This document shows positions 1 through 64,000 of a DNA stretch of 64,000 nt, in pieces (the first letter of the stretch is position 1; each line of letters begins with the position of its first letter). The notes beneath the pieces are model-generated. The model was given only the letters and a program-made list of their open reading frames with translations. It made no database searches and had not been told where the DNA came from. The DNA lies in contig JAYELL010000076.1 of NCBI GenBank assembly GCA_034717495.1, forward strand, positions 62,001-126,000, read 5' to 3'. This DNA is from Chloroflexota bacterium (lineage in GTDB: Bacteria; Chloroflexota; Anaerolineae; JAAEKA01). The position numbers were made by a program, and so were the translations under genes.

Positions 1-573
1 CTTGACGGCAATACTGGCAAAAAAGGAGACCAGCCCCAGGATCAGAATCGCCGGGTGACCCCCACGGTAGAAGCGAGCCGAGGCAAAAAAGCTGAACAGT
101 AATAAAAAGGCCGCCAGCGGTTCCCGGAAGAGATAATGGCTGTAGGGCCATGCCAGCGTGCCCAGGCCATACGCCAGGCTGCTTACAGCGCCCAACGCCG
201 GGGAAGCGCCCAAATCCGTCAGAAGGAGGTATAACAGGCCAGCCGTCAACGCCGTGACCAGCATGGTTAACAGCACCGACGATTGAAAGCTGCCGAGTCG
301 CGGGATAAGCGCTGAAAGCGCGTAGAATGGGGATAAAAGCACTGAATAGAGCCATCCGTGGCGTTGAACACTGCCCAGATCGCCGTCCAGTGCGGCTTGA
401 GTGCCCTTCAGGAAGAACCACTCGTCGGGGTTGTGGGGGATCCCGCTGTTGGTCAACAGGTAGACGAAAGCCAGAAAGGCGGTGATTGCCATCGCCGTCG
501 CCAGCAACAGAGTCACTGCTGGTCTCGCCGTCGATGTCTGGCCTGGCGGGCTTTCCGTCTTTTGATCGTTCAT
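1..573 (-). CDS. GT-C-like polytopic membrane protein, 5' part only
   Basis: Reading the minus strand from an ATG at 573 gives 191 codons with no stop before the window edge, so the 3' part lies outside. The protein has a short polar N terminus, a first membrane segment (about residues 20-42), then an external loop starting HNPDEWF, followed by further hydrophobic segments rich in Leu, Ala and Phe. An acidic pair (D-E) in the first loop after the first membrane helix is typical of GT-C glycosyltransferases of the PMT/ArnT type, which use polyprenyl-phosphate sugars outside the membrane. That assignment is inference from topology and the one motif. It is divergent from the response regulator gene at 917. 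Confidence 0.6.
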   Translation of the reverse strand, partial: MNDQKTESPPGQTSTARPAVTLLLATAMAITAFLAFVYLLTNSGIPHNPDEWFFLKGTQAALDGDLGSVQRHGWLYSVLLSPFYALSALIPRLGSFQSSVLLTMLVTALTAGLLYLLLTDLGASPALGAVSSLAYGLGTLAWPYSHYLFREPLAAFLLLFSFFASARFYRGGHPAILILGLVSFFASIAVK

Positions 574-830
574 CGTCGTGAAAGATGGGGCTAACCCCGT
601 GTCAATCCCGTTAGTCTATCACAGGAACGCTTTTGAACCAAACAACGGCAATATATGAAACTTCTGTCATGGTTCCTTGTCATTTTGTTCATCTTCGTTT
701 CATATCGCCATGGTAAATTGAAGCGGAAGGGATGTAGGCGTGCCCCCTCCGGGGCACCTCCCCCGTTTCTGAAAATCGATTCACAGGAGTCCAACAATGG
801 ACGGCAGTGGCAATAAAAATAGTGGGACTT
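574..830. other. Divergent intergenic region
   Basis: No convincing gene. The short open frames here have no ribosome site and low-complexity translations. A 9-bp inverted pair, ATATGAAAC (653-661) and GTTTCATAT (697-705), lies upstream of the response regulator promoter and could be an operator. That is only a possibility. Confidence 0.5.
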
Positions 831-859
831 TTGCTGTACCTCTTCCCCGGTGGTATAAT
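831..859 (+). promoter_or_regulatory. Sigma70-type promoter of the response-regulator operon
   Basis: TTGCTG (831-836), a 17-bp spacer and a perfect TATAAT (854-859). Transcription should begin near 866. This puts the upstream in-frame ATG at 797 before the transcript and supports the ATG at 917 as the start. Confidence 0.7.
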
Positions 860-916
860 CAGTTCGATTCTATGGTTGCTGTGCAGCCAATGCCAGATGA
901 GAAGGGGTCCGATCCG

Positions 917-1600
917 ATGCGTGTGTTGATTGTCGACGATGATCCTCCAAGTTTAAAAATGACCGCCTTCCTGTTGGCGGAAGAGGGCTATGAAGTAGTC
1001 ACGGCCGACAACGGAACCGATGCCCTGCGCCTGGTGGAAGAGGAGATACCCGACCTGGTCATTCTGGATGTCATGATGCCCGGTCTGGATGGGCTGCAGG
1101 TAACACAGCGTATCCGGCAGAGCATGAATCTGCCCATCATCATGCTTTCGGCCAAGGGCGAAACCAGCGATCGTGTTTCAGGGCTCGATGTTGGTGCAGA
1201 CGATTATCTTGCCAAACCCTTTGAGCCGTCAGAATTGCTTGCACGGGTACGGTCGGTGTTGCGGCGCGCCGAGGCTTTCACCTTCGGCGAGCCCGAGTCT
1301 GCCCTGGTCGCCGACGGTTTTCATCTCGACCCGGTAACAAATATCGTTCGTTTACCCAGTGGGGATAATGTCGAATTAACGCCCATTGAGTTCCGATTAT
1401 TACACTGTCTGGTGCGAAACCAGGGGCGTTCGCTCAGTCATGAGCAGATTATCAGCAATGTGTGGGGCTATGACTACGACGGTTACAGCAATCAGGTTGC
1501 GGTTTATGTGCGCCGCCTGCGTCTCAAAATCGAAGTTGATCCGGAAGAACCCAGGCACCTGCTCACGGTCAGGGGGCTTGGATATAAATTTGTGCTGTAA
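917..1600 (+). CDS. OmpR/PhoB-family response regulator
   Basis: A 227-residue DNA-binding response regulator. The receiver domain (about 1-115) has the acidic cluster D7-D8-D9, the phosphoacceptor D51 in ILDVMMPG, S78 at the Thr/Ser position and K100 in LAKPFEP. A winged-helix effector domain follows (about 130-225) and ends in the usual TVRGLGYKF. The start at 917 is chosen because a GAAGGGG ribosome site precedes it and the promoter lies between 831 and 859; the longer in-frame extension to 797 has no family homology by eye. It is the first gene of a run ending with a histidine kinase at 11259, its likely partner. Confidence 0.93.
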   Translation: MRVLIVDDDPPSLKMTAFLLAEEGYEVVTADNGTDALRLVEEEIPDLVILDVMMPGLDGLQVTQRIRQSMNLPIIMLSAKGETSDRVSGLDVGADDYLAKPFEPSELLARVRSVLRRAEAFTFGEPESALVADGFHLDPVTNIVRLPSGDNVELTPIEFRLLHCLVRNQGRSLSHEQIISNVWGYDYDGYSNQVAVYVRRLRLKIEVDPEEPRHLLTVRGLGYKFVL

Positions 1601-1633
1601 TCGGCGCCGCCAGCCGTTACGGAGGGCACGCCC

Positions 1634-4600
1634 ATGAAACCACCGATCGGGATGGACAGCTATCGAAACGAACAGCGCGGGGGATGGATCGGCCTGCTGA
1701 CTCGAACCGGCCTGGCGCTGGTTTGCGCGCTGCTGCTTTTTGCCGGCTTACAGCAGGTGATTTCCCGCGCTTCCGCCTCGTCTGTAGATTCCAACAGGAA
1801 GACTACCCGCGCAGCCGCCCCGGAAAGCCCCGAAGCGGAGACGGAATGGAACGACTTCTTTCCCAGCGGCTGGGTTTCCGAGACACCCTTCGACGCGGGA
1901 ATTACCGCCAGCAACCCTGATGGCTTCGAGCTTCAAAATGCCCTGTATCAGGTTTCCACTGACGGCGGCGTTACCTGGAGCGGCTGGTTGACCGATGATT
2001 TGACCATCGCCAGCCCGGTCAGCACCTCGTTGAAACTGACGGTCACCGGCCTCACCACGCCCGACAGCCCGCCCGCAAACCTCAACGGGAACCAAATCTA
2101 TTTCCGGGTAGAGAGAAAACAAGCTGGGTGGGTTGACAGCGGGAAGTATTCGATCACCGTCGACACCGAGGCGCCATTCGCACCATTCGACATGATCAGC
2201 ACCCCCGATACCTGGACCAATATCAACAGCTTCAGCGAGTCCTGGGAATACCAACCGGGCCCTTCCGCTGTCGTGGGCGCCTACTATCGGCTCAATACCC
2301 TGCCTTCATTTCCAACCGATGGCACCTTCGTTACGACGACCAATGCCATCTCCGACATCCAGGTGCCCGCCGAGGGGACGCACAACCTTATCGTATGGCT
2401 GGTCGACCAGGCCGGCAACGTCGACCACCGGCGCAGGGGCTTCGGAGACCCGTTCAAGCTGGACCTTACTGCACCAACAGTCTCCGCCGAACCTGATCAG
2501 CCGCCTACCGGCAGCGGTTGGTACACGAACCCGGTAACCGTTACCTTCGATCCCTCTGATCCCCCCGGAGACCCTAGTCAGTCAAGCGGTGTCGCTTCCT
2601 GGGGCTGGCAGTTGGACCAGATCACCACCAGTTCGGCCCTGAGCACTGTCATCGTTTCCGATCTGGACCACGAGATCATCATAACCGCGACCGATAACGC
2701 CGGCAACACCATGGCACCGGCAACTTCCCGCATCCGAATCGATGGCGTAGCACCGGTACTAACCTATACCGTCTCGCACCAACCTGGCATTACGGGCTGG
2801 TATTCTACGCCTCTCACCATCAGCTTCCACCTGACCGACCAACTCTCGCAACCGGATCAGGTCACCTGGCAGTTGGATGACCAGCCGCCGGTCACAAGTC
2901 CCGAGGCATTCGTGTCTGGCAATGGCCACCACACCATGCAGGCATTCGGCAAAGATAAGGCCGGAAACCGCAGCCTGCCAGTTGAGATCGACTTTTCCAT
3001 CGATACCATCCCGCCCACCACCACCGTGGTCATCACGCCGGCGATGGCGTCGACGGGCTATTTCACCGCACCTGTCTCCGGCCACCTGGAGGCCGTGGAC
3101 GCACCGCCCGGTGCGCCGCCCGATTTTGGATCCGGCGTGCAGGCAACCTGGCTGCGCATCAACGGGGGGAATTGGGCACCGGCTGAGCCCTTCCAGTTTG
3201 ACGACGATGGCAGCTTCCTGCTCGAGTACCAGAGCATGGATTTCGCCACCAATCTTGAGGAGATACACCAGTTTACCATAGCCCTGGATGCCACCCCGCC
3301 CGGGTCGCCCATCCACTTCACTTTCGAACCGACGGGTTGGGCAAGCGAAAACAGCTTCGTAATGACCTGGCAGAATCCTGCCGATTCCAGCGGTATCGCC
3401 GGTGCATTCGTTCACCTGGGCGACCCGCCGGGCCCGGGCGAGGGAGAATTCTTCGAAAACACGACCGTGATTGACAGTTACTCCGTTCCCGCCGAGGGTG
3501 AATGGCCCCTGTGGGTCTGGCTGGTGGATGCTGCCGGCAATGCCAGCCCGCCAACCGGGATGGGTGTGCTGCGTTTCGATGGAACGCCGCCCCTGGTAAC
3601 CCTCGACTTCAATGGCCCGCTGGGCAGCCATGGCTGGTATGTGGGCACCATCGATGCCACCATCGCCATCGCTGACACGGGCAGCGGTCCCTCTTTTTTG
3701 CGCTACCGCACCAACGGGAATCCCTGGCAGCAGACAAGCGAGCTCCAGGTATCCCTGGCGATCGACCAGCCTGGAAACAACCTGCTGACCTATGAAGGTC
3801 AGGACCTGGCAGGCAACAGCTCCGGCCCCTACACAGAGACCTTCCAGCTCGACGCCGATCCGCCGGGTCCACCGATCGCGCCCCAGATCGTACCAGACAC
3901 CTGGAGCAGTAGTAATCAATTCACGGTGACCTGGAGCAACCCGCCGGACACATCAGGTGTAGCATTGCTCCATGCCAGTTTCGATCCGCCGTCGGATCCA
4001 CAGGGCTCATTTTCCGTTCCCGCCGGGGACCAGACTACCAGCCTGCAGGCCCCGGGCCAGGGCGCCTACGATCTCTATATGTGGCTCGAGGACCGGGCGG
4101 GCAACGTCGATTTTGAGCAGGCCGTGTTGCTGGAAGAAGGGCTGCGCTTCGACCAGACCCCGCCGGTGACGACAGTCAGCTTCGATGCCGAACCCAGCGA
4201 CGACGGCTGGTTCCGTGAAGAGGTGATCGTCTCTTTGCAGGCCAGCGACGATCACGCCGGCGTGAGAACGACCTTTTGGGAACTGAATGGCCAGGCGCCC
4301 GTAGCATCCAACTCCCTGTCCATCCAGGAGGAAGGTGTGCATACCCTGGCCGTGTACAGCATCGATCACGCGGGCAATATCGAGCAGCCCACCGAACATA
4401 TCGTGAAGATAGATACGCGGGCGCCGCTAGCCTCCCTCTATCCGCTGGCGAAATACAGCGCCTCCCGTGGCGAGCAACCGCGCATTCATGTCGCATGGGA
4501 TGGCAATGATGGCGAACCCGTAAGCGGCGTTGAAGTTTCCGGTCTTGACCGCTACGAAGTTCAGGTGCGCGAAGGCGCTGCGGGCCAGTGGCAGACCTGG

Positions 4601-5548
4601 ATCACAACTTCGCTCAAATCGCTGCCCTACGATCAAGGTGAGCGAGGCAAGGTCTATGCCTTCCGGGTGCGGGCCAATGATCGAGCAGGAAACGTTTCAC
4701 AGTGGCAGGATGCCGGCGGTGAGAACCGCACGCTGCTCGATCCGGTCAACAACGGCGATTTCCAAAACTACAGTTGGGCAGGATGGACGGTTCGCCAAGA
4801 AATCCTTCTCGATCCACTCCAGGAAACCGATCTTTTCCCGGGAGAAACCGTCGCCGCCATGAGACTGGGATCGGTACAGTGGATGGCTTGCGCACTGGCC
4901 GGATATCCAATGTTGCCAACCCCACGGTGCGGCGACTCCTGGTCCAGCCTCGCCCAAACCATCTCGGTACCCGAGCAGGAGGATGTGCCAGAACCGGTAC
5001 TGGAATTCTGGTACCGGATCCAGACCTACGACCAGATCAGCACTACTAACACCATATGGGCAAGCCGACTCTGCACACCCTCCAACCCGGCTGATCCTGA
5101 AGACTCCTGGTTCTGGTGGGTCGATTCCTTTGACGTTTCTGCGGAAAGCAGTGATACGGGCGAGGTTGACATCCTTCTCCGGGACGGCAATCCGGAGGAG
5201 CAAATCACCGATGACGACCCCAACCCTCCAATCCTCTTCCGCGATATGGGCTGGCAAATGGGATCGATCGACATGAGCCCCTATGCAGGCCAGACGGTGA
5301 CCCTGGAGTTCGCCAGCCACAACCGCCTGGACAATCGCTTCAATACCTGGACCGATGTCCAGGGCATCCGGCTTCGGGGCGAGCAACACCAGCTGTTTAT
5401 GCCGCTGACGCCGCAAAATGCAGGGCTTCCTCCCGACGAACCCGTTGTTTGCTATCCGCTAGGCCCACCCGATCCCGATCTCCAGGATCAGCCCATGACG
5501 CTCATGCCCCAACCGGCGAATCGTACCCCGGCTGAGAGAATACGGTAA
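1634..5548 (+). CDS. Large exported Ig-like repeat protein
   Basis: 1304 residues. An N-terminal membrane or signal segment (about 22-44) is followed by roughly ten beta-sandwich repeats of 80-110 residues. Each opens with a D-x-x-(A/P)-P boundary and ends with a D-(Q/N/K/R)-A-G-N motif. These resemble the Ig-like/OmpL47-type repeats of bacterial surface proteins. Two alternating repeat types are visible, one with a TW...F...W core and one with GWY...V. The last 300 residues form a different, Cys-containing module with an LFMPL stretch near the end and no LPXTG motif. A GGAGGG ribosome site lies 8 bases before the ATG. It sits 33 bases after the response regulator stop, so co-transcription is likely. 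The function is unknown; an adhesion or sensing role is inference. Confidence 0.8.
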
Positions 5549-5553
5549 TACCC

Positions 5554-7401
5554 ATGAGTACTTTCTCGGAACGCGGTAAATCCACCGACCGGCAGAAAAC
5601 AGCCGAACAGGCCAACGCACTCTATGATCAAGGCATGGCCCACTACCAGCGGCGGGAGTGGGGCCAGGCGTTGGACTGTTTCACCCGGTTGAAGCAGATC
5701 CGGCCCGATTGGCCCGGAATCAACTCGTTGATCGACGAATCCCGCTGGTTTCTGCAGCTGGAGCAAGTCGATTCTGGCGATGCCAACGGCTCTGTTTCCG
5801 CCCAGGAGGATACTGGCAGAGGGCAGCGAGGCATTCGCTGGCTGTTGCCGGTCGCCATCGTGATCGGGTTGCTGGGTGCGCTGACATTGTGGCAGGGATG
5901 GATCCCCGGAATCGATCTTGGCCGGAGCCTGGAACGGGAGGCCCTCTACAACCGGGGACAGGCCAGCCTGGCCGTGGGTGACTACGCCGGCGCCAGGGAG
6001 GCTTTTGCCGCGCTCTCGGTGCTCGATCCAGGCAACCCGGCGGCCCAGCAAGGGCTGGAACGGGCCTCCCGCCTGGAGAAGCTGGCCCAATCCTATCAGG
6101 AAGCTGAGGCTGCCATCGAGGCCGCCGATTGGGATACCGCCGAGGCCAACCTGCTGGCCATCCTGGCGCTGGATCCAGCCTATGGCGAGGCCGCCGGCCT
6201 GTTGACTGCCGTCATCCACCAGCGCGACGCCTCCCAGCTGTTCGACAAGGGTGTGTCGGCCTACGACTCGGGCGACTATTCGATAGCCATTCAGTATCTC
6301 TCGCGGCTGGCCGACCTGGACCCGGCCTACCAGCGGGATGCCGTCAGGGAACTGCTTTTTGTGCTCTATCTCAGCGAGGGCAGGGCGCTGCTGGCGACGC
6401 CTGACGCCGGCAGCGATACCATCCGCCAGGCCATCGGGCGTTTCGGCAATGCGCTGGCCTTGCGTCCCCGCAACGTCGAGGCAGGGGCCGAAAGCCAGGT
6501 TGCCAACCAGTATCTTGCGGCGCGCCAGGCCTATGAACGGCAGGATTGGCGGCAGGCGGAGAACCATCTGCGCGCGCTGCTCGAGCAGGACTCCGAATAT
6601 GCTGATGGGCAGGTGAGAGAGCTATACTTCCAGGTCCTGACCGCCCGGGCCGACCAGGCTCGATCAGCCGGATTACTGGACGACGCGTTCACGGACTATC
6701 AGCAGGCACTGGCCCTGTCTGTCCAGGACGCTTCTGCAGCCCGGAATGGGCTGGACGCCCTGAGCGCAATCTTCACTCCCACGCCGGCGGCCACGGCCAC
6801 CCCAACGCCATCGCCCCTTCCGACGCCCTTCGTCGAGGTGGCTGCCGACATCCTGAACGTGAGACTCGGGCCAGGAACCGATTTTCCTGTCCTTGGGCAG
6901 GTTCGCGCCGGTGAGCGAATGGCCCTGGTTGGCCGCAACGAGAGCGGTGATTGGGTGGTGGTGTGCTGTGTCAACGGTCAACCAGGCTGGCTGGCAGCCC
7001 TGCTGGTCACAACCAATGCCGATATAGACTCCTTGCCAGTTGGACTGCCGCCGACGCCGGTGGCAACGGATACGCCAACGGCAACTCAAACCGCGACGCC
7101 AACACCTACGGAAACGCCTGGGGAGACGGGATCACAGCCGGGATCGGGCAAACCCAGCCGGCCGCCACCCACGCCCACCAGGACGCTGGTGCCACCAACA
7201 GGGACGGCGGTACCATCTACCGACACACCGGTACCATCTACCGACACACCGATACCATCTACTGACACACCGGTGCCGCCAACAGACACACCGGTGCCGC
7301 CAACAGACACACCGGTGCCGCCAACAGACACGCCGGTGCCGCCAACAGACACACCAGTACCACCGACCAGTACGCCGACCAACACACCGAAACCTCGTTG
7401 A
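5554..7401 (+). CDS. Membrane-anchored TPR protein with SH3 domain and Pro/Thr tail
   Basis: 615 residues. A cytoplasmic TPR-like N-terminal segment (about 1-70, with Q-x-R-x-E-W-x-x-A-L) is followed by one membrane helix (about 92-112, [18 protein letters not shown]). Outside the membrane come several further TPRs (about 125-385), a bacterial SH3 domain (about 415-480, with [17 protein letters not shown]) and a Pro/Thr/Asp tail of PPTDTPV heptads (about 490-615). The domain order suggests a cell-wall-facing scaffold. It starts 5 bases after the preceding stop, so it belongs to the same operon. The tail DNA is a 21-bp tandem repeat and may vary in copy number. Confidence 0.82.
7195..7395 (+). 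repeat. 21-bp tandem repeat coding PPTDTPV heptads
   Basis: About nine imperfect copies of a 21-bp unit, such as CCGGTGCCGCCAACAGACAC plus one base, encode the Pro/Thr tail of the TPR/SH3 protein. A related array lies near the end of the next gene (about 8800-9030). Both are coding repeats, not CRISPR. Confidence 0.8.
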
Positions 7402-7429
7402 CGTCCACGTCGCGCAACCAGTCTCGTCC

Positions 7430-9040
7430 ATGCGAACCATCCCACCGCTGCTCCGGCAACGCTGGCTTCAGTTAATCGTTGCCTCGATCATCTTTTTGTT
7501 GCCGCTGGCTGCGCTGCCCGTGGCGGTATCTCAAGGTGCCCAATTGCAGCCCCTGGCCCTGCGCGGTCAGGCGGTACAACGCATTGTAATACGGGGCGAT
7601 GAGACCGGCACATCGTTATACGTTGAATCGATGGGTGGTCTGCAACGAAGCGACGACGACGGCTGGACCTTCCGTCAGGTCGGTACGGATCTGCCGCGTA
7701 GTGGACTGGGCAGGATTTCCTTCCTGGATTGGCACGCCGATTTCGTCGAGCCCGGGCGCCTCTACGTCCTGATCCAGGCGGACGAACGGATACAGCTGTT
7801 CCAAAGCGTCGATGGGGGCGACAACTGGCGCCTGGCCTCGACGCTGGCTACCGGAACCCGCGATAATCCATCCGAAACAGCACCAGGGAGATGGCATCTG
7901 GCGGTGGCGCCCTCGGTGGCCGAACGCCTCTATCTGACCGATGGGGTCAACGTGTGGGGTAGCCGGAACGGCGGGCGGAACTGGCAGGAACTGGCCCCGT
8001 TGCCCGGCGCTTCCCACGATAGCCCGGCACGCCTGCTGACGGTTGATGGCCAGGACGCTGACCAGGTCTACGCGTCGACCAACGCCGGAGCAATGATCAG
8101 TGAAAACGGCGGCACCACCTGGCAGCCTGCAATCCTGCCCGGCCAGGTGACCCGAATCGCCAGCCTGGTGACCGCGTTCGACCGGCCAGGACTTCTTTAT
8201 GCCGGTGGTGAAAACCAGGTATTTGTATCCCGTGACAGCGGGGTCACCTGGTTCGCCGCCGATCTGCCCGGCGCCATCGGGCTGATCGATCATCTGCTGG
8301 TGGATCCCGCCGTTGGCGAGACAGTCTACGCCCTCGACGAGAGGAATCAGCTGTTTCGCACCGACGATGGGGGCCAGCGCTGGCAGACAGTGCCCACCGG
8401 CTCCAACCAGGCACTGGGCGATCTGGGCATGGGTTCGCTGGACCGAAGCCGCCTGTTTTTGGCCAGTGATCAGGGTATCTGGGTGCTGCCGGTAACTTCG
8501 TTGCAGCCGGCCATGCCGGTGCTGCCGACCCCGATCCCAACCGATACAGCCACGCCGGAGCCAACGGCGACACTCACTGCCACTGCCACGACCCCGCCCA
8601 CGGTTGAGCCAGTGCTTCCCTCGGCCACACCTTCGGCGACCGCTACACCGCTTCCGACGAAGACTTCGACGCCAACAGTGAGACAATCACCTTCGCCACC
8701 ATCCCAGGTCACACCCACGGCTACACATACACCCGCCAACCTGACAACGGCCACGCCTGCGCCTGTACCGACCAACACGCGTCGGCCGCGGCCAAGCAAA
8801 ACGCCCAGGCCCACCAACACGCTTGTGCCACCCACCGATACACCGGCGCCGCCAACCAACACGGCGGTACCGACCGATACGCCGGTGCCTCCTACAGACA
8901 CACCAATACCCCCAACCAATACACCGGTACCTCCCACTGACACACCGGTACCTCCTACTAACACGCCTGTGCCGCCGACCGATACCCCGGCACCACCGAC
9001 CAATACGCCTCCGCCGCTGGCAACTCCTGGACCGCGATGA
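7430..9040 (+). CDS. Secreted BNR/Asp-box beta-propeller protein with Pro/Thr tail
   Basis: 536 residues. A signal peptide or membrane anchor (about 10-36) precedes a propeller built from Asp-box repeats: [40 protein letters not shown] and TDDGGQRW. This is the pattern of sortilin/sialidase/Ycf48-like propellers. From about residue 362 to the end it is a Pro/Thr tail like that of the preceding protein. The ATG at 7430 is chosen because the signal peptide begins there; the same frame is open back to 7040, but that part is the antisense-like reading of the neighbour's repeat. The stop overlaps the histidine kinase start (ATGA, 9037-9040), so the two are translationally coupled. Ligand unknown. 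Confidence 0.8.
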
Positions 9041-11259
9041 CAGCCAACGTCTCCCGCATGAGAAGGACCGAACAGCGCTACGGGCTCCCCACCAGGTGGC
9101 TGTTGGTGGTCATTGGGGTGCTCTGGCTGGTACTCGATCCCAGGGCTTCCCAGCCCATGCTGGTTGCTGCCTACGCGTTGTTCACTTTTGTCGCCACGGC
9201 GTTTTTTGCGACCAGATGGGCAACCCATACCAGGCCAGCGTTGCCCATCTGGATCTGTCACGGCGTGGACGCGCTCTTCGTCACCGCTCTGATCGCGCTG
9301 GACGGCGGGCTGACCAGCCCTTTCTACCTGCTCTATCCCCTGCTGGCATTGCAATCGCTTGTGTTTGCAGCGGACGCGCCAGCGCTGGTATGGTTGCCAT
9401 TCCTGTATGGCCCTCTTTACGCGGGAGCCTTGTTCCGGGCCCACGGCTCCCTGGCCTTCCTGACCGAACGCTTTTTCCTCACCCGCTATCTGCTCTTGTT
9501 CCTGCTGACGGTCGCCATCGCCGCAATCAGCTGGGCCATGAGTCGCCGTCTGCAGGAAGTTGACCAGCTGCGCGCTGCCCTGGATGCCCGCAGTCGGGAC
9601 CTGGCCAGCCAGACCCAGGCCCTGCAACAAACTGCCACCGATCTGCGGGACCGGGTGCTGGAACTGCGGTCCCTCCAGGAAGTAGCCAAGGCGCTGTCCG
9701 CCACCCTCTACCTCAACGATACCCTGCGGGCCATTGCTAACAGGTTGCGCCTGCTCACAGGCTCGCCCTACTGCGCTGTGGCGCTGCTGGATGGCGAAAG
9801 GCGATCCCTGAGCATCCTCGTGTCGCCCGACGACACGGTAGGGCCCGCCAGTTGGCCCGTTTCACTGGAGAATAACCCGGCGCTGCTCGACGCGTTCCAG
9901 ACTGGTCGGAGTCGCGTGCTGACTACGGAGGGTGCGAGCCCGCGCACCGGTGGCACTCAACCCTGGCCCGTCGCCGAGGTGGAAGTAACGCCCATGACGA
10001 TTCGTGGAGAGTCCATCGGCGCTCTCCTGGTTGGATTCGACAACACGGTGCCGGTCGACAGACGGCCGCGCAGCCTGATCGAAAGCTTCGCCTACTTCGC
10101 TGCCACCTCCATAGAAAATGCCCGCCTGTACAGCAATGTTGCCGAAAAAGGGCGCGAGCTGGAAGCGGTGTTGGCGGGCATTGGCGACGGCGTGGTCGTA
10201 GCAGATACCCAGGGGCAGCTAAGATTGATGAACCCCGTCGCCGCCCGGATATTCGCCCTGGATGCCCCGCTGGTTGGCGCGCCGCTGGCTGAGATTCTGC
10301 CCAGCAGCGAATTGCTCGATCTGATGGAAAAAACGGCCACTTCGGGAGAGGTGAGTATTCGAGAATTGCCCATTCCCACGGCGGGGCTCAGCGCCGACGG
10401 TGAAGTGCGTACCTTTCAGGCCCTGGCGGCCCCGATCTACAGCGACACCGAAACCGGCGATCAGATCGGTGACGTCGTAACCGTCTTGCGCGACATCACC
10501 GCGCAGAAGGAATTGGAGCGCATGAAATCCAACTTCCTCTCGGTGGTATCGCACGAGCTCAAGACCCCCCTTCACTCGATCAAGGGCTTCGTCGATATCA
10601 TCCTGATGGGCAAAACTGGCCCGGTGACCGAGCTGCAGCAGGACTTTTTGAGTACCGTGCAGGAGCAGACCGGTCATCTGCAACGCCTCATCGAGGACCT
10701 GCTGGAATTTAGCCGCTTGGAGTCGGGACAGATTCGGCTGCGACCTGTGAAGGTCTACACCACCGATCTGGTGGATACTGTTGTTGGCAAGCTGACGCCC
10801 CTGGCCGACAGCAAGCAGCTTATGCTCCATCAGGACATGCCATTGGATTTCCCCGCCATCGAGGCTGACTCCATGCGGCTGGAACAGGTGCTGACAAACC
10901 TGGTGGAAAATGCCATCAAGTTTACAGCAGAGGGGGGCCAGGTCCGCATACAAGGGTGGGACCGGGGAGAATCGGTGGAGCTTTCTGTAGTTGATACCGG
11001 TATCGGTATCCCTCCAGAGGAACACGAGAGGATTTTCGATCGCTTTTATCAGGTGGATAGCAGCGTCCGCAGGCGTTACAAGGGCACAGGCCTGGGGCTG
11101 ACCATCTGCAAACACATTGTCAACCGCCATGGTGGAAACATCTGGGTGGAAAATGCTAACGGGTCCGGTAGTGAATTCCGGTTCACCTTGCCCAAGGTTT
11201 TCACCAAGGAAAGCGCCGCCGAGGCCGCCCTGGATTTTGGGGGTCTGCCGCGATCTTAG
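9037..11259 (+). CDS. Membrane sensor histidine kinase with GAF and PAS domains
   Basis: 740 residues. About six membrane helices (16-168) precede a coiled-coil linker (about 168-215), a GAF domain (about 215-365) and a PAS domain (about 370-490, [15 protein letters not shown]). HisKA follows with the phosphoacceptor H506 in [11 protein letters not shown], then HATPase with N, G1 (DTGIGIP), F and G2 ([12 protein letters not shown]) boxes. The start overlaps the BNR gene stop by four bases. It is the only sensor kinase in this run and is the likely partner of the response regulator at 917. The unusual feature is that three envelope proteins are encoded between the two partners. Confidence 0.92.
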
Positions 11260-11308
11260 AAACTTCTCACGTCCAGGACTGCCAACCGTCACGGACGGCT
11301 TCGATGGG

Positions 11309-11338
11309 CTCCCGCGTTCGCGGGGATGACAGCGGGAG
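11309..11338. repeat. Dispersed palindromic repeat fragment
   Basis: CTCCCGC (11309-11315) pairs with GCGGGAG (11332-11338). Inside lies a perfect CCCGCG-TT-CGCGGG hairpin (11311-11324) followed by GATGACAGCGGGAGTGA. A related element with the same GGATGAC core occurs at 62221-62269. It lies between the kinase and degV and might also act as a transcript end, but no T-run follows. Confidence 0.5.
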
Positions 11339-11405
11339 TGACGCAAGCGCGAGTTTCTTCCATGGCTGCATCCCATTGCGGTGGTGGGATGGGTAGCAGC
11401 GTTTG

Positions 11406-11414
11406 TGGTATACT
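11406..11414 (+). promoter_or_regulatory. Extended -10 promoter upstream of degV
   Basis: TG-G-TATACT (11406-11414) fits the extended -10 pattern. No good -35 element is seen at the right distance. Transcription would start near 11421 and give a leader of about 115 bases. Confidence 0.45.
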
Positions 11415-11537
11415 ATGTTCCTGTTGGCCAGGTCTTCCGGTTAGCAAAACAAAATGGTTGCTTTCTTGGGCCCTGCGCTGCCGTCGATCCTGACTGTTTT
11501 TTTCGCCGAATAATCAATCAAGTTGAGGAGGATACCC

Positions 11538-12398
11538 ATGGCAAAAGCTTCTGAGCAACGAATCGCTGTTGTTACCGACAGCACCGCAGATTTGCCTCCG
11601 GATGTGGCAGAAGCTAACAATATCCACGTTATACCCCTGACGGTGATCATGGGTGACAAAACATGGCTCGATGGCGTCGAGTTGGACGCGACCTCTTTCT
11701 ACCAGTTATTGCAGACATCTTCTGATCATCCGAGCACGTCCCAGCCCAACGTGGCAGCCTTTGAGAGCCTTTTTTCCGAACTGGCCAGAACCCACGATGG
11801 TATCGTGGCGGTACTCATCTCCGAGGAACTGAGTGGTACCCTCGCGTCAGCCCGTGGGGCTCAGCAGAACTTGCCTGATTTGCCGCTCAAAATCATCGAC
11901 ACGCGAAGTGTGTCTTCCGGCATTGGCCTGATTGCTTTGGCGGCAGCGCGCGAAGCAGCAGCCGGTGGTGATCTGGATTCGGTGGCTCAGGCAGCAAGTT
12001 CTCTGGTTGATAAAATGGTTTTTTATTTCATGGTGGATACGTTGGAGTATCTTCACCGCGGTGGGCGCATTGGCACGGCAGGCAAACTGCTGGGCTCAGT
12101 GCTCAATCTCAAGCCAATCCTCCAGGTCAAGGATGGCATCGTGCAACCCCTGACACGGGTTAGAACTCGGCAAAAAGCGCTGGCGAAGCTCATGGAACTG
12201 ATGGCCGAACAGATTGGGCCCGACAGCAAACTGCATCTCGGGGTGTTTCATGCAGCGGACCCTCAGGCCGGTGAGCGTTTGCAGAAAGAACTGGAAGAAC
12301 GCTTCAAACCAGTTGAGATGCTTTTTTCCCAGGTGGGCCCGGTCGTTGGTGCCCATGTTGGCCCCGGTACCGTTGGCGTGGCATTTTACGTAGAGTAG
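11538..12398 (+). CDS. degV: DegV family fatty-acid-binding protein
   Basis: 286 residues, the normal length. The N terminus has VVTDSTADLPPDV, and SDHPSTSQPN carries the conserved TSQP lipid-head-group motif. Later come DTRSVSSGIGL and VDTLEYLHRGGRIG, all hallmarks of DegV/FakB proteins, which bind a fatty acid and present it to a FakA-type kinase. No fakA-like gene is in the window. The ATG at 11538 follows a GAGGAGG ribosome site; a TTG 15 bases upstream in frame overlaps that site and is rejected. Confidence 0.93.
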   Translation: MAKASEQRIAVVTDSTADLPPDVAEANNIHVIPLTVIMGDKTWLDGVELDATSFYQLLQTSSDHPSTSQPNVAAFESLFSELARTHDGIVAVLISEELSGTLASARGAQQNLPDLPLKIIDTRSVSSGIGLIALAAAREAAAGGDLDSVAQAASSLVDKMVFYFMVDTLEYLHRGGRIGTAGKLLGSVLNLKPILQVKDGIVQPLTRVRTRQKALAKLMELMAEQIGPDSKLHLGVFHAADPQAGERLQKELEERFKPVEMLFSQVGPVVGAHVGPGTVGVAFYVE

Positions 12399-12420
12399 AA
12401 TAGAAACCCGCTCTATCACA

Positions 12421-12469
12421 GAAGGTGCCAATGGATGTGGCTCGCGAATGGCCCGGAACTGGCACCTTC
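12421..12469 (+). promoter_or_regulatory. Long-loop hairpin between degV and the sugar dehydrogenase gene
   Basis: GAAGGTGCCA (12421-12430) pairs perfectly with TGGCACCTTC (12460-12469) around a 29-base loop, 11 bases before the chosen start of the next gene. No T-run follows, so a simple terminator is unlikely. It may affect translation of the downstream gene, or it may be a repeat remnant. Confidence 0.4.
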
Positions 12470-12480
12470 GGAAAACCATC

Positions 12481-13833
12481 ATGCATAGAACCTTGCGGTG
12501 GATGGCTTGCCTGATTGCCCTCGCAGCGCTGGGTGTTGCCTGTACCGGTGAGACGGTTCCCACTCTTTCCTCGACGCAGGCCAGGTTAGTCGCGCCCACC
12601 GCTACCCCAGACTCGACCGCTGCGGGTGTTGCTGCACCCGCAGCGGTTTTGACCGTGGGCCCAACGCTGGAAGCAACGAGCGCGTCATTGCTTGCCGGCA
12701 CTCCGACATTCACGCCACCACCGGTTCCTCAGCCGATGGCAACGCCGACCTCGATCCCTTTTGATCCATCACAGGTGGAACTGGAACTGGCTGAGGTATT
12801 GACCGGGCTGGATGCGCCCCTCTTCGTCACCCATGCGGCTGATGGCAGCGGACACCTGTTTATCGTGGAGAAGGGAGGGGTTATCCAGATTGCCGCCGGG
12901 AATGAACTGCGCGAACAGCCTTTCCTCGATATCACGGACCGGGTTGGGAGCAGCGCCAGCGAGCAGGGACTTCTGGGATTGGCCTTCCATCCCGGATTCG
13001 GCGAGAATGGCCGATTCTTCCTTTATTACACCGATGGGAATGGTGATACGGTCATTGCCAGCTACCTGGCCAACAAAGACCGCACTGCCGGCGATCCGCA
13101 GAGTGAGGTGGTTCTGCTGACCGTTGCACAGCCCGCCGGCAATCACAATGGAGGCATGTTGGCCTTTGGTCCCGATGGCTATCTCTATGCAGGGTTGGGC
13201 GACGGTGGCGCAGCCAACGATCGCTATGAAAACGGCCAGAATCGCGCCAGCCTCCTGGGCGCGATTCTGAGGATAGACGTGACAGATAGCCATCGTTACG
13301 TCGTGCCTGGCGACAATCCCTTCGTCGATGTGGCCGGGGCGCGTCCGGAGATATGGAGCTACGGCTTGCGCAATCCCTGGCGCTTTTCCTTCGATCGACT
13401 TACCGGCGATCTGCTGATCGGCGACGTAGGCCAGAACAGTTGGGAGGAGATCAACTTCCAGGCGGCCGGCAGTCCGGGAGGTGAGAACTACGGCTGGCCA
13501 ATCATGGAAGGCAATCATTGTTTTGGGGAGGACGAGTGCGACAGCGATGGGTTGGTTCTGCCCGCAACCGACTATCCTCACAGCCAGGGGTGTTCCGTTA
13601 CCGGTGGTTACGTCTATCGCGGGAGGGCGCAGCCCAGTCTTGCAGGCGCCTATTTCTACGGGGATTACTGTACCGGCAGGATTTGGGCGCTGAGTCGGGG
13701 TATCGATGGTCAGTGGCAGTCGGTCGAGCTTGCCGATACCGACCTGCAGATCAGCTCCTTTGGGGAGACGGAAGATGGCCAGGTGTTGGTGGTTGACTAC
13801 GGCGGCAGCGTGTACCGGGTGACCGATCGCTAG
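12481..13833 (+). CDS. PQQ-dependent sugar (glucose/sorbosone) dehydrogenase-like lipoprotein
   Basis: 450 residues. The lipoprotein signal ends in LGVAC (lipobox), and a Thr/Pro-rich linker follows to about residue 100. The six-bladed propeller of the glucose/sorbosone dehydrogenase family comes next, with GLDAPLFVTHAADGSG, GLLGLAFHPGF, HNGGMLAFGPDGYLYAGLGDGG, YGLRNPWRFSFD, IGDVGQNSWEEIN and ENYGWP. Such proteins oxidise sugars with PQQ outside the membrane. Whether this cell makes PQQ cannot be judged here. The ATG at 12481 is preferred over 12448 because it places the signal peptide at the N terminus. Confidence 0.88.
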   Translation: MHRTLRWMACLIALAALGVACTGETVPTLSSTQARLVAPTATPDSTAAGVAAPAAVLTVGPTLEATSASLLAGTPTFTPPPVPQPMATPTSIPFDPSQVELELAEVLTGLDAPLFVTHAADGSGHLFIVEKGGVIQIAAGNELREQPFLDITDRVGSSASEQGLLGLAFHPGFGENGRFFLYYTDGNGDTVIASYLANKDRTAGDPQSEVVLLTVAQPAGNHNGGMLAFGPDGYLYAGLGDGGAANDRYENGQNRASLLGAILRIDVTDSHRYVVPGDNPFVDVAGARPEIWSYGLRNPWRFSFDRLTGDLLIGDVGQNSWEEINFQAAGSPGGENYGWPIMEGNHCFGEDECDSDGLVLPATDYPHSQGCSVTGGYVYRGRAQPSLAGAYFYGDYCTGRIWALSRGIDGQWQSVELADTDLQISSFGETEDGQVLVVDYGGSVYRVTDR

Positions 13834-14124
13834 CTTTCCGCGATCTCCGCTACGCGCCACTGGCTCGGGCTGGTTGTCGATGACAAGTTGGGCGAACTCG
13901 GCAGCCTGCGGTCCCATGAGCTGCGCAAGTTGGGCTATCAACTCCCGCTCTGCAGTGTCCCGCCCGAAAATGGCCCCGACCAGCGTGACGATGGCCAGCA
14001 GCAGCGGCGCGATGGAAAGTGCGGTGAAGAAGGCAAGGGCAGCCGCGAGGGTGGCGGCATCATCATTGCGCCACTCTTGCCAGGTGTCCTTAAGCAGGCG
14101 CTGAATCGTGTTGGCTCGGGTCAT
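13834..14124 (-). pseudogene. 3'-truncated YihY/BrkB (ribonuclease BN-like) membrane protein
   Basis: From the ATG at 14124 the minus strand encodes a good YihY/BrkB N terminus: LKDTWQEWRNDDAATLAAAL, then FFTALSIAPLLLAIVTLVGAIFG, then a helix ending AAEFAQLVIDNQPEP. After about 85 residues, near 13870, the similarity ends and the open frame only continues as the antisense of the sugar dehydrogenase gene. Full-length members have nearly 300 residues and several more membrane segments. This looks like a remnant cut at its 3' side by a rearrangement. Confidence 0.7.
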
Positions 14125-14549
14125 ATGGTTCTTGTAGCGAACGAAGCGGCGTTGAAAAACCGAAAATTTGCCCGTTCTCCGTCAGTCACGACTGTTGCAT
14201 TCGCATTGAAGCGTTCTGGACGAGAGCGATCAATTCTATCAAATTCTGCATCAACCCAACCAGGGCAATAAACGGAAACTTTGCCAGTAAAATCTTTCAT
14301 AGCCAGGGCAAGACGCGCATTCCCCCAATCAATCAAAACAGTTTCTCCTTCCGGAGTTTGTAGAATGTTGCCCGGATGAACATCCCCGTGGACGAGTGTA
14401 AGGGGAAGTTTTTCTGCCTGGTCTGCGGGAGAGTTGCATAAACCAGAAATACCCCGTAAAATATCCCGAAACGACTGTTGATCAGTATTATTCCGCCTAC
14501 ACGTCCAACGCGGGATACATTGTAAAAATGTAACATCTCTTGCCAGAAA
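14121..14549 (-). pseudogene. 5'-truncated aminoglycoside/choline phosphotransferase-fold fragment
   Basis: On the minus strand a frame that opens just after two TAG codons (14550-14555) encodes about 142 residues with no start codon at its beginning. It contains LVHGDVHPGNIL and VLIDWGNA. These are the catalytic loop (HGDxHxxN) and metal-binding Asp of the APH/choline kinase fold. The roughly 150 residues normally before this loop are missing, and the C-terminal 50 residues are not recognisable. The stop (14121-14123) overlaps the yihY fragment start. The stretch looks less GC-rich than its neighbours, consistent with acquired, decaying DNA. Confidence 0.55.
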
Positions 14550-14879
14550 CTACTACGACCAAAAGACAAAAAAAGGTGACTGCTCAGGCAGTCCCGGTTT
14601 TTCCATAGATTTCGCCGATTGACACAGATTCAAACAAAAAAATCTGTGGAATCTGCGCAATCCGTGGTTGATCTGAGCGCAAACAAGTCATTTTCCTGCC
14701 GAGCCTGAGTAGTAACAAAAAGAGAATACAACACTTATCTCTGCCTGCCAAGCGCAAACTATTGAAAAGGCGCCTAAGATTATGGAACAACGGCCCAAAA
14801 AACTGCTTGATCGAGCCTGCACTGAGCTTGTCGAACGTGTGCGAGATGTCATCCGCCTCAAACCCTCCTCCATTAGCCT
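14550..14879. other. Intergenic region with hairpin and dispersed repeat
   Basis: No gene is supported. GACTGC-TCAG-GCAGTC (14578-14593) forms a hairpin. On the minus strand it is followed by a T-rich stretch (ACCTTTTTTTGTC), so it could end leftward transcripts. The segment 14604-14676 is a degenerate member of a repeat family (ATCTGTG/ATCTGCG words) also seen at 53366-53427 and 45346-45365. The start region of rarA has no clear ribosome site. Confidence 0.5.
14604..14676. repeat. Degenerate ATCTG(T/C)G-type dispersed repeat
   Basis: The stretch carries AGATTTCGCCGATT, AATCTGTGGAATCTGCGCAA and TGGTTGATCTGAGCGC words. Similar words in the same order (CGCCGAT, TGATCAGCGCAGATCAGCG, ATCTGCG) occur at 53366-53427. 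No coding capacity. Its origin is unknown. Confidence 0.5.
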
Positions 14880-17141
14880 ATGACACCCCCCAACCTCTTT
14901 GACCATCGCCGGGAAAAGTTGATCCAGCAGGAACAGCCCCTGGCAGCCCGCATGCGGCCCCGCACCCTGGATGAGTTCGTCGGCCAGGGACACATCGTTG
15001 GGCCTGGCCGACTCTTGCGCCGTGCCATCCAGGCCGATCAGCTGAGCAGTGTGATATTTTACGGTCCACCGGGCACCGGCAAGACCACCCTGGCCATGGT
15101 CATTGCCAACACGACCCAGGCCCACTTCATCGCCATTAACGCTGTCCTGGGGGGAGTCAAGGACATTCGCAACGCCATTGCCGTAGCTCAGGACCAACGG
15201 GGCATACATGGGCGCAAAACCATTCTCTTTGTAGACGAAGTGCATCGCTTCAACAAAGCCCAGCAAGACGCCCTGTTGCCGTGGGTGGAGAACGGCACTG
15301 TCATTCTGGTCGGCGCTACCACGGAGAATCCCTACTTCGCGGTCAACCGGCCGTTGGTCAGCCGAAGCCGAATTTTCCAGCTCAAGCCACTGGTCGAAGC
15401 CGACCTGTATGCCATCGCCCGGCAGGCACTGGCCGACCGGGATCGCGGTTACGGCAGGCTCCCGGTTGAACTCGACGAGAACGCACTGGATCACCTGGTC
15501 AATGTTGCCAACGGGGATGCCCGCGCCGTGCTCAATGCGCTGGAACTGGCTGTGGAGACGACTCCGCCAAACAGCAATCACGGATTTCCGGATACCGATC
15601 AGCAGATCATCCGCGTCACCCTTGCCGTCGCCGAGGAGTCGATCCAGCGTCGGGCGGTGCTCTACGACAAAGAGGGCGACTACCACTTTGATACGATCAG
15701 CGCCTTCATCAAGTCGTTGCGGGGATCGGATCCGGATGCGGCGCTCTACTGGCTGGCCAAGATGGTCTACGCCGGGGAAGATCCCAGGTTCATCTTCCGG
15801 CGCATGTTGATCTTTGCCAGCGAAGATGTGGGCCTGGCCGATCCTGACGCATTGACCGTTGTTGTCTCTGCGGCAACGGCGTTCGACCGGGTTGGCCTGC
15901 CCGAAGGTCGTTTTCATCTTTCCCAGGCAACACTCTACCTGGCGACGGCGGCCAAGTCCAACTCCACGATGGGCTTTTTCGATGCTCTGAACGCCGTGGA
16001 GCAGGAACGGGAGGCCGAGGTGCCCACCCACTTGCGGGATGCCAGCAGGGACAGCGAGGGCTTCGGGCATGGCGAGGGCTATCTCTATCCCCACGCCTAT
16101 CGGGATCACTGGGTGGCACAGCAGTACCTGCCCGAATCGCTGCAAGGCAAGGTTTTTTATCAGCCGGGCGATCAAGGCGCGGAGGCCGGCATCAAGGCGG
16201 AAGTACAACGGCACAGGGAGGCCCAGCTGGCTGCCATGGTCGAGGGGGATGGGATTGGTCCGCCGGAGATTTTGACCTTTTCCGGTGATCGAGTCGCACG
16301 GCAGCGCGACCAATGGCTGCAGCGAACCGTCAGCGGGACCGGCCAGCGGCTTGGCGCTGTGCGCGATCGGGTATTGGATGTGGCCGGATTACAACGTCAC
16401 TCGGTCGTGCTGGATTTGAATGCCGGCAGTGGTCTGCTGACATGGGAGGCCCTGCGCCGGGTGCCCGAGGGGGGCGTCTATGCGCTGGCCCGCGGTGCCG
16501 ATGGGCAGGCCCTGGCGCAACAGGCCAATCGTCTGGGTGCCGCGGAACAACCGATCATCTTGCAGGGCGAGCTGGCCGATCTCAAGGATCTGCTGGCGTC
16601 CAGCGAGCTTGATTCGCAGGCTTTCGACGCTATCGTGGGCAGGAATGCCCTCGGCTCGCTTGATGAAAAGATGACCATGGTCAGTTTTTTAGGATCGCTG
16701 CTGGCAGAGGATGGGGTACTCAGCCTGGTCGAGACGGTGCCGGTCTATACCCAGCGGCTCTATGAGCTACTGGACAGGACAGCCCTGGACTCTGATCTGG
16801 TTGCTGCGCTGGTTGAGGCTGAGGAGGCGATTTACCGGCGTGACGATGATCCCATGGTCAACTGGAACGAAGAAGACCTGCGGGCCGCTCTCGACGGGGG
16901 AAATCTGACGGGCGAGGTGGTGCTCAAACCGGAGCAGCGGGAGCTAATCATCTCGCAGGCCATGCTCGATCGTTGGTTTCAGCCCTCTTCCGACGAAAAA
17001 CGCCCGAGCTACCGTGACCATCTTGCCCGGACATTGACGGCTGACGACCTGAAAACTGTGCAGAAGGCATTTCGGCTCCAGCTCAGCAATGCCACCGTTA
17101 GCTGGTCCGGTGCTAATGCTTTCCTCAAGGCCGGAAGGTGA
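14880..17141 (+). CDS. rarA: RarA/MgsA AAA+ ATPase fused to a methyltransferase-like domain
   Basis: 753 residues. Residues 1-440 are a full replication-associated recombination protein [19 protein letters not shown], Walker [10 protein letters not shown] (62-70), Walker [17 protein letters not shown], sensor 1 GATTENPYF and the C-terminal RarA region ([22 protein letters not shown]). RarA acts at stalled replication forks. Residues 450-750 are an extra module with an SAM-binding-like [19 protein letters not shown] and no other family signature I recognise. E. coli RarA ends near 447 residues, so this is a C-terminal fusion; similar RarA/unknown-domain fusions are known in cyanobacteria. The stop lies 5 bases before the thioredoxin gene. 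Confidence 0.88.
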
Positions 17142-17146
17142 AAAAC

Positions 17147-17629
17147 ATGACAGCAACTCAAATCGCCAATCAGTTTTCCTTTTTGATCTTTCCCCTGACG
17201 CTGTTCGCTATTGCTGCGATCGTGCTTCTGGCGCGCCATGCCGGTTGGACCTGGTGGGCCGGTTGGGCCATTCTGCTAGTTGGTTTCCTGGCGATCGTAT
17301 TATCCACCGGTCAACGGAATACGGCGCGTTTCGATAGCGACGAGAATATCCGCAGATCGCTGGCCTCAGGTGAACAACCAACCCTGGTAGAGTTCTTTTC
17401 CAACTACTGACTGGGCTGTGTAGCCAATCGATCGCTCGTGCAGCGACTTGAGGACCAGTGGACCGATGGCAGGGTGGTGACCCTGGACGTGATGGATCCG
17501 CAGATCAGGCGATTTGCCGAGGATGTCGGTTTTGAGGTGACCCCTACCTTCATCCTGTATGATGCCCAGGGCAACGAGCTGAATCGCTGGGTTGGCAAGG
17601 CGCCGGCACTGGAGGAACTTACCCGGTAA
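17147..17629 (+). CDS. Membrane-anchored thioredoxin, candidate selenoprotein (in-frame TGA at the active site)
   Basis: The frame runs ATG 17147, TGA 17408-17410, TAA 17627-17629; reading the TGA as selenocysteine gives 160 residues with Sec88. Two membrane helices (about 10-60) are followed by a thioredoxin fold: TLVEFFSNY, then U-L-G-C, then VTLDVMD, the cis-Pro segment VTPTFILYD and GNELNRWVG. The TGA falls exactly on the first Cys of the C-x-x-C motif, giving U-x-x-C, and strong thioredoxin features continue in the same frame downstream. A hairpin of bacterial SECIS type lies 19-40 bases after the TGA. The start ATG has an AAGG site 8 bases upstream. The alternative is a single nonsense mutation or read error in a C-L-G-C thioredoxin. 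No sel genes are in the window. Confidence 0.72.
17429..17450 (+). promoter_or_regulatory. Candidate bacterial SECIS hairpin
   Basis: C29-G50, G30-U49 and A31-U48 (numbers are 174xx), a bulged C47, then UCGCU (17432-17436) pairs with AGCGA (17442-17446) around the loop CGUGC. The apical loop begins 27 bases after the TGA and carries G at its second position followed by U, features expected of bacterial SECIS elements. CTGG (17411-17414) can also pair with CCAG (17455-17458) as an outer stem. Function is inferred from shape and position only. Confidence 0.5.
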
Positions 17630-17637
17630 CTCAGCTA

Positions 17638-18501
17638 TCACTCGCTGGTGGACATGTGCCTTTCCACGGCGCGCACGGCGAGAGCCAGGCCGATGGTCAT
17701 GATCAGGTAGAGAAAGCCCACCACGTTGTAGGTTTCGAAGAACTTGAAGGTGCTGGCTGCATAGACCTTGCCCTGGAAGGTGATATCCGCGACTCCCATC
17801 ACCGACACCAGGGATGAGTCCTTCAGCATGGCGATAAAGTTGTTTCCCAACGGGGGCAGCACCCGGCGAACCGCCTGGGGAAGAATTACATAGCGCATGG
17901 CCTGCCAGTTGGACATGCCCAGGGAACGGGCAGCCTCCATCTGGCCACGTTCGATGGACTCGATCCCTGCGCGGAAGACCTCGGATAGAAAGGCGCTGTA
18001 GCCGATGGTCAGCGCAATGATGACTCTTGTGGTGAAGTCGAAATCGCGCACCTGTACACCGGCCAGCGCCTGCCCAAGTCCAGTCAGAATACCCAACCCC
18101 AGCAGGAATTCTCCCACGGCGTTGACAGCCTGAGCCATCGCTGGCGCTCCGGCGAAGACGATGAAATAGAGCAGCACCAACATCGGCAAACCGCGGATGA
18201 CCTCGACGTAGAAGGTCGAGATTTCCTGCAGCACGCGTCTGTGTGATACCCGCATCAAGGCAATCAGCAACCCCAACGCCATCGAGAGGGCGTATGCGAT
18301 CACCGAAACCTTGATCGTGATGCCAACACCCTTTACGACCGCCTGGAAAATGACCGTATAATCCTCGTCGCTGATGATCTTCCAGATGAAAATCAGCCCC
18401 AGGATGATAATGAAGATCAACCAGTAGGGTGGACGCCGCAGCAGGCTGCTTATCGAGCCCTTGCGGTCAATCGTAGGTACGGTCTGAGCGTTGACACTCA
18501 T
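17638..18501 (-). CDS. Polar amino acid ABC transporter permease
   Basis: 287 residues with about six membrane segments. It carries the His/Glu/Gln/Arg permease (HisM/GlnP) signature: [20 protein letters not shown] at the first core helix, [17 protein letters not shown], and the EAA loop [20 protein letters not shown] followed by [26 protein letters not shown] precedes the ATG by 7 bases. It lies downstream of the binding-protein gene on the same strand. No ATPase gene accompanies them, so the ATP-binding subunit must be encoded elsewhere. Confidence 0.93.
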
Positions 18502-18564
18502 AGCTTTATCCTTTTCCCAGAGGATTCACAGTGGCGGTTCCGTCGGTCCCGCTTTTACGCAACA

Positions 18565-18591
18565 GAGCTCGCAGCGCTGCGCCGCGAGCTC
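18565..18591 (-). promoter_or_regulatory. Intercistronic hairpin between binding protein and permease genes
   Basis: GAGCTCGC (18565-18572) and GCGAGCTC (18584-18591) form a perfect 8-bp stem with an 11-base loop in the 180-base gap between the two genes. No T-run follows on the minus strand. Such hairpins commonly protect the upstream binding-protein mRNA or reduce read-through; here that is inference. Confidence 0.45.
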
Positions 18592-18681
18592 CGGCAGTCA
18601 AATCGTTAAGTGGATGGTCTTCACCCTGCCGGCAGCGTACTTCAGGCACCTGTCCAGCAGGGAGGTCCAATCAGCGTCTCT

Positions 18682-20127
18682 CTACTCGGTTGGATCGTAG
18701 GCAAAGAACCACTTGTTGCTCAGGTGATCAAAGAAACCATCCACGCGCATGGTAGCGATGGCCTGGTCGAAGCTTTCGACCAGATCACTGTCTGGTGTGA
18801 AGATAAAGCCAAAGTTTTCGCTCGCCAGTGGCTCTCCAATCACCTCCAGTTGATCAGGATTGGCGCCGATGTATCCCTTGGTCGATGCAGCATCCATCAG
18901 CACCATGTCCACGTCGCCGGTAAGCAAGGCCTGGACGGCTGCGCCGAAGGTCTCGAAGAGCTTGATGCGGGGGTTGGACTCGTCGCCATCCAGTACGTCG
19001 TAGACGGCAACATAGAAGTTGGTGGTGCCGGCCTGGGAACCGATCAGCAACTCATCGTTGGCTGCAAATTCCTCCGGCGTGGCGAAGCGATCTTCGCCGG
19101 CACCGACCAACATGAACTGCTCGGCGGTCATGTAGGGAATGGAGAAGTCAACCTGTTCCCCCCGCTCCTCGGTAATGGTGATGCCATCCATGCCGATGTC
19201 GAATTGGCCCTGGCGAACGGCGGAGATCATGGTGTCCCAGGCGGTCACGTTCCAGTCGACCTCACAGTTGATTCGCACACATAGCTCGTTTATGGCGTCA
19301 TACTCCCAGCCAATGGCCTCGCCGGTCTTGGGATCGACGAAGTTCAGCGGTACGTAGTCGTTGCCGGTGACCGCAACAACGGTGCGGCCTTCCAGATCGG
19401 GCAGGCTGTCGTAAAGGTCATCCTGGTTCGGATCGGTCAGGAAGAACCACTTGTTGTTGAGGAAGTGCAGAAAGCCGTCCTCTTGCATAGAGGCAATAGC
19501 GGCATCGAAGGGCTCTGCCAGATCGCTTTCCGGCGTGAAGATGAAGCCGAACTCCTCGGTGCCAAGAGGTTCACCCACGATGTTCAACTGGTCAGGGTTG
19601 GCACCCATGTAGCCCCGGCTTGAGGCGGCATCCATCAGCACCATGTCCACATCCCCTGAGAGCAAGGCCTGGACGGCCGCGCCGAAGGTCTCAAAGAGCT
19701 TGATGCGGGCGTTGGACTCGTCGCCATCCAGGACGTCGTAGACGGCAACGTAGAAGTTGGTCGTGCCGGCCTGGGAGCCGATCAGCAACTCGTCGTTGGC
19801 TGCGAATTCTTCCGGCGTGGTGAAGCGGTCTTCGCCGGCACCGACCAGCATGTATTGCTGTGACACCATGTAGGGGTTGGAGAAATCAACCTGTTCTCCC
19901 CGCTCCTCGGTGATAGTAATGCCGTCCATGCCCACGTCGAACTGGCCCTGGCGAACGGCGGAGATCATGGTGTCCCAGGCGGTGACGTTCCAGTCGACGT
20001 CGCAGTTCAGGCGCCGGCAGATCTCCTCCACCGCGTCGTACTCCCATCCGACGGCCTCACCGGTCTTGGGATCAACGTAGTTGAGAGGAATGTAGTCATT
20101 GCCAGTGACTGCCACGATCGTCCGGCC
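18682..20127 (-). repeat. Internal 738-bp tandem duplication
   Basis: Copy 1 covers about 20127-19390 and copy 2 about 19389-18682, each coding one binding domain. Long runs are nearly identical at DNA level (for example 19877-19960 versus 19139-19222), which implies a recent duplication or ongoing gene conversion. Confidence 0.85.
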
Positions 20128-20322
20128 ACCAAGGTCAAAAAGATCACCCTTGGCAACAGGGGCGGCCGGTTCCGGGGCGGGGGCTTCTTCTTTGGCCGGT
20201 TCTTGCCCGGCTGGCGCCGGCGCATCCGGTACAACGGCTTGGGGAATCGCTGGTGGTGTGCAGGCCACTGCGACCATGCTTACGATCACGATCAGGAACA
20301 GAAAGGCTCGGAAGGTCCTCAT
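18682..20322 (-). CDS. Lipoprotein with two tandem amino-acid-binding (SBP family 3) domains
   Basis: 546 residues. The signal ends in MVAVAC (lipobox), then comes a Pro/Ala/Glu linker (about 25-60) and two near-identical family 3 solute-binding domains. Each begins GR-T-(I/V)-VAVTGNDY and contains VDPKTGEA(V/I)GWEYDA, ISAVRQGQFD(V/I)GMDGITITEER, IGSQAGTTN and a C-terminal NKWFF. The two copies are offset by exactly 738 bp (246 codons). The ATG at 20322 has AGGAG 8 bases upstream; longer in-frame extensions lack a signal peptide. The permease gene follows. Two linked domains may deliver to one transporter, as in some Gram-positive systems. Confidence 0.92.
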   Translation of the reverse strand: MRTFRAFLFLIVIVSMVAVACTPPAIPQAVVPDAPAPAGQEPAKEEAPAPEPAAPVAKGDLFDLGGRTIVAVTGNDYIPLNYVDPKTGEAVGWEYDAVEEICRRLNCDVDWNVTAWDTMISAVRQGQFDVGMDGITITEERGEQVDFSNPYMVSQQYMLVGAGEDRFTTPEEFAANDELLIGSQAGTTNFYVAVYDVLDGDESNARIKLFETFGAAVQALLSGDVDMVLMDAASSRGYMGANPDQLNIVGEPLGTEEFGFIFTPESDLAEPFDAAIASMQEDGFLHFLNNKWFFLTDPNQDDLYDSLPDLEGRTVVAVTGNDYVPLNFVDPKTGEAIGWEYDAINELCVRINCEVDWNVTAWDTMISAVRQGQFDIGMDGITITEERGEQVDFSIPYMTAEQFMLVGAGEDRFATPEEFAANDELLIGSQAGTTNFYVAVYDVLDGDESNPRIKLFETFGAAVQALLTGDVDMVLMDAASTKGYIGANPDQLEVIGEPLASENFGFIFTPDSDLVESFDQAIATMRVDGFFDHLSNKWFFAYDPTE

Positions 20323-20373
20323 GCTATTCACTCCTGTTGGAACGAGTCTCAAGGTGGCGATTGTCTTTCGTGA

Positions 20374-20379
20374 ATTATA
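20374..20379 (-). promoter_or_regulatory. -10 element of the binding-protein gene
   Basis: A perfect TATAAT on the minus strand (20379 to 20374) about 50 bases before the ATG. The -35 position is poor (TACCCA or TTACCC), so an activator may be needed. Confidence 0.4.
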
Positions 20380-20556
20380 CCCCGCCCGGGGCATTCTGGG
20401 TAACCTGTGGTGCAACATGTCATCCCCGCGGCCAATGCGACACGGCGGCGGTGGGAAAATCGTCAATTGTCGGCGGTCAAGGGTATCGATTCAGATTCCT
20501 GGAAGTGACCATCTGATCCTCCGACCTCTGATACTCTGATACTCCGACCCTTCGAG

Positions 20557-23484
20557 CTACAGCACTTTCGTGACGGACAGCGGCGGCGACAGCGACTGGT
20601 TGGCCTCGCTGATGGCCTGTTCGGAGCCCAGGACCACGATGTCCCCTTGTTCCGCTACCAGGTCCAGCAGATCGGCGAAAGAGCGGAAATCCCTGACCTC
20701 TGTGGTCAGTACCTCGTTGCGCAGGCGCTGGCGGATCTCGTCGCTGTTTCCATCCAGATGACGGGTCATTGAAGCAAAACCTTTCGTATCTGGCAGCATG
20801 TACTGGTCCATGCCTCCGATGACGCCGATGATGATCTTGTCCACGTCCTCCTGGGTGAGGTCCACCTCGCGCAGGTAGTCGGCGGTTGCATCATAGATAG
20901 TTAAGGTGTTTTCCAGGTTTGGATCGCGGTAGGAGAGGTAGGCCAGCATGCCGGATATGTTGTTGAAGGCACCGAATCCGCCGTAAGCGCCACCCTGGAC
21001 CCTCACCTGGTCCCACAACCAGGTATTATCCATGAATTTGACCACAACCAGGGATGATCCATCCAACTCATATCCCAGATCGTACAGGTTGGCTCCCTTG
21101 CCAACGTAGTTGACCATGCTCGGGATAGTCAATCCCTCCGGGCCCCTGGCGAATTCGGGCTGCCAGTCGGCGGGGGCAGCCTGCTTTTTGGGCATGGCGT
21201 CGATAAAGGTGGCAAGTTGGGGTTGGAAACCATCGTAGGCATCATGATCCAAAGTGACGTTAAGCAGCATGCTGTTACCATCGACCAGCGTGTCTCGCAT
21301 CTGTTCCAGTTTGACGAGAACGGCAGGCCAATCCTGGTCGATCCATTCTATCAGTTGCCGCAGGAAAAAGATCTGGTCCACGCCGTGCATCTGGTCGCTG
21401 AGCCAATCGGCTGTGCGGAAGTGGGAGCGCAAACGGCGGAAAACGACGCTGTGCCCTGAGGGAATCAGACCCGCCTCCAGGCCGGCCTTTCGCTCCAGCA
21501 CGATCTGGCGAAAGCGATCCTGGTTGTCCAGATCGGCGCTGAGCAGGACGTCGCGCAGGATATCCAGCAACGCCTGGCTTTTGTCGACCGTCGCCTTGCC
21601 ATCCAGGAAGAACCAGCTTTCTGTATCACCTGGGCGCGACGTAGCCAGATGGGTCGTGGCGGAGATGCCACCGGTTTCCCTGCCGATACGCTGGGACAGT
21701 TTTACGTAATCCTCCTCCTCGGTGCCCATGCCCAACAGCAGACGACCGAACAGGCCTGCGTAGGGCAACAGGTCCTGAGGCAATGTCTGCAGATTGAAGC
21801 CTACCTGAAGGTAGAGGATGCCATTGGTGGCGATGTCATGGGTGAGGACAGGTACGCCGTGGATCTCTGTCTCCTCAATCGGAATCTTTTTGATCTCCCT
21901 GTCCAGGTCATCGACGGTCAGGGTCGGGATCGTTGCCAGATCCTCCGGGGAGTCGGGCATGTCCAGCAGTTTCTTCAGACGGTTCATCTCCTCCATGACT
22001 CGTTGAAGGTCTTCCTGCTCCATCTGGCTGCGCGCGGCCTCCAACCGGGTCCGTTCGGCGGCTTCTGCCTCTTCCCGTGCCGATGAATCGGGCTGCAAGA
22101 GCACCACCGTGCGGTGGGGATTGTTCAGGAAGTTGCTCTCGATCAGCTCTTCGAAGTAGCGCGGATCCTTTTCGACATTGGCTTTCACTGAATTCAGGGG
22201 TGCCTCGAAGGCCAGGGCGTCGATGGGGTCACCACCGTGCTGCCAGAGGTAGAGCGAGGTCAGCCAGCGTGCCAGGCCGCGCGGGAAGGAACCGGTATTG
22301 GCTTCCCGGAGTCGAAATTCCATGGTATTGAGCGATGCGGCGATCATGTCGGGGTCGATGCCGTCGCGAGCCAGACCGGTCAACGTATCCAGCACCAGCT
22401 GCTCCACCTTGTCAGCGTCCTTGGCTGCGATACCTTTCAAGCCGGTGGAGAAGATACCCTGGCGATAGGCGCTGTCGTAGCCCTGGCCTGTCAGATTCTC
22501 GCCGAGGCCGGAGTCGATCAAAGCCTTGCGCAGAGGAGATGCCTGGCTGCCAACCAGAGTGTGGGAAAGGATTTCCAGCGCCAGTGTGTTCTCGATGTCG
22601 GTGATCTCGTCGAACATCCAATTGACGGTAATAAAACTGCGATTGACCGGATCCTGGTTTCCCTCCTCGCCTTCCGAGCCTGCATCATAGCCGAAGGTGA
22701 ACCGCCTGGTTTCTGCAAAGCGAGGTTGAAGCGCAATCGGCGGTGCAGGTTCGATTGCTTCGTAGCCACTCAGATAGGCGTCGACCAGGCGGAAGCGATC
22801 GTCCGAAGGATCATCGCCGTAGAAGAAGATATAGGAATTGGATGGATGATAATGTCGTTGGTAGAAACTCTTGAACTGCTCATAGGTGAGATCGGGGATT
22901 ACCGTCGGATCGCCACCTGAATCCAGGCTGTAGACATTGTCTGGAAACAGAGACTGCTGCGTGTAACGACCGATCAGGGAGTCCGGCGACGAATAAACAC
23001 CCTTCATCTCGTTGAAAACGACGCCCTTGTAGGTCAGTTGACTATCGGCGCTCTCCAACTCATAGTGCCAGCCCTCCGTTTGCAGTGTCTCCGGGGTGAT
23101 AAATGGTTTGAACACCGCGTCCAGATAGACGCTGATCAGGTTATAGAAATCCTGAAGATTCTGGCTGGCCACCGGATACATGGTCTTGTCCGGTGCTGTG
23201 AAGGCATTGAGGAAGGTGTTCAGCGAGCCCTTTCGCAACTCCTTGAACGGCTCCTTGACTGGATAGGACTCGGAGCCACTGAGGACCGAGTGCTCCAGGA
23301 TATGGGGCAGCCCGGTGGAGTCCTCGGGTGGCGTGGCGAAAGCAATGCCAAACACCTTGTTCTCGTCGTCATTTTCCAAAGCCAGCAGGCGAGCGCCGGT
23401 CTTGACGTGCCGATACACCAATGCCTGTGAGTTTATCTCGGGAACGAAACGTTCCTCGACCAATTCAAATCCATGGATCGTCAT
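20557..23484 (-). CDS. M16C-family zinc peptidase (PreP/Cym1-like)
   Basis: 975 residues, the normal length for presequence-protease-like M16C enzymes, which degrade short unstructured peptides inside a closed two-lobed chamber. The inverted zinc motif HILEH is at 61-65 (H61, E64, H65), followed by the family stretch SVLSGSESYPVKEPFKELRKGSLNTFLNAFTAPDKT, given here only as a landmark within residues 66-102. The C-terminal half keeps VQGGAYGGFG. The ATG at 23484 follows AGGAGA by 10 bases; the frame stays open to 23847 but that extension has no family similarity. Confidence 0.92.
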   Translation of the reverse strand: MTIHGFELVEERFVPEINSQALVYRHVKTGARLLALENDDENKVFGIAFATPPEDSTGLPHILEHSVLSGSESYPVKEPFKELRKGSLNTFLNAFTAPDKTMYPVASQNLQDFYNLISVYLDAVFKPFITPETLQTEGWHYELESADSQLTYKGVVFNEMKGVYSSPDSLIGRYTQQSLFPDNVYSLDSGGDPTVIPDLTYEQFKSFYQRHYHPSNSYIFFYGDDPSDDRFRLVDAYLSGYEAIEPAPPIALQPRFAETRRFTFGYDAGSEGEEGNQDPVNRSFITVNWMFDEITDIENTLALEILSHTLVGSQASPLRKALIDSGLGENLTGQGYDSAYRQGIFSTGLKGIAAKDADKVEQLVLDTLTGLARDGIDPDMIAASLNTMEFRLREANTGSFPRGLARWLTSLYLWQHGGDPIDALAFEAPLNSVKANVEKDPRYFEELIESNFLNNPHRTVVLLQPDSSAREEAEAAERTRLEAARSQMEQEDLQRVMEEMNRLKKLLDMPDSPEDLATIPTLTVDDLDREIKKIPIEETEIHGVPVLTHDIATNGILYLQVGFNLQTLPQDLLPYAGLFGRLLLGMGTEEEDYVKLSQRIGRETGGISATTHLATSRPGDTESWFFLDGKATVDKSQALLDILRDVLLSADLDNQDRFRQIVLERKAGLEAGLIPSGHSVVFRRLRSHFRTADWLSDQMHGVDQIFFLRQLIEWIDQDWPAVLVKLEQMRDTLVDGNSMLLNVTLDHDAYDGFQPQLATFIDAMPKKQAAPADWQPEFARGPEGLTIPSMVNYVGKGANLYDLGYELDGSSLVVVKFMDNTWLWDQVRVQGGAYGGFGAFNNISGMLAYLSYRDPNLENTLTIYDATADYLREVDLTQEDVDKIIIGVIGGMDQYMLPDTKGFASMTRHLDGNSDEIRQRLRNEVLTTEVRDFRSFADLLDLVAEQGDIVVLGSEQAISEANQSLSPPLSVTKVL

Positions 23485-23722
23485 TCTACGTGTTTCTCCT
23501 GGGGCTCCCGGGGTAAGGAAACCATTATGACTGACCCCTCCAACGGCTTTTCTACCGATTTCGCGGGTCGTTGAGCTGATTATTTGAAAGAGCATTTTAC
23601 CGTTTGCACGGGCAAAATCCAAATAGCAACATGATCTCATTTTGCATTCTATGATCGTTTGGGATAAAGTTGAGCGATCGGCGTCTCCTTCGCAGATTTC
23701 GTCCGGGAAAACTTCATCATCA

Positions 23723-24874
23723 ATGACCCTCTTTCGCTTCGAAACCCCACCCAGCGCATCGATGAACCGGGTGCGAATCATGGATCTACCGGGATTGCCC
23801 CTGGATGACGCGGTTCGCGACCGGCGCGGTGATGAACTGATTTCCAACCGCGCATTGATGGCGCTGGCAGCCGAATACGCTGAGGCCCTGGGGCTGCGCC
23901 GTGATTCCCTGATCGGCAGGACGCCCCAACTTACCCAGAGCGATGTTTTTCTGCGGGATCAGGCCGCACGTATGGTACAAGAGGCGTTGTCCGGACCGGA
24001 AGGGGAGGCGCGGGCCGCGGCAGAGTCGATTGCCCGGCGACTGGGGCGTAATCTGGGATGGCTGCTGGTGGCTCTGCACCGGGGTGACAGATGCAATCGA
24101 TCTGTCCGGCCTGATTGGCACGCCCGGGACTGGGAAAGGTGGAGCGCCGTACGCACCGTCTGGCTTGGCGGCGGTCTTTCCATCGGACAATTGGGTGACC
24201 TGATCGCTGAGGAGGCCCAAACCCTGTTGCGGGCGATGCATTGTGGCGTTATCACCGTGAAGCTGTCGCCATATCGGGATCTGGTTGCCCTGGTGGGCGC
24301 TGGCCGTACCGTCCCTGTCGCGTTGATGGATAGACAACGCACTGTTCTGTGCCTGGACTTCGGCCATACGCTGGTGAAACGAGCGGGTTTGATTTTCCGG
24401 GATGGTGTCATGGTCGGACTTGAGCCATTGGCGCCGCGCCTGGCCGACTGGCAGCAGATTCTGGGCCAGGCGGAGGCGTCTGAAGCGGTGGGCTTCAGGG
24501 TGCTGAACTTCGTAGCGCGTACCATCGCCGAGGCCCTCAGCGAGCTTCCTCAGACTGAACCGGCGGCCATCGTCAGCATTGCTGCCTACAGGCAACAGGG
24601 AAGATTGGTGGGCAATGGACCTTATGCAACCATTCATGCTGCGGGAGGCCAGGCGTCGGCGGAGACCATCATCGGCGATGCGGTTGGGCAGCGTACTGGT
24701 CATCATCCTACGGTGCGGGTCATTCACGATGGGACCGCAGCCTCGCTGGCTCATGCCGGGACGCCTGACAGCGCAATTCTGATGCTTGGCACGGCTCTGG
24801 GTGTCGGGTTCCCTTCCGGCGAGACTGGCGGGTTGTGCCCTGTCGCACCAGATCTGGTACCGGCACAGGCTTGA
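23723..24874 (+). CDS. ASKHA-fold (ROK/sugar-kinase-like) protein with permuted motif order
   Basis: About 383 residues; the start is uncertain (ATG 23723 or 23762; the frame is open from 23642 and no ribosome site is clear). I cannot assign a substrate. Three motifs of the actin/hexokinase/ROK fold are visible. VWLGGGLS resembles the adenosine motif that normally sits near the C terminus. LCLDFGHTLVK resembles phosphate-1 (DxGxT), normally at the N terminus. HDGTAASLAH followed by LMLGTALGVGF resembles phosphate-2. Here the order is adenosine, phosphate-1, phosphate-2, with the protein ending soon after. This suggests a circular permutation, though it could be a divergent family. Confidence 0.6.
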   Translation: MTLFRFETPPSASMNRVRIMDLPGLPLDDAVRDRRGDELISNRALMALAAEYAEALGLRRDSLIGRTPQLTQSDVFLRDQAARMVQEALSGPEGEARAAAESIARRLGRNLGWLLVALHRGDRCNRSVRPDWHARDWERWSAVRTVWLGGGLSIGQLGDLIAEEAQTLLRAMHCGVITVKLSPYRDLVALVGAGRTVPVALMDRQRTVLCLDFGHTLVKRAGLIFRDGVMVGLEPLAPRLADWQQILGQAEASEAVGFRVLNFVARTIAEALSELPQTEPAAIVSIAAYRQQGRLVGNGPYATIHAAGGQASAETIIGDAVGQRTGHHPTVRVIHDGTAASLAHAGTPDSAILMLGTALGVGFPSGETGGLCPVAPDLVPAQA

Positions 24875-25000
24875 TAACCGATGTTACGCAGTTTTGCCGC
24901 TGACCGCCGACCGCCTGTAACCGATCACGGATCGCGGTCCGCCGTCTGCCGTCCGCGGTCTTCTGAAAGCCGTCTGCCATACAGACTTTCCCATGCTGTG

Positions 25001-25009
25001 TGTTATAAT
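25001..25009 (+). promoter_or_regulatory. Extended -10 promoter of the P450 gene
   Basis: TG-T-TATAAT (25001-25009) is a consensus extended -10. There is no good -35. Transcription would start near 25016, 98 bases before the ATG. Confidence 0.55.
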
Positions 25010-25113
25010 CGAAACCGCAATGGAAATGGTGGCACAAATAGTCCCCGTAATTTCGCCTTCAAACGAAATGTTTGATCTGCAGGGTCAGTTTCATGGAACC
25101 AGGAGATAAATAC

Positions 25114-26493
25114 ATGGCAACGGACACAACGACAACGCGCGAAAAAGGAAAGGTTGCTCCCGGGCCTGAGGGAAATCAACTGCTTGGCGCACTTTTGAAC
25201 TCCTCCAAAGAGGACGTGATCGCTTCCTACGTGGAGCTTTGGCGAGAGTATGGTGACGTGGTACGTCTGAACATGGGACCGCTTGCCGTCCAGCAGTTTG
25301 TGTTGCCCGAGCATGTCAGGCATATCATGGTGCGGAATGCGGCTAACTATCCCAAGGGCATGAGCCATGACAAGCTGCGCATTGCCCTGGGCAACGGCCT
25401 GTTGACCAGTGGTGGTCCCCTTTGGCAGCGGCAGCGGCGGCTTATGCAACCCACTTATACACCACGGGCCGTCACCAGGTTTGCCGATATCATGGTTGAC
25501 GCGACCGAACAGATGATCAAACGCTGGCAGGTGCAGACCAAATCGGATGATACGCTGGTCGTCAATGCTGAGATGATGCGTCTGACCATGAGCGTGATCT
25601 CCCGGTCCATGTTCGACCTGGATATCAGCGAGGATTTCGCCGAAGCCGGAGAGGCGCTGGTAACCATCCTGGAGTTCGCGGCCGAGCGCTCCATGTCGTT
25701 TATTGATCCGCCGCTCTTCCTTCCGACACCCATGAACCGGCGATTTAAGCGCTCGATCGAGGCTCTGGATACCTTCCTCTACGCCATTATCGACGAACGG
25801 AGCGAGCAACCGCCCGGGGATGATCTGCTGAGCCTGTTGATGACCGCACGGGATGAGGAAACGGGGGAGGTGATGACGCGGGAACAGCTGCGAGATGAGG
25901 TTCTGATCACCTTCTTCGCCGGCCATGAGACCACGGCAACCCTGTTGACCTGGACCTGGTATCTGCTTTCCAAGTATCCCGCGGTAGACGAAAAGCTTCA
26001 GGATGAGTTGCACAGGGTGTTGGCCGGCCGGCACTCGACCGTCGAGGATATTCCCGAGCTGGCCTATACCCGCATGATCATCGACGAAGTGCTGCGCCTC
26101 TACTCGCCGGTGGCGATCATGGCGCGCGATCCGATCGAGGCCGACGTGATCGGAGGATATGAAGTGCCTGCAGGATCGCTGGTTTCGATAACGCCATTCA
26201 TTACCCACCGCCACCCCGAGTTTTGGGATAATCCAGAAGCCTTTATGCCCGAACGATTTACACCTGAGGAGATCGAAAAGCGGCCTCGCTATGCCTACTA
26301 TCCCTTCGGCGCGGGCCAACGCATTTGCCTCGGGCAACACTTCGCCCTCCTTGAGGGGGTTTTGGTCGTGGCCGAACTGGCCCAGCGTTATCAACTCCAG
26401 GTCGTGCCGGGACTACAACTCATGCCCGAGTTCATGGGGACATTGCGCCCTGACAAGGATCTGCTCATGACATTACATAAGAGGGAGCATTGA
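25114..26493 (+). CDS. Cytochrome P450
   Basis: 459 residues, a soluble bacterial P450. Visible landmarks are the I-helix oxygen-activation motif AGHETT (269-274), the ExxR motif in EVLRLYSP, PERF, and the heme-binding FGAGQRICLG with proximal Cys405. It probably hydroxylates a hydrophobic substrate; redox partners and substrate are unknown. The ATG at 25114 has AGGAGA 7 bases upstream; the in-frame ATG codons at 25072 and 25093 lie before this site. The stop overlaps the next gene start by one base, so it is coupled to the PIG-L deacetylase gene. Confidence 0.95.
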   Translation: MATDTTTTREKGKVAPGPEGNQLLGALLNSSKEDVIASYVELWREYGDVVRLNMGPLAVQQFVLPEHVRHIMVRNAANYPKGMSHDKLRIALGNGLLTSGGPLWQRQRRLMQPTYTPRAVTRFADIMVDATEQMIKRWQVQTKSDDTLVVNAEMMRLTMSVISRSMFDLDISEDFAEAGEALVTILEFAAERSMSFIDPPLFLPTPMNRRFKRSIEALDTFLYAIIDERSEQPPGDDLLSLLMTARDEETGEVMTREQLRDEVLITFFAGHETTATLLTWTWYLLSKYPAVDEKLQDELHRVLAGRHSTVEDIPELAYTRMIIDEVLRLYSPVAIMARDPIEADVIGGYEVPAGSLVSITPFITHRHPEFWDNPEAFMPERFTPEEIEKRPRYAYYPFGAGQRICLGQHFALLEGVLVVAELAQRYQLQVVPGLQLMPEFMGTLRPDKDLLMTLHKREH

Positions 26494-27218
26494 TGAACGA
26501 TCAAAGCAGTGGCGAATTGCGGGTCCTGGCCATTTTTGCCCATCCCGACGACCCTGAATTTTCCTGTGCCGGCAGTGCTGCCGCATGGGTTGAGCAGGGA
26601 GCCCATATCACCTACGTTATCGTTACCAATGGGGCAGCGGGCAGCAATGACCGGGACCAGGATATCGGCGAACTGGTGTACATCCGTCAGGCCGAGCAGC
26701 GGGCGGCCTGCGCGGTCCTGGGTGTGCAAGAGGTACATTTCCTGGGCTACGCCGACGGTACCCTGCAGGCAAGCCTGGAACTGCGGCGCGACCTGACCCG
26801 GATCATCCGGCAGGTGAAGCCTCAACGAGTGGTCGTGGGGGACCCAACGGTCTATTTCAGGGGCGACAGATACATCAACCACCCCGACCATCGCGCGGCC
26901 GGCGAGGCTGCTCTTTACGCTGTTTTTCCGAGTGCTGTGACCCGCCCGATTTTCCCGGAACTTCTGGCGGAGGGACATGAGCCGCACCAGGTCAATGAGA
27001 TTTACATGACGAGCGACAGGGCCGCTATCAACACCTTTGTCGATATATCGGGTACCATCGAAAAAAAGATCGAGGCGTTGCGTTGCCACAAGAGTCAATT
27101 TGATGTGGGCGATGGGGAGTGGATTCGCAAGTGGGCTGTTGAGACGGGCGGGATTGTTGGATTCGACTACGCTGAGGCCTTCCGGGTGATGAAGCTGGTC
27201 GACGAGGAGAGCCAGTAG
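26493..27218 (+). CDS. PIG-L/LmbE-family deacetylase
   Basis: 241 residues. The N terminus has the zinc motif AHPDDPEFSCAGS, in which His and Asp bind zinc. Later come NGAAGSND, the AEQRAACAVLGV helix, FLGYADG, and a second zinc-site region YINHPDHRAAGEAAL. The family removes N-acetyl groups from GlcNAc-containing lipids or small thiols (PIG-L, MshB, BshB). The true substrate here is open. The ATG overlaps the P450 stop (TGATG) with GAGGGA upstream. Confidence 0.9.
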   Translation: MNDQSSGELRVLAIFAHPDDPEFSCAGSAAAWVEQGAHITYVIVTNGAAGSNDRDQDIGELVYIRQAEQRAACAVLGVQEVHFLGYADGTLQASLELRRDLTRIIRQVKPQRVVVGDPTVYFRGDRYINHPDHRAAGEAALYAVFPSAVTRPIFPELLAEGHEPHQVNEIYMTSDRAAINTFVDISGTIEKKIEALRCHKSQFDVGDGEWIRKWAVETGGIVGFDYAEAFRVMKLVDEESQ

Positions 27219-27330
27219 CAGTATGCCCGACCTGCCCACTGAGGCCGGCCAGTGCTCCACCGTTCAGATATTCGTCCATCAGGCGACACCTTGAAGGAAG
27301 AACTTCTGGAAAATGGTGTTTGATTCCCGA

Positions 27331-27359
27331 TTGACACAGCCGTCAAGCGCCGTTATAAT
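27331..27359 (+). promoter_or_regulatory. Perfect consensus sigma70 promoter giving a near-leaderless mRNA
   Basis: TTGACA (27331-27336), a 17-bp spacer and TATAAT (27354-27359). Transcription should start near 27366, only about 4 bases before the ATG at 27370, so the mRNA would have almost no leader. Confidence 0.8.
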
Positions 27360-27369
27360 CTTCTCGATC

Positions 27370-28404
27370 ATGAAGACACCGAGAATCAATAGCCTACAAA
27401 CTTTGCGTTTGTTTGCGTCGTTAGGAGTAGTTCAATATCATCTCTGGGAGAACTATTTCGATGTCGCGATCGGTCATCCTGGAACCGATATTTTCCTGGT
27501 GCTGGTGGGCGTGGTGACGGCCTACACCCAGGCCAAACGGATTCCCGCCGGCAACTGGTGGGGATACATCAAATCCCGCTATCGGCGCCTCTATGTTACC
27601 TATATTCCCCTGTTTTTCATTGCGTTGATCTTCAAGTGGAGCGAAGCAGACCTGGGCTGGGCTGTGAGATCCTTTTTCTTCATTCCCATGGATCGGGCAC
27701 CTGTCATCGGCCCCACCTGGATGCTGTCCATGTTCATGCTCTTCTATTTTGTGTTCAGCGTCTGTTTCCTGGTGAAGAGCGAGAAGGTTCTGTGGCTGCT
27801 CTTTTCAGCCTGGGCGATCCTGATCGCGATGTATAATCTTACGAACTGGCAGCCCCAATTCCCAGACTACTGGAACAATCTGTTGTTTGCCGAGCGGAAT
27901 CTGGACTTCATATTGGGCTACGGTGTCGGGGTGATCTTGCGAAACGGTTGGTTGCGCACTGCCCAGGCCAGGACACTCATGTGGGCAGGATTCTTCGGCA
28001 TTGTGGTGGGCACGGTATTGTTGAATCTCGGCTACGACGCCGAGGGACGGGCGTTCATCGTCGGTGTGCCCATTGCAGTATTCATTCTAGGAGTATCGTC
28101 CCTTGAACTGAAGGACGCGAAAAGTGGCATGGTACGCTTCCTGACGACTCCCTGGCTCGTTTGGCTGGGCGCCTCATCCTATGTACTGTATCTGAGCCAC
28201 ACCATGTTTTTTCAGGCCTGGAGCCAGGTACTGCCGGTGGCACCAATCTGGGCTCTCCCCATGACAGTTGGGGCAGTGACAGTAGGAGCACTGGGTTATG
28301 TTTTCTGGGAACGTCCAGTTCTGGCATACCTGACGAGCAGGAGAATTAAGGTGCCCGGCTTCTCCGTTGCAGATATCAGATTAAAATCAAAGAACGAAGG
28401 ATGA
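27370..28404 (+). CDS. Acyltransferase family 3 membrane protein
   Basis: 344 residues with about ten membrane helices. The N terminus has INSLQTLRLFASLGVVQYHLW with the catalytic-type His, then DIFLVLVG, and helices to a YLSHTMFF segment near the end, the pattern of acyltransferase-3/OafA-like enzymes that acylate surface sugars or lipids. The start at 27370 is fixed by the consensus promoter at 27331-27359, which overlaps the possible longer start at 27313. Confidence 0.88.
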   Translation: MKTPRINSLQTLRLFASLGVVQYHLWENYFDVAIGHPGTDIFLVLVGVVTAYTQAKRIPAGNWWGYIKSRYRRLYVTYIPLFFIALIFKWSEADLGWAVRSFFFIPMDRAPVIGPTWMLSMFMLFYFVFSVCFLVKSEKVLWLLFSAWAILIAMYNLTNWQPQFPDYWNNLLFAERNLDFILGYGVGVILRNGWLRTAQARTLMWAGFFGIVVGTVLLNLGYDAEGRAFIVGVPIAVFILGVSSLELKDAKSGMVRFLTTPWLVWLGASSYVLYLSHTMFFQAWSQVLPVAPIWALPMTVGAVTVGALGYVFWERPVLAYLTSRRIKVPGFSVADIRLKSKNEG

Positions 28405-28459
28405 GACATGAGGCTTCGGTAATCCAACCCTGTATTTAAGGTAAGGAGATTGTATTGCT

Positions 28460-29017
28460 ATGACCGATGTTAGACATCTGACGATGGAAGAGCTGCAGAC
28501 AGGATTGGATTTAATCCGCCGGTCGCCCAAGGACGACGGCGTGTTGGCCATGATTGTGCGCAGGCCACAGGTTGATGAGCGGGAAGTTCTGGAAGAAGGA
28601 CGATTGGATCTGCAGGAAGGGCTTGTGGGGGACAACTGGAAAGCTCGTGGCAATGCGCAAACAGCGGATGGCTCGGCACACCCTGACTCACAACTCAATA
28701 TCATGAATGCCCGCGCGATCGCGCTTCTGGCCCAGGAGAAGGAACGCTGGCCGCTGGCCGGGGATCAGCTTTTTCTCGATCTGGATTTGAGCACTGAAAA
28801 CCTGCCGGCAGGAACGAAACTTGCCCTCGGGTCGTCTGTGATCGAAGTCACCGACCTGCCCCACACCGGCTGCAAGAAGTTTACACTTCGCTTTGGAGTG
28901 GACGCCACGAAATTCGTCAATTCTCCCGAGGGCAAACAACTCCATCTGCGGGGCATCAACGCCAGGGTTGTTCAGCCCGGCGTGATTCGGATTGGAGATG
29001 TCGCGCGAAAGATATGA
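28460..29017 (+). CDS. MOSC domain protein
   Basis: 185 residues. It has [29 protein letters not shown] and [19 protein letters not shown]. The MOSC Cys lies in LPHTGCKKF, and the protein ends [16 protein letters not shown] domains bind molybdenum- or sulfur-carrying groups; single-domain forms such as YiiM handle N-hydroxylated substrates. Which activity applies here is not evident. AAGGAG lies about 12 bases upstream. The phosphoglucomutase gene follows. Confidence 0.87.
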
Positions 29018-29079
29018 GGGTGTTGCGAGATACGCCAGGCATTGGAATCCCGACACCCCACAAACATCAGGAGACAATC

Positions 29080-30732
29080 ATGGCTCACCATCCGCTCGCG
29101 GGTCAGCCCGCGCCACCGGATATTCTTGTCAATATACCGCGGCTTGTATCTGCCTACTATACAGATCGGCCTGACCCCAGCGAAACTTCCCAACTGGTAT
29201 CCTTCGGAACCTCGGGGCATCGCGGCACTTCCCGGAAAAACTCTTTCAACGAGGATCACATTCTGGCAGTCTGCCAGGCAATCAGCGAGTACCGGCAATC
29301 GATGGCCATCAATGGTCCCTTGTACCTGGGCATGGACACCCATGCCCTGTCGGAAGCTGCCCAGGCGACGGCTTTGGAAGTACTGGTGGCAAACGGCGTC
29401 CATGTGGTGATCCCGGAGGGCCTGGGATACACGCCCACACCAGTCATCTCCCATGCCATTCTGACCTGCAACCGGGGACAAAGGCAAGGCCTGGCCGATG
29501 GCGTGGTCATCACACCTTCCCACAATCCACCCAGCGATGGTGGTATCAAGTACAATCCACCGGAAGGGGGTCCTGCGGATGCGGCAACTACTCAGGCCAT
29601 CCAGGACCGGGCCAACGAGATCATTCGTGGCGATCTGGCTGAGGTCAGGCGCATTTCTCTGCAAAAGGCCTTGAATGCCGACACAGTTCAGACCCACGAC
29701 TTCGTAACGGCCTATGTGGCTGACCTGAAAAACGTTGTAGATATGTCAGTCATCGCCGAGGCTGGCCTCAAGGTAGGGGTCGATCCTCTGGGTGGGGCGT
29801 CGGTGGCCTATTGGGATCCCATTGCTGAGATGTACGGCATCGATCTGGAGGTAGTCAACCGGCGGGTCGATCCTGCCTTTTCGTTCATGACGGTGGATTG
29901 GGATGGCAAGATAAGGATGGATTGTTCCTCTCCTTTCGCCATGGCGAGCCTGATTGACCTGAAAGATCGTTTCGATGTTGCTTTTGGCAACGATCCCGAC
30001 GTGGACCGCCACGGCGTCGTTGCACCCAGCGTTGGTCTGCTGAACCCCAACCACTTCCTGGCCGTGGCCATCTGGTATCTCTTCCAGAACAGGCCCGCCT
30101 GGCCCAGCGCTGCAGCTATCGGCAAAACCCTGGTGTCCAGTTCCATGATCGATCGCGTTGCGGCTCACCTGGGCCGACAGCTCTCCGAGGTGCCGGTGGG
30201 TTTCAAGTGGTTCGTCGACGGCCTGCTCGATGGCTCCTACGGATTCGGTGGCGAGGAAAGCGCTGGCGCCTCCTTCCTGCGGCAGGATGGCACAGTCTGG
30301 ACCACCGACAAGGATGGCATCATCCTGGGCCTGTTGGCTGCTGAAATCACCGCCAGGACCGGCCGTGACCCGGGGGAACACTATCAGGCACTGGAGTCCC
30401 AGTTCGGTGCTCCGGTTTACCAGCGCATGGATGCACCTGCCACGACCGAGCAGAAGGCCGTGCTGAAGACTCTGTCACCAGATAGGGTAGAGGCCAGCGA
30501 GTTGGCCGGCGAGCCCATCGTGGCCAAATTGACCAACGCTCCCGGCAATAATGCACCCATAGGTGGCCTCAAGGTAGTGACCGAAAACGGCTGGTTTGCC
30601 GCCCGGCCATCGGGCACCGAGGCGATCTACAAGATCTACGCGGAAAGTTTCAGGGGAGACTCCCATCTGGCACAGATCCAGGCTGAAGCACAGGACATCG
30701 TGGGAGCCGCCTTTCAGGCAGCCGGGTTGTAG
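29080..30732 (+). CDS. pgm: Phosphoglucomutase (alpha-D-glucose phosphate-specific)
   Basis: 550 residues, close to E. coli Pgm. It interconverts glucose 1-phosphate and glucose 6-phosphate. It shows the N-terminal SFGTSGHRG, the phosphoserine loop [11 protein letters not shown] with Ser147, the metal loop [10 protein letters not shown], the sugar-binding [10 protein letters not shown] and the C-terminal phosphate loop [17 protein letters not shown]. The ATG at 29080 has AGGAGA 5 bases upstream, better than the in-frame ATG at 29014 that overlaps the MOSC gene. It is followed two bases later by the nucleotidyltransferase gene. Confidence 0.96.
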
Positions 30733-30734
30733 CC

Positions 30735-31619
30735 ATGGATGAGACGCAACTCGCTTACGAGCAGTTGATAGATCAAATCATCTCATGGGCGCGAGAGCAG
30801 GAGAACGTTCGAGCCGCGATCGTCATAGGCTCGCGTGCACGGAAGGATCATCCAGCCGACCGCTGGTCCGACCTGGATGTGCTCATCCTGGCCAATGATC
30901 CGCAACGCTATCTGGATGACAGCGAGTGGGTGCGCGGGATCGGCGTGCCATGGTTGACCTTTGTGGAGCCGACTGGCGATGGCAGCGGATTTGAACGTCG
31001 CGTCCTGTTCGAGGGGGGATTGGATGTGGACTTCGCCCCCGTGTCAGTGGCTGAAGTCCGGGCCATGGCGGAACAGGGTTTTCCGCCGGGCGTCCAGGAT
31101 ATCATTCGCCGCGGTGTGCGAATCTTGATCGACAAGGACGGCTTCGCTCGGTATCTGGAGCCAGCCGGGATCGAATCTCCTGTCTACCAGCCACCGACTG
31201 ATTCCCGCTTCCTCAATCTCGTCCACGATTTCTGGTATCACGCGGTCTGGGCGGCCAAGCATCTGCGACGGCGTGAACTCTGGTGGGCCAAAGGGGGATG
31301 TGACGGTCACCTGAAATACCTGTTACAGCAGATGCTGGAGTGGCACGCGCACGCTGTTAAGGGTCCTGAGTGGGACACCTGGATGCGGGGACGGTTTCTG
31401 GAACAGTGGGCCGATCCGCGAGCGGTGGCTGCCTTGACCGACGTTTATGCGCATTACGATGGCGAGGACATCTGGCGGGCACTGCAGGCGACCATGGACC
31501 TGTTTGCCTGGCTGGCCCCCGAGACGGCAGAACTGTTGGGGTATCCTTATCCGGCGACTGGCGAGCAGCAGGCAACAGCGTTGGTCAAGGCGTTGTACAT
31601 GGAAAGAGAACAATCTTAG
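30735..31619 (+). CDS. Streptomycin/aminoglycoside 6-adenylyltransferase-like protein (AadE family)
   Basis: 294 residues. The nucleotidyltransferase motif GSRARKDHPADRWSDLDVLI (G-S then D-x-D) is at about 32-51, a third acidic residue is in LDVDFAPV, and the C-terminal half is helical with the WWAKGGCDGHLKYLLQQMLEWH stretch of the ANT(6) family. Enzymes of this family transfer AMP to streptomycin, but chromosomal members need not confer resistance. It starts two bases after pgm, so it is probably co-transcribed. Confidence 0.85.
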   Translation: MDETQLAYEQLIDQIISWAREQENVRAAIVIGSRARKDHPADRWSDLDVLILANDPQRYLDDSEWVRGIGVPWLTFVEPTGDGSGFERRVLFEGGLDVDFAPVSVAEVRAMAEQGFPPGVQDIIRRGVRILIDKDGFARYLEPAGIESPVYQPPTDSRFLNLVHDFWYHAVWAAKHLRRRELWWAKGGCDGHLKYLLQQMLEWHAHAVKGPEWDTWMRGRFLEQWADPRAVAALTDVYAHYDGEDIWRALQATMDLFAWLAPETAELLGYPYPATGEQQATALVKALYMEREQS

Positions 31620-31627
31620 CAGGGAAG

Positions 31628-32737
31628 ATGTTTCAACTACGCTACCAGGTATGGATTTTGATTCTGGGACTTCTGCTTGCGTTGGTCTTGGCGGTTTCTT
31701 CGGTGAAGGCAGGTGAAGGGCCGGTTTCCTGGTCCGAAAACCAGACGGCGGAGGGACCCGTTCTCGTCAATCCTGGATTTGAATGTTCGCAGGGCTTTGG
31801 TAGCCAACTGGGAATCGACGGATCGGTGCCCCTTGGATGGACCGGGCTGTTGCTCGATGGGCGACCCGAGTTGGACAGCTCTCGTGTCCGGTATACGGGG
31901 CAATGTGGCGACGGTGGTTTTGTGGAACGCATCGAGGGACTGGATAGCCTGGTTATGGTTTCCGAGGATATCGAGACCCCACCTCACCCTGGAAAACCCT
32001 TTGACGCTTTGGTCTACCAGCGAACTTCTGTTTTGGCCGGCACCGCCTATAGTCTCAGCAGCTGGATGGTCAGCCTGTGCGGCGGCAGTGCCATCCCCAA
32101 TGACTGCCCCGATGGATACTACATGTCCAAGATGCTGGGAATCGACCCGACCGGGGGAGTCGATCCGGAGGCATCAAGCGTGGTCTGGATCGAGGATCTG
32201 AGGAACTTCACCGAGAGTGGCTGGGCAAACCTGCGGCTGGGTACCACCGCCCAGGAGGACCATCTCACCATTTTTGCCCGGATTCGCAGCCCCTTTCGCT
32301 GGCACGGTGCCCACGCCTTTCTCGACGCCATCAGCCTGGTTCGCTCGCCGACCGCCCATTTCGTCGGCCTGCCGGCGCTGGTGGACGGCAACCAGGTCAC
32401 CGTTGGCTGGAATGGCAGCCAGAGTCCCGACATCGCAGCGATACCGGGTGGTACCTACGAACTTCTCTACGATATTCAGGTCCGCGAGGATGGAGCCGAT
32501 AGCTGGACCGATTGGCTTGTAAGCCGGCCGGCCGGGGAAGCTTTGTTTACGGCAGCTGGAAGTTGTGGTTTCCATCGCTATCAATTTCGCCTGCGTGCAA
32601 GATCGGAACAACCGCCGGGATCAAATGGCGCATGGCCCAATCACCGCTACCCGGGCGACTGGAGCCAGCCGGCTACTGTAATATTCCTGAACGATATGCC
32701 ACCCGTGCCTCGAGTGTTTCTACCCCTGATAAATTGA
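31628..32737 (+). CDS. Secreted protein of unknown function
   Basis: 369 residues. A signal peptide (about 5-28, WILILGLLLALVLAVSSVKA) precedes a beta-rich domain opening VLVNPGFECSQGF, typical of carbohydrate-binding-like modules with four or more Cys. A fibronectin-III-like segment follows (VTVGWNGSQSPD through YQFRLRARS), and the extreme C terminus is VFLPLIN. Very short hydrophobic ends of the type (Y/F)LPL occur on other secreted proteins of this phylum and may be a sorting signal; that is from memory and inference. The start codon is 9 bases after the AadE-like stop. Confidence 0.65.
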   Translation: MFQLRYQVWILILGLLLALVLAVSSVKAGEGPVSWSENQTAEGPVLVNPGFECSQGFGSQLGIDGSVPLGWTGLLLDGRPELDSSRVRYTGQCGDGGFVERIEGLDSLVMVSEDIETPPHPGKPFDALVYQRTSVLAGTAYSLSSWMVSLCGGSAIPNDCPDGYYMSKMLGIDPTGGVDPEASSVVWIEDLRNFTESGWANLRLGTTAQEDHLTIFARIRSPFRWHGAHAFLDAISLVRSPTAHFVGLPALVDGNQVTVGWNGSQSPDIAAIPGGTYELLYDIQVREDGADSWTDWLVSRPAGEALFTAAGSCGFHRYQFRLRARSEQPPGSNGAWPNHRYPGDWSQPATVIFLNDMPPVPRVFLPLIN

Positions 32738-32751
32738 CAAGCTTCACCTGA

Positions 32752-33558
32752 TTGACTGACAGAAGTTCCCTGATCATCCTTCATCTCCGCAAACTCCAGA
32801 AGGCCATCGCCGACGGGAATTGGACGCTGGACCCATACGGCATTCCTGTGCTGGACTACGACGCTGTGATGCAGGCGCAGGTCGAACTGGGCCTGGGGCC
32901 GCTACACACCCAATTCGACAATACCGGTCATGGTTACACCAGCCTCTACCTGGACAGCGCCGTGGCTAAGTGGAAGCTGGGTGGCGACGATCCCGACGCC
33001 TATGCACTTGTAGAAAAGGTGCCCGTGCAGTACAATATCGGTCGCCTGGTTGCCGCCGAGGGTGATACCGTAGACCCCGACGGCAAGTACCTGGTGGCGC
33101 TGAACAAGTGGGCGGTGGACCTCTTCTTGCCCGTAGGGCCCCTGCTGCCGCAGAACGAGCAATTGATCGACATTGGCGGCGGTCCCATGAAAGTGATCTA
33201 CGACATGGCGCTGGGCGTTGGCGAGCCGCACTACGCCCAGATGATCAAGGCCGACAAGATCAACGCCTGGAATGTCTATCCCGAAGTGGGCTGGGATCCG
33301 ATCGCCCAGGCGCCCTCGGAGTTCGCTACCCAACTGGGCGAGGAGCGCATCGATCGCAACGGCAACGAGGTCGAGATATTCTCCATCTCCATCCGTTCCC
33401 ACATCACGCCTGATCGTGTCGAGCTCAAGGCGGGCGACCACGTGACCTGGCACATCACCAACGTGGAAACAGCCCATGACGCCACCCACGGTTTTCAACT
33501 GGGCGGCCAGAACGTCAGCTTGAGGGCTCAACGCGGTGATTTTTTGCCGGGGCCATGA
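32752..33558 (+). pseudogene. nosZ: Internal fragment of nitrous oxide reductase
   Basis: 268 codons are open, from a TTG directly after an in-frame TGA. The reading starts inside the NosZ beta-propeller (LQKAIADGNW, GPLHTQFDNTGHGYTSLYLD, SAVAKWKLG) and continues through NKWAVDLFLPVGPL, IDIGGGPMKVIYDM and the start of the cupredoxin domain (SHITPDRVELKAGDHVTWHI, then AHDATHGFQLGGQNVSL). There it diverges and stops. The N-terminal half and the CuA Cys-rich motif at the C terminus are missing, so it cannot reduce N2O. Repeat DNA follows directly. Confidence 0.85.
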
Positions 33559-33590
33559 TCATCGTTTGGCCCCGGAAAGTGCGAGTGTTG

Positions 33591-33634
33591 GGCAAGTTTC
33601 CAACTTGCCAGGGCGCAATTCGGGAAAATTGCGC
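33591..33634. repeat. Paired REP-like hairpins
   Basis: GGCAAGTT-TCC-AACTTGCC (33591-33609) and GCGCAATT-CGGGAA-AATTGCGC (33613-33634) are two adjacent perfect 8-bp hairpins, 33 bases after the broken nosZ frame. They look like an extragenic palindromic repeat and may also end transcription. Confidence 0.55.
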
Positions 33635-33670
33635 TACAGGTGGCCCAAAGCAAGATCGGGGCCTTGATAG

Positions 33671-33799
33671 CTGTTTGAAAAGGGGTCGAAGGTCTTCCCA
33701 GGCCGCTCGAAAGCTGCAATTCAGGCCTGGAAACCCGCCTGATGCCGCCAAGCACACTTTGAAGACCCAACAAGCCCATGGACAAGACTTTTCAAACAG
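33671..33799. mobile_element. 129-bp MITE-like element
   Basis: CTGTTTGAAAAG (33671-33682) and CTTTTCAAACAG (33788-33799) are perfect 12-bp terminal inverted repeats around a 105-bp non-coding core. Its right end recurs at 53428-53468 with two differences in 41 bases. No transposase is present. A miniature element is the simplest reading. The target duplication was not resolved. Confidence 0.5.
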
Positions 33800-33832
33800 T
33801 TTCTTAGCGGTAATTTGCGAGGATGGAACTGG

Positions 33833-35506
33833 ATGGGACCTATGCTCAATGAAAAAAAGAACATACTGAAAATTGTCGTTGCCGTGCTGGTGATGATGCT
33901 TTTCCTCGCCGCCTGCGCCCAGGGCCAAACCGAGATCGAGCCGCCCGAAATTCGCTATGGCGAGGACATCTGCATCCAGTGCAACATGATCATCAGCGAC
34001 CCGCGCTTCGCGTCCGCCTATGTACACGAAATCAGCCCGGGCCGCTACGAGAGCATCCCCTTCGACGATATCGGCGAGCTGTTCCTCTACGCTGATGCGA
34101 ATCCCAACCATCAGATCGTCGCCTGGTACGTCCACGATTACGCCACCCAGGAATGGCTGGATGCCACGCAAGCACATTTCGTCTTCAGCGACGAGATGAT
34201 AAGCCCCATGGCCCAGGGCACGGCCTCCCATGCCGATCTGGCCGATGCAGAAAAGATGGCCGAAGAGCTGAACGGCGAGGTGCTGGACTGGGATGGCGTT
34301 GTAACCAGGCACCGGGCCGGCGAACTGATGGTTCACGCTCAAATGCCGGACACGGAAATGGCCGAGAGCACGGCGCAGGGAAAATTGACAATCACAAACG
34401 TGCGAGCCAACCTGACAATACCCGCGGATACAGGTTCCCTCTGGATGGAAATCCACAATGGCACGGATACAGACGAAGCGCTTGTTGGCGCCGAGGTTGA
34501 TGGCTGCGCTGTGATTGAACTGCACGACATGGTCATCGAAAATGATGTCATGATCATGCGCCCCGTGGAAGGAGGCCAGATTCCTGTCCCGGCCGGTGAA
34601 ATGGTCGAGTTGAAGCCGGGCGGTTTGCACGTAATGTGCATCGGCAAAACGGGTGAATTCAAACTTGGCGAAACGATTGAGATCACGCTGCAATTCGCCA
34701 ATGCGGGCGCGATAGATGTACCGGCCGAAGTTGTCGCACCGGGCGGGATGCGGATGGAGCACGATCACGAGGCCATGGCAGGCGACGCCATGCCGATCCA
34801 CATGAAAGAAACGGTGTTGGGTATGGCAGACGTGGAGGGTTTCCAGTTGGAGCTGGTCAGCCACGCGCCCCTGCACAGTGGCTACAACGTGGTCATGGTG
34901 CACCTCAACGATGCCGCGGGCGAACCCGTATCTGACGCCGAGATCATGTTCAAGCCAATGATGGCAATGAAGGAAGGGATGAACCATGCTGCCGGCGTCG
35001 AGCAACCTGGGCAAGAAATGCCGGGCATGTATCACGGTGCAGTCGCCTTCCCCATGCCCTCCGGCCCCGATCTGGGCAATTGGACCCTGACAGTTTCCTT
35101 CGCCGACCCGGCTACGGGCGCAAGCGGCGAGACTGCTTTTGACGTCGAGGTCATGCCCTCCAGGTTGTCTGGCTCCTTCCTCGCCCCGGACGGGAGCAAG
35201 CTATTCCTCATGGCCGTGCAGCCTATCGCCCCCGGCGTTGGCGCACAACCTTTTGAGGTTTATGCCATGCAAAAAGCTTCGGCCACGGACTGGCCGCCCG
35301 TAGATGATCTGGATATGGAAATCACGCCCTGGATGCCTACCATGGACCACGGATCAACCAATAACGAAAATCCGGTTTCGATTGGGAATGGCCACTATCT
35401 CGGCCAGGTCAATTTCAGTATGTCCGGACCCTGGACGGTCACCGTAGCTGCAGAACGTGGCGGTAACTTTCCGGGAGAAGTTGTTTTCGAGTTTGATGTT
35501 CAGTAA
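33833..35506 (+). CDS. NosL-PCuAC-YtkA-like copper-handling fusion lipoprotein
   Basis: 557 residues. The signal ends with LFLAAC (lipobox). Residues about 30-160 are NosL: the copper motif CIQCNM, ASAYVHE, FDDIGELF and a C-terminal AEELNGEVLDWDGV. Residues about 175-310 are a PCu(A)C-like domain (LWMEIHNGTDTDEALVGAEV, ELHDM, IMRPVEGG, GGLHVMCIG). Residues about 325-557 hold two YtkA/FixH-like beta domains, with Met/His-rich linkers (MRMEHDHEAM, WMPTMDHG). NosL delivers copper to NosZ and PCu(A)C to CuA sites. The ATG at 33833 follows GAGGA by 8 bases; ATG 33842 is an alternative. It sits beside a broken nosZ. Confidence 0.85.
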   Translation: MGPMLNEKKNILKIVVAVLVMMLFLAACAQGQTEIEPPEIRYGEDICIQCNMIISDPRFASAYVHEISPGRYESIPFDDIGELFLYADANPNHQIVAWYVHDYATQEWLDATQAHFVFSDEMISPMAQGTASHADLADAEKMAEELNGEVLDWDGVVTRHRAGELMVHAQMPDTEMAESTAQGKLTITNVRANLTIPADTGSLWMEIHNGTDTDEALVGAEVDGCAVIELHDMVIENDVMIMRPVEGGQIPVPAGEMVELKPGGLHVMCIGKTGEFKLGETIEITLQFANAGAIDVPAEVVAPGGMRMEHDHEAMAGDAMPIHMKETVLGMADVEGFQLELVSHAPLHSGYNVVMVHLNDAAGEPVSDAEIMFKPMMAMKEGMNHAAGVEQPGQEMPGMYHGAVAFPMPSGPDLGNWTLTVSFADPATGASGETAFDVEVMPSRLSGSFLAPDGSKLFLMAVQPIAPGVGAQPFEVYAMQKASATDWPPVDDLDMEITPWMPTMDHGSTNNENPVSIGNGHYLGQVNFSMSGPWTVTVAAERGGNFPGEVVFEFDVQ

Positions 35507-35554
35507 ACCATTGTATCCACCCATTTCACTCAATTTCAAGAGAAGGAGACAATT

Positions 35555-35974
35555 ATGCGAAGGTATGCCCTGGGATTAGCACTGTTGATTGTGATGCTTT
35601 TTGTGTTGGCGGCGTGCGGTGGCGGCGGTGAGGAGAGCGCGCCCGCTCCCACCGAGCCGCCAGCTGCACAAGAGGAAGCTTCACTCCCGGCCGGCGATAG
35701 CGCGGCCGGTCAGGAACAATTTGCCACCGCCTGCGTTGCCTGCCACGGGCCCGGGGGTGAAGGAGTGCCCAACCTGGGCAAGGACATGACCACCAGCGAG
35801 TTTATCGCCGGTTTATCCGATGCTGAACTGCTCGAGTTTGTCAAGAAGGGACGGCCGATCAGCGATCCGCTCAGCACCACCGGCGTCGATATGCCCCCCA
35901 AAGGCGGCAATCCGGCGCTAACCGACGAGCAACTGATGGACATCATCGCCTTTATGCGTTCCATCCAGAAGTAG
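35555..35974 (+). CDS. Lipoprotein c-type cytochrome
   Basis: 139 residues. The signal ends in VLAAC (lipobox Cys21), then a Pro/Ala/Glu linker leads to a class I cytochrome c domain with heme motif CVACH (C60, C63, H64), GEGVPNLGKDM and an axial Met in DMPPKGG. It ends DIIAFMRSIQK. It resembles the small cytochromes of clade II nos clusters that carry electrons to NosZ. AGAAGGAGA precedes the ATG. It lies 48 bases after the NosL fusion, so the two are probably co-transcribed. Confidence 0.9.
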   Translation: MRRYALGLALLIVMLFVLAACGGGGEESAPAPTEPPAAQEEASLPAGDSAAGQEQFATACVACHGPGGEGVPNLGKDMTTSEFIAGLSDAELLEFVKKGRPISDPLSTTGVDMPPKGGNPALTDEQLMDIIAFMRSIQK

Positions 35975-36073
35975 GCATCTGGCGGTTGAGGAACCGCGTT
36001 CGTGTCACGCGAGATGCGATGGCGGAACGCGGTCCCTAACGACCTAACTGGCCACTCCGAGGAGACCCATATT

Positions 36074-36313
36074 TTGAGCGAGCAACTATTCGTCTCGACA
36101 GAAGACGACGTCATTCGCAATCCGGCCCCCGGGCACTATCGCATTCAGGTAGAGGCAGAGACGGGACCCGCTTGTTCCGTCGGTTTTAGGCGCTGGCCAG
36201 GGGCAGACTACTTTCCGAAAACGTGGCAGGCACGCGACAAAGCGTGGCCTGTTCGAAGGCATAGGCTGAAATCCTATTCCTCCGGTTTGACATCGCGCAC
36301 CAGGCCAGCCTGA
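36074..36313 (+). CDS. Small open frame, possible gene remnant
   Basis: 79 codons from TTG 36074, with a GAGGAGA ribosome site 9 bases upstream, 99 bases after the cytochrome stop. The first 48 residues look protein-like (SEQLFVSTEDDVIRNPAP, GHYRIQVEAETGP), but the rest is basic and low-quality and overlaps the end of the response regulator gene on the other strand. I recognise no family. It could be the 5' end of a lost nos-cluster gene. Confidence 0.3.
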   Translation: MSEQLFVSTEDDVIRNPAPGHYRIQVEAETGPACSVGFRRWPGADYFPKTWQARDKAWPVRRHRLKSYSSGLTSRTRPA

Positions 36314-36951
36314 ACGGCATAGGCCGCAGCATGGGCGCGGCTGCGAAGACGAAGCTTTTCCAGAATGCTGCGTAGATGGCTCTTGACGGTATGTTGCGAC
36401 AGGTTCAGCTGACCGGCGATCTCCTTGTTGGAGAAACCGTGAGCGACCCGGCTCAGCACTTCGATCTCCCGTTGGCTGAGAACCTCAACCGATGCCGATT
36501 CCGGTGTGCTGGCCAGCCCTTCTTCCAGGGTCCTGAACTCCTCCAGCAATCGAACCGCCATGGAGGGCGCCACAATGGCCTCTCCGGCATGGACGCGCTG
36601 AACGGCATCGAGCAATTCATCGGTACCCACGTTTTTCAACAGATATCCCCTGGCACCAGCGCGAATAGCATCGAAAAGATCCTCGTCCCGCTCAGACACA
36701 GTGAGGATAATAATCGGGATCTCCGGAAAGCGTTGCTGCATGATGCTGGTCGCTTCAGGGCCTGAAAGAACCGGCATGTTCAGGTCCATCAACACCAGGT
36801 CGGGAGCCAGTTTTTCGACCTGAACCACCGCCTGCTGTCCATCCGATGCCTGCCCGACGATCTCCAGCGTTTCGAAATCTGCCAGGATGCGTATGAGGCC
36901 CTGCCGAAAAAGGTTGTGATCGTCGACGACGAGCAGTTTAATTCGTTCCAT
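36274..36951 (-). CDS. NarL/LuxR-family response regulator
   Basis: 225 residues. Receiver domain 1-120: LLVVDDHNLFRQGL, phosphoacceptor Asp in LVLMDLNMPVLSG, the Thr in ILTVSERDED and the Lys in GYLLKNVG. The LuxR-type helix-turn-helix is at about 155-215 (LSQREIEVLSRVAHGFSNKEIAGQLNLSQHTVKSHL, a landmark from about 158). Its ATG lies 2 bases after the stop of the histidine kinase gene, so they form an operon. It converges on the nos remnant, whose control is a plausible but unproven role. Confidence 0.94.
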   Translation of the reverse strand: MERIKLLVVDDHNLFRQGLIRILADFETLEIVGQASDGQQAVVQVEKLAPDLVLMDLNMPVLSGPEATSIMQQRFPEIPIIILTVSERDEDLFDAIRAGARGYLLKNVGTDELLDAVQRVHAGEAIVAPSMAVRLLEEFRTLEEGLASTPESASVEVLSQREIEVLSRVAHGFSNKEIAGQLNLSQHTVKSHLRSILEKLRLRSRAHAAAYAVQAGLVRDVKPEE

Positions 36952-36953
36952 TG

Positions 36954-38840
36954 TTATTTCTCAATGGGAATCCGGGCAATCACCTGAGTACCCTGGCCCG
37001 GGCTGGTGGAAAGCGTCAGTTGTCCGTCCAGACTGCGTACCCGTTCCTGCATGCTCATGAGTCCGACATGCTGCCGGTCCATCGGAGCCGAGATATCGAA
37101 CCCCCGGCCATCGTCGCGTATCGACAACTCCAAATTGCCATTGTCCCGTTCCAGCTTGATCTCCACGTGGCTGGCGTTGGCGTGACGCCTGACGTTGGCC
37201 AGCGCTTCCTGCGTAATCCTTAAAAGATGAAGTGCTACCTCAGCGGGCAGTTGCTCCGGTTCATCGATGCAACTGCAGTCAACCTGCAGATCACTGCGCC
37301 TGGCAAACTCTGCGGCATGTGCCTGCAGCGCGCCGACGAATCCGCCCGGTTGATCCACCGTCAGGCGCAGGCCATCGATAGACTCTCGCACTTCCAGGTA
37401 GGCCTCGGCAATCACCTGGCGCAGGGCAACCAACTCCGAACGCACCCGGGCTTGCTCTCCCCGATCCAGTATACGTTCCAGATGTTCAGCCTGCATGCCC
37501 AGATATCCCAGGGTCTGCGCCAGGCCATCATGCATCTCTCTGGAAAGCCGGTAGCGCTCTTCCACGACAGCAGTTTCCCGCAAGCGGGAGTAGAGTTGCA
37601 CGTTGCGGATAGCCAGGGCTATCTGGCTACCGACAGCCTTCAGCAGCCCTAGCTGCGACGGCTTGAAATACCCTTCGCGATTGCTGCCAAGCACAAGAGC
37701 GCCCAGCATTTCCCCTTCTGTCTGCAACAAAACGGTTGCCACTGAGACCAGCGCTTCGTCACCGGACTGCTCCCGGATGAAAACCGGGTTATCGCTGATC
37801 TCCGCCCGATCTGCCAGGCGGATTGCCAAATCGATCAAGGAGGAATCGCGTTCCAGCCCCTGGACAGCGCCAAGATTCCAGCGACTTCCGTCGCCATCGG
37901 TCAGCAAAATCGCGCCCGCAGGGACATCCCAGCCGGCCACTGTACTCTCGAGCGCCCGGTTGAGCAACAGGTTCAGGCTGCGCCGCTCCTGGGTGGCCTG
38001 ATCCACTGCATAGAGAGTGGCCATCTGTTTCGATCGCAGATGGGCGTTTTCCATGGCGCCGGTAATCTCGGCTGCCACCACACCCATCAATCGGGAGTCT
38101 TCTTCGGAAAGGGCGATATCCTTGTCGAGAAAAGCTATCACAACACCACTCTGGGACTCCCCGCGGCCCAGGGGAAGGCATACGATCTGGCCTGGCGGAT
38201 CTTCGTCAGTTGCCTCATGCGCGGATATCAACATGGGACATTCGTTATCATCGTGGATGTGCGCGCTCAGGGGCTGGCAGGTACGGCAACGGTCCGCCGA
38301 ATGCTCTGCTGTCACCTGGTGGCGCAGCAAGCGAACCACGGCATCATCCATGCCCAAGGTAAATTGCAGGCTGCTCTGGTTAGAATCGTCGTCGAAGGTG
38401 ATGACTGTGGCCCCGCGGGCGTCCAGCAGGTCAACCGGAATTCGAGCGGCGATTTCCAGCAATTCCTGCACATCGGAAGCGTTGGTGACCCGGCGGCTCA
38501 CTTCGTGAATGATCTGCAACTGGCTATGGACACGCTGCAACCCGGCATAGGCCCCGCGCAGATCACTCTCGGCCTGTTCCTGTCTGGCAGCCGCCCTGGT
38601 CAATTGTCTCAAACCAAACCAGGCTACCACCATGCCCGTGAGGCTGTAGAGGGCCAGTTGGACAAGATTGTGCTGTGAAGGAGGCAGGAAACGCAGGAGG
38701 CCCAGCAACAACGCCTGATGGATGGCTGCCGCGCCAACCACGATAAAAAAGATGGGCCAGCGCAGTTCCGCCAGGCGGCGGTAAAGCGAGCTCATCCTGT
38801 TGTCGGCGTCCTGGTTCTGGCGCTCTGCGTCCGATGGCAT
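36954..38840 (-). CDS. NarX-like membrane histidine kinase with GAF domains and a Cys/His cluster
   Basis: About 628 residues from ATG 38840 (38891 and 38795 are alternatives; no clear ribosome site). Two N-terminal membrane helices are followed by a coiled coil and two GAF-like regions, then HisKA_3 with the phosphoacceptor His in SREMHDGLAQTLG, and an HATPase with VRRHANASHVEI and IRDDGRGFD. The first GAF carries C-x2-C-x12-C with two His between (DRCRTCQPLSAHIHDDNEC). This resembles, but does not match, the C-x2-C-x11-C-x2-C iron-sulfur motif of the oxygen sensor NreB. Redox or NO sensing is inference. Confidence 0.9.
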   Translation of the reverse strand: MPSDAERQNQDADNRMSSLYRRLAELRWPIFFIVVGAAAIHQALLLGLLRFLPPSQHNLVQLALYSLTGMVVAWFGLRQLTRAAARQEQAESDLRGAYAGLQRVHSQLQIIHEVSRRVTNASDVQELLEIAARIPVDLLDARGATVITFDDDSNQSSLQFTLGMDDAVVRLLRHQVTAEHSADRCRTCQPLSAHIHDDNECPMLISAHEATDEDPPGQIVCLPLGRGESQSGVVIAFLDKDIALSEEDSRLMGVVAAEITGAMENAHLRSKQMATLYAVDQATQERRSLNLLLNRALESTVAGWDVPAGAILLTDGDGSRWNLGAVQGLERDSSLIDLAIRLADRAEISDNPVFIREQSGDEALVSVATVLLQTEGEMLGALVLGSNREGYFKPSQLGLLKAVGSQIALAIRNVQLYSRLRETAVVEERYRLSREMHDGLAQTLGYLGMQAEHLERILDRGEQARVRSELVALRQVIAEAYLEVRESIDGLRLTVDQPGGFVGALQAHAAEFARRSDLQVDCSCIDEPEQLPAEVALHLLRITQEALANVRRHANASHVEIKLERDNGNLELSIRDDGRGFDISAPMDRQHVGLMSMQERVRSLDGQLTLSTSPGQGTQVIARIPIEK

Positions 38841-39243
38841 CGTAACCCATGGAAAGTTTTGTGCTGAAGGAATGTCGCTGCATTGTACCACAGAGATTGT
38901 ACGGGCGTCCAGCAGCGGAGTGGATTGTGGGTGGTGATCGGTGATCAGTAATCGGTATTGTCATATTCCTTGACACCTTTTTCCGATTACCGAATACCCC
39001 TCCCCGCGTCCCCCCTCCCCGTGTCGCCCCCTCCCCGTGTCGCCCCCTCCCCGTGTCGCCCCCTCCCTGCGTCCCCCCTTTGGGGGGTTAGGGAGGCACG
39101 CCAGAAATTCGACAAAACCGCCATCTCTCAGTATGATTGATTCCAGCGCCAACGAGGAGCTTCACTGGAGTGATGCGGGCACCGAAAGAAACCTGTCCAA
39201 CGAACGTTCAGTCGCTCAGACACTGGAAAAACCGGAGGGAAAT
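38841..39243. other. Repeat-rich intergenic region
   Basis: Between two divergent genes. It holds an inverted pair GTAATCGG (38948-38955) and CCGATTAC (38982-38989), a 16-bp tandem repeat (38997-39075) and the hairpin CCCCCC-TTT-GGGGGG (39073-39087). The frame of the next gene is open from 39037 but begins inside the tandem repeat, which argues against coding there. Confidence 0.55.
38997..39075. repeat. 16-bp tandem repeat, about five copies
   Basis: Unit CCCCTCCCCGTGTCGC is present three times perfectly (39012-39059) with a degenerate copy on each side. There are no spacers, so it is not CRISPR. Extremely C-rich on the plus strand, hence prone to slippage. Confidence 0.85.
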
Positions 39244-42200
39244 ATGCTAAACGAAAACCTCGGCAAAAAGATTGGAAAAGAGAGCCAGGCTGTTACCACC
39301 GGCCTGTGGCTGCTCATGATCGTCGCGCTCATTCTGCCGGCCACACTGCACGCCTCGCAGGCCATCCCGGCGCGCGAACCGCAGGCCGGCGAGATCAGCG
39401 GGACCGCCTTTCGCGACTACAACGCCAACGGCCTGCACGACACCACCGCCTCCACGAGCGGTGCCTTCGACGAACCAGGCCTGCCCAACGCAGTTGTCAC
39501 CGCCTACGATACCACCGGCGCTCCCGCCGGCAGCACAACCAGCATTGCCGACGGCAGCTATAGCCTGGATGTGCCGGCAGGGGCCAGCTACCGGGTAGAG
39601 TTCACCCTGCCCACCGATGGCAGCATGGCCTATCTCCATCCGGGCGCAGCCGGCCCGACCACCGTGCAATTCGTCAGCGTTCCGATCGATGGGACCCTCT
39701 CCAATGTGAACGCGGGCTTCAACAATCCGGCCGACTATTGCCAGGCCGAACCGCCGCTGATCACCGCCAAAACCTCGGTCGGGTCCCGCACTTACATGCC
39801 CCTGCCGCCCAACGATCCCCACGGACTGAACGAATCGCTGATCGGCCTGCCCTACACGGCCAGCGGCAACCTGTCGGACCCGACGGACCACACCACCCAC
39901 GCCCGTCTCGATCAAACCGGCACCCTCTTCGGTCTGGCCTACGCGCGTCAGGCGGGAATTATCCTGGCGGGCGCCTACTGGAAGATGTACGCCGATGTGG
40001 GACCGGTGGCTGATCCCCTGGGTGCCATCTATGCCATCGATCCAGCGGGCGGCGACCCTTCTCTCTACGCCAATCTGAATGGCATCATCAATCCCGGCGA
40101 CGGCAGCCCGTTGCCAAACGACGTGGCGGGCATTGATGCCCGCCGCACCGGGGACGTCGATTACGACTCCTGGTATCCCGATGGTGAATGTGGACAGGCC
40201 TTGCCTCCCTCGGGTGGTTTTTTTGGCTGCTGGCGGCATGACCCGGTCGGGTGGGACCTGGTAGGCAAACAAGGCCTGGGCGATCTGGAGATCGACGACG
40301 AGGAAACCACCATCTTCGCGATCAACCTCAAGGATAAACAGCTTTACCAGCTGCCCGTAGAAACCGCCGGTTGGCCGGTTGCAGAGCTGGCCGCGCCACC
40401 GATTCCAGTCCCCAACACTTGCGCGGCCGCCGCCGATGCCATACCAGGCGGCCTGGGTTTCAAGGATGGCCTGCTCTATGTGGGCGTGACCTGCACCGCC
40501 GAGTCGACCCAGATTGAAAGCGAGCTGTCCTCGGAGGTCTGGACTTTCGATCCCGCCAGCCAAACCTTCAGCGCCGGCCCGGTATTCCAGCTCAGCCTGA
40601 ACTATCCCCGCGGCTGCCTGTGGGCCGACAACCCCAGCGCCAACGCGCCCAAGAACGCAGCCACGGGCCAGAACTGCCAGCCCTATTGGGACGGCACTGC
40701 CATGGACTACGACAACGCCCACTGGAATCCCTGGCCACAGACCTGGGAAGAGCACTATATGGGCAACGCTGGCCGTAACGCACCCGGCAAGCCAGATTGG
40801 AAATACGACGGCAGCGGACAGAGTTCGCCAGACGGCGTGCAGGATCTGGTTCAGGTCGAAACTCCCCATCCCTGGCTGAGCGATATCGGATTCGACGACG
40901 ACAATATGCTTCTGGCCTTGCGCGATATCAACGGCGATCGCACCGGCGATCGCAACTTTTCATTTGCGCCCAATGCGAACCTGGCTTATCCCAATGTCAC
41001 CGGGCCGCCCTCCGATCCCTGGGAGATCATCGACATCACCACCGAGGCCTATGAGATCAACGGCGTCGGCCACGGCGATCTATTACGCGCCTGCGCCGAC
41101 GGCGGGGGCGGCTGGATGCTGGAAGACAATGGAAACTGCGGCGGAATCACGACCCACGGCGTCGACAACGGGCAGGGACCCGGTCCGGGCAATGCCATTC
41201 CGGACGACGGCAGCAGCGGCTGGGGGGAATGGTACTGGGACGACTCCGGACCTGGCAACCGCAATCCCTCCCCCGACCTGATCGATACCCAGACAGTGGT
41301 CACTGGGGTGGGTGGCTACTACTGGGGCAATGAGCAGGTGGTCACCGGCGGCCTTTTCCAGCGCCAGGGTGATCCCCATCTGGCTGTGACAGCCAACGCC
41401 CAGTTGCAGAAAAACGACGGCGGCCTGCTGCGCTTGAGTAATGTCGAAAGTCACCCCGATTTGCCGCCCGCGGGTGGTTTCGTCGATCTTCCCTATCCAG
41501 ACGCGATCACGACCCATGCCGGTCTCACCGTGAATCGCACACAGCTCTATCCACCCGTTGTCTTTGTTCCCGGCGGAATCCTTCACACCTTTTTCGGCCA
41601 GGCCAACGGCCTGGGAGATGTGGAAGCCCTCTGCGATACAGCGCCCATGGAGATCGGCAATCGTCTCTGGTGCGATGGCGGATTCGATGGCAATGGAGGG
41701 CCCGACGGGATCCAGGATCCGGGTGAGCCCAGCCCAGGCGCCGGCATCGAGGTCAGCCTGACCTGTGGCGCTGATTCGGCATTGACCACCACCGATGCCA
41801 ACGGCGAATATCTCTTCACCGATCAGATGTGGGACGCTCAGGTCAATCCGGGTACCGATGGCGACCTCATCCCTCGCAACACCCCATGCGAGATCCGCGT
41901 CGATCTCAGCCAGGAAACCCTGCGTTGCGGCAACACGCTCTCCACCACCGATGTCGAAGGGGACGCCAGCAATGATGCCACCTTCGATATCCGCGATTCA
42001 GACGCTTCTGAAGTCGTCATCGGCATCGAAACCTTCGCGGAGATCGTTTTCGACACCGGCGGGCCAGGCGGCAACAACCATGGCCTGGACATGGGATTCG
42101 CCGTGGAGGGCATCGACTGGGGGGATGCCCCCGAGCTGCCACCGAATCCCCTGGATGGTTTCCCCACTCTGGCTGTAAACGATGGCGCTCGCCATGGGCT

Positions 42201-43107
42201 GAACCAGCACAGCGGTGGGCCTTTCCTCGGCCACTGCGTCGACGGCGAAAGCGATGGTCTGGCGTCGCTTGACGCAGATGGAGATGACAACAACGTAGGA
42301 ACCATCAGCATTGGCACCTGTGATCCACCGGGAGACGATGAGGATGGTGTCGAGTTTACTGAGGATCTCGTTCCGGGTCAGGATGGCCGGGTTGTCGTCA
42401 ATACGGTTTCCAACCCAGTCGACTGCTTCTTGAATGCCTGGATCGACTTCAACGCCAATGGTTCCTGGGACGATCCAGGAGAGCAATTCGCCGACGACGT
42501 AGTTTTGTCAGGCAATGACATTCTGGGGCTAGACATCAGCGTGCCTTCGGATGCGGTGATCGGCACGACCTATGCCCGTTTCCGCTGCAGCACCCTCCCT
42601 GGCCTCGATCCATACGGTCCGGCGCCCGATGGGGAAGTGGAGGATTACAGGGTAGTTACGGTGCCACTGGCAGTGACGCTGGCCGACTTCCAGGCAACCG
42701 CGGCAGGTGACCATATCCAGGTCGCGTGGACCACGGTGAGTGAAGTCGACAACATCGGCTTCAACCTCTACCGCAGCCGTTCGGCCAGCCAACCGGGAAT
42801 CCTGCTGGCCTTTGTGCCCTCGATCAGGCCGGGCGGATCATCGGGCGCCAGCTATGCCTATCAGGATGCCGACGTGACTGCCAGGCAGACCTATTGGTAC
42901 TGGCTGGAGGATGTGGATGCCAATGGTGCGACCAGTTTGCACGGACCGGTCAGTGCAACCCTGCAGGCACCGACTGTCGTCACACTGGATGAACTGGCGG
43001 CCACCGAACAAGCTGGTGGGAACCTGAGTTGGTTGCTGGTGGCAGGAAGCACCATGTTGGCATTGCTGGCCGCGCGATTCGCCCGGCGCGCCCGCATTGG
43101 AATGTAG
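39244..43107 (+). CDS. Giant surface protein with SdrD/Cna-B, GEVED and C-terminal anchor
   Basis: 1287 residues. An N-terminal signal (about 18-40) is followed by an SdrD-B/Cna-B-like domain (ISGTAFRDYNANGLHD, SYSLDVPAGASYRVEF). A long central region with many Asp-rich and aromatic turns may be a propeller. A second SdrD-like domain follows (GNRLWCDGGFDGNGGPDGIQ, ANGEYLFTD), then a GEVED domain (WIDFNANGSWDDPGEQF, PDGEVEDYRV), an FnIII-like module (TTVSEVDNIGFNLYRS, YWYWLEDVDANG), and a C-terminal helix with positive tail ARFARRARIG. The ATG at 39244 has GGAGGGA just upstream. Probably anchored outside the cell; ligand unknown. Confidence 0.82.
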   Translation: MLNENLGKKIGKESQAVTTGLWLLMIVALILPATLHASQAIPAREPQAGEISGTAFRDYNANGLHDTTASTSGAFDEPGLPNAVVTAYDTTGAPAGSTTSIADGSYSLDVPAGASYRVEFTLPTDGSMAYLHPGAAGPTTVQFVSVPIDGTLSNVNAGFNNPADYCQAEPPLITAKTSVGSRTYMPLPPNDPHGLNESLIGLPYTASGNLSDPTDHTTHARLDQTGTLFGLAYARQAGIILAGAYWKMYADVGPVADPLGAIYAIDPAGGDPSLYANLNGIINPGDGSPLPNDVAGIDARRTGDVDYDSWYPDGECGQALPPSGGFFGCWRHDPVGWDLVGKQGLGDLEIDDEETTIFAINLKDKQLYQLPVETAGWPVAELAAPPIPVPNTCAAAADAIPGGLGFKDGLLYVGVTCTAESTQIESELSSEVWTFDPASQTFSAGPVFQLSLNYPRGCLWADNPSANAPKNAATGQNCQPYWDGTAMDYDNAHWNPWPQTWEEHYMGNAGRNAPGKPDWKYDGSGQSSPDGVQDLVQVETPHPWLSDIGFDDDNMLLALRDINGDRTGDRNFSFAPNANLAYPNVTGPPSDPWEIIDITTEAYEINGVGHGDLLRACADGGGGWMLEDNGNCGGITTHGVDNGQGPGPGNAIPDDGSSGWGEWYWDDSGPGNRNPSPDLIDTQTVVTGVGGYYWGNEQVVTGGLFQRQGDPHLAVTANAQLQKNDGGLLRLSNVESHPDLPPAGGFVDLPYPDAITTHAGLTVNRTQLYPPVVFVPGGILHTFFGQANGLGDVEALCDTAPMEIGNRLWCDGGFDGNGGPDGIQDPGEPSPGAGIEVSLTCGADSALTTTDANGEYLFTDQMWDAQVNPGTDGDLIPRNTPCEIRVDLSQETLRCGNTLSTTDVEGDASNDATFDIRDSDASEVVIGIETFAEIVFDTGGPGGNNHGLDMGFAVEGIDWGDAPELPPNPLDGFPTLAVNDGARHGLNQHSGGPFLGHCVDGESDGLASLDADGDDNNVGTISIGTCDPPGDDEDGVEFTEDLVPGQDGRVVVNTVSNPVDCFLNAWIDFNANGSWDDPGEQFADDVVLSGNDILGLDISVPSDAVIGTTYARFRCSTLPGLDPYGPAPDGEVEDYRVVTVPLAVTLADFQATAAGDHIQVAWTTVSEVDNIGFNLYRSRSASQPGILLAFVPSIRPGGSSGASYAYQDADVTARQTYWYWLEDVDANGATSLHGPVSATLQAPTVVTLDELAATEQAGGNLSWLLVAGSTMLALLAARFARRARIGM

Positions 43108-43416
43108 GGGCCGGGTTTCCCTGCCCTGGTCATGTGCACGGGTGTCGTAGGGGCTTCCGTGGTACTCGCGTAATGGCAATGTTTCAGGGGCGCAGGAGAT
43201 TGTAAGCTCATTGTAAGCTTTTTCATCGGGGAGACGTGTTATACTCTATCTGTTGGGATGCCTGGCTCGAGCGAACAGGTCATCCTGAGCAGGCGCCGGG
43301 ATCGCGATGCAACCCTCTATTTAGCACTTGCCGATCCCGGCACCCCTTTTCTGGCACGGGTGAGTTGACTGCCAAAAGTCCGACTTCTCCGACTCCGTGC
43401 CCCCGGGTGCCGCCGA
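43108..43416. other. Intergenic region with promoter and hairpin but no gene
   Basis: Two TTGTAAGC copies (around 43201 and 43211) precede an extended -10 (43237-43245). A strong stem-loop follows at 43295-43341. No open frame here has a ribosome site. See the candidate small RNA entry. Confidence 0.5.
43240..43350 (+). ncRNA. Candidate small RNA with its own promoter and terminator-like hairpin
   Basis: Extended -10 TG-T-TATACT (43237-43245) would start a transcript near 43252. A perfect 10-bp stem GCCGGGATCG (43295-43304) and CGATCCCGGC (43332-43341) with a 27-base loop is followed by ACCCCTTTT (to 43350). The product would be about 100 bases with no good open frame. It matches no RNA family I recognise. 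The T-run is short and the loop long, so the call is tentative. Confidence 0.3.
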
Positions 43417-44430
43417 TCACATCAGGTGGCTGGCGAAAAAAGCGGCAACCTGGCGTTCTGCCCAGAAGCGAAACCGGCCGATCCTCTCCCGCTCCATCCA
43501 ACCACAATGGCCGCCAAAGTCAGTTATCGCGGGCAAAAGAAAGGGATTATCTTCCAGTTTCCGGTGGGGAATATCGGCCCGGGGGATGACTGGATCGTCC
43601 AGGGACCGCACTACCAGGGTTGGCAGACGGATGGCTTCCAGAAAATGGACCGAGCTGCACCGCGTGTAATACTCATGGGCGCTGCGAAATCCATGCAATG
43701 GTGCGGTGAAGGCCTCATCGAAGTCCCAGATAGTCTGAGCCTGCAGGGCCTTTTCCATATCGACGATGCCATCGATAAGGGCGGCACTGGCTTTCGCCTT
43801 GGCCTTCAGGCTGCGCAGGAAACTGAAGGTGTAGAGTCGACCTGTTTTCCCGTCATCCAGTGCTGCGCCCAGGGCGAGATCGAAAGGAGGTGATATCACG
43901 GCAGCCGCCGACCAGCGGTCAACCCGGCTGGCACCCAGTTCCCCCAGGTACTTGAGCAACACGTTTCCTCCCAGGGAAACCCCGACGGCACCCCCGCTTG
44001 CACCGGGAAACTGACGGTCGAGCCAGTCGTGGACCAGTGCGACATCGTCGGTAGCGCCCCCGTGATAGAATCGTGCCGTGCGATTCATCTCTCCGCCGCA
44101 GGATCGGAAGTTCATGCCAACCGCGCGCATACCTCGTTGAGCCAGTTGGCGGTAGGTCTCACAGGCGTAGGGCCTGCGGGCGGAACCTTCCAGGCCGTGG
44201 ATGAGCAGGATCAGCGGAGAGTCCTGGTCCAGGTCGCAACCGGCCACCTGGGGGAAATCCAGATCAATGAATCCCCCGTCAGGAGTATCAATACGGACCC
44301 GACGAAATTGCAGGCCGCCGGTCGGTTTTAGAACAGCCGCCGCAACCGTTTGCACATGGTTGTTGGCAAACCCGCGGGCAGGTCGAAATGGTTCCAGGGA
44401 GAAAGATGTCGGGAATGATGGGGATTGCAA
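43417..44430 (-). CDS. YheT-family alpha/beta hydrolase
   Basis: 337 residues. The family N terminus PARGFANNHVQTV is present, then the oxyanion segment LLIHGLEGS, GMNFRSCGGEMN, and the nucleophile elbow GVSLGGN with Ser. The acid Asp is in SLDDPVIP and the catalytic His in FGGHCGW. YheT-like esterases act on short acyl esters; the physiological substrate is unknown. No ATG starts the frame; TTG 44430 is the best start. It is downstream of lexA on the same strand with a 128-base gap. Confidence 0.88.
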   Translation of the reverse strand: MQSPSFPTSFSLEPFRPARGFANNHVQTVAAAVLKPTGGLQFRRVRIDTPDGGFIDLDFPQVAGCDLDQDSPLILLIHGLEGSARRPYACETYRQLAQRGMRAVGMNFRSCGGEMNRTARFYHGGATDDVALVHDWLDRQFPGASGGAVGVSLGGNVLLKYLGELGASRVDRWSAAAVISPPFDLALGAALDDGKTGRLYTFSFLRSLKAKAKASAALIDGIVDMEKALQAQTIWDFDEAFTAPLHGFRSAHEYYTRCSSVHFLEAIRLPTLVVRSLDDPVIPRADIPHRKLEDNPFLLPAITDFGGHCGWMERERIGRFRFWAERQVAAFFASHLM

Positions 44431-44558
44431 CAGGATATTCCGTCACCGGGGAATCGGAAATCGGGCTGGCCCGGTTCAGACCGGTGAGAACACAAGCCGT
44501 GACCGACCTGAGTAACAACCGATTTAGGACCAGAGCCACCGGGCAAAAAGCAGGGATA

Positions 44559-45179
44559 TCAGCCCAACTGGCGTATGATTGCGATGACCTTGCCCTGAAT
44601 CTCCACCTGGTCGGCAGGCACGATGATCGGGTCGTAGTTGACATTGGCAGGCTCAAGCCGGACCATGGCGCCATCCTGGTAGAAATACTTGAGCGTGGTT
44701 TCCTCGCGATCCTTGAGCCAGGCCGCTACCATCTGGCCATTTTCAGCCGTCTTTTGATAGCTGAGAATTACCAGGTCACCGGTGTCAACCAGGGCATCGA
44801 TCATGGAGTCTCCCTGTACCCGCAAGGCATAAACATCTTCCGTCCGGCCGACCACGTCGGTGGCCAGGTCGACTCTATCAGCCGTGTCCTGGCTGTCCGG
44901 GAAAACGGCAATCGGCTGGCCGGCGGCGATGGGGCCCAGGATGGGAATGCCCCGAAAACCGCTGCCTCCCAGGTCTACCAGGCGAATACCCCGGGAGACT
45001 TCCTTGTTGCGCTCGATGAGACCGGCATCAACCAGCTTATTCAGGTTGTAGTTGACGACCGACGTCGAGCTGATGCCTACATTATGGCCGATCTCTCGAA
45101 TGGTGGGGGGATATTGGTTCTCTGCCAAAAACTGCCGGATGAATTCGATCATCCTGGCCTGGCGCTCTGATAGATTCAC
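44559..45179 (-). CDS. lexA: LexA repressor, SOS response regulator
   Basis: 206 residues from GTG 45179, which has GGAGG 5 bases upstream. The winged-helix DNA-binding domain (about 1-70) has RQARMIEFIRQFL, YPPTIREIGHNVGISSTSVV and LIERNKEVSRGIRL. The Ala-Gly self-cleavage site is in GPIAAGQP, the catalytic Ser in VQGDSMIDALV and the catalytic Lys in EETTLKYF. An ATG at 45242 is in frame but overlaps the promoter -10, so it cannot be used. A near-perfect SOS box sits inside the promoter, implying autoregulation. Confidence 0.95.
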   Translation of the reverse strand: MNLSERQARMIEFIRQFLAENQYPPTIREIGHNVGISSTSVVNYNLNKLVDAGLIERNKEVSRGIRLVDLGGSGFRGIPILGPIAAGQPIAVFPDSQDTADRVDLATDVVGRTEDVYALRVQGDSMIDALVDTGDLVILSYQKTAENGQMVAAWLKDREETTLKYFYQDGAMVRLEPANVNYDPIIVPADQVEIQGKVIAIIRQLG

Positions 45180-45240
45180 GATGGCCTCCGATTCACTGCT
45201 GTTCGCCCGGCGATTACCCGTAGAATATCTGTTCGCTGTC

Positions 45241-45270
45241 ATTGTACCACGAACGCCCGTTCTATGTCAA
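45241..45270 (-). promoter_or_regulatory. lexA promoter
   Basis: On the minus strand TTGACA (45270 to 45265), an 18-bp spacer and TACAAT (45246 to 45241). Transcription would start near 45234, 55 bases before the GTG start. The spacer contains the LexA operator. Confidence 0.8.
45250..45263. promoter_or_regulatory. LexA operator (SOS box)
   Basis: CGAAC-GCCC-GTTCT matches the CGAAC-N4-GTTCG box known from Bacillus-type LexA proteins, with GAAC-N4-GTTC perfect. It lies between the -35 and -10 of lexA, so bound LexA would block RNA polymerase. A weaker half-match (CGAAC-AGAT-ATTCT) occurs a little downstream, near 45224-45237. Confidence 0.8.
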
Positions 45271-45317
45271 ATTCCCAAATTATCCCAAGAACGTTTCCCA
45301 AGTCCCCACATGTAGAA

Positions 45318-45332
45318 ATGGTACAGTACCAT
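45318..45332. promoter_or_regulatory. 15-bp palindrome between lexA and the FemAB-like gene
   Basis: ATGGTAC-A-GTACCAT is a perfect palindrome in the gap between the two minus-strand genes, flanked by GAAATGG and CCATTTC arms. It may be an operator or part of a transcript end. No T-run. Confidence 0.35.
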
Positions 45333-45388
45333 GCGCCATTTCTCTGATCTGCGTTTGTCTGCGGTTATGGGTTTTTGATTTCAAGGTA

Positions 45389-46456
45389 CTAATTCCTGAT
45401 CCGGCGGCCCAGACGATAGAGCCTGTAGCCGGCAGATGACAGTGTCAAATCCCACGCGCCGGTCATGCGCACAATCTGGCCGCCAAACCCCTGTTTGAAG
45501 CGATAGACGCCCCACAGGTCACCTTGTTGATTGACGTAGTTTGTGGACCATTGTTCAGGGTCAACGCCGATCTCATCAGGAATACCCCAGAAGTCGTAGA
45601 TCGAACAGTCCTTGCCGGCGGCCCACTGCATGCCCGCCCACTGCAAGGCATGATTTGGCATCCGTTTGCGCTCTCGATTGCTGCTGGCTCCCCACATGTA
45701 CCAGCTCTTGCCACCCAGGGCGAAGAGGACGATTGCTGCCAGGGGTTGCCCTTCGAACTCAGCCAGCAGCCAGTTCGATTGGCCGACCGGCTCAAAGAGC
45801 TCAAAAGCCGTCTCGTAGTAGGTCGGATGGTGCACGGGAAAACTATCTCGCAGGCTGGTTTCCTCGTTCATCGCATGAAAACGGGGGAAATCCTCCCTTG
45901 TCATCGATCGAACGACGACCCCCTTGCGGCCGGCCAGGCGCACGTTGTAGCGCCACTTTTGTTTCATATTGGCCAGCACAGCGTCCTGGCCTTCAGACAG
46001 ATCGATCTGAATGGTGCTTCGAGGCTGCACCGGATGTCCGCGCCGGAAGCCATAACTCCCCAGCAATAGATCTGTCACTGGCCCATCGGCGATATCGGGC
46101 TCAATCTTCAGCAGGAACGCGCTGTGTGGGCGAATCACCTCCTGCACAGCCGTCAGCAGCGGCCGAACCTGGCTGACGTCATGCCAGTCGACGATCGGCC
46201 CCTTCGGAACATAGGCAAGGGACTGGCCCCACGGCATCTTGCGCAACAGCACCTGGGCACCGGCGATTAGTTCTCCCTTGCGGGCAAGCGCCACCCGTTC
46301 CGACTGCCATCCAAATCGTTCCTTGAGCGCAGCCCACCGGCTGGTCTGCAACAGGTGGCCATCAGGATGCTTCGCGACGAAGTCATCCCAACGCTGGATT
46401 TCAGCAGCATCGGTCTGCGTAGAGAGGATTTCCAGGGCAGCCATGATGCCGTGCAT
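45389..46456 (-). CDS. FemAB/FemX-like peptidyl- or aminoacyltransferase
   Basis: 355 residues of the GNAT-type FemABX fold: WDDFVAKHPDGHLLQTSRWAALKERFGW at the N terminus (residues about 22-49), YVPKGPIVDW, KQKWRYNVRLAGRKGV, the second GNAT half from FHAMNEETSLRDSFPVHHPTYY, and YDFWGIPDE near the C terminus. Members add amino acids to lipid II or act on other amine acceptors. The start ATG lies 6 bases after a good -10, so the mRNA is probably leaderless. It is followed by lexA, but lexA has its own promoter. Confidence 0.88.
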   Translation of the reverse strand: MHGIMAALEILSTQTDAAEIQRWDDFVAKHPDGHLLQTSRWAALKERFGWQSERVALARKGELIAGAQVLLRKMPWGQSLAYVPKGPIVDWHDVSQVRPLLTAVQEVIRPHSAFLLKIEPDIADGPVTDLLLGSYGFRRGHPVQPRSTIQIDLSEGQDAVLANMKQKWRYNVRLAGRKGVVVRSMTREDFPRFHAMNEETSLRDSFPVHHPTYYETAFELFEPVGQSNWLLAEFEGQPLAAIVLFALGGKSWYMWGASSNRERKRMPNHALQWAGMQWAAGKDCSIYDFWGIPDEIGVDPEQWSTNYVNQQGDLWGVYRFKQGFGGQIVRMTGAWDLTLSSAGYRLYRLGRRIRN

Positions 46457-46462
46457 GATAAC

Positions 46463-46490
46463 ATTCTAATGGTCAATTGCCAATTGCCAA
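46463..46490 (-). promoter_or_regulatory. Promoter giving a leaderless FemAB-like mRNA
   Basis: On the minus strand TTGGCA (46490 to 46485), a 16-bp spacer and TAGAAT (46468 to 46463). Only 6 bases separate the -10 from the ATG at 46456, so transcription should begin at or near the A of ATG. Confidence 0.6.
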
Positions 46491-46557
46491 TCGTTAATTG
46501 TCAATCATCGACCATTGACAGTTGACAATTGCCCGTTGACCATTGATAATTGCATCA
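46471..46557. repeat. CAATTGNCAATGG-type short repeats
   Basis: The 87 bases are made of direct and inverted copies of an AATTGACAATTG-like word (CAATTGCCAATTGCCAAT, TTAATTGTCAAT, CATTGACAGTTGACAATTG and so on). They lie between two divergent genes and supply -35-like words to the promoter on the minus strand. Confidence 0.7.
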
Positions 46558-47619
46558 ATGACCCTTTATCTGTTGCTTCTGGCTGTAGCCATCCTCCTAG
46601 CCTTGATTCTGACTCCCCTGGCCGGTCGGTTGGGCCACCGGTTCGGCCTGGTGGATCGCCCGGGTGGCCGTCGGGCCCATCGTGGCGTGATTCCACGCAC
46701 AGGTGGAATCGCGCTTTATGCCGCCTTTGTCGTTACCATCCTGATCGCACTGCGCTTGCCAGAGAATTGGCTACCCATCTCCAGCGATCCCGACGAAACA
46801 ACGCGGCTGTTGGGTCTTCTTTTGGGTAGCACCTTTGCATTTGTCATGGGCCTGGTCGATGACTGGCGGGAACTCAGTTGGCGGGGACAGATTCTGGTGC
46901 AGTTGAGCGCGGCAGGTATCGCCATTGTCACGCTGATATTCATCGAACGGATCAACAACCCCTTCGCCGTCGACGCGCAGATCATCTTCCCCGATCTGAT
47001 CGTCTGGGCCCTGACCACCTTCTGGTTTCTGGGAGCCATGAATACCGTCAACTGGCTGGATGGCCTGGATGGATTGGCAGCCGGTGTGGCCGCGATCCTC
47101 TGTGCGGTTCTGGTCCTGCACATGCTGTTTCGAGCGGTGCCACCCCAACTCTCAGTGGCGATTCTGCCGCTGGCATTGTTGGGTGCTACCCTGGGCTTTT
47201 TACCCTGGAATTTCCATCCGGCCCGGGTGTTCATGGGCAGCAACGGATCCTATTTCCTGGGCTTTGCCCTGGCCGCGCTGGGTATTATTGGAGGCGCCAG
47301 AATGGCAACGGTCCTGATGGTGCTGGGATTGCCCATTGTGGATGTAGCATGGTTGATCTGGCGCCGCTGGCGGCGGGGGGTCTCGCCAGGCGAGGGTGGA
47401 CGGGATCATCTGCATTTTCGCCTGCAGGATCTGGGTATTGGGCAGCGGCAAATCGTCCTGGGGTATTACGCTTTCTGCGCAGCCTTTGGACTGCTGGCTC
47501 TCAGCATCGGCCCTCGCATCTACAAGCTCCTGGCATTGATGGGGATGGGACTCGTAGTCCTGGCCGTGCTCTGGTGGGCAGAGCGCCAGGAGATCGCGCA
47601 GACAAACAGCCCACCGTAG
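46558..47619 (+). CDS. Glycosyltransferase family 4 (WecA/MraY-type sugar-1-phosphate transferase)
   Basis: 353 residues with about eleven membrane helices. It transfers a sugar 1-phosphate from a UDP-sugar to undecaprenyl phosphate at the start of cell-wall or surface polymer synthesis. Family motifs seen are RAHRGVIPRTGGIALY, the Asp-rich FVMGLVDDW, the NTVNWLDGLDGLAAG loop, MGSNGSYFLGF (like MGDxGS), and the C-terminal GRDHLHFRL (like the HxH loop of WecA). WecA or TagO is more likely than MraY, whose loop differs. The start is ATG 46558; TTG-like codons upstream fall in the repeat. Confidence 0.92.
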   Translation: MTLYLLLLAVAILLALILTPLAGRLGHRFGLVDRPGGRRAHRGVIPRTGGIALYAAFVVTILIALRLPENWLPISSDPDETTRLLGLLLGSTFAFVMGLVDDWRELSWRGQILVQLSAAGIAIVTLIFIERINNPFAVDAQIIFPDLIVWALTTFWFLGAMNTVNWLDGLDGLAAGVAAILCAVLVLHMLFRAVPPQLSVAILPLALLGATLGFLPWNFHPARVFMGSNGSYFLGFALAALGIIGGARMATVLMVLGLPIVDVAWLIWRRWRRGVSPGEGGRDHLHFRLQDLGIGQRQIVLGYYAFCAAFGLLALSIGPRIYKLLALMGMGLVVLAVLWWAERQEIAQTNSPP

Positions 47620-47697
47620 CGCCTCCGGAAACTTCCGCCCGCCACAGTTTCTCTAACACTGCTCAAACACTTCGCTAATATTCCTCTAACACACGGC

Positions 47698-47706
47698 TGG
47701 TATACT
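47698..47706 (+). promoter_or_regulatory. Extended -10 promoter of dnaK
   Basis: TG-G-TATACT (47698-47706). No -35 match; two CTCTAACAC copies (47651 and 47685) flank this region and may bind a regulator. Transcription would start near 47713 and give a leader of about 137 bases. Confidence 0.5.
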
Positions 47707-47760
47707 GATTACACAGTGTGGAGATGCGATAATGCGCCATCGCCACGCTTTTCCACCCGC

Positions 47761-47784
47761 CAACTGGCGATCGATCGCCAGTTG
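47761..47784 (+). promoter_or_regulatory. 24-bp perfect palindrome in the dnaK leader
   Basis: CAACTGGCGATC followed by its exact reverse complement, GATCGCCAGTTG. In RNA it would fold as a 10-bp stem with a UCGA loop; in DNA it could be an operator. It is not the CIRCE sequence recognised by HrcA. It lies about 65 bases before the dnaK ATG. Confidence 0.6.
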
Positions 47785-47849
47785 CACCGCAAAACAAAAA
47801 ATTATCCGAACAGATAAAAATAGGAAGAAGTTAAGAGGAGTATTTAAAG

Positions 47850-49760
47850 ATGAGTAAGATTGTTGGTATCGATCTGGGTACAACCAACTCGGTAGTCGCC
47901 ATCGTCGAAAACGGCGATGGGGTAGTTATCCCTAATGCCGAGGGCGGTCGCACGACCCCCTCCGTGGTCGCATTCACCAAGAACGGCGAGCGGTTGGTGG
48001 GCCAGACGGCCCGGCGCCAGGCCGTGGTGAATCCAGAAAACACCATTTCCAGCATCAAGCGCTTCATGGGTCGACGAGCCGATGAGGTCGCTGATGAGCC
48101 TGTATCGTTTGAGATCAAGGAAGGTCCCTCGGGTGACGCCCGGGTTCACATTCCACTGAAAAACAAAACCTATTCGCCGCAGGAAATCAGCGCCATGACC
48201 CTGGGCAAGCTCAAGGCCGACGCCGAGGCTTACCTGGGTGAACCGGTCACCCAAGCAGTGATCACGGTTCCGGCCTACTTCAACGACAGCCAGCGCCAGG
48301 CTACCAAGGATGCTGGCAAGATTGCCGGCCTGGAAGTCATGCGCATCATCAACGAGCCCACAGCCGCAGCCCTGGCCTACGGACTGGACAAAAAAGAAAG
48401 TCAGACGATCCTGGTCTTCGACCTCGGTGGCGGTACCTTCGATGTCTCAGTTCTGGAGGTTGGCGACGGTGTGGTCGAGGTTAAGGCCACTGCGGGCGAC
48501 ACCCACCTGGGTGGCGATGACTACGACCAGTTGATCGTGAACTGGATCGCCGACGAGTTCAAGACGCAGGAAGGCATCGACCTAAAGGCCGATCGCCAGG
48601 CACTGCAACGGCTCAAGGAAGCGGGCGAAAAGGCCAAGATTGAGCTCTCCAGCACTATGGAGACCGAGGTCAACCTGCCCTTCATCACCGCCGATGCCGG
48701 TGGGCCCAAGCATCTTCAGATGCGGCTGACCCGCAGCAAGTTCGAGCAGTTGAGCGACGAACTGACCGCCAGGCTGCGCGCCCCCTTTGAGGCGGCGCTG
48801 AACGACGCCGACCTGTCGACCAGTGAGATCGACGAGGTGGTCCTGGTCGGTGGTTCGAGCCGGATGCCCATGGTTCAGGAACTGGTTCGAGAGGTTACCG
48901 GAGGCAAGGAGCCCCACAAGGGCGTCAACCCGGATGAGGTAGTCGCAGTTGGAGCAGCCCTGCAGGGCGGAGTCCTTCAGGGTGACGTAAAGGACATATT
49001 GCTCCTGGACGTAACGCCATTGACCCTGGGTATCGAGACCCTCGGTGGGGTGGCAACGCCCATCATCGAGCGCAATACTACCGTGCCAGTGCGCAAGAGC
49101 CAGACTTTCAGCACCGCTGAAAACAACCAGACGGCTGTGACCGTTCAGGTGCTGCAAGGCGAGCGCCCGATGGCGTCTGACAACGCCAGCCTCGGCCAGT
49201 TCAACCTTGAGGGCCTCCCGCCTGCGCCCCGCGGCCTGCCGCAGATCGAAGTGACCTTCGACATCGATGCCAACGGCATTCTGCATGTCAGCGCTCAGGA
49301 CAAGGCCACCGGCCGGGAACAAAGCGTAACTATCACTGCGTCCACAAACCTGGACAGCGCCGAGGTGGATCGCATGGTCCGGGAAGCCGAGATCAACAAG
49401 GCTGCCGATGACCGGCGCCGCGACCTGATCCAGGCCCGCAACGAGGGTGACAGCCTCGCCTACAGCGTGGAGCGAACCCTGCAAGAAGCGGGAGACAAGG
49501 TCGATAGCGCGGATCGCCAGGCGCTGGAACAGTTGGTCGGTAACTTGCGCCAGAGTCTGGACGGCGAAGACGTGACGGCAATCCGCAGCGCGATGGAGCA
49601 GCTTCAGCAAGCCAGCTACCGGCTGAGCGAGCAGTTGTATGCCACTCCCGAGGCCGCTAACGGCGCAGCCGCCAACGGGACGAACGGACACAACAGCCAT
49701 GCGAACAATGGCCAGCCTGAATCGGACGACGTTGTCGAAGGTGAGTTCCGCTCGGTCTAA
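47850..49760 (+). CDS. dnaK: Chaperone DnaK (Hsp70)
   Basis: 636 residues, full length. ATPase domain: [56 protein letters not shown] and [11 protein letters not shown]. The substrate-binding domain opens around [14 protein letters not shown] and [19 protein letters not shown]. The helical lid ends in an Asn/Gly-rich tail and the acidic terminus [11 protein letters not shown]. The ribosome site AGAGGAG lies 9 bases before the ATG. No grpE or dnaJ follows, so this copy stands alone, with its own promoter and a hairpin after the stop. Confidence 0.97.
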
Positions 49761-49772
49761 ACTGAATTGATA

Positions 49773-49805
49773 CCTGCCGGGACGGTCGATGATCGTCCCG
49801 GCAGG
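49773..49805 (+). terminator. Hairpin after dnaK
   Basis: CCTGCCGGGACG (49773-49784) pairs perfectly over 12 bp with CGTCCCGGCAGG (49794-49805), 9-base loop, 13 bases after the stop. No T-run follows, so termination would depend on the stem alone or on Rho; it may protect the mRNA end. Confidence 0.6.
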
Positions 49806-49981
49806 ATGAACATCGAGTTTCGGGGCTGTGGGTCGTTTTCCTGTCGAGTAGTATCGGGAAACGAGCCGCGGCCCCGTTTTTAGTCCACACTGAAGCATCC
49901 CGGCAGACTCGATTTGTCAGTTACGCAACTGTTCATGTCGCCCAAACGTAAGGATAATGTCTGGCGGGAGCAGTTTTGCTA

Positions 49982-49990
49982 TGATATAAT
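49982..49990 (+). promoter_or_regulatory. Extended -10 promoter of the Zn-peptidase gene
   Basis: TG-A-TATAAT (49982-49990), about 50 bases before the ATG. No clear -35. Confidence 0.55.
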
Positions 49991-50040
49991 GGTTGAAGAT
50001 GATTGATCGCAAGATCAGCTATTGCGTAGAGAAGAGGTAA

Positions 50041-50718
50041 ATGATGTTCTTTTTTGATCCGGTATATTTTTTGATGTTGATACCGGCGTTTCTCCTGGCC
50101 CTGTGGGCGCAGTCCAAGGTAAAATCAACCTACAAAAAGTACCTGCAGGTCCCCAATGCAAAAGGAATCACCGGTTTGCAGGCCGCCAACCAGCTGATGG
50201 CGGCCCAGGGCCTTCACCTGGATGTGGAAGGCACTCCGGGAGAACTTTCGGATCATTACGATCCCAGGAGTAAAACGCTGCGGCTGTCGCCCGGCGTCGC
50301 CAATCAAGCTTCGGTGGCATCGGTTGCCATTGTGGCCCATGAGCTTGGCCACGCCATGCAGGACAAGACTGGTTACATGCCGTTGAAGTTGCGCGGCGCT
50401 ATCGTGCCAGCGGTGCGACTCAGTCCAATGATCGCCTACGGCCTGTTTTTTGCAGGAATGATGTTTGCCAGTACCACGCTGTCCAATTTGGGCATTGTTG
50501 TCTTTTCGCTGACAGTCGTTTTTGCCCTGATCACGCTGCCGGTCGAGTTTAACGCCAGCCGTCGTGGCCTCACTATGCTGGAGAGTTATGGCCTGCTGGA
50601 CAATGCAGAGATGAAAGGGGCCAAGTCGGTACTGCAAGCAGCCTCCCTGACCTATGTGGCGATGGCCGTCCAGTCTCTGCTTACTCTGGTCTACCTGTTG
50701 GGCCGTCGCAGGCGATAG
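50041..50718 (+). CDS. YugP-type membrane zinc metallopeptidase
   Basis: 225 residues of the neutral zinc peptidase family 2. Helix at the N terminus (PVYFLMLIPAFLLALWAQSKV), G-x-x-AA-x-x-L region (GITGLQAANQLMAAQGL), LSDHYDPRSKTLRLS, and the zinc motif VAHELGHAMQD (HExxH), followed by three membrane helices and EFNASRRGLTMLE. AGAAGAGG lies just upstream. Substrates of this family are poorly known. A good terminator follows. Confidence 0.9.
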   Translation: MMFFFDPVYFLMLIPAFLLALWAQSKVKSTYKKYLQVPNAKGITGLQAANQLMAAQGLHLDVEGTPGELSDHYDPRSKTLRLSPGVANQASVASVAIVAHELGHAMQDKTGYMPLKLRGAIVPAVRLSPMIAYGLFFAGMMFASTTLSNLGIVVFSLTVVFALITLPVEFNASRRGLTMLESYGLLDNAEMKGAKSVLQAASLTYVAMAVQSLLTLVYLLGRRRR

Positions 50719-50753
50719 AGGAGGTCTGAGAAAATCATTGTCGATGCACCAGC

Positions 50754-50805
50754 ACGGACATTTGCCTGGAACATGTTTTCAGCAAATGTCCGTTCGCTAT
50801 TTTTC
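50754..50805 (+). terminator. Rho-independent terminator after the Zn-peptidase gene
   Basis: ACGGACATTTGC (50754-50765) and GCAAATGTCCGT (50782-50793) form a perfect 12-bp stem with a 16-base loop, followed by TCGCTATTTTTCC. Confidence 0.65.
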
Positions 50806-50826
50806 CAGGTTTAGAGGAGTTAGTAC

Positions 50827-52146
50827 ATGCAGTCCAACCAACGTGGCCCGGTTCTCGTTATTGCCCTCCTGGCAGGGTCCATCTTTCTTTGCCTGTGCCT
50901 CGCCGTCGGTGCCGTAGCCGTTGGCCAGATGGCCAACAACATGGTCGCGGCGCCGCCAGCGCCGGTCCAGATCAACCGGCTTCCTACTTCCACCCCTCCG
51001 GCGGCAAAAACGAACCAGCCCGCAGCGACGCCCAGCATCAACACGCCGGTTGAGCCTGCAGTTAACGCCCCATCGGTGATTATCGAGGTGGAACCCGGTG
51101 CGGATGTCGAATCACAGATTCTTCGAGCAGTCTATCGCAAGGTGAATCCATCAGTCGTCAAGGTCGTCAGTCTCGGCAATGGGCAGCTGGGCGGCATGGA
51201 CGAGGACGAGCTTTTCCCCCAGGGCCAGGGCTCCGGTTTCGTCTGGGATGCTTCCGGGTTGATCGTGACCAATGCCCACGTGGTCACCGGCGCTGACGGC
51301 GTTCAGATTGTCTTTCTCGACGACCGTGTCACCATAGGCCAGGTGTTGGGAGCCGATCCAAACAGTGATTTGGCGGTGATCGAGATCAATCCCGAGGGTT
51401 TCAATCTGCAGGCTGTCGAGCGAGGCAACATCGATGACGTACAGGTTGGCGATCGGGCAATTGCCATCGGCGCGCCCTTCGACTTCGCGGGCTCCATGAC
51501 CTCGGGCACCATCAGTGGCCTTGGTCGAAGCATTCGCTCTTTGAACATGCGATACACCATTCCCGAGGTAATTCAAACCGATGCGCCTATTAATCCGGGC
51601 AACTCCGGTGGACCGCTGCTGAATTCACGGGGCCAGATCATTGGCATCAATGCGCAGATCCGCACCGAAGGAGACATCCGGGCGAATTCAGGGGTAGGCT
51701 TCGCTATTCCAATCTATATCGCCGAAAGGGTCGTGCCGGCCCTGGCCGCCGGGACCACCTACGAACACCCCTTCATTGGCGTCTCCGGTCAGACTTACTC
51801 ACCAGAATGGTCGGATGCCCTGGGCTTTTCCCGCGACGTCAAGGGGGCTTATGTCACCGAAGCTCTTGATGGCTACCCGGCAGACCTGGCCGGTCTGGTG
51901 GGAGCCCACAACGACACCGATGTTGTCATCGGTATCGATATGTTGAGCGGTGAACCGGTCCACCTTCGCTCCGGCGGCGACCTGATCACTGGCATCAATG
52001 ATCGTCCCGTCGAGCGCTTCGATGATTTGCTGATCTACCTGTTCCGCTTTGCTTCCCCAGGTGACGTGGTTCAGTTGACTACACTTCGGGCGGATGGCTC
52101 TCAGGTCGTGATACCGGTGGAATTAGGAGTGCGCCCCGGCCGGTAG
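50827..52146 (+). CDS. Membrane-anchored HtrA/DegP-type serine protease with PDZ domain
   Basis: 439 residues. One N-terminal anchor helix (about 9-36), a Thr/Pro linker, then the trypsin-like domain with the catalytic His in VTNAHVV, Asp in NSDLAVIEI and Ser in NPGNSGGPLL. The PDZ domain follows (about 310-430, with GAYVTEALDGYPADLAGLVG and GGDLITGINDRPV). It should degrade or sense misfolded proteins outside the membrane. TAGAGGAG lies 8 bases before the ATG. A second HtrA with a lipoprotein anchor is encoded at 55333. Confidence 0.93.
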   Translation: MQSNQRGPVLVIALLAGSIFLCLCLAVGAVAVGQMANNMVAAPPAPVQINRLPTSTPPAAKTNQPAATPSINTPVEPAVNAPSVIIEVEPGADVESQILRAVYRKVNPSVVKVVSLGNGQLGGMDEDELFPQGQGSGFVWDASGLIVTNAHVVTGADGVQIVFLDDRVTIGQVLGADPNSDLAVIEINPEGFNLQAVERGNIDDVQVGDRAIAIGAPFDFAGSMTSGTISGLGRSIRSLNMRYTIPEVIQTDAPINPGNSGGPLLNSRGQIIGINAQIRTEGDIRANSGVGFAIPIYIAERVVPALAAGTTYEHPFIGVSGQTYSPEWSDALGFSRDVKGAYVTEALDGYPADLAGLVGAHNDTDVVIGIDMLSGEPVHLRSGGDLITGINDRPVERFDDLLIYLFRFASPGDVVQLTTLRADGSQVVIPVELGVRPGR

Positions 52147-52173
52147 CACCTTTATCGGGACCGGGAATCAAAC

Positions 52174-52214
52174 GGCGAGGCTGACCTTCATGACCAGCCT
52201 CGCCATTCTTTTTT
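52174..52214 (+). terminator. Rho-independent terminator after htrA
   Basis: GGCGAGGCTG (52174-52183) pairs with CAGCCTCGCC (52195-52204) over 10 bp with an 11-base loop, followed by ATTCTTTTTT. It lies between convergent genes. Confidence 0.9.
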
Positions 52215-52241
52215 GCATCAATGAGGAACGGAATCAGTTTC

Positions 52242-52601
52242 CTAAACAGATTCCACGATCAAGCTTACGTCCCGATAGTTACGACCCTCTTCGATAAGCA
52301 TCACAGGGATGCCCTTCCGAATCGGGTAGCGGTAGCCGTTGCGGGGATTGATGAGCCATTTTCCATCCTCGGAGAGCACCAGAGGACCTTTATCCTCGGG
52401 ACACACCAGGATGTCCAGGAGTTCCGGACTCACCTCGCCGCCCAACTCGCTTTCATCGAACGCCTGCAGATCGGCGGAGTCCAACTCATCGGCCATCGGG
52501 GCTGGAAGGGCATCGTCCGGTTGATCCAGAATCTTCTTAACCACGATGGCAGCGCCACCGATCACTGCCATGACAGCGAAAATCTTGAGTAATCTAATCA
52601 T
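52242..52601 (-). CDS. Membrane-anchored Trm112-like protein
   Basis: 119 residues. One N-terminal membrane helix (about 4-24) is followed by an acidic linker and a Trm112/YcaR-type domain: VSPELLDILVCPEDKGPL, GKWLINPRNGYRYPI and GIPVMLIEEGR. Only one Cys of the usual zinc site remains. Free Trm112 proteins activate methyltransferases; a membrane-tethered form is unusual and its partner is unknown. AAGGAG lies shortly before the ATG. Confidence 0.82.
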   Translation of the reverse strand: MIRLLKIFAVMAVIGGAAIVVKKILDQPDDALPAPMADELDSADLQAFDESELGGEVSPELLDILVCPEDKGPLVLSEDGKWLINPRNGYRYPIRKGIPVMLIEEGRNYRDVSLIVESV

Positions 52602-52864
52602 TATCCTGCTCCTTCAGTGACTGCCGGGCCTGTGAATGGATGCCCAGTCAAATGCTTTCGTGTTGCCACGCCATGTGCCAAACGATCTGCCGAATACAGG
52701 ATTGACCATGTAACGGTCACGCCGCAGGCAAGTGGCTGTATATTCATGCTACCACATGCTGTCGGGCTTGTCCAGTGCCGTAGAATGCCAACCGGAATCA
52801 TGCAGTTTCCATGCCCTGAAGGAGTAGGGTACCAGAGTGCAAATCCCATAGGACGGAATCCGTT
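52602..52864. other. Divergent intergenic region
   Basis: 263 bases between the Trm112-like gene and pncC. I see only ribosome sites for the two flanking genes and no supported gene, RNA or convincing promoter. Confidence 0.4.
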
Positions 52865-53368
52865 ATGGAAAGCTTTCAGTTAGCAAACAGAATTGCTGAT
52901 TTTCTACACAGAGAGGGATTATCGCTGGCACTGGCTGAGTCATGTACCGGTGGTCTTGTTGGAGATCATATTACCGATGTGCCCGGCAGTTCCGAGGTTT
53001 TCCTGGGCGGAGCCATCGTTTACAGCAACCAGGCGAAGATGACCTTGCTGGGCGTACACGCAGCAACTTTGGATGCCCGGGGCGCCGTTAGCCCCGAGTG
53101 TGCTGCCGAGATGGCTCTGGGCGCACGCCGGCTCTTTGAGACCGACCTGGCTGTAAGTGTCACCGGAATCGCCGGTCCGGGCGGCGGCACGGAAGACAAA
53201 CCCCTGGGCTTAACCTTCCTGCACCTGTCGGCGCCCGACGCAGAGATCGGTAGAAAAGCAGTCTGGAAGGGTAACCGCCGGGCAAACAAGCTCAGTTCAG
53301 CCCGGGAAGCGCTCCAGTTACTGTTGGATTATCTGGAGGCGCGGCAAAACGACGAGCCAAACCGCTGA
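52865..53368 (+). CDS. pncC: Nicotinamide-nucleotide amidohydrolase (CinA C-terminal type)
   Basis: 167 residues, a stand-alone CinA C-terminal domain. It hydrolyses nicotinamide mononucleotide to nicotinate mononucleotide in NAD salvage. Motifs are LALAESCTGGLVGDHIT with the catalytic Ser, VFLGGAIVYSNQAK, GAVSPECAAEMALGAR, and VTGIAGPGGGTEDKPLGL. The N-terminal CinA domain is absent. AGGACGG precedes the ATG. Confidence 0.94.
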   Translation: MESFQLANRIADFLHREGLSLALAESCTGGLVGDHITDVPGSSEVFLGGAIVYSNQAKMTLLGVHAATLDARGAVSPECAAEMALGARRLFETDLAVSVTGIAGPGGGTEDKPLGLTFLHLSAPDAEIGRKAVWKGNRRANKLSSAREALQLLLDYLEARQNDEPNR

Positions 53369-53427
53369 TTACGCAGACCTTCGCCGATCTTTTTTGGATT
53401 GATCAGCGCAGATCAGCGTTCATCTGC
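53366..53427. repeat. Dispersed ATCTGCG/GATCAGCG repeat
   Basis: TGATTACGCAGACCTTCGCC then GATCAGCGCAGATCAGCG and CATCTGCG, starting at the pncC stop. Related degenerate copies lie at 14604-14676 and 45346-45365. It is directly followed by the MITE-end copy. Confidence 0.55.
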
Positions 53428-53468
53428 GACCCAACAAGCGCACGGACAAGACTTTTCAAACAGTTTCT
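53428..53468. repeat. Second copy of the MITE right end
   Basis: 41 bases match 33764-33804 with two differences (GACCCAACAAGC, then GGACAAGACTTTTCAAACAG). No left end is found here. Both copies end about 30-35 bases before a gene start. Confidence 0.65.
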
Positions 53469-53502
53469 CAAGCGCACAATGTGTTTTAACGACAAAGGAT
53501 CC

Positions 53503-53775
53503 ATGATGTCGCAAGAGCAATTCATCGACGAACCGGTGACGACCCAGGCTCGGTTTCTTCCCGACGGCAGGGTGCGCCCCACCGCCTTTGTCTGGAGAGG
53601 ACAAACCCGCTACGTGACAGGGCTGGGACGCCGCTGGACCGAGGAAGAGCAGGGCACTCACTGGCAATGCTTTCTGGCCCAGACCGCCAGCGGCGACACA
53701 GTGGAGCTGCGCTGGAATATGGACAGCCAGCAATGGCGCCTGCGCCGGGCCTGGTGGCGTTCTGTGATGACATAA
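53503..53775 (+). CDS. Small DUF6504-like protein
   Basis: 90 residues. FIDEPVTTQARFLPDGRVRP, then FVWRGQTRYVTGLGRRWTEEE and a C-terminal VELRWNMDSQQWRLRRAWW resemble DUF6504 proteins, small Trp/Arg-rich beta proteins often found near DNA-repair genes. ATG 53503 has AAGGA upstream; ATG 53506 is equally possible. The family assignment is from memory of its W-R pattern. Confidence 0.65.
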   Translation: MMSQEQFIDEPVTTQARFLPDGRVRPTAFVWRGQTRYVTGLGRRWTEEEQGTHWQCFLAQTASGDTVELRWNMDSQQWRLRRAWWRSVMT

Positions 53776-53876
53776 GCTTGTTTAAGAGGACTTTGGTGAT
53801 TCATCCCCTCTCTGGTATCATACCCACGTGTTTTTCGGTCAATGACAGAGTGAATGGAGGTTCGGGTTTTGAATAA

Positions 53877-55361
53877 GTGGTCTCCCAATTCCAGCAGGGT
53901 GAAATGACGGGGTCATTCTGGCCTCTCGTGGCCGCAAGCCTGGCCTGGCTGGTTCCTGCAGGACTCGCCTTGATTGCCATCGCCGGCGCTGCTCCGCAGC
54001 GTGTATGGCGCAGTGCCCTTGGGGCCATTGCCGCTATTAGTCTGGGAGTTCTGGCCTTTTTCCTCGCGGGGTTCGCCATCGCGTTCGGAGGTATTGGCCT
54101 GATTCAGCCAGATGTGGCCGGATTCGATGAGCTGGTCTGGGAGTGGTCTCTGATGGGATCGGAGTGGGGGCCTCAATGGGGCACGGCGGGCCTCGCTGGC
54201 TGGGCCCTGGCTAAAGCTGCAGCCACACCGGATGCCTACAATCTCTTTTTCAGCCAACTCCCCTGGGTGGCCACCGCCACCATGATCCCCCTGATCGCCC
54301 TGCGCGGCCGGACTGCGGTACTCAGTTCCTTGCTGGGTGGCATTCTTGTTGGCGGGCTGCTCTATCCCCTGGCCACCAATTGGGTATGGGGTGGCGGTTG
54401 GCTTGCCAACCTGGGTTACACGGCCAACCTGGGACATGGCTTTGTCGACTTCGCCGGCGCCGGCACGGTACATCTCGTCGGAGGCGCGGTGGCCCTCGCC
54501 GGACTCTTGACCATGGTTGACCGGCGCGCTGGCAAGCCGGCCGAACCGACGAGAGGGGTCAACCTGCCCCCAGTCCAACTACCCGTTTTGGCTTCCGTAG
54601 GTGCCTTTCTTGTGCTGGCCGGCAGTGTAGCCTGGAGCTGGGCAAATCCCTTGCTCAACGAAAACACATTGTGGTCCAGCCGCGGCGCAGTGAACGTGAT
54701 CCTCGTTGCCCTTGCCGGCGCATTGTTACCGTTGGCCTACACCTGGTTTGTGGCAAATCGCTCCGATGCGCTGATGGCGGCGCGCGGGCTGGCGGCGGGA
54801 GCGGTGGCTGGTGCGGCGATCGGACCATTTGTGGCCCCATGGGCAGCGCTGGTGCTCGGTGCGGTCGTTGGCCTTCTGGTGCCACTGCTAACCTACCTTG
54901 TCCGTGAGGTGCTGCGGGTTGAAGATGATACCGGAATCCTGCCGGTTCATCTGACAGGTGGCCTGGCAGGATTGATTGCTCTCGGATTCCTGGCGGATGG
55001 CCTGACCGGTCGCGGGTGGAACGACGTTGGCGTCGCCAGTTATCTCGGCGTTGCCGGGCAGGGCGTTACCGGTCTTATGGTCGCCGAAGGCATGCAATCG
55101 GATTGGCCAGGTCAAATGCTGGCACAACTGCTTGGCATGACGGCCCTCTTTTTGGTGCCTTTCCTGGCAGCGACCCTGGTGTTTGGCCCGCTGGCCGTGC
55201 TCATAAAAGGGCTCGACCAGAGGCCTCGCTCCGGGCAGAGCCCAACAGTTGAACCGGCAATGCAGGCCACGACAATCAGCGTTGCCGATCTGCAAACAGC
55301 CGACAACCCAACCGAGTTTCAGTCAGATCACGATGAGATTCATTCGTCCGTTCACCAGTAG
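53877..55361 (+). CDS. Divergent ammonium-transporter (Amt) family protein
   Basis: Up to 494 residues from GTG 53877; ATG 53904, after AGGGTGA, is a good alternative. About eleven membrane helices. The Amt signature is visible but altered: GHGFVDFAGAGTVHLVGGAVALAGL (landmark near residue 185, with the first pore His) and ILPVHLTGGLAGLIALG (second pore His). The twin His suggests an ammonium-conducting pore, but the sequence is far from AmtB. The soluble tail (about 445-494) is polar. It overlaps the next gene, a lipoprotein HtrA, by 29 bases. No glnK/glnB is nearby. Confidence 0.8.
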   Translation: MVSQFQQGEMTGSFWPLVAASLAWLVPAGLALIAIAGAAPQRVWRSALGAIAAISLGVLAFFLAGFAIAFGGIGLIQPDVAGFDELVWEWSLMGSEWGPQWGTAGLAGWALAKAAATPDAYNLFFSQLPWVATATMIPLIALRGRTAVLSSLLGGILVGGLLYPLATNWVWGGGWLANLGYTANLGHGFVDFAGAGTVHLVGGAVALAGLLTMVDRRAGKPAEPTRGVNLPPVQLPVLASVGAFLVLAGSVAWSWANPLLNENTLWSSRGAVNVILVALAGALLPLAYTWFVANRSDALMAARGLAAGAVAGAAIGPFVAPWAALVLGAVVGLLVPLLTYLVREVLRVEDDTGILPVHLTGGLAGLIALGFLADGLTGRGWNDVGVASYLGVAGQGVTGLMVAEGMQSDWPGQMLAQLLGMTALFLVPFLAATLVFGPLAVLIKGLDQRPRSGQSPTVEPAMQATTISVADLQTADNPTEFQSDHDEIHSSVHQ

Positions 55362-56499
55362 CCTGCTCCTGGGGTGCCTTGTCCTCGTGCTGTCATCCTG
55401 CGTGCTCCAGGAGCCGGCAGTGATGCCGACTTCTGCACCTGAACCCACCCCCACGCCGATCATCATCATTCAGACTCCCACTCCGGTATCCGACCTGGAT
55501 GTGGCAGAGCGACGGATCATCGAGGTCTATCAGGAAGTCAATCCTGCGGTCGTCCACATCACGGCCCAGCTCCTGCGGCCCGACTTTTTCTTTGGCGTCC
55601 ATCCCCAGGAAGGCACCGGTTCAGGGTTCGTCTTCGACAGGGATGGGCACATTATCACCAATTACCATGTGGTCGAGAATGCCAGTGAGATCATGGTCAG
55701 TTTTCACGAGGGCATGGATCTGCCTGGACAGATTATCGGTACTGATCCACCCAACGATCTGGCAGTGCTTCAAATCGATCAACTGCCGCCCGATGTCGAG
55801 CCGATCCCTCTGGGAGATTCTGGCGAGCTTCAGGTAGGGCAGCGCGCAATCGCAATCGGCAATCCCTTCGGCCAATTTGAAAGGACCCTGACGGTTGGCG
55901 TCATCAGTGCTGTCAACCGTACCTTGATTCTGGATGAGGAACAGGTACTGCGGGGAGTCATCCAGACCGATGCCTCCATCAATCGGGGCAACTCTGGCGG
56001 GCCCCTGTTGGACAGCAGCGGACGGTTGATCGGGATCAATACTGCGATCTTTTCTCCCAGCGGGACCTCAGCGGGAGTAGGGTTGGCGATTCCTGTCAAC
56101 AAACTCAAGCGGGTCGCGCCAAGTTTGATTGCCGATGGCAACTACCCCCACCCGTGGCTCGGTATCGAGCGTTTGGGCTACCCGTTGTTTCCGGAACTGG
56201 CACAAGGACTGAAGCTGCCGGTAGAGCGGGGATTGTTGATCGCCCAAATCTTTCGAAACAGCCCAGCGGTGCGGGCTGGCATTCAAACAGCGACCGATGA
56301 AGTGATTTTTGGCAGGCGGCGTCTTCTAATCGGCGGCGACATTTTGACCGATATCGACGGTATTCCTCTGACAAGCTGGGAAGACCTCGAAGCCTATCTG
56401 GACGAAAAAACTGAAGTGGGGCAAACGATAACATTGACACTCTGGCGCCAGACCGAAAGGCTGGAGATCAGGGTCGAGTTGGACGAGGAGCCGATGTAG
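55333..56499 (+). CDS. Lipoprotein HtrA-type serine protease with PDZ domain
   Basis: 388 residues. Lipobox VLSSC, short Pro/Thr linker, then the protease domain: catalytic His in TNYHVVENAS, Asp in NDLAVLQI, Ser in NRGNSGGPLL. The PDZ domain (about 285-385) has RGLLIAQIFRNSPAVRAG and GGDILTDIDGIPL. The ATG at 55333 lies within the end of the Amt gene, so translation is coupled. It differs clearly from the anchored HtrA at 50827. Confidence 0.92.
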   Translation: MRFIRPFTSSLLLGCLVLVLSSCVLQEPAVMPTSAPEPTPTPIIIIQTPTPVSDLDVAERRIIEVYQEVNPAVVHITAQLLRPDFFFGVHPQEGTGSGFVFDRDGHIITNYHVVENASEIMVSFHEGMDLPGQIIGTDPPNDLAVLQIDQLPPDVEPIPLGDSGELQVGQRAIAIGNPFGQFERTLTVGVISAVNRTLILDEEQVLRGVIQTDASINRGNSGGPLLDSSGRLIGINTAIFSPSGTSAGVGLAIPVNKLKRVAPSLIADGNYPHPWLGIERLGYPLFPELAQGLKLPVERGLLIAQIFRNSPAVRAGIQTATDEVIFGRRRLLIGGDILTDIDGIPLTSWEDLEAYLDEKTEVGQTITLTLWRQTERLEIRVELDEEPM

Positions 56500-56502
56500 C
56501 TG

Positions 56503-58236
56503 ATGACCAAGAAGTTTTGGGATATGAAGCGCCGCAATATCCTGTGGCTGTGCCTTTTGATTGGCTCGATTGTGACCTTGCTCCTGCTTCCACGGCTGGG
56601 AACGGCGCAGGACAGGGGTCCGGTATACGTCATCGATGGCGACCTTCAGGATTCCCGGGGTGAACCGGTCGAAGGGGCCGAGATCAAGCTTATGCTGCCC
56701 GGGGAAGAGGAAACGATCGCGGAGGCGGAAAGCCAGAAAAACGGCCAGTTTGAACTCATCTTCGGTGAGGAACATCTGAGATCACTGGCGGGTGCGACCG
56801 TCGCCATCGAACGGCCTCACTTCCGATCCGTCACATACATCCTGACCTCAGAGGACGTCGACGACCTACAGATGGATGGGTTCTTTGTTCTGCCAGCCCA
56901 GGAAGGTGGTCTGCAGCGCCGTATTACGCCTGCCTTCTGGATCGCGGGCCTGATCTTCATCTCAGTGTTGCTGATTATCGCTACAGAACGCCTGCACAAT
57001 GTTCTGGCAGTCATGGCAGGTGTGGCTGCCGTGTTGTTCGTGAGCTATTTTGGCCGGCTGCTAAGCCCCGACCTTTTCATCTTCAATTTCGAGCGTGCGT
57101 TGGATTTTATCGACTGGGAGGTGATCTTCCTGGTCATGGGTATGATGATCGTCATTGCCGTGATCGAACGAACCGGCATTTTTCAATGGGTGGCCTATCA
57201 AGCCTATCGCATCAGTCGGGGACGAGCGTGGCTCCTGGCACTGATACTGATGATCTTCACCGGAATCGCTTCGGCAATGCTGGACAACGTGACCACGATG
57301 TTGCTCATGACACCGATCACGATCCAGATCGCCCTGGGCCTGAATCTCAATCCACTTCCCCTCCTGTTGCCACAGGTCTGGGCCTCCAATGTCGCAGGCA
57401 TTAGCACCCTGATTGGCACGCCTACCAACATCTTGATCGGCTCCTACGCCGACATCTCATTTTCCGACTTCATGATCAACCTGACACCTGGTGTGATCAT
57501 GGCCATGACCGTGCTGATCCTCTATGTGCTGATCGTCTATTGGAAAGACCTCAAGGGACCCACCGCGACGCTTACACCGGAACTGCAGGCTCGTCTTCAG
57601 GAAAATGCGCGAATTCGCCAGCCTGAGGCATTGCGCAAAGCCCTGATAATCGGCGCTTTCATGATGCTGATGTTCCTATTCGGCGAGGCCCTCCACCTGG
57701 TACCAGCAGTGACAGCCGTCGTCGGTGCCACGGCACTGCTGATCTGGATCCGCCCCAACATCGAAGAGATGATCGAAGCAGTGGATTGGACCACCCTGGT
57801 CTTTTTCATGATGTTGTTCATCATGGTGGGCGCGATCGAGGAGGTGGGTTTGATCGGCGGCATTGCTGAGTTGATCGGCGATCTGGTGGGAACGAATCTG
57901 ACCCTGGCAATGATCCTCATTGTCTGGCTGGGCGCCATCATTTCAGGGCTGATCGACAACATTCCGTTTGCGGCTGCCATGCTGCCCGTGGTGGGCTACC
58001 TGAGCTCCCAGATCCCCGGCGCCGCCGAAAGCAAAGCCCTGTTTTATGCGCTATCGGTCGGTGCGGCCTTTGGTGGAAACGGCACCTTGATCGGCGCCTC
58101 GGCCAACCTGGTAACGGCTGGCATCAGCGAACGAGCGGGGTTCCCAATCACCTACGGTACTTTTTTGCGCCGTGGTTTCCCTGCAATGATCGTAACAGCA
58201 GCGGCCGGCACTGTCTGGCTGCTCATTCGCTTCTAG
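56503..58236 (+). CDS. ArsB/NhaD-superfamily permease with N-terminal extracellular domain
   Basis: 577 residues. Signal or anchor helix (about 11-34), then a 100-residue beta domain of the carboxypeptidase-regulatory type (YVIDGDLQDSRGEPVEGAEI, QFELIFGEEHL). About eleven membrane helices of the ion-transporter (ArsB, NhaD, P protein) superfamily follow, with the two inverted halves marked by MLDNVTTMLLMTPI...GTPTNI and IDNIPFAAAMLP...GGNGTLIGASANL. Ion specificity cannot be read from sequence. It starts 3 bases after the HtrA stop, and the UspA gene is 16 bases downstream: Amt-HtrA-permease-Usp form one operon. Confidence 0.88.
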   Translation: MTKKFWDMKRRNILWLCLLIGSIVTLLLLPRLGTAQDRGPVYVIDGDLQDSRGEPVEGAEIKLMLPGEEETIAEAESQKNGQFELIFGEEHLRSLAGATVAIERPHFRSVTYILTSEDVDDLQMDGFFVLPAQEGGLQRRITPAFWIAGLIFISVLLIIATERLHNVLAVMAGVAAVLFVSYFGRLLSPDLFIFNFERALDFIDWEVIFLVMGMMIVIAVIERTGIFQWVAYQAYRISRGRAWLLALILMIFTGIASAMLDNVTTMLLMTPITIQIALGLNLNPLPLLLPQVWASNVAGISTLIGTPTNILIGSYADISFSDFMINLTPGVIMAMTVLILYVLIVYWKDLKGPTATLTPELQARLQENARIRQPEALRKALIIGAFMMLMFLFGEALHLVPAVTAVVGATALLIWIRPNIEEMIEAVDWTTLVFFMMLFIMVGAIEEVGLIGGIAELIGDLVGTNLTLAMILIVWLGAIISGLIDNIPFAAAMLPVVGYLSSQIPGAAESKALFYALSVGAAFGGNGTLIGASANLVTAGISERAGFPITYGTFLRRGFPAMIVTAAAGTVWLLIRF

Positions 58237-58252
58237 AAGGGCGAGACTTCCT

Positions 58253-58720
58253 ATGGAACACATAGTCTGCGCAGCTCGCGGGGGGCCGGGTAGCCGCCCG
58301 GCAATCGAATTGTCTATCAGTCTGGCACAGGAAAACGATGCTCGTCTGACCTTTCTCTACATTGTCGACTGCGACTTTCTGGGACACGCGATCCTTGCCA
58401 GTTCCAGCATAATTCACCAGCAGTTGCGGGAGATGGGCGAATTCATCATGCTCAAGCTGCAGGCGGAGGCGGCCAGCCTGGGTGTCGAGGCGGATTTCGC
58501 CATCGAAGAGGGCACGGTGAGAGAGGGGATCCGTCATTTCGTCAACGAATCGGGGGCCGACACGGTCGTGGTCGGACGTCCAGCACGGGAGAAAACGGCA
58601 GATGTTTTTGACTCCGACAGCCTCGTGCAGTTTTCGGCCTTGCTGGAGGCCGAAATCGGCGTTCGCGTGATCCTGGTCGGCCCTGACGATATCCACCTGT
58701 CGGCCACCGGCCCCGACTAG
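58253..58720 (+). CDS. Universal stress protein (UspA) family
   Basis: 155 residues. IVCAARGGPGSRPAIELSIS at the N terminus (about 3-22), LTFLYIVD, EEGTVREGIRHFVNESGADTVVVGRP near the phosphate-binding turn, and a C-terminal strand VRVILVGP. The final G-x2-G-x9-G(S/T) ATP motif is incomplete, so it may not bind ATP. It could regulate the adjacent permease, as Usp domains often do. Confidence 0.85.
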   Translation: MEHIVCAARGGPGSRPAIELSISLAQENDARLTFLYIVDCDFLGHAILASSSIIHQQLREMGEFIMLKLQAEAASLGVEADFAIEEGTVREGIRHFVNESGADTVVVGRPAREKTADVFDSDSLVQFSALLEAEIGVRVILVGPDDIHLSATGPD

Positions 58721-58756
58721 CAGTGGGTTCCCAGCGGGATTGCGGCCGGAGGCTAC

Positions 58757-58785
58757 TCGACAGCGTCTGATACCTGGCATATAAT
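58757..58785 (+). promoter_or_regulatory. Promoter giving a leaderless mRNA
   Basis: TCGACA (58757-58762), a 17-bp spacer and TATAAT (58780-58785). The ATG follows 6 bases later at 58792, so transcription should begin at the start codon. No ribosome site is present. Confidence 0.75.
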
Positions 58786-58791
58786 CAAGTT

Positions 58792-59547
58792 ATGCAACTG
58801 TGGCTAAAACGGGTTTTACTGGTTATCGTCCTCGGGGTTTTGATCTATCTGAGCGTCCAGTATCACGAACCGATCATCGAACTGGTCAGCGACCAGGAGC
58901 GCATTCGCGACTGGTTGGCCGATCTGGGCCCATTGGGGCCAATGGGCTTGATATTTCTGAATGCCCTTCAGGTGGTGATCGCTCCCATCCCTGGCAATGT
59001 GATGCAGGTGATCGCCGGGTATCTCTTTGGATGGTTGCCTGGAACGATTTACAGCATTATCGGTATGGCCTTGGGAGGAATCCTGGCCATGAGTCTGGCA
59101 CGGGTATTTGGCCGGCCGTTGGTATACAAGCTGGTGGGCGAGAAGCGGACAATGCGCTGGGAAGAGGTAACCCACCTGGATTCGCTGACAGTTTGGGTTA
59201 TCCTCATGCTTGGCATCTTCGGCGATATACCCTTTTTCATCGCCGGGCTGACAACGCTCCCAATTTGGAAAATCATCGGTGTCGCAGTATTGGTTCGAGC
59301 ACCGTCGGTACTCATTTCTACGGCCATAGGAGCCGGTGTCATCGACTGGCGTTCGCCATGGGTCCTGGGCTCAGTCGTACTGATGGTGCTCGTTGCCCTG
59401 ATCGCCGTTCGCTACCAGGATCGTATCGAACAATGGGTGGACCGGACGGTTCTGGACCGGGTATTGAAACAAGCCTCAAAGGCTCCCATTGAGGAGGCAG
59501 TGGCCCAATTGGAGGCGCCCCAAACGCCTGGGAAAACGACAGAATAA
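58792..59547 (+). CDS. VTT-domain (TVP38/TMEM64, DedA-like) membrane protein
   Basis: 251 residues, about five membrane helices. LGPLGPMGLIFLNALQVVIAPIPGNVMQVIAGYLFG (landmark near 45-80), GGILAMSLARVFGRPLVY with the family Arg, and a re-entrant GIFGDIPFFIAGLT mark the VTT/SNARE-associated domain, a lipid-handling family. The C-terminal 45 residues are soluble. The start is fixed by the promoter only 6 bases upstream. Two genes follow without a gap. Confidence 0.9.
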   Translation: MQLWLKRVLLVIVLGVLIYLSVQYHEPIIELVSDQERIRDWLADLGPLGPMGLIFLNALQVVIAPIPGNVMQVIAGYLFGWLPGTIYSIIGMALGGILAMSLARVFGRPLVYKLVGEKRTMRWEEVTHLDSLTVWVILMLGIFGDIPFFIAGLTTLPIWKIIGVAVLVRAPSVLISTAIGAGVIDWRSPWVLGSVVLMVLVALIAVRYQDRIEQWVDRTVLDRVLKQASKAPIEEAVAQLEAPQTPGKTTE

Positions 59548-59548
59548 C

Positions 59549-59785
59549 ATGCAACCAACGATTGATCACAGAGCAGCGGCAGAACAGGAAAACAAGGTAT
59601 TGCTGATCACCGCGGGCGGACTTGGCTGTTTTTTGTTGCTCTGCATCATCTTATCCGCGTTGATAGTCCTCGCAGCACTGGTCTGGACACTGGAGGGCAA
59701 CCTGGGTCCTTCCGGCAATAGCCTGGAGGGGGTTGGCCAGTTCCTGGCAATGCTGGCAGAACTGTCCGAAACACGTGTAGTATGA
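59549..59785 (+). CDS. Small single-pass membrane protein
   Basis: 78 residues. A polar N terminus is followed by one long helix (about 20-47, VLLITAGGLGCFLLLCIILS) and a short exterior tail. The ATG is one base after the preceding stop region and the end overlaps the LysM gene (ATGA, 59782-59785). No family recognised. Confidence 0.65.
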   Translation: MQPTIDHRAAAEQENKVLLITAGGLGCFLLLCIILSALIVLAALVWTLEGNLGPSGNSLEGVGQFLAMLAELSETRVV

Positions 59786-61299
59786 TGAAAACCGTTGCCG
59801 GTTTGCTTCTGGTCCTCATTTCCCTGGTTTTTCCCGGTGTTTTCACCGCCGAGGGTAGTGATCTTCATCAGGAAACCTGCGACGGTGAATGGTACGTCGT
59901 TCAGCTCGGCGATTCCTGGTCCCGCATCGCCGAACGCGCCGGTCACACGGTGACTGAACTGAAGGAGAGTAACCCTGTAGCCGCAGGTCACCCTCAAGGA
60001 TGGCTATTCGTGGGCCAGCAACTGTGCATTCCCAGACGGGACGGAGAATCCAGCGGCATCTGGATCACAGTTCGCCGGGGAGACTCATGGTCGGTTCTGG
60101 CGGCGCGCTATGGTGTCAGCGTATGGGCACTGCAATCGGCAAACCCCAACATGGTTCGTCCCAGCCATGTGCTGCGTCCCGGGGACAAAATCTGGATACC
60201 TGCGTCAGCCATCAACCTGACTGACGTGGTCTGTCCCGAATCGCTGGAGGATCTCCCGGCTGTGTCGGCAAAGGTGTTGACCAAATCGGGTGGTGTGCTG
60301 GAGATTCTTCGCAGCTTTCTGGTTCAATGCGGCGCCATCACTGCGGACACGGGCACCGTCGAGGCGGCGCCCCTGCGCGGCAACGAAACGCCTGAAGTCG
60401 TAGTTATCGGTGTCGATCCGACCACGGGGAATGGCTCGCCAGTGGGCGTATTGGCCGTTCTTGGCGCCGATGAAACGGGTTGGCGGGCGATCTTTCAATC
60501 CGGCGTGGCCGCCGGCCTGACATTGCAGCAGGTTGGGGACATCAATCAGGACGGACATGACAACCTGTCCTGGAGCGATACAACTTGCAGTGCTGAGGCC
60601 TGTTTCACCACGGTTCACCTGCTTTCCTTCGTCGATGGCGAATTCCAGGAATGGATCGGCGACGGCACTACCATGGCTGAGGCCACTGTGGCCTTTCAGG
60701 ATGTCGGAGAAGATGGTACGGGCCAGGAATTGATCCTGACGGGTGGCATCATCGATTCGCTGTGGGCCGGGCCCCAGCGGGCCGTAACCAACACATGGGC
60801 ATCACTGGCGGGCGATCCATACATCCTGACGGGCCGGGAATACAGCGATTCCTATTGCCTTTATCATCACATTCGAGATGCTAACGACTGGCTTTGGGGC
60901 GGGTGGGCGGACAACTTCGAGAAAGCGATTGCCTCCTACCGCACCGCCGTCGACGATCCTGCTCTGGTGGCCTGCTGGATCTGGCCGCGAGAGGTAGAAG
61001 TTCTGCGCGCATTCGGCCTTTATCGACTGGCAGCAGCGCACGCCTACGCCGGTCAGATGGATTTGGCAGCCCAGGTAGTCACCGAACTGCACCAACGCTA
61101 TCCGGAAAGCAACTACAGCCAATTGGCTTCCATTTGGTGGCTGGCCTACGAGATGACTGGGGATGACACGGCAGCCTGTGCAGCAATCACCGCCTACGCC
61201 AGAAAACATCCGGACGTCTGGCAGCCGTTGGCCAATTTTGGCTACGCCAACCCCGCGCTTTCGGCAGAACTCATCTGCCCGGTTGTTCCGGAAGAGTAA
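59782..61299 (+). CDS. Exported protein with two LysM domains
   Basis: 505 residues. Signal peptide (about 4-25), then LysM 1 (about 33-83, WYVVQLGDSWSRIAERAG...GQQLCIP) and LysM 2 (about 92-140, ITVRRGDSWSVLAARYGVS...GDKIWIP), which bind peptidoglycan or other GlcNAc polymers. Residues about 150-330 are beta-rich with VGDINQDGHDNLSWSD, like an integrin-type calcium loop. The C-terminal 150 residues are helical and TPR-like (LYRLAAAHAYAGQMDLAAQV). Translationally coupled to the small membrane protein. Confidence 0.85.
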   Translation: MMKTVAGLLLVLISLVFPGVFTAEGSDLHQETCDGEWYVVQLGDSWSRIAERAGHTVTELKESNPVAAGHPQGWLFVGQQLCIPRRDGESSGIWITVRRGDSWSVLAARYGVSVWALQSANPNMVRPSHVLRPGDKIWIPASAINLTDVVCPESLEDLPAVSAKVLTKSGGVLEILRSFLVQCGAITADTGTVEAAPLRGNETPEVVVIGVDPTTGNGSPVGVLAVLGADETGWRAIFQSGVAAGLTLQQVGDINQDGHDNLSWSDTTCSAEACFTTVHLLSFVDGEFQEWIGDGTTMAEATVAFQDVGEDGTGQELILTGGIIDSLWAGPQRAVTNTWASLAGDPYILTGREYSDSYCLYHHIRDANDWLWGGWADNFEKAIASYRTAVDDPALVACWIWPREVEVLRAFGLYRLAAAHAYAGQMDLAAQVVTELHQRYPESNYSQLASIWWLAYEMTGDDTAACAAITAYARKHPDVWQPLANFGYANPALSAELICPVVPEE

Positions 61300-61341
61300 T
61301 GACGAAGATGTCTAGGATGGCATGCATCACGGCCGTTCTTT

Positions 61342-62064
61342 TTACATCGAGATCGGATCGTTGCACGAGGCAGGCAGTTCCACCGGTGTTTCGGTGTTGA
61401 CAGCAGTCAATTCTATCTGCACGTCGAAGTCCCCCTTGAACTTGAGGGGCTCGTAAGCGCCGCTGTAGCTGCCGCGAAAAGCTAGCGGATAGCCGCCTTC
61501 TGCGTCGATATACAGGTCAGCATCTCTCGCTGACCACAATCCTTCGCCAAAGCTCCTTAGTTGCGGATCGGTGCTCTTTTTCGCTGCAGCAAGGAATGTT
61601 TCCCCGTTGATGACATAGTGCTTGACAGGTCGGTTGTTCAGCATTCCTTCGCCGAGCAATTTGCCGCGCGCCACGTCGCTGGTCGTCAGCATAGTCAGCA
61701 GGCTTTCCGGACTCATTTCATCCAGCACCGCAGTTGCGTCCGGGATATCTGGTTTGACGCAGATGGGGAAGAAGCCGTTGATGACAATATAGGCGCCTTC
61801 AGACACCTTATAGAGATCAACTTTGGAAGGCGTAAATAGACCTATCAGGGATCCACCCACCTTGGCAGCGATTCTTCCGAGCAGACTGCCCGACACAGTA
61901 ATCCGGCTATTCTGGCCATTTACTGCCAACAGACCATTCAAGGTTCCCTGTGCTCGCTTGCCATTTATGAAACCATTTACCGAAAGCGCGACCGTCGCGT
62001 CGAGTGAGCTGAGATCAGCGATCGGGTTGAGCGGGATCATATCCTGGGAGTATGTAGAATTCAT
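61342..62064 (-). CDS. LppX/LprAFG-like protein without an evident signal peptide
   Basis: 240 residues. The pattern VSGSLLGRIAAKVGGSLIGLF, VDLYKVSEGAYIVING, ESLLTMLTTSDV, NNRPVKHYVINGETF and a beta-rich C terminus YPLAFRGSYSGAYEPLKF, PASCNDPISM resembles the LolA-like LppX/LprG fold, normally an exported lipid-binding lipoprotein. The best start, ATG 62064 after GGAGG, leaves no signal peptide or lipobox. Either the N terminus was lost or this member is not exported. Confidence 0.6.
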   Translation of the reverse strand: MNSTYSQDMIPLNPIADLSSLDATVALSVNGFINGKRAQGTLNGLLAVNGQNSRITVSGSLLGRIAAKVGGSLIGLFTPSKVDLYKVSEGAYIVINGFFPICVKPDIPDATAVLDEMSPESLLTMLTTSDVARGKLLGEGMLNNRPVKHYVINGETFLAAAKKSTDPQLRSFGEGLWSARDADLYIDAEGGYPLAFRGSYSGAYEPLKFKGDFDVQIELTAVNTETPVELPASCNDPISM

Positions 62065-62091
62065 TGGTATTTGGTCCTCCAAATTTTGGGA

Positions 62092-62100
62092 AGTATATCA
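62092..62100 (-). promoter_or_regulatory. Extended -10 promoter of the LppX-like gene
   Basis: On the minus strand TG-A-TATACT (62100 to 62092), about 28 bases before the ATG at 62064. No clear -35. Confidence 0.5.
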
Positions 62101-62220
62101 CGCCTCCCCGGTTTTGGATATCCCACTATTGACAGGGTAGTGTATACGAATCGGTTGAAAGGACAGCATGACAGAATCTGCGTCGTTTACGAGTGGGCAA
62201 CCCTCGGCCTGGCCAGATCG

Positions 62221-62269
62221 CTGGACTCCCGCCTTCCCCGCGTCCGCGAGGATGACTGCGGGAATCCAG
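62221..62269. repeat. Dispersed palindromic repeat
   Basis: CTGGACTCCCGC (62221-62232) and GCGGGAATCCAG (62258-62269) are inverted with one mismatch around CCCCGCGTCCGCGAGGATGAC. It is related to 11309-11338 by the same CCCGCG...CGCG-GGATGAC core. Confidence 0.6.
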
Positions 62270-62461
62270 CGTGTGAGCAACCTTATCCACCGAGCGAAGC
62301 TCTCATCCCGGTGCACCTGACGACCCAGACAGCACCGCGAGATGCTTCGCTGAGACACGTAAGCGAAGAGTGCGACCTGTTCTCCCGCTCAGCATGACGA
62401 TTGATCGAACCCCTACCTTGCCTTTGCATATTGAGAATTGCTGGGACGGCCCACAGCCATT

Positions 62462-62490
62462 TGACCAAAATCGCGGTGCCCGTTAGAATG
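62462..62490 (+). promoter_or_regulatory. Sigma70-type promoter of the PlsC-like gene
   Basis: TTGACC (62462-62467), 17-bp spacer, TAGAAT (62485-62490). Transcription would start near 62497, leaving a 65-base leader. Confidence 0.65.
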
Positions 62491-62561
62491 AAAATCCGGT
62501 CGATCGAGGTCAATTTGGCAGGCTGTCTGCAAATTGCTGAAAATAGAAGTCTGGACACACG

Positions 62562-63599
62562 ATGAAATCTGGGAATCGATACCCCTGGTTGCTTTTAGGT
62601 GGGCTTGCCGCGGCGTCGGCCGGCCTGGTTTTGGTGGTCCGGCGCTGGATCCTGCGGCGGCGGCGACGCATCGAGCAGGTTTTGCCGCCGGCCTCCGAGG
62701 ACCAAATTCGCACACAACGAATCGTCGACAGCATGACCGACGAGGTCATCCAGGCCTTCGGATTTCCCATCGACGGTTGGCAGCATCAGGTGTTGGGCCC
62801 CCTGCTTTCTCCCGCAGCCCGTTCCTTTGCCGGCATGTTGACCAGTCTCGACCGGTACACGGGTACAGAAGGACTTGGCGCGGCATTCGGGCGCCTGTTG
62901 CGCCTGTTCGTCAGTGATATCCAGGCCGTCGGGGCCGAGAAGATACCCCCGACCGGACCGGTCATGATCATTACCAATCATCCCGGCGCCTACGATGGCC
63001 CATCGATCGCCGCCAGCCTGCCCCGTGAGGATCTCCACATTGTAATCAGCACCGTGCCCTTTTTCGACGAGATGTCCCACGTCGAATCCCATCTGATCCA
63101 GGTAACCCGCGAGGCTCACGATGGCATGAGGGGAGTTCGCCAATCCATCCGCCATCTGAAATCGGGCGGGGCATTGCTCACCTTCGCCAGCGGAATCGTC
63201 GATCCGGATCCCGACGTGCTGCCGGGCGCCCACGAGGCATTGGAGGACTGGTCCCCCAGCATCGGTGTTATCTTGCGCAGGGTCCCCGAGACCCAGGTTG
63301 TCGTGACCATCGTCAGCGGCGTGTTGTCGCCTCGCTGGCTCACCAGCCCGATCGTCAAGATCCAGCCAGAAACCTGGAGACAACGCAAGCTGGCCGAAAT
63401 CCTGCAGGTAATGCACCAGGTAATCTTTCCGGGAAGCCTGTTGCTGACGCCCCGAATCAGCTTTGCGTCGCCGATCACCGCGGCGGAGTTAAGTCCTGAT
63501 GGCGATGCCAGGGAAATCCAGCGCCAGTTGATCGAGCGAGCCCAGGCGCTGTTGGTCGAGCACATGGCCTGGTCATCAACCAGTTCCATGGTATCTTGA
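62562..63599 (+). CDS. PlsC-like lysophospholipid acyltransferase
   Basis: 345 residues. N-terminal helix (about 6-27), Arg-rich patch (RRWILRRRRR), then the acyltransferase domain with the HX4D motif NHPGAYDG (H140, D145), and a second block LLTFASGIVDPDP in the place of the usual glycerol-phosphate motif. The altered HX4D context (PGAYDG) sets it apart from standard PlsC, so the acceptor may differ. No strong ribosome site. Converges on the RecA-like gene. Confidence 0.8.
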   Translation: MKSGNRYPWLLLGGLAAASAGLVLVVRRWILRRRRRIEQVLPPASEDQIRTQRIVDSMTDEVIQAFGFPIDGWQHQVLGPLLSPAARSFAGMLTSLDRYTGTEGLGAAFGRLLRLFVSDIQAVGAEKIPPTGPVMIITNHPGAYDGPSIAASLPREDLHIVISTVPFFDEMSHVESHLIQVTREAHDGMRGVRQSIRHLKSGGALLTFASGIVDPDPDVLPGAHEALEDWSPSIGVILRRVPETQVVVTIVSGVLSPRWLTSPIVKIQPETWRQRKLAEILQVMHQVIFPGSLLLTPRISFASPITAAELSPDGDAREIQRQLIERAQALLVEHMAWSSTSSMVS

Positions 63600-63623
63600 T
63601 CCTCTCCCCGTGACACATCGATC

Positions 63624-63998
63624 TCAATCGTCGGGGCTCTGAACGTGTACGCCGTTGAAGGTAATCTGAACGGACGTTTGCCTGCCGACTCTGCCCCAGC
63701 GATGGCGCAACACCTTCACCTGAGCTTCATAGCCCTGAATGTTTCCATCTCGGCGGCGCAGCCAGCGATCACGATCGATCAGCAAACGCAATGCGGCAGC
63801 CTGAGCCAGGTTGAACCCGGCGGGATAGTTGTGGGCTGAATCGGCCTCGCCGAAAAAGGGGGTCGTCAAAAAAAGCAGCACGCAGTGTTTGCCGTGCAGG
63901 GTCTGAAGCAAACGGCGTAACATGGCCGCAGTTGCCGACTCTGGCATCGCCTCCGTCAACAGTTCAGCCGTCGAGTCGAAGACGATCAGGGCAAAATG
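63624..63998 (-). CDS. RecA-like ATPase, C-terminal part only
   Basis: The frame is open to the window edge on the minus strand and ends at 63624, leaving 124 residues. FALIVFDSTAEL is a Walker B strand of the RecA fold, LRLLIDRDRWLRRRDGNIQGYEAQVKVLRHRWGR (landmark near residues 70-105) and TSVQITFNG match the end of the RecA core in RecA-like proteins. The usual acidic RecA tail is absent. It may be a RecA paralogue rather than RecA itself; the N-terminal part is outside. Confidence 0.7.
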   Translation of the reverse strand, partial: HFALIVFDSTAELLTEAMPESATAAMLRRLLQTLHGKHCVLLFLTTPFFGEADSAHNYPAGFNLAQAAALRLLIDRDRWLRRRDGNIQGYEAQVKVLRHRWGRVGRQTSVQITFNGVHVQSPDD

Positions 63999-64000
63999 TC

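Follow-up and report, generated by a model that had tools for sequence, protein, structure and literature searches.

TlpA, ResA, CcmG/DsbE and the C-terminal domain of DsbD are membrane-tethered proteins of the thioredoxin fold that function as extracytoplasmic reductases. Thioredoxins that contain selenocysteine (Sec) in a UxxC motif (Trx, PF00085) are a listed selenoprotein family (PMC1794560, PMC13188914), which bears out the starting premise of the preliminary description of this locus, that U-x-x-C thioredoxin-like selenoproteins exist in bacteria. Ocean metagenomes commonly contain thioredoxin-like selenoproteins (PMC2398784), and UxxC is also carried by SaoT and by a HUIPC-motif protein (PMC13188914). 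For the Chloroflexi, PMC1794560 counts three selenoproteins of three families and, in the passages reached by term search, names thioredoxin only for other phyla; PMC13188914 leaves the phylum unmentioned.

The gene described here belongs to this already known kind of Sec thioredoxin, with which it shares a predicted Sec at position 1 of UxxC, a resolving Cys, a downstream SECIS-like hairpin and the existence of Cys homologues. As far as the published descriptions go, it differs in that its subgroup has two N-terminal transmembrane (TM) helices and is not the TrxA equivalog, the window protein scoring 26.4 bits against TIGR01068 (cut-off 96.8). No mention of a membrane-anchored Sec thioredoxin of Chloroflexota was found in the papers searched by terms, and the membrane-anchored subgroup is probably unlisted. 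Some likeness to the tethered reductases is given by weak profile similarity among the relatives to the DsbE, DsbD, ResA and TlpA models and by a probable CcdA-type donor, but the window protein is distinguished from them by its two-helix anchor and by the predicted Sec in place of Cys, and reaches only 15.6 bits with the DsbE model (cut-off 123). SaoT, TsoB and the HUIPC-motif protein are likewise thioredoxin-like selenoproteins; their NCBIfam models gave no match to the window protein at an E-value of 0.1, and TsoB matched only weakly, in 23 of 41 family members. No NCBIfam model scored above its cut-off for the window protein.

The interrupted thioredoxin frame and its homologues

In the window, by which is meant the whole 64,000-nucleotide stretch of DNA that was analysed, the gene occupies 17147-17629 (+) and would encode 160 amino acids, with two TM helices followed by a UxxC thioredoxin domain. 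The frame runs from ATG 17147 to codon 88, which is TGA (17408-17410, +), and then through 72 further sense codons to TAA 17627-17629; an alternative start is possible at GTG 17138, overlapping the stop of the upstream gene. Translated with Cys at residue 88, the read-through frame matched the Pfam Thioredoxin profile PF00085 at 28.9 bits (gathering cut-off 23.5), and the hallmarks of that family, namely the thioredoxin fold, the (C/U)xxC redox motif and the cis-Pro, are all present. The TGA lies at the first position of UxxC, and the resolving cysteine (residue 91, 17417-17419, +) and the cis-Pro (residue 133, 17543-17545, +), both invariant, follow it in frame. The preliminary description, which had read a thioredoxin frame broken by this TGA alone, at the site of the first Cys of CxxC, with thioredoxin features continuing to the TAA, was exact in its coordinates. 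That the gene encodes a thioredoxin decoded with Sec at residue 88 is given a probability of about 0.95, based on comparison with homologues and on the machinery of the host.

Homologues were sought in a sample of 60 genomes, made up of the host and relatives mostly of the same class, which yielded 23 loci besides that of the window with exactly one in-frame TGA in the matched stretch, located at the first position of UxxC wherever the motif was legible. A set of 80 loci from named genomes was kept, assigned to Chloroflexota or Anaerolineae by record titles or tree labels; the search patterns were derived from the same thioredoxin family, hence this set says nothing on absence elsewhere. With the window gene there are 81 homologues, of which 68 have TGA and 13 have a Cys codon (TGC or TGT) at the very same position, and over the matched stretch all are free of any other in-frame stop. 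A wider sample of 251 genomes of the phylum added candidates from other classes, which match over the full length and contain one TGA, and no relatives were found on the viral contigs and plasmids searched. Most relatives among the uncultured Chloroflexota thus most likely carry selenothioredoxin genes that are interrupted by TGA in the same way.

Two relatives stand nearest, L055 from Anaerolineae bacterium clx_CAG2, with TGA, and L056 from Caldilineales bacterium SKYG74, with TGC; in the tree the window gene is sister to the Cys gene L056, with the TGA gene L055 next outside. Eight changes between Sec and Cys are required by the tree of 72 rows, at least seven of which are forced by well supported branches. 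The dN/dS ratio between the window gene and L055 was 0.18 before the TGA and 0.15 after it, and in other pairs it ranged from 0.02 to 0.25 after the TGA, with synonymous changes near saturation in the most distant pairs. As judged from these ratios, the codons downstream of the TGA are under purifying selection.

An otherwise ordinary frame interrupted by a single stop could reflect a genuine nonsense mutation or a fault in the assembly, in which case the gene would be a pseudogene or an artefact. This was rejected and is given next to no chance, as TGA recurs at this codon in 67 other Chloroflexota loci that have no further in-frame stop, which also argues strongly against a base-calling error, and as selection persists past the TGA.

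Several other arrangements were observed during these searches. A second thioredoxin group with an active-site TGA (L026, L027, L029-L035, L037-L039 and L046) is common in the same class, and most of its members have one hydrophobic N-terminal stretch and an SNxUxxC-type motif. At G023:C55, G053:C470, G058:C160 and G007:C146 only a few hundred bases or less separate a TGA thioredoxin from another thioredoxin match, which is free of stops. Adjoining family matches with one TGA each, possibly tandem selenothioredoxins, are present at G091:C20:73923-75108, G134:C25:16934-17971 and G173:C6:21226-22328.

The hairpin downstream of the TGA

A bSECIS-like hairpin is located at 17428-17451 (+) and comprises nine pairs (5+4) with C17447 bulged and a loop of five nucleotides, CGUGC (17437-17441), with 26 bases between the TGA and the loop. 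The published bSECIS model (PMC13188914) has a loop of 3-9 nt whose first two positions include G, a stem of 4-16 bp, a distance of 16-37 nt from the UGA and an energy of at most -7.5 kcal/mol. In loop, stem and spacing the window hairpin is within these limits, in agreement with the earlier proposal of a hairpin with a 5-base loop at bacterial SECIS spacing, and its energy of -7.4 kcal/mol (17427-17452) falls narrowly short; the value is -12.3 kcal/mol for 17411-17457, which includes a second hairpin. Taken alone the window hairpin is unexceptional, with a z-score of -0.99 against shuffles and P = 0.04 against synonymous codon choices, and the thermodynamic test on a single hairpin is uninformative (z -0.99 to 0.80). 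The case for a SECIS-type element is one of comparison across the homologues and not of the window hairpin by itself.

For this comparison, 65 distinct TGA segments were set against 2000 sets of synonymous codon shuffles. Counted from the TGA, the stem columns coincide across the TGA genes without gaps, that is, in the same register. At least four of the five inner pairs are formed in 62 of the 65 distinct genes, where the shuffles reach a maximum of 34, and all five in 38 (shuffle maximum 11); GU occupies loop positions 2-3 in every one of the 65. Four or more pairs are present in 65 of 68 TGA homologues vs 2 of 13 Cys homologues (Fisher P = 2.2e-9, a value that is too small since the sequences are related).

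The check on covariation proposed with the original description was carried out on 36 sequences, and the stem does covary: both sides have changed in a compensatory way in 43 cells, where shuffles give 12.4, and none of 500 shuffles reaches 43. The proportion of paired cells, 92% in the true register, drops to 23-43% in sliding controls of the same sequences, and RNAalifold recovers most of the same helix unprompted. Comparison thus shows, at the level of the aligned genes, that the TGA is conserved in a sense role, that Cys codons take its place in some homologues and that a covarying hairpin goes with it, and the covariation also speaks against a pseudogene or an artefact.

One Cys homologue (L113:4405-4806) has all seven hairpin pairs retained, and is perhaps a relic of a recent change from Sec to Cys.

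Selenocysteine machinery of the host and its relatives

The host assembly is an incomplete draft of 5.0 Mb in 120 contigs and is 95.6% complete. It encodes tRNA-Sec (71.1 bits, over the cut-off, and called SeC (tca) by ARAGORN), SelA (465 bits) and SelB (349 bits, with the whole model covered), so that three parts of the machinery expected from the preliminary description are present. The fourth, SelD, was not found in the host assembly (G000; L017, L018), where the best match scored 94.5 bits (cut-off 125). This best candidate was judged from its score and sequence to be AIR-synthase/HypE-like and was rejected, as was a second candidate, which is taken for HypE from its sequence, its score and its position after a hydrogenase-maturation-type gene.

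Over the 60 genomes, tRNA-Sec scored above its cut-off in 51, SelA in 50, SelB in 50 and SelD in 49, the last including three genomes of the host's own family, and most SelD frames of the relatives themselves contain one in-frame TGA. As the host assembly is an incomplete draft and SelD is found in 49 of the 60 genomes, its absence most likely reflects a gap in the assembly. Presence of the machinery and presence of the gene tend in the expected direction in this sample, but the test is weak, with so few genomes that lack the machinery. The Thermoflexus-like genomes G015 and G050 each gave a second hit that passes the Rfam cut-off for tRNA-Sec (L135, L136); ARAGORN calls these tRNA-Ser, and they were discounted. 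They advise caution when tRNA-Sec is counted by the Rfam model alone.

UGA readthrough occurs in nature, and the codon could be read as ordinary Cys or Trp, by readthrough or reassignment, with no part played by selenium machinery; alternatively translation could restart downstream, where there is a GTG-start ORF (17438-17629). The failure to find SelD in the host assembly is in keeping with these readings, but tRNA-Sec, SelA and SelB are all encoded, the SECIS-like hairpin goes with TGA and has mostly disappeared from the Cys homologues, and a product begun at 17438 would have neither of the active-site residues. General reassignment of TGA was rejected, as the adjacent rarA ends in TGA (17139-17141) and SelA, SelB and rarA contain no sense TGA. 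Readthrough or restart is accordingly regarded as very improbable.

Decoding with Sec, as had been proposed for SelB and tRNA-Sec, is supported because the genome encodes tRNA-Sec, SelA and SelB and because the hairpin is tied to the TGA and mostly lost with Cys; the alternation of TGA and Cys at the codon and the covariation of the stem add to this. The hairpin just 3' of the UGA at 17408 would recruit SelB carrying Sec-tRNA-Sec, SelB would decode this UGA as Sec, and the ribosome would continue to the TAA at 17627. The product would be a membrane-anchored thioredoxin in which the nucleophilic Cys is replaced by selenocysteine (UxxC).

Membrane topology, neighbourhood and probable role

The AlphaFold model (mean pLDDT 87.9) has two helices, residues 11-29 and 34-54, followed by a thioredoxin-type domain; both are predicted to be TM helices and, together with the positively charged loop that joins them, correspond to 17177-17308 (+). 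Thioredoxins are the top PDB matches in both the structure and the profile search. In 63 of 64 homologues the linker that joins the helices carries more positive charge than the N-terminus, with means of 2.6 vs 0.16 Lys/Arg, and therefore, by the positive-inside rule, both termini of a two-helix protein of this kind would lie outside the cytoplasm.

Classical TrxA is cytoplasmic, and it could be supposed that the thioredoxin domain of this Sec protein is also on the cytoplasmic side, with thioredoxin reductase as its reductant. The PDB neighbours are mostly TrxA-like and the 20 residues past the second helix have a mean of about two positive charges, both of which would suit a cytoplasmic domain; the charge distribution around the linker and the occurrence of DsbD C-terminal domains among the structural matches are against it, and it is considered unlikely. 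An extracytoplasmic role, to which the charge counts point, is considerably better favoured, and the thioredoxin domain is probably an extracytoplasmic disulfide reductase. Its electrons may come from a CcdA/DsbD-type protein, and a membrane protein of this type, a candidate donor, is encoded on contig C38 of the host next to a CxxC thioredoxin-like protein.

No functional partner adjoins the gene in the neighbourhoods of the window and its relatives. Upstream lies a gene for an AAA+ ATPase of the RarA/MgsA type that is extended far at its C-terminus (14880-17141, +); this gene, from the spacing, is probably co-transcribed with the selenothioredoxin gene and is retained in this position in the two nearest relatives, L055 and L056. 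In a distant Anaerolineales group the recurrent neighbours are an elongation-factor-G-like gene upstream, on the opposite strand, and a methyltransferase-like gene downstream, both named from sequence motifs.

Other features of the surrounding genes were also recorded. About 300 residues of the RarA-type protein (14880-17141, +) extend beyond its last Pfam match and match no Pfam family. An amino-acid ABC permease-like gene (17638-18501) lies beside a solute-binding-type gene (18682-20466, -), and the latter encodes a 594-aa protein with two very similar domain copies in tandem.

The Anaerolineae and their relatives may carry an ancestral outward-facing selenothioredoxin driving selenium-dependent disulfide reduction outside the cytoplasm, which was repeatedly replaced by Cys forms and is systematically truncated in annotation; the chances of this wider proposal are judged to be about even. 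The gene adds a widespread, probably unlisted selenoprotein subgroup in a largely uncultured phylum, and provides many closely spaced Sec/Cys pairs, whose Sec members have the SECIS-like hairpin and whose Cys members mostly do not. With the frame split by the stop, annotation is expected to render such genes as fragments, and a selenium-dependent redox enzyme would then be overlooked and, with it, part of the selenium demand of the Anaerolineae.
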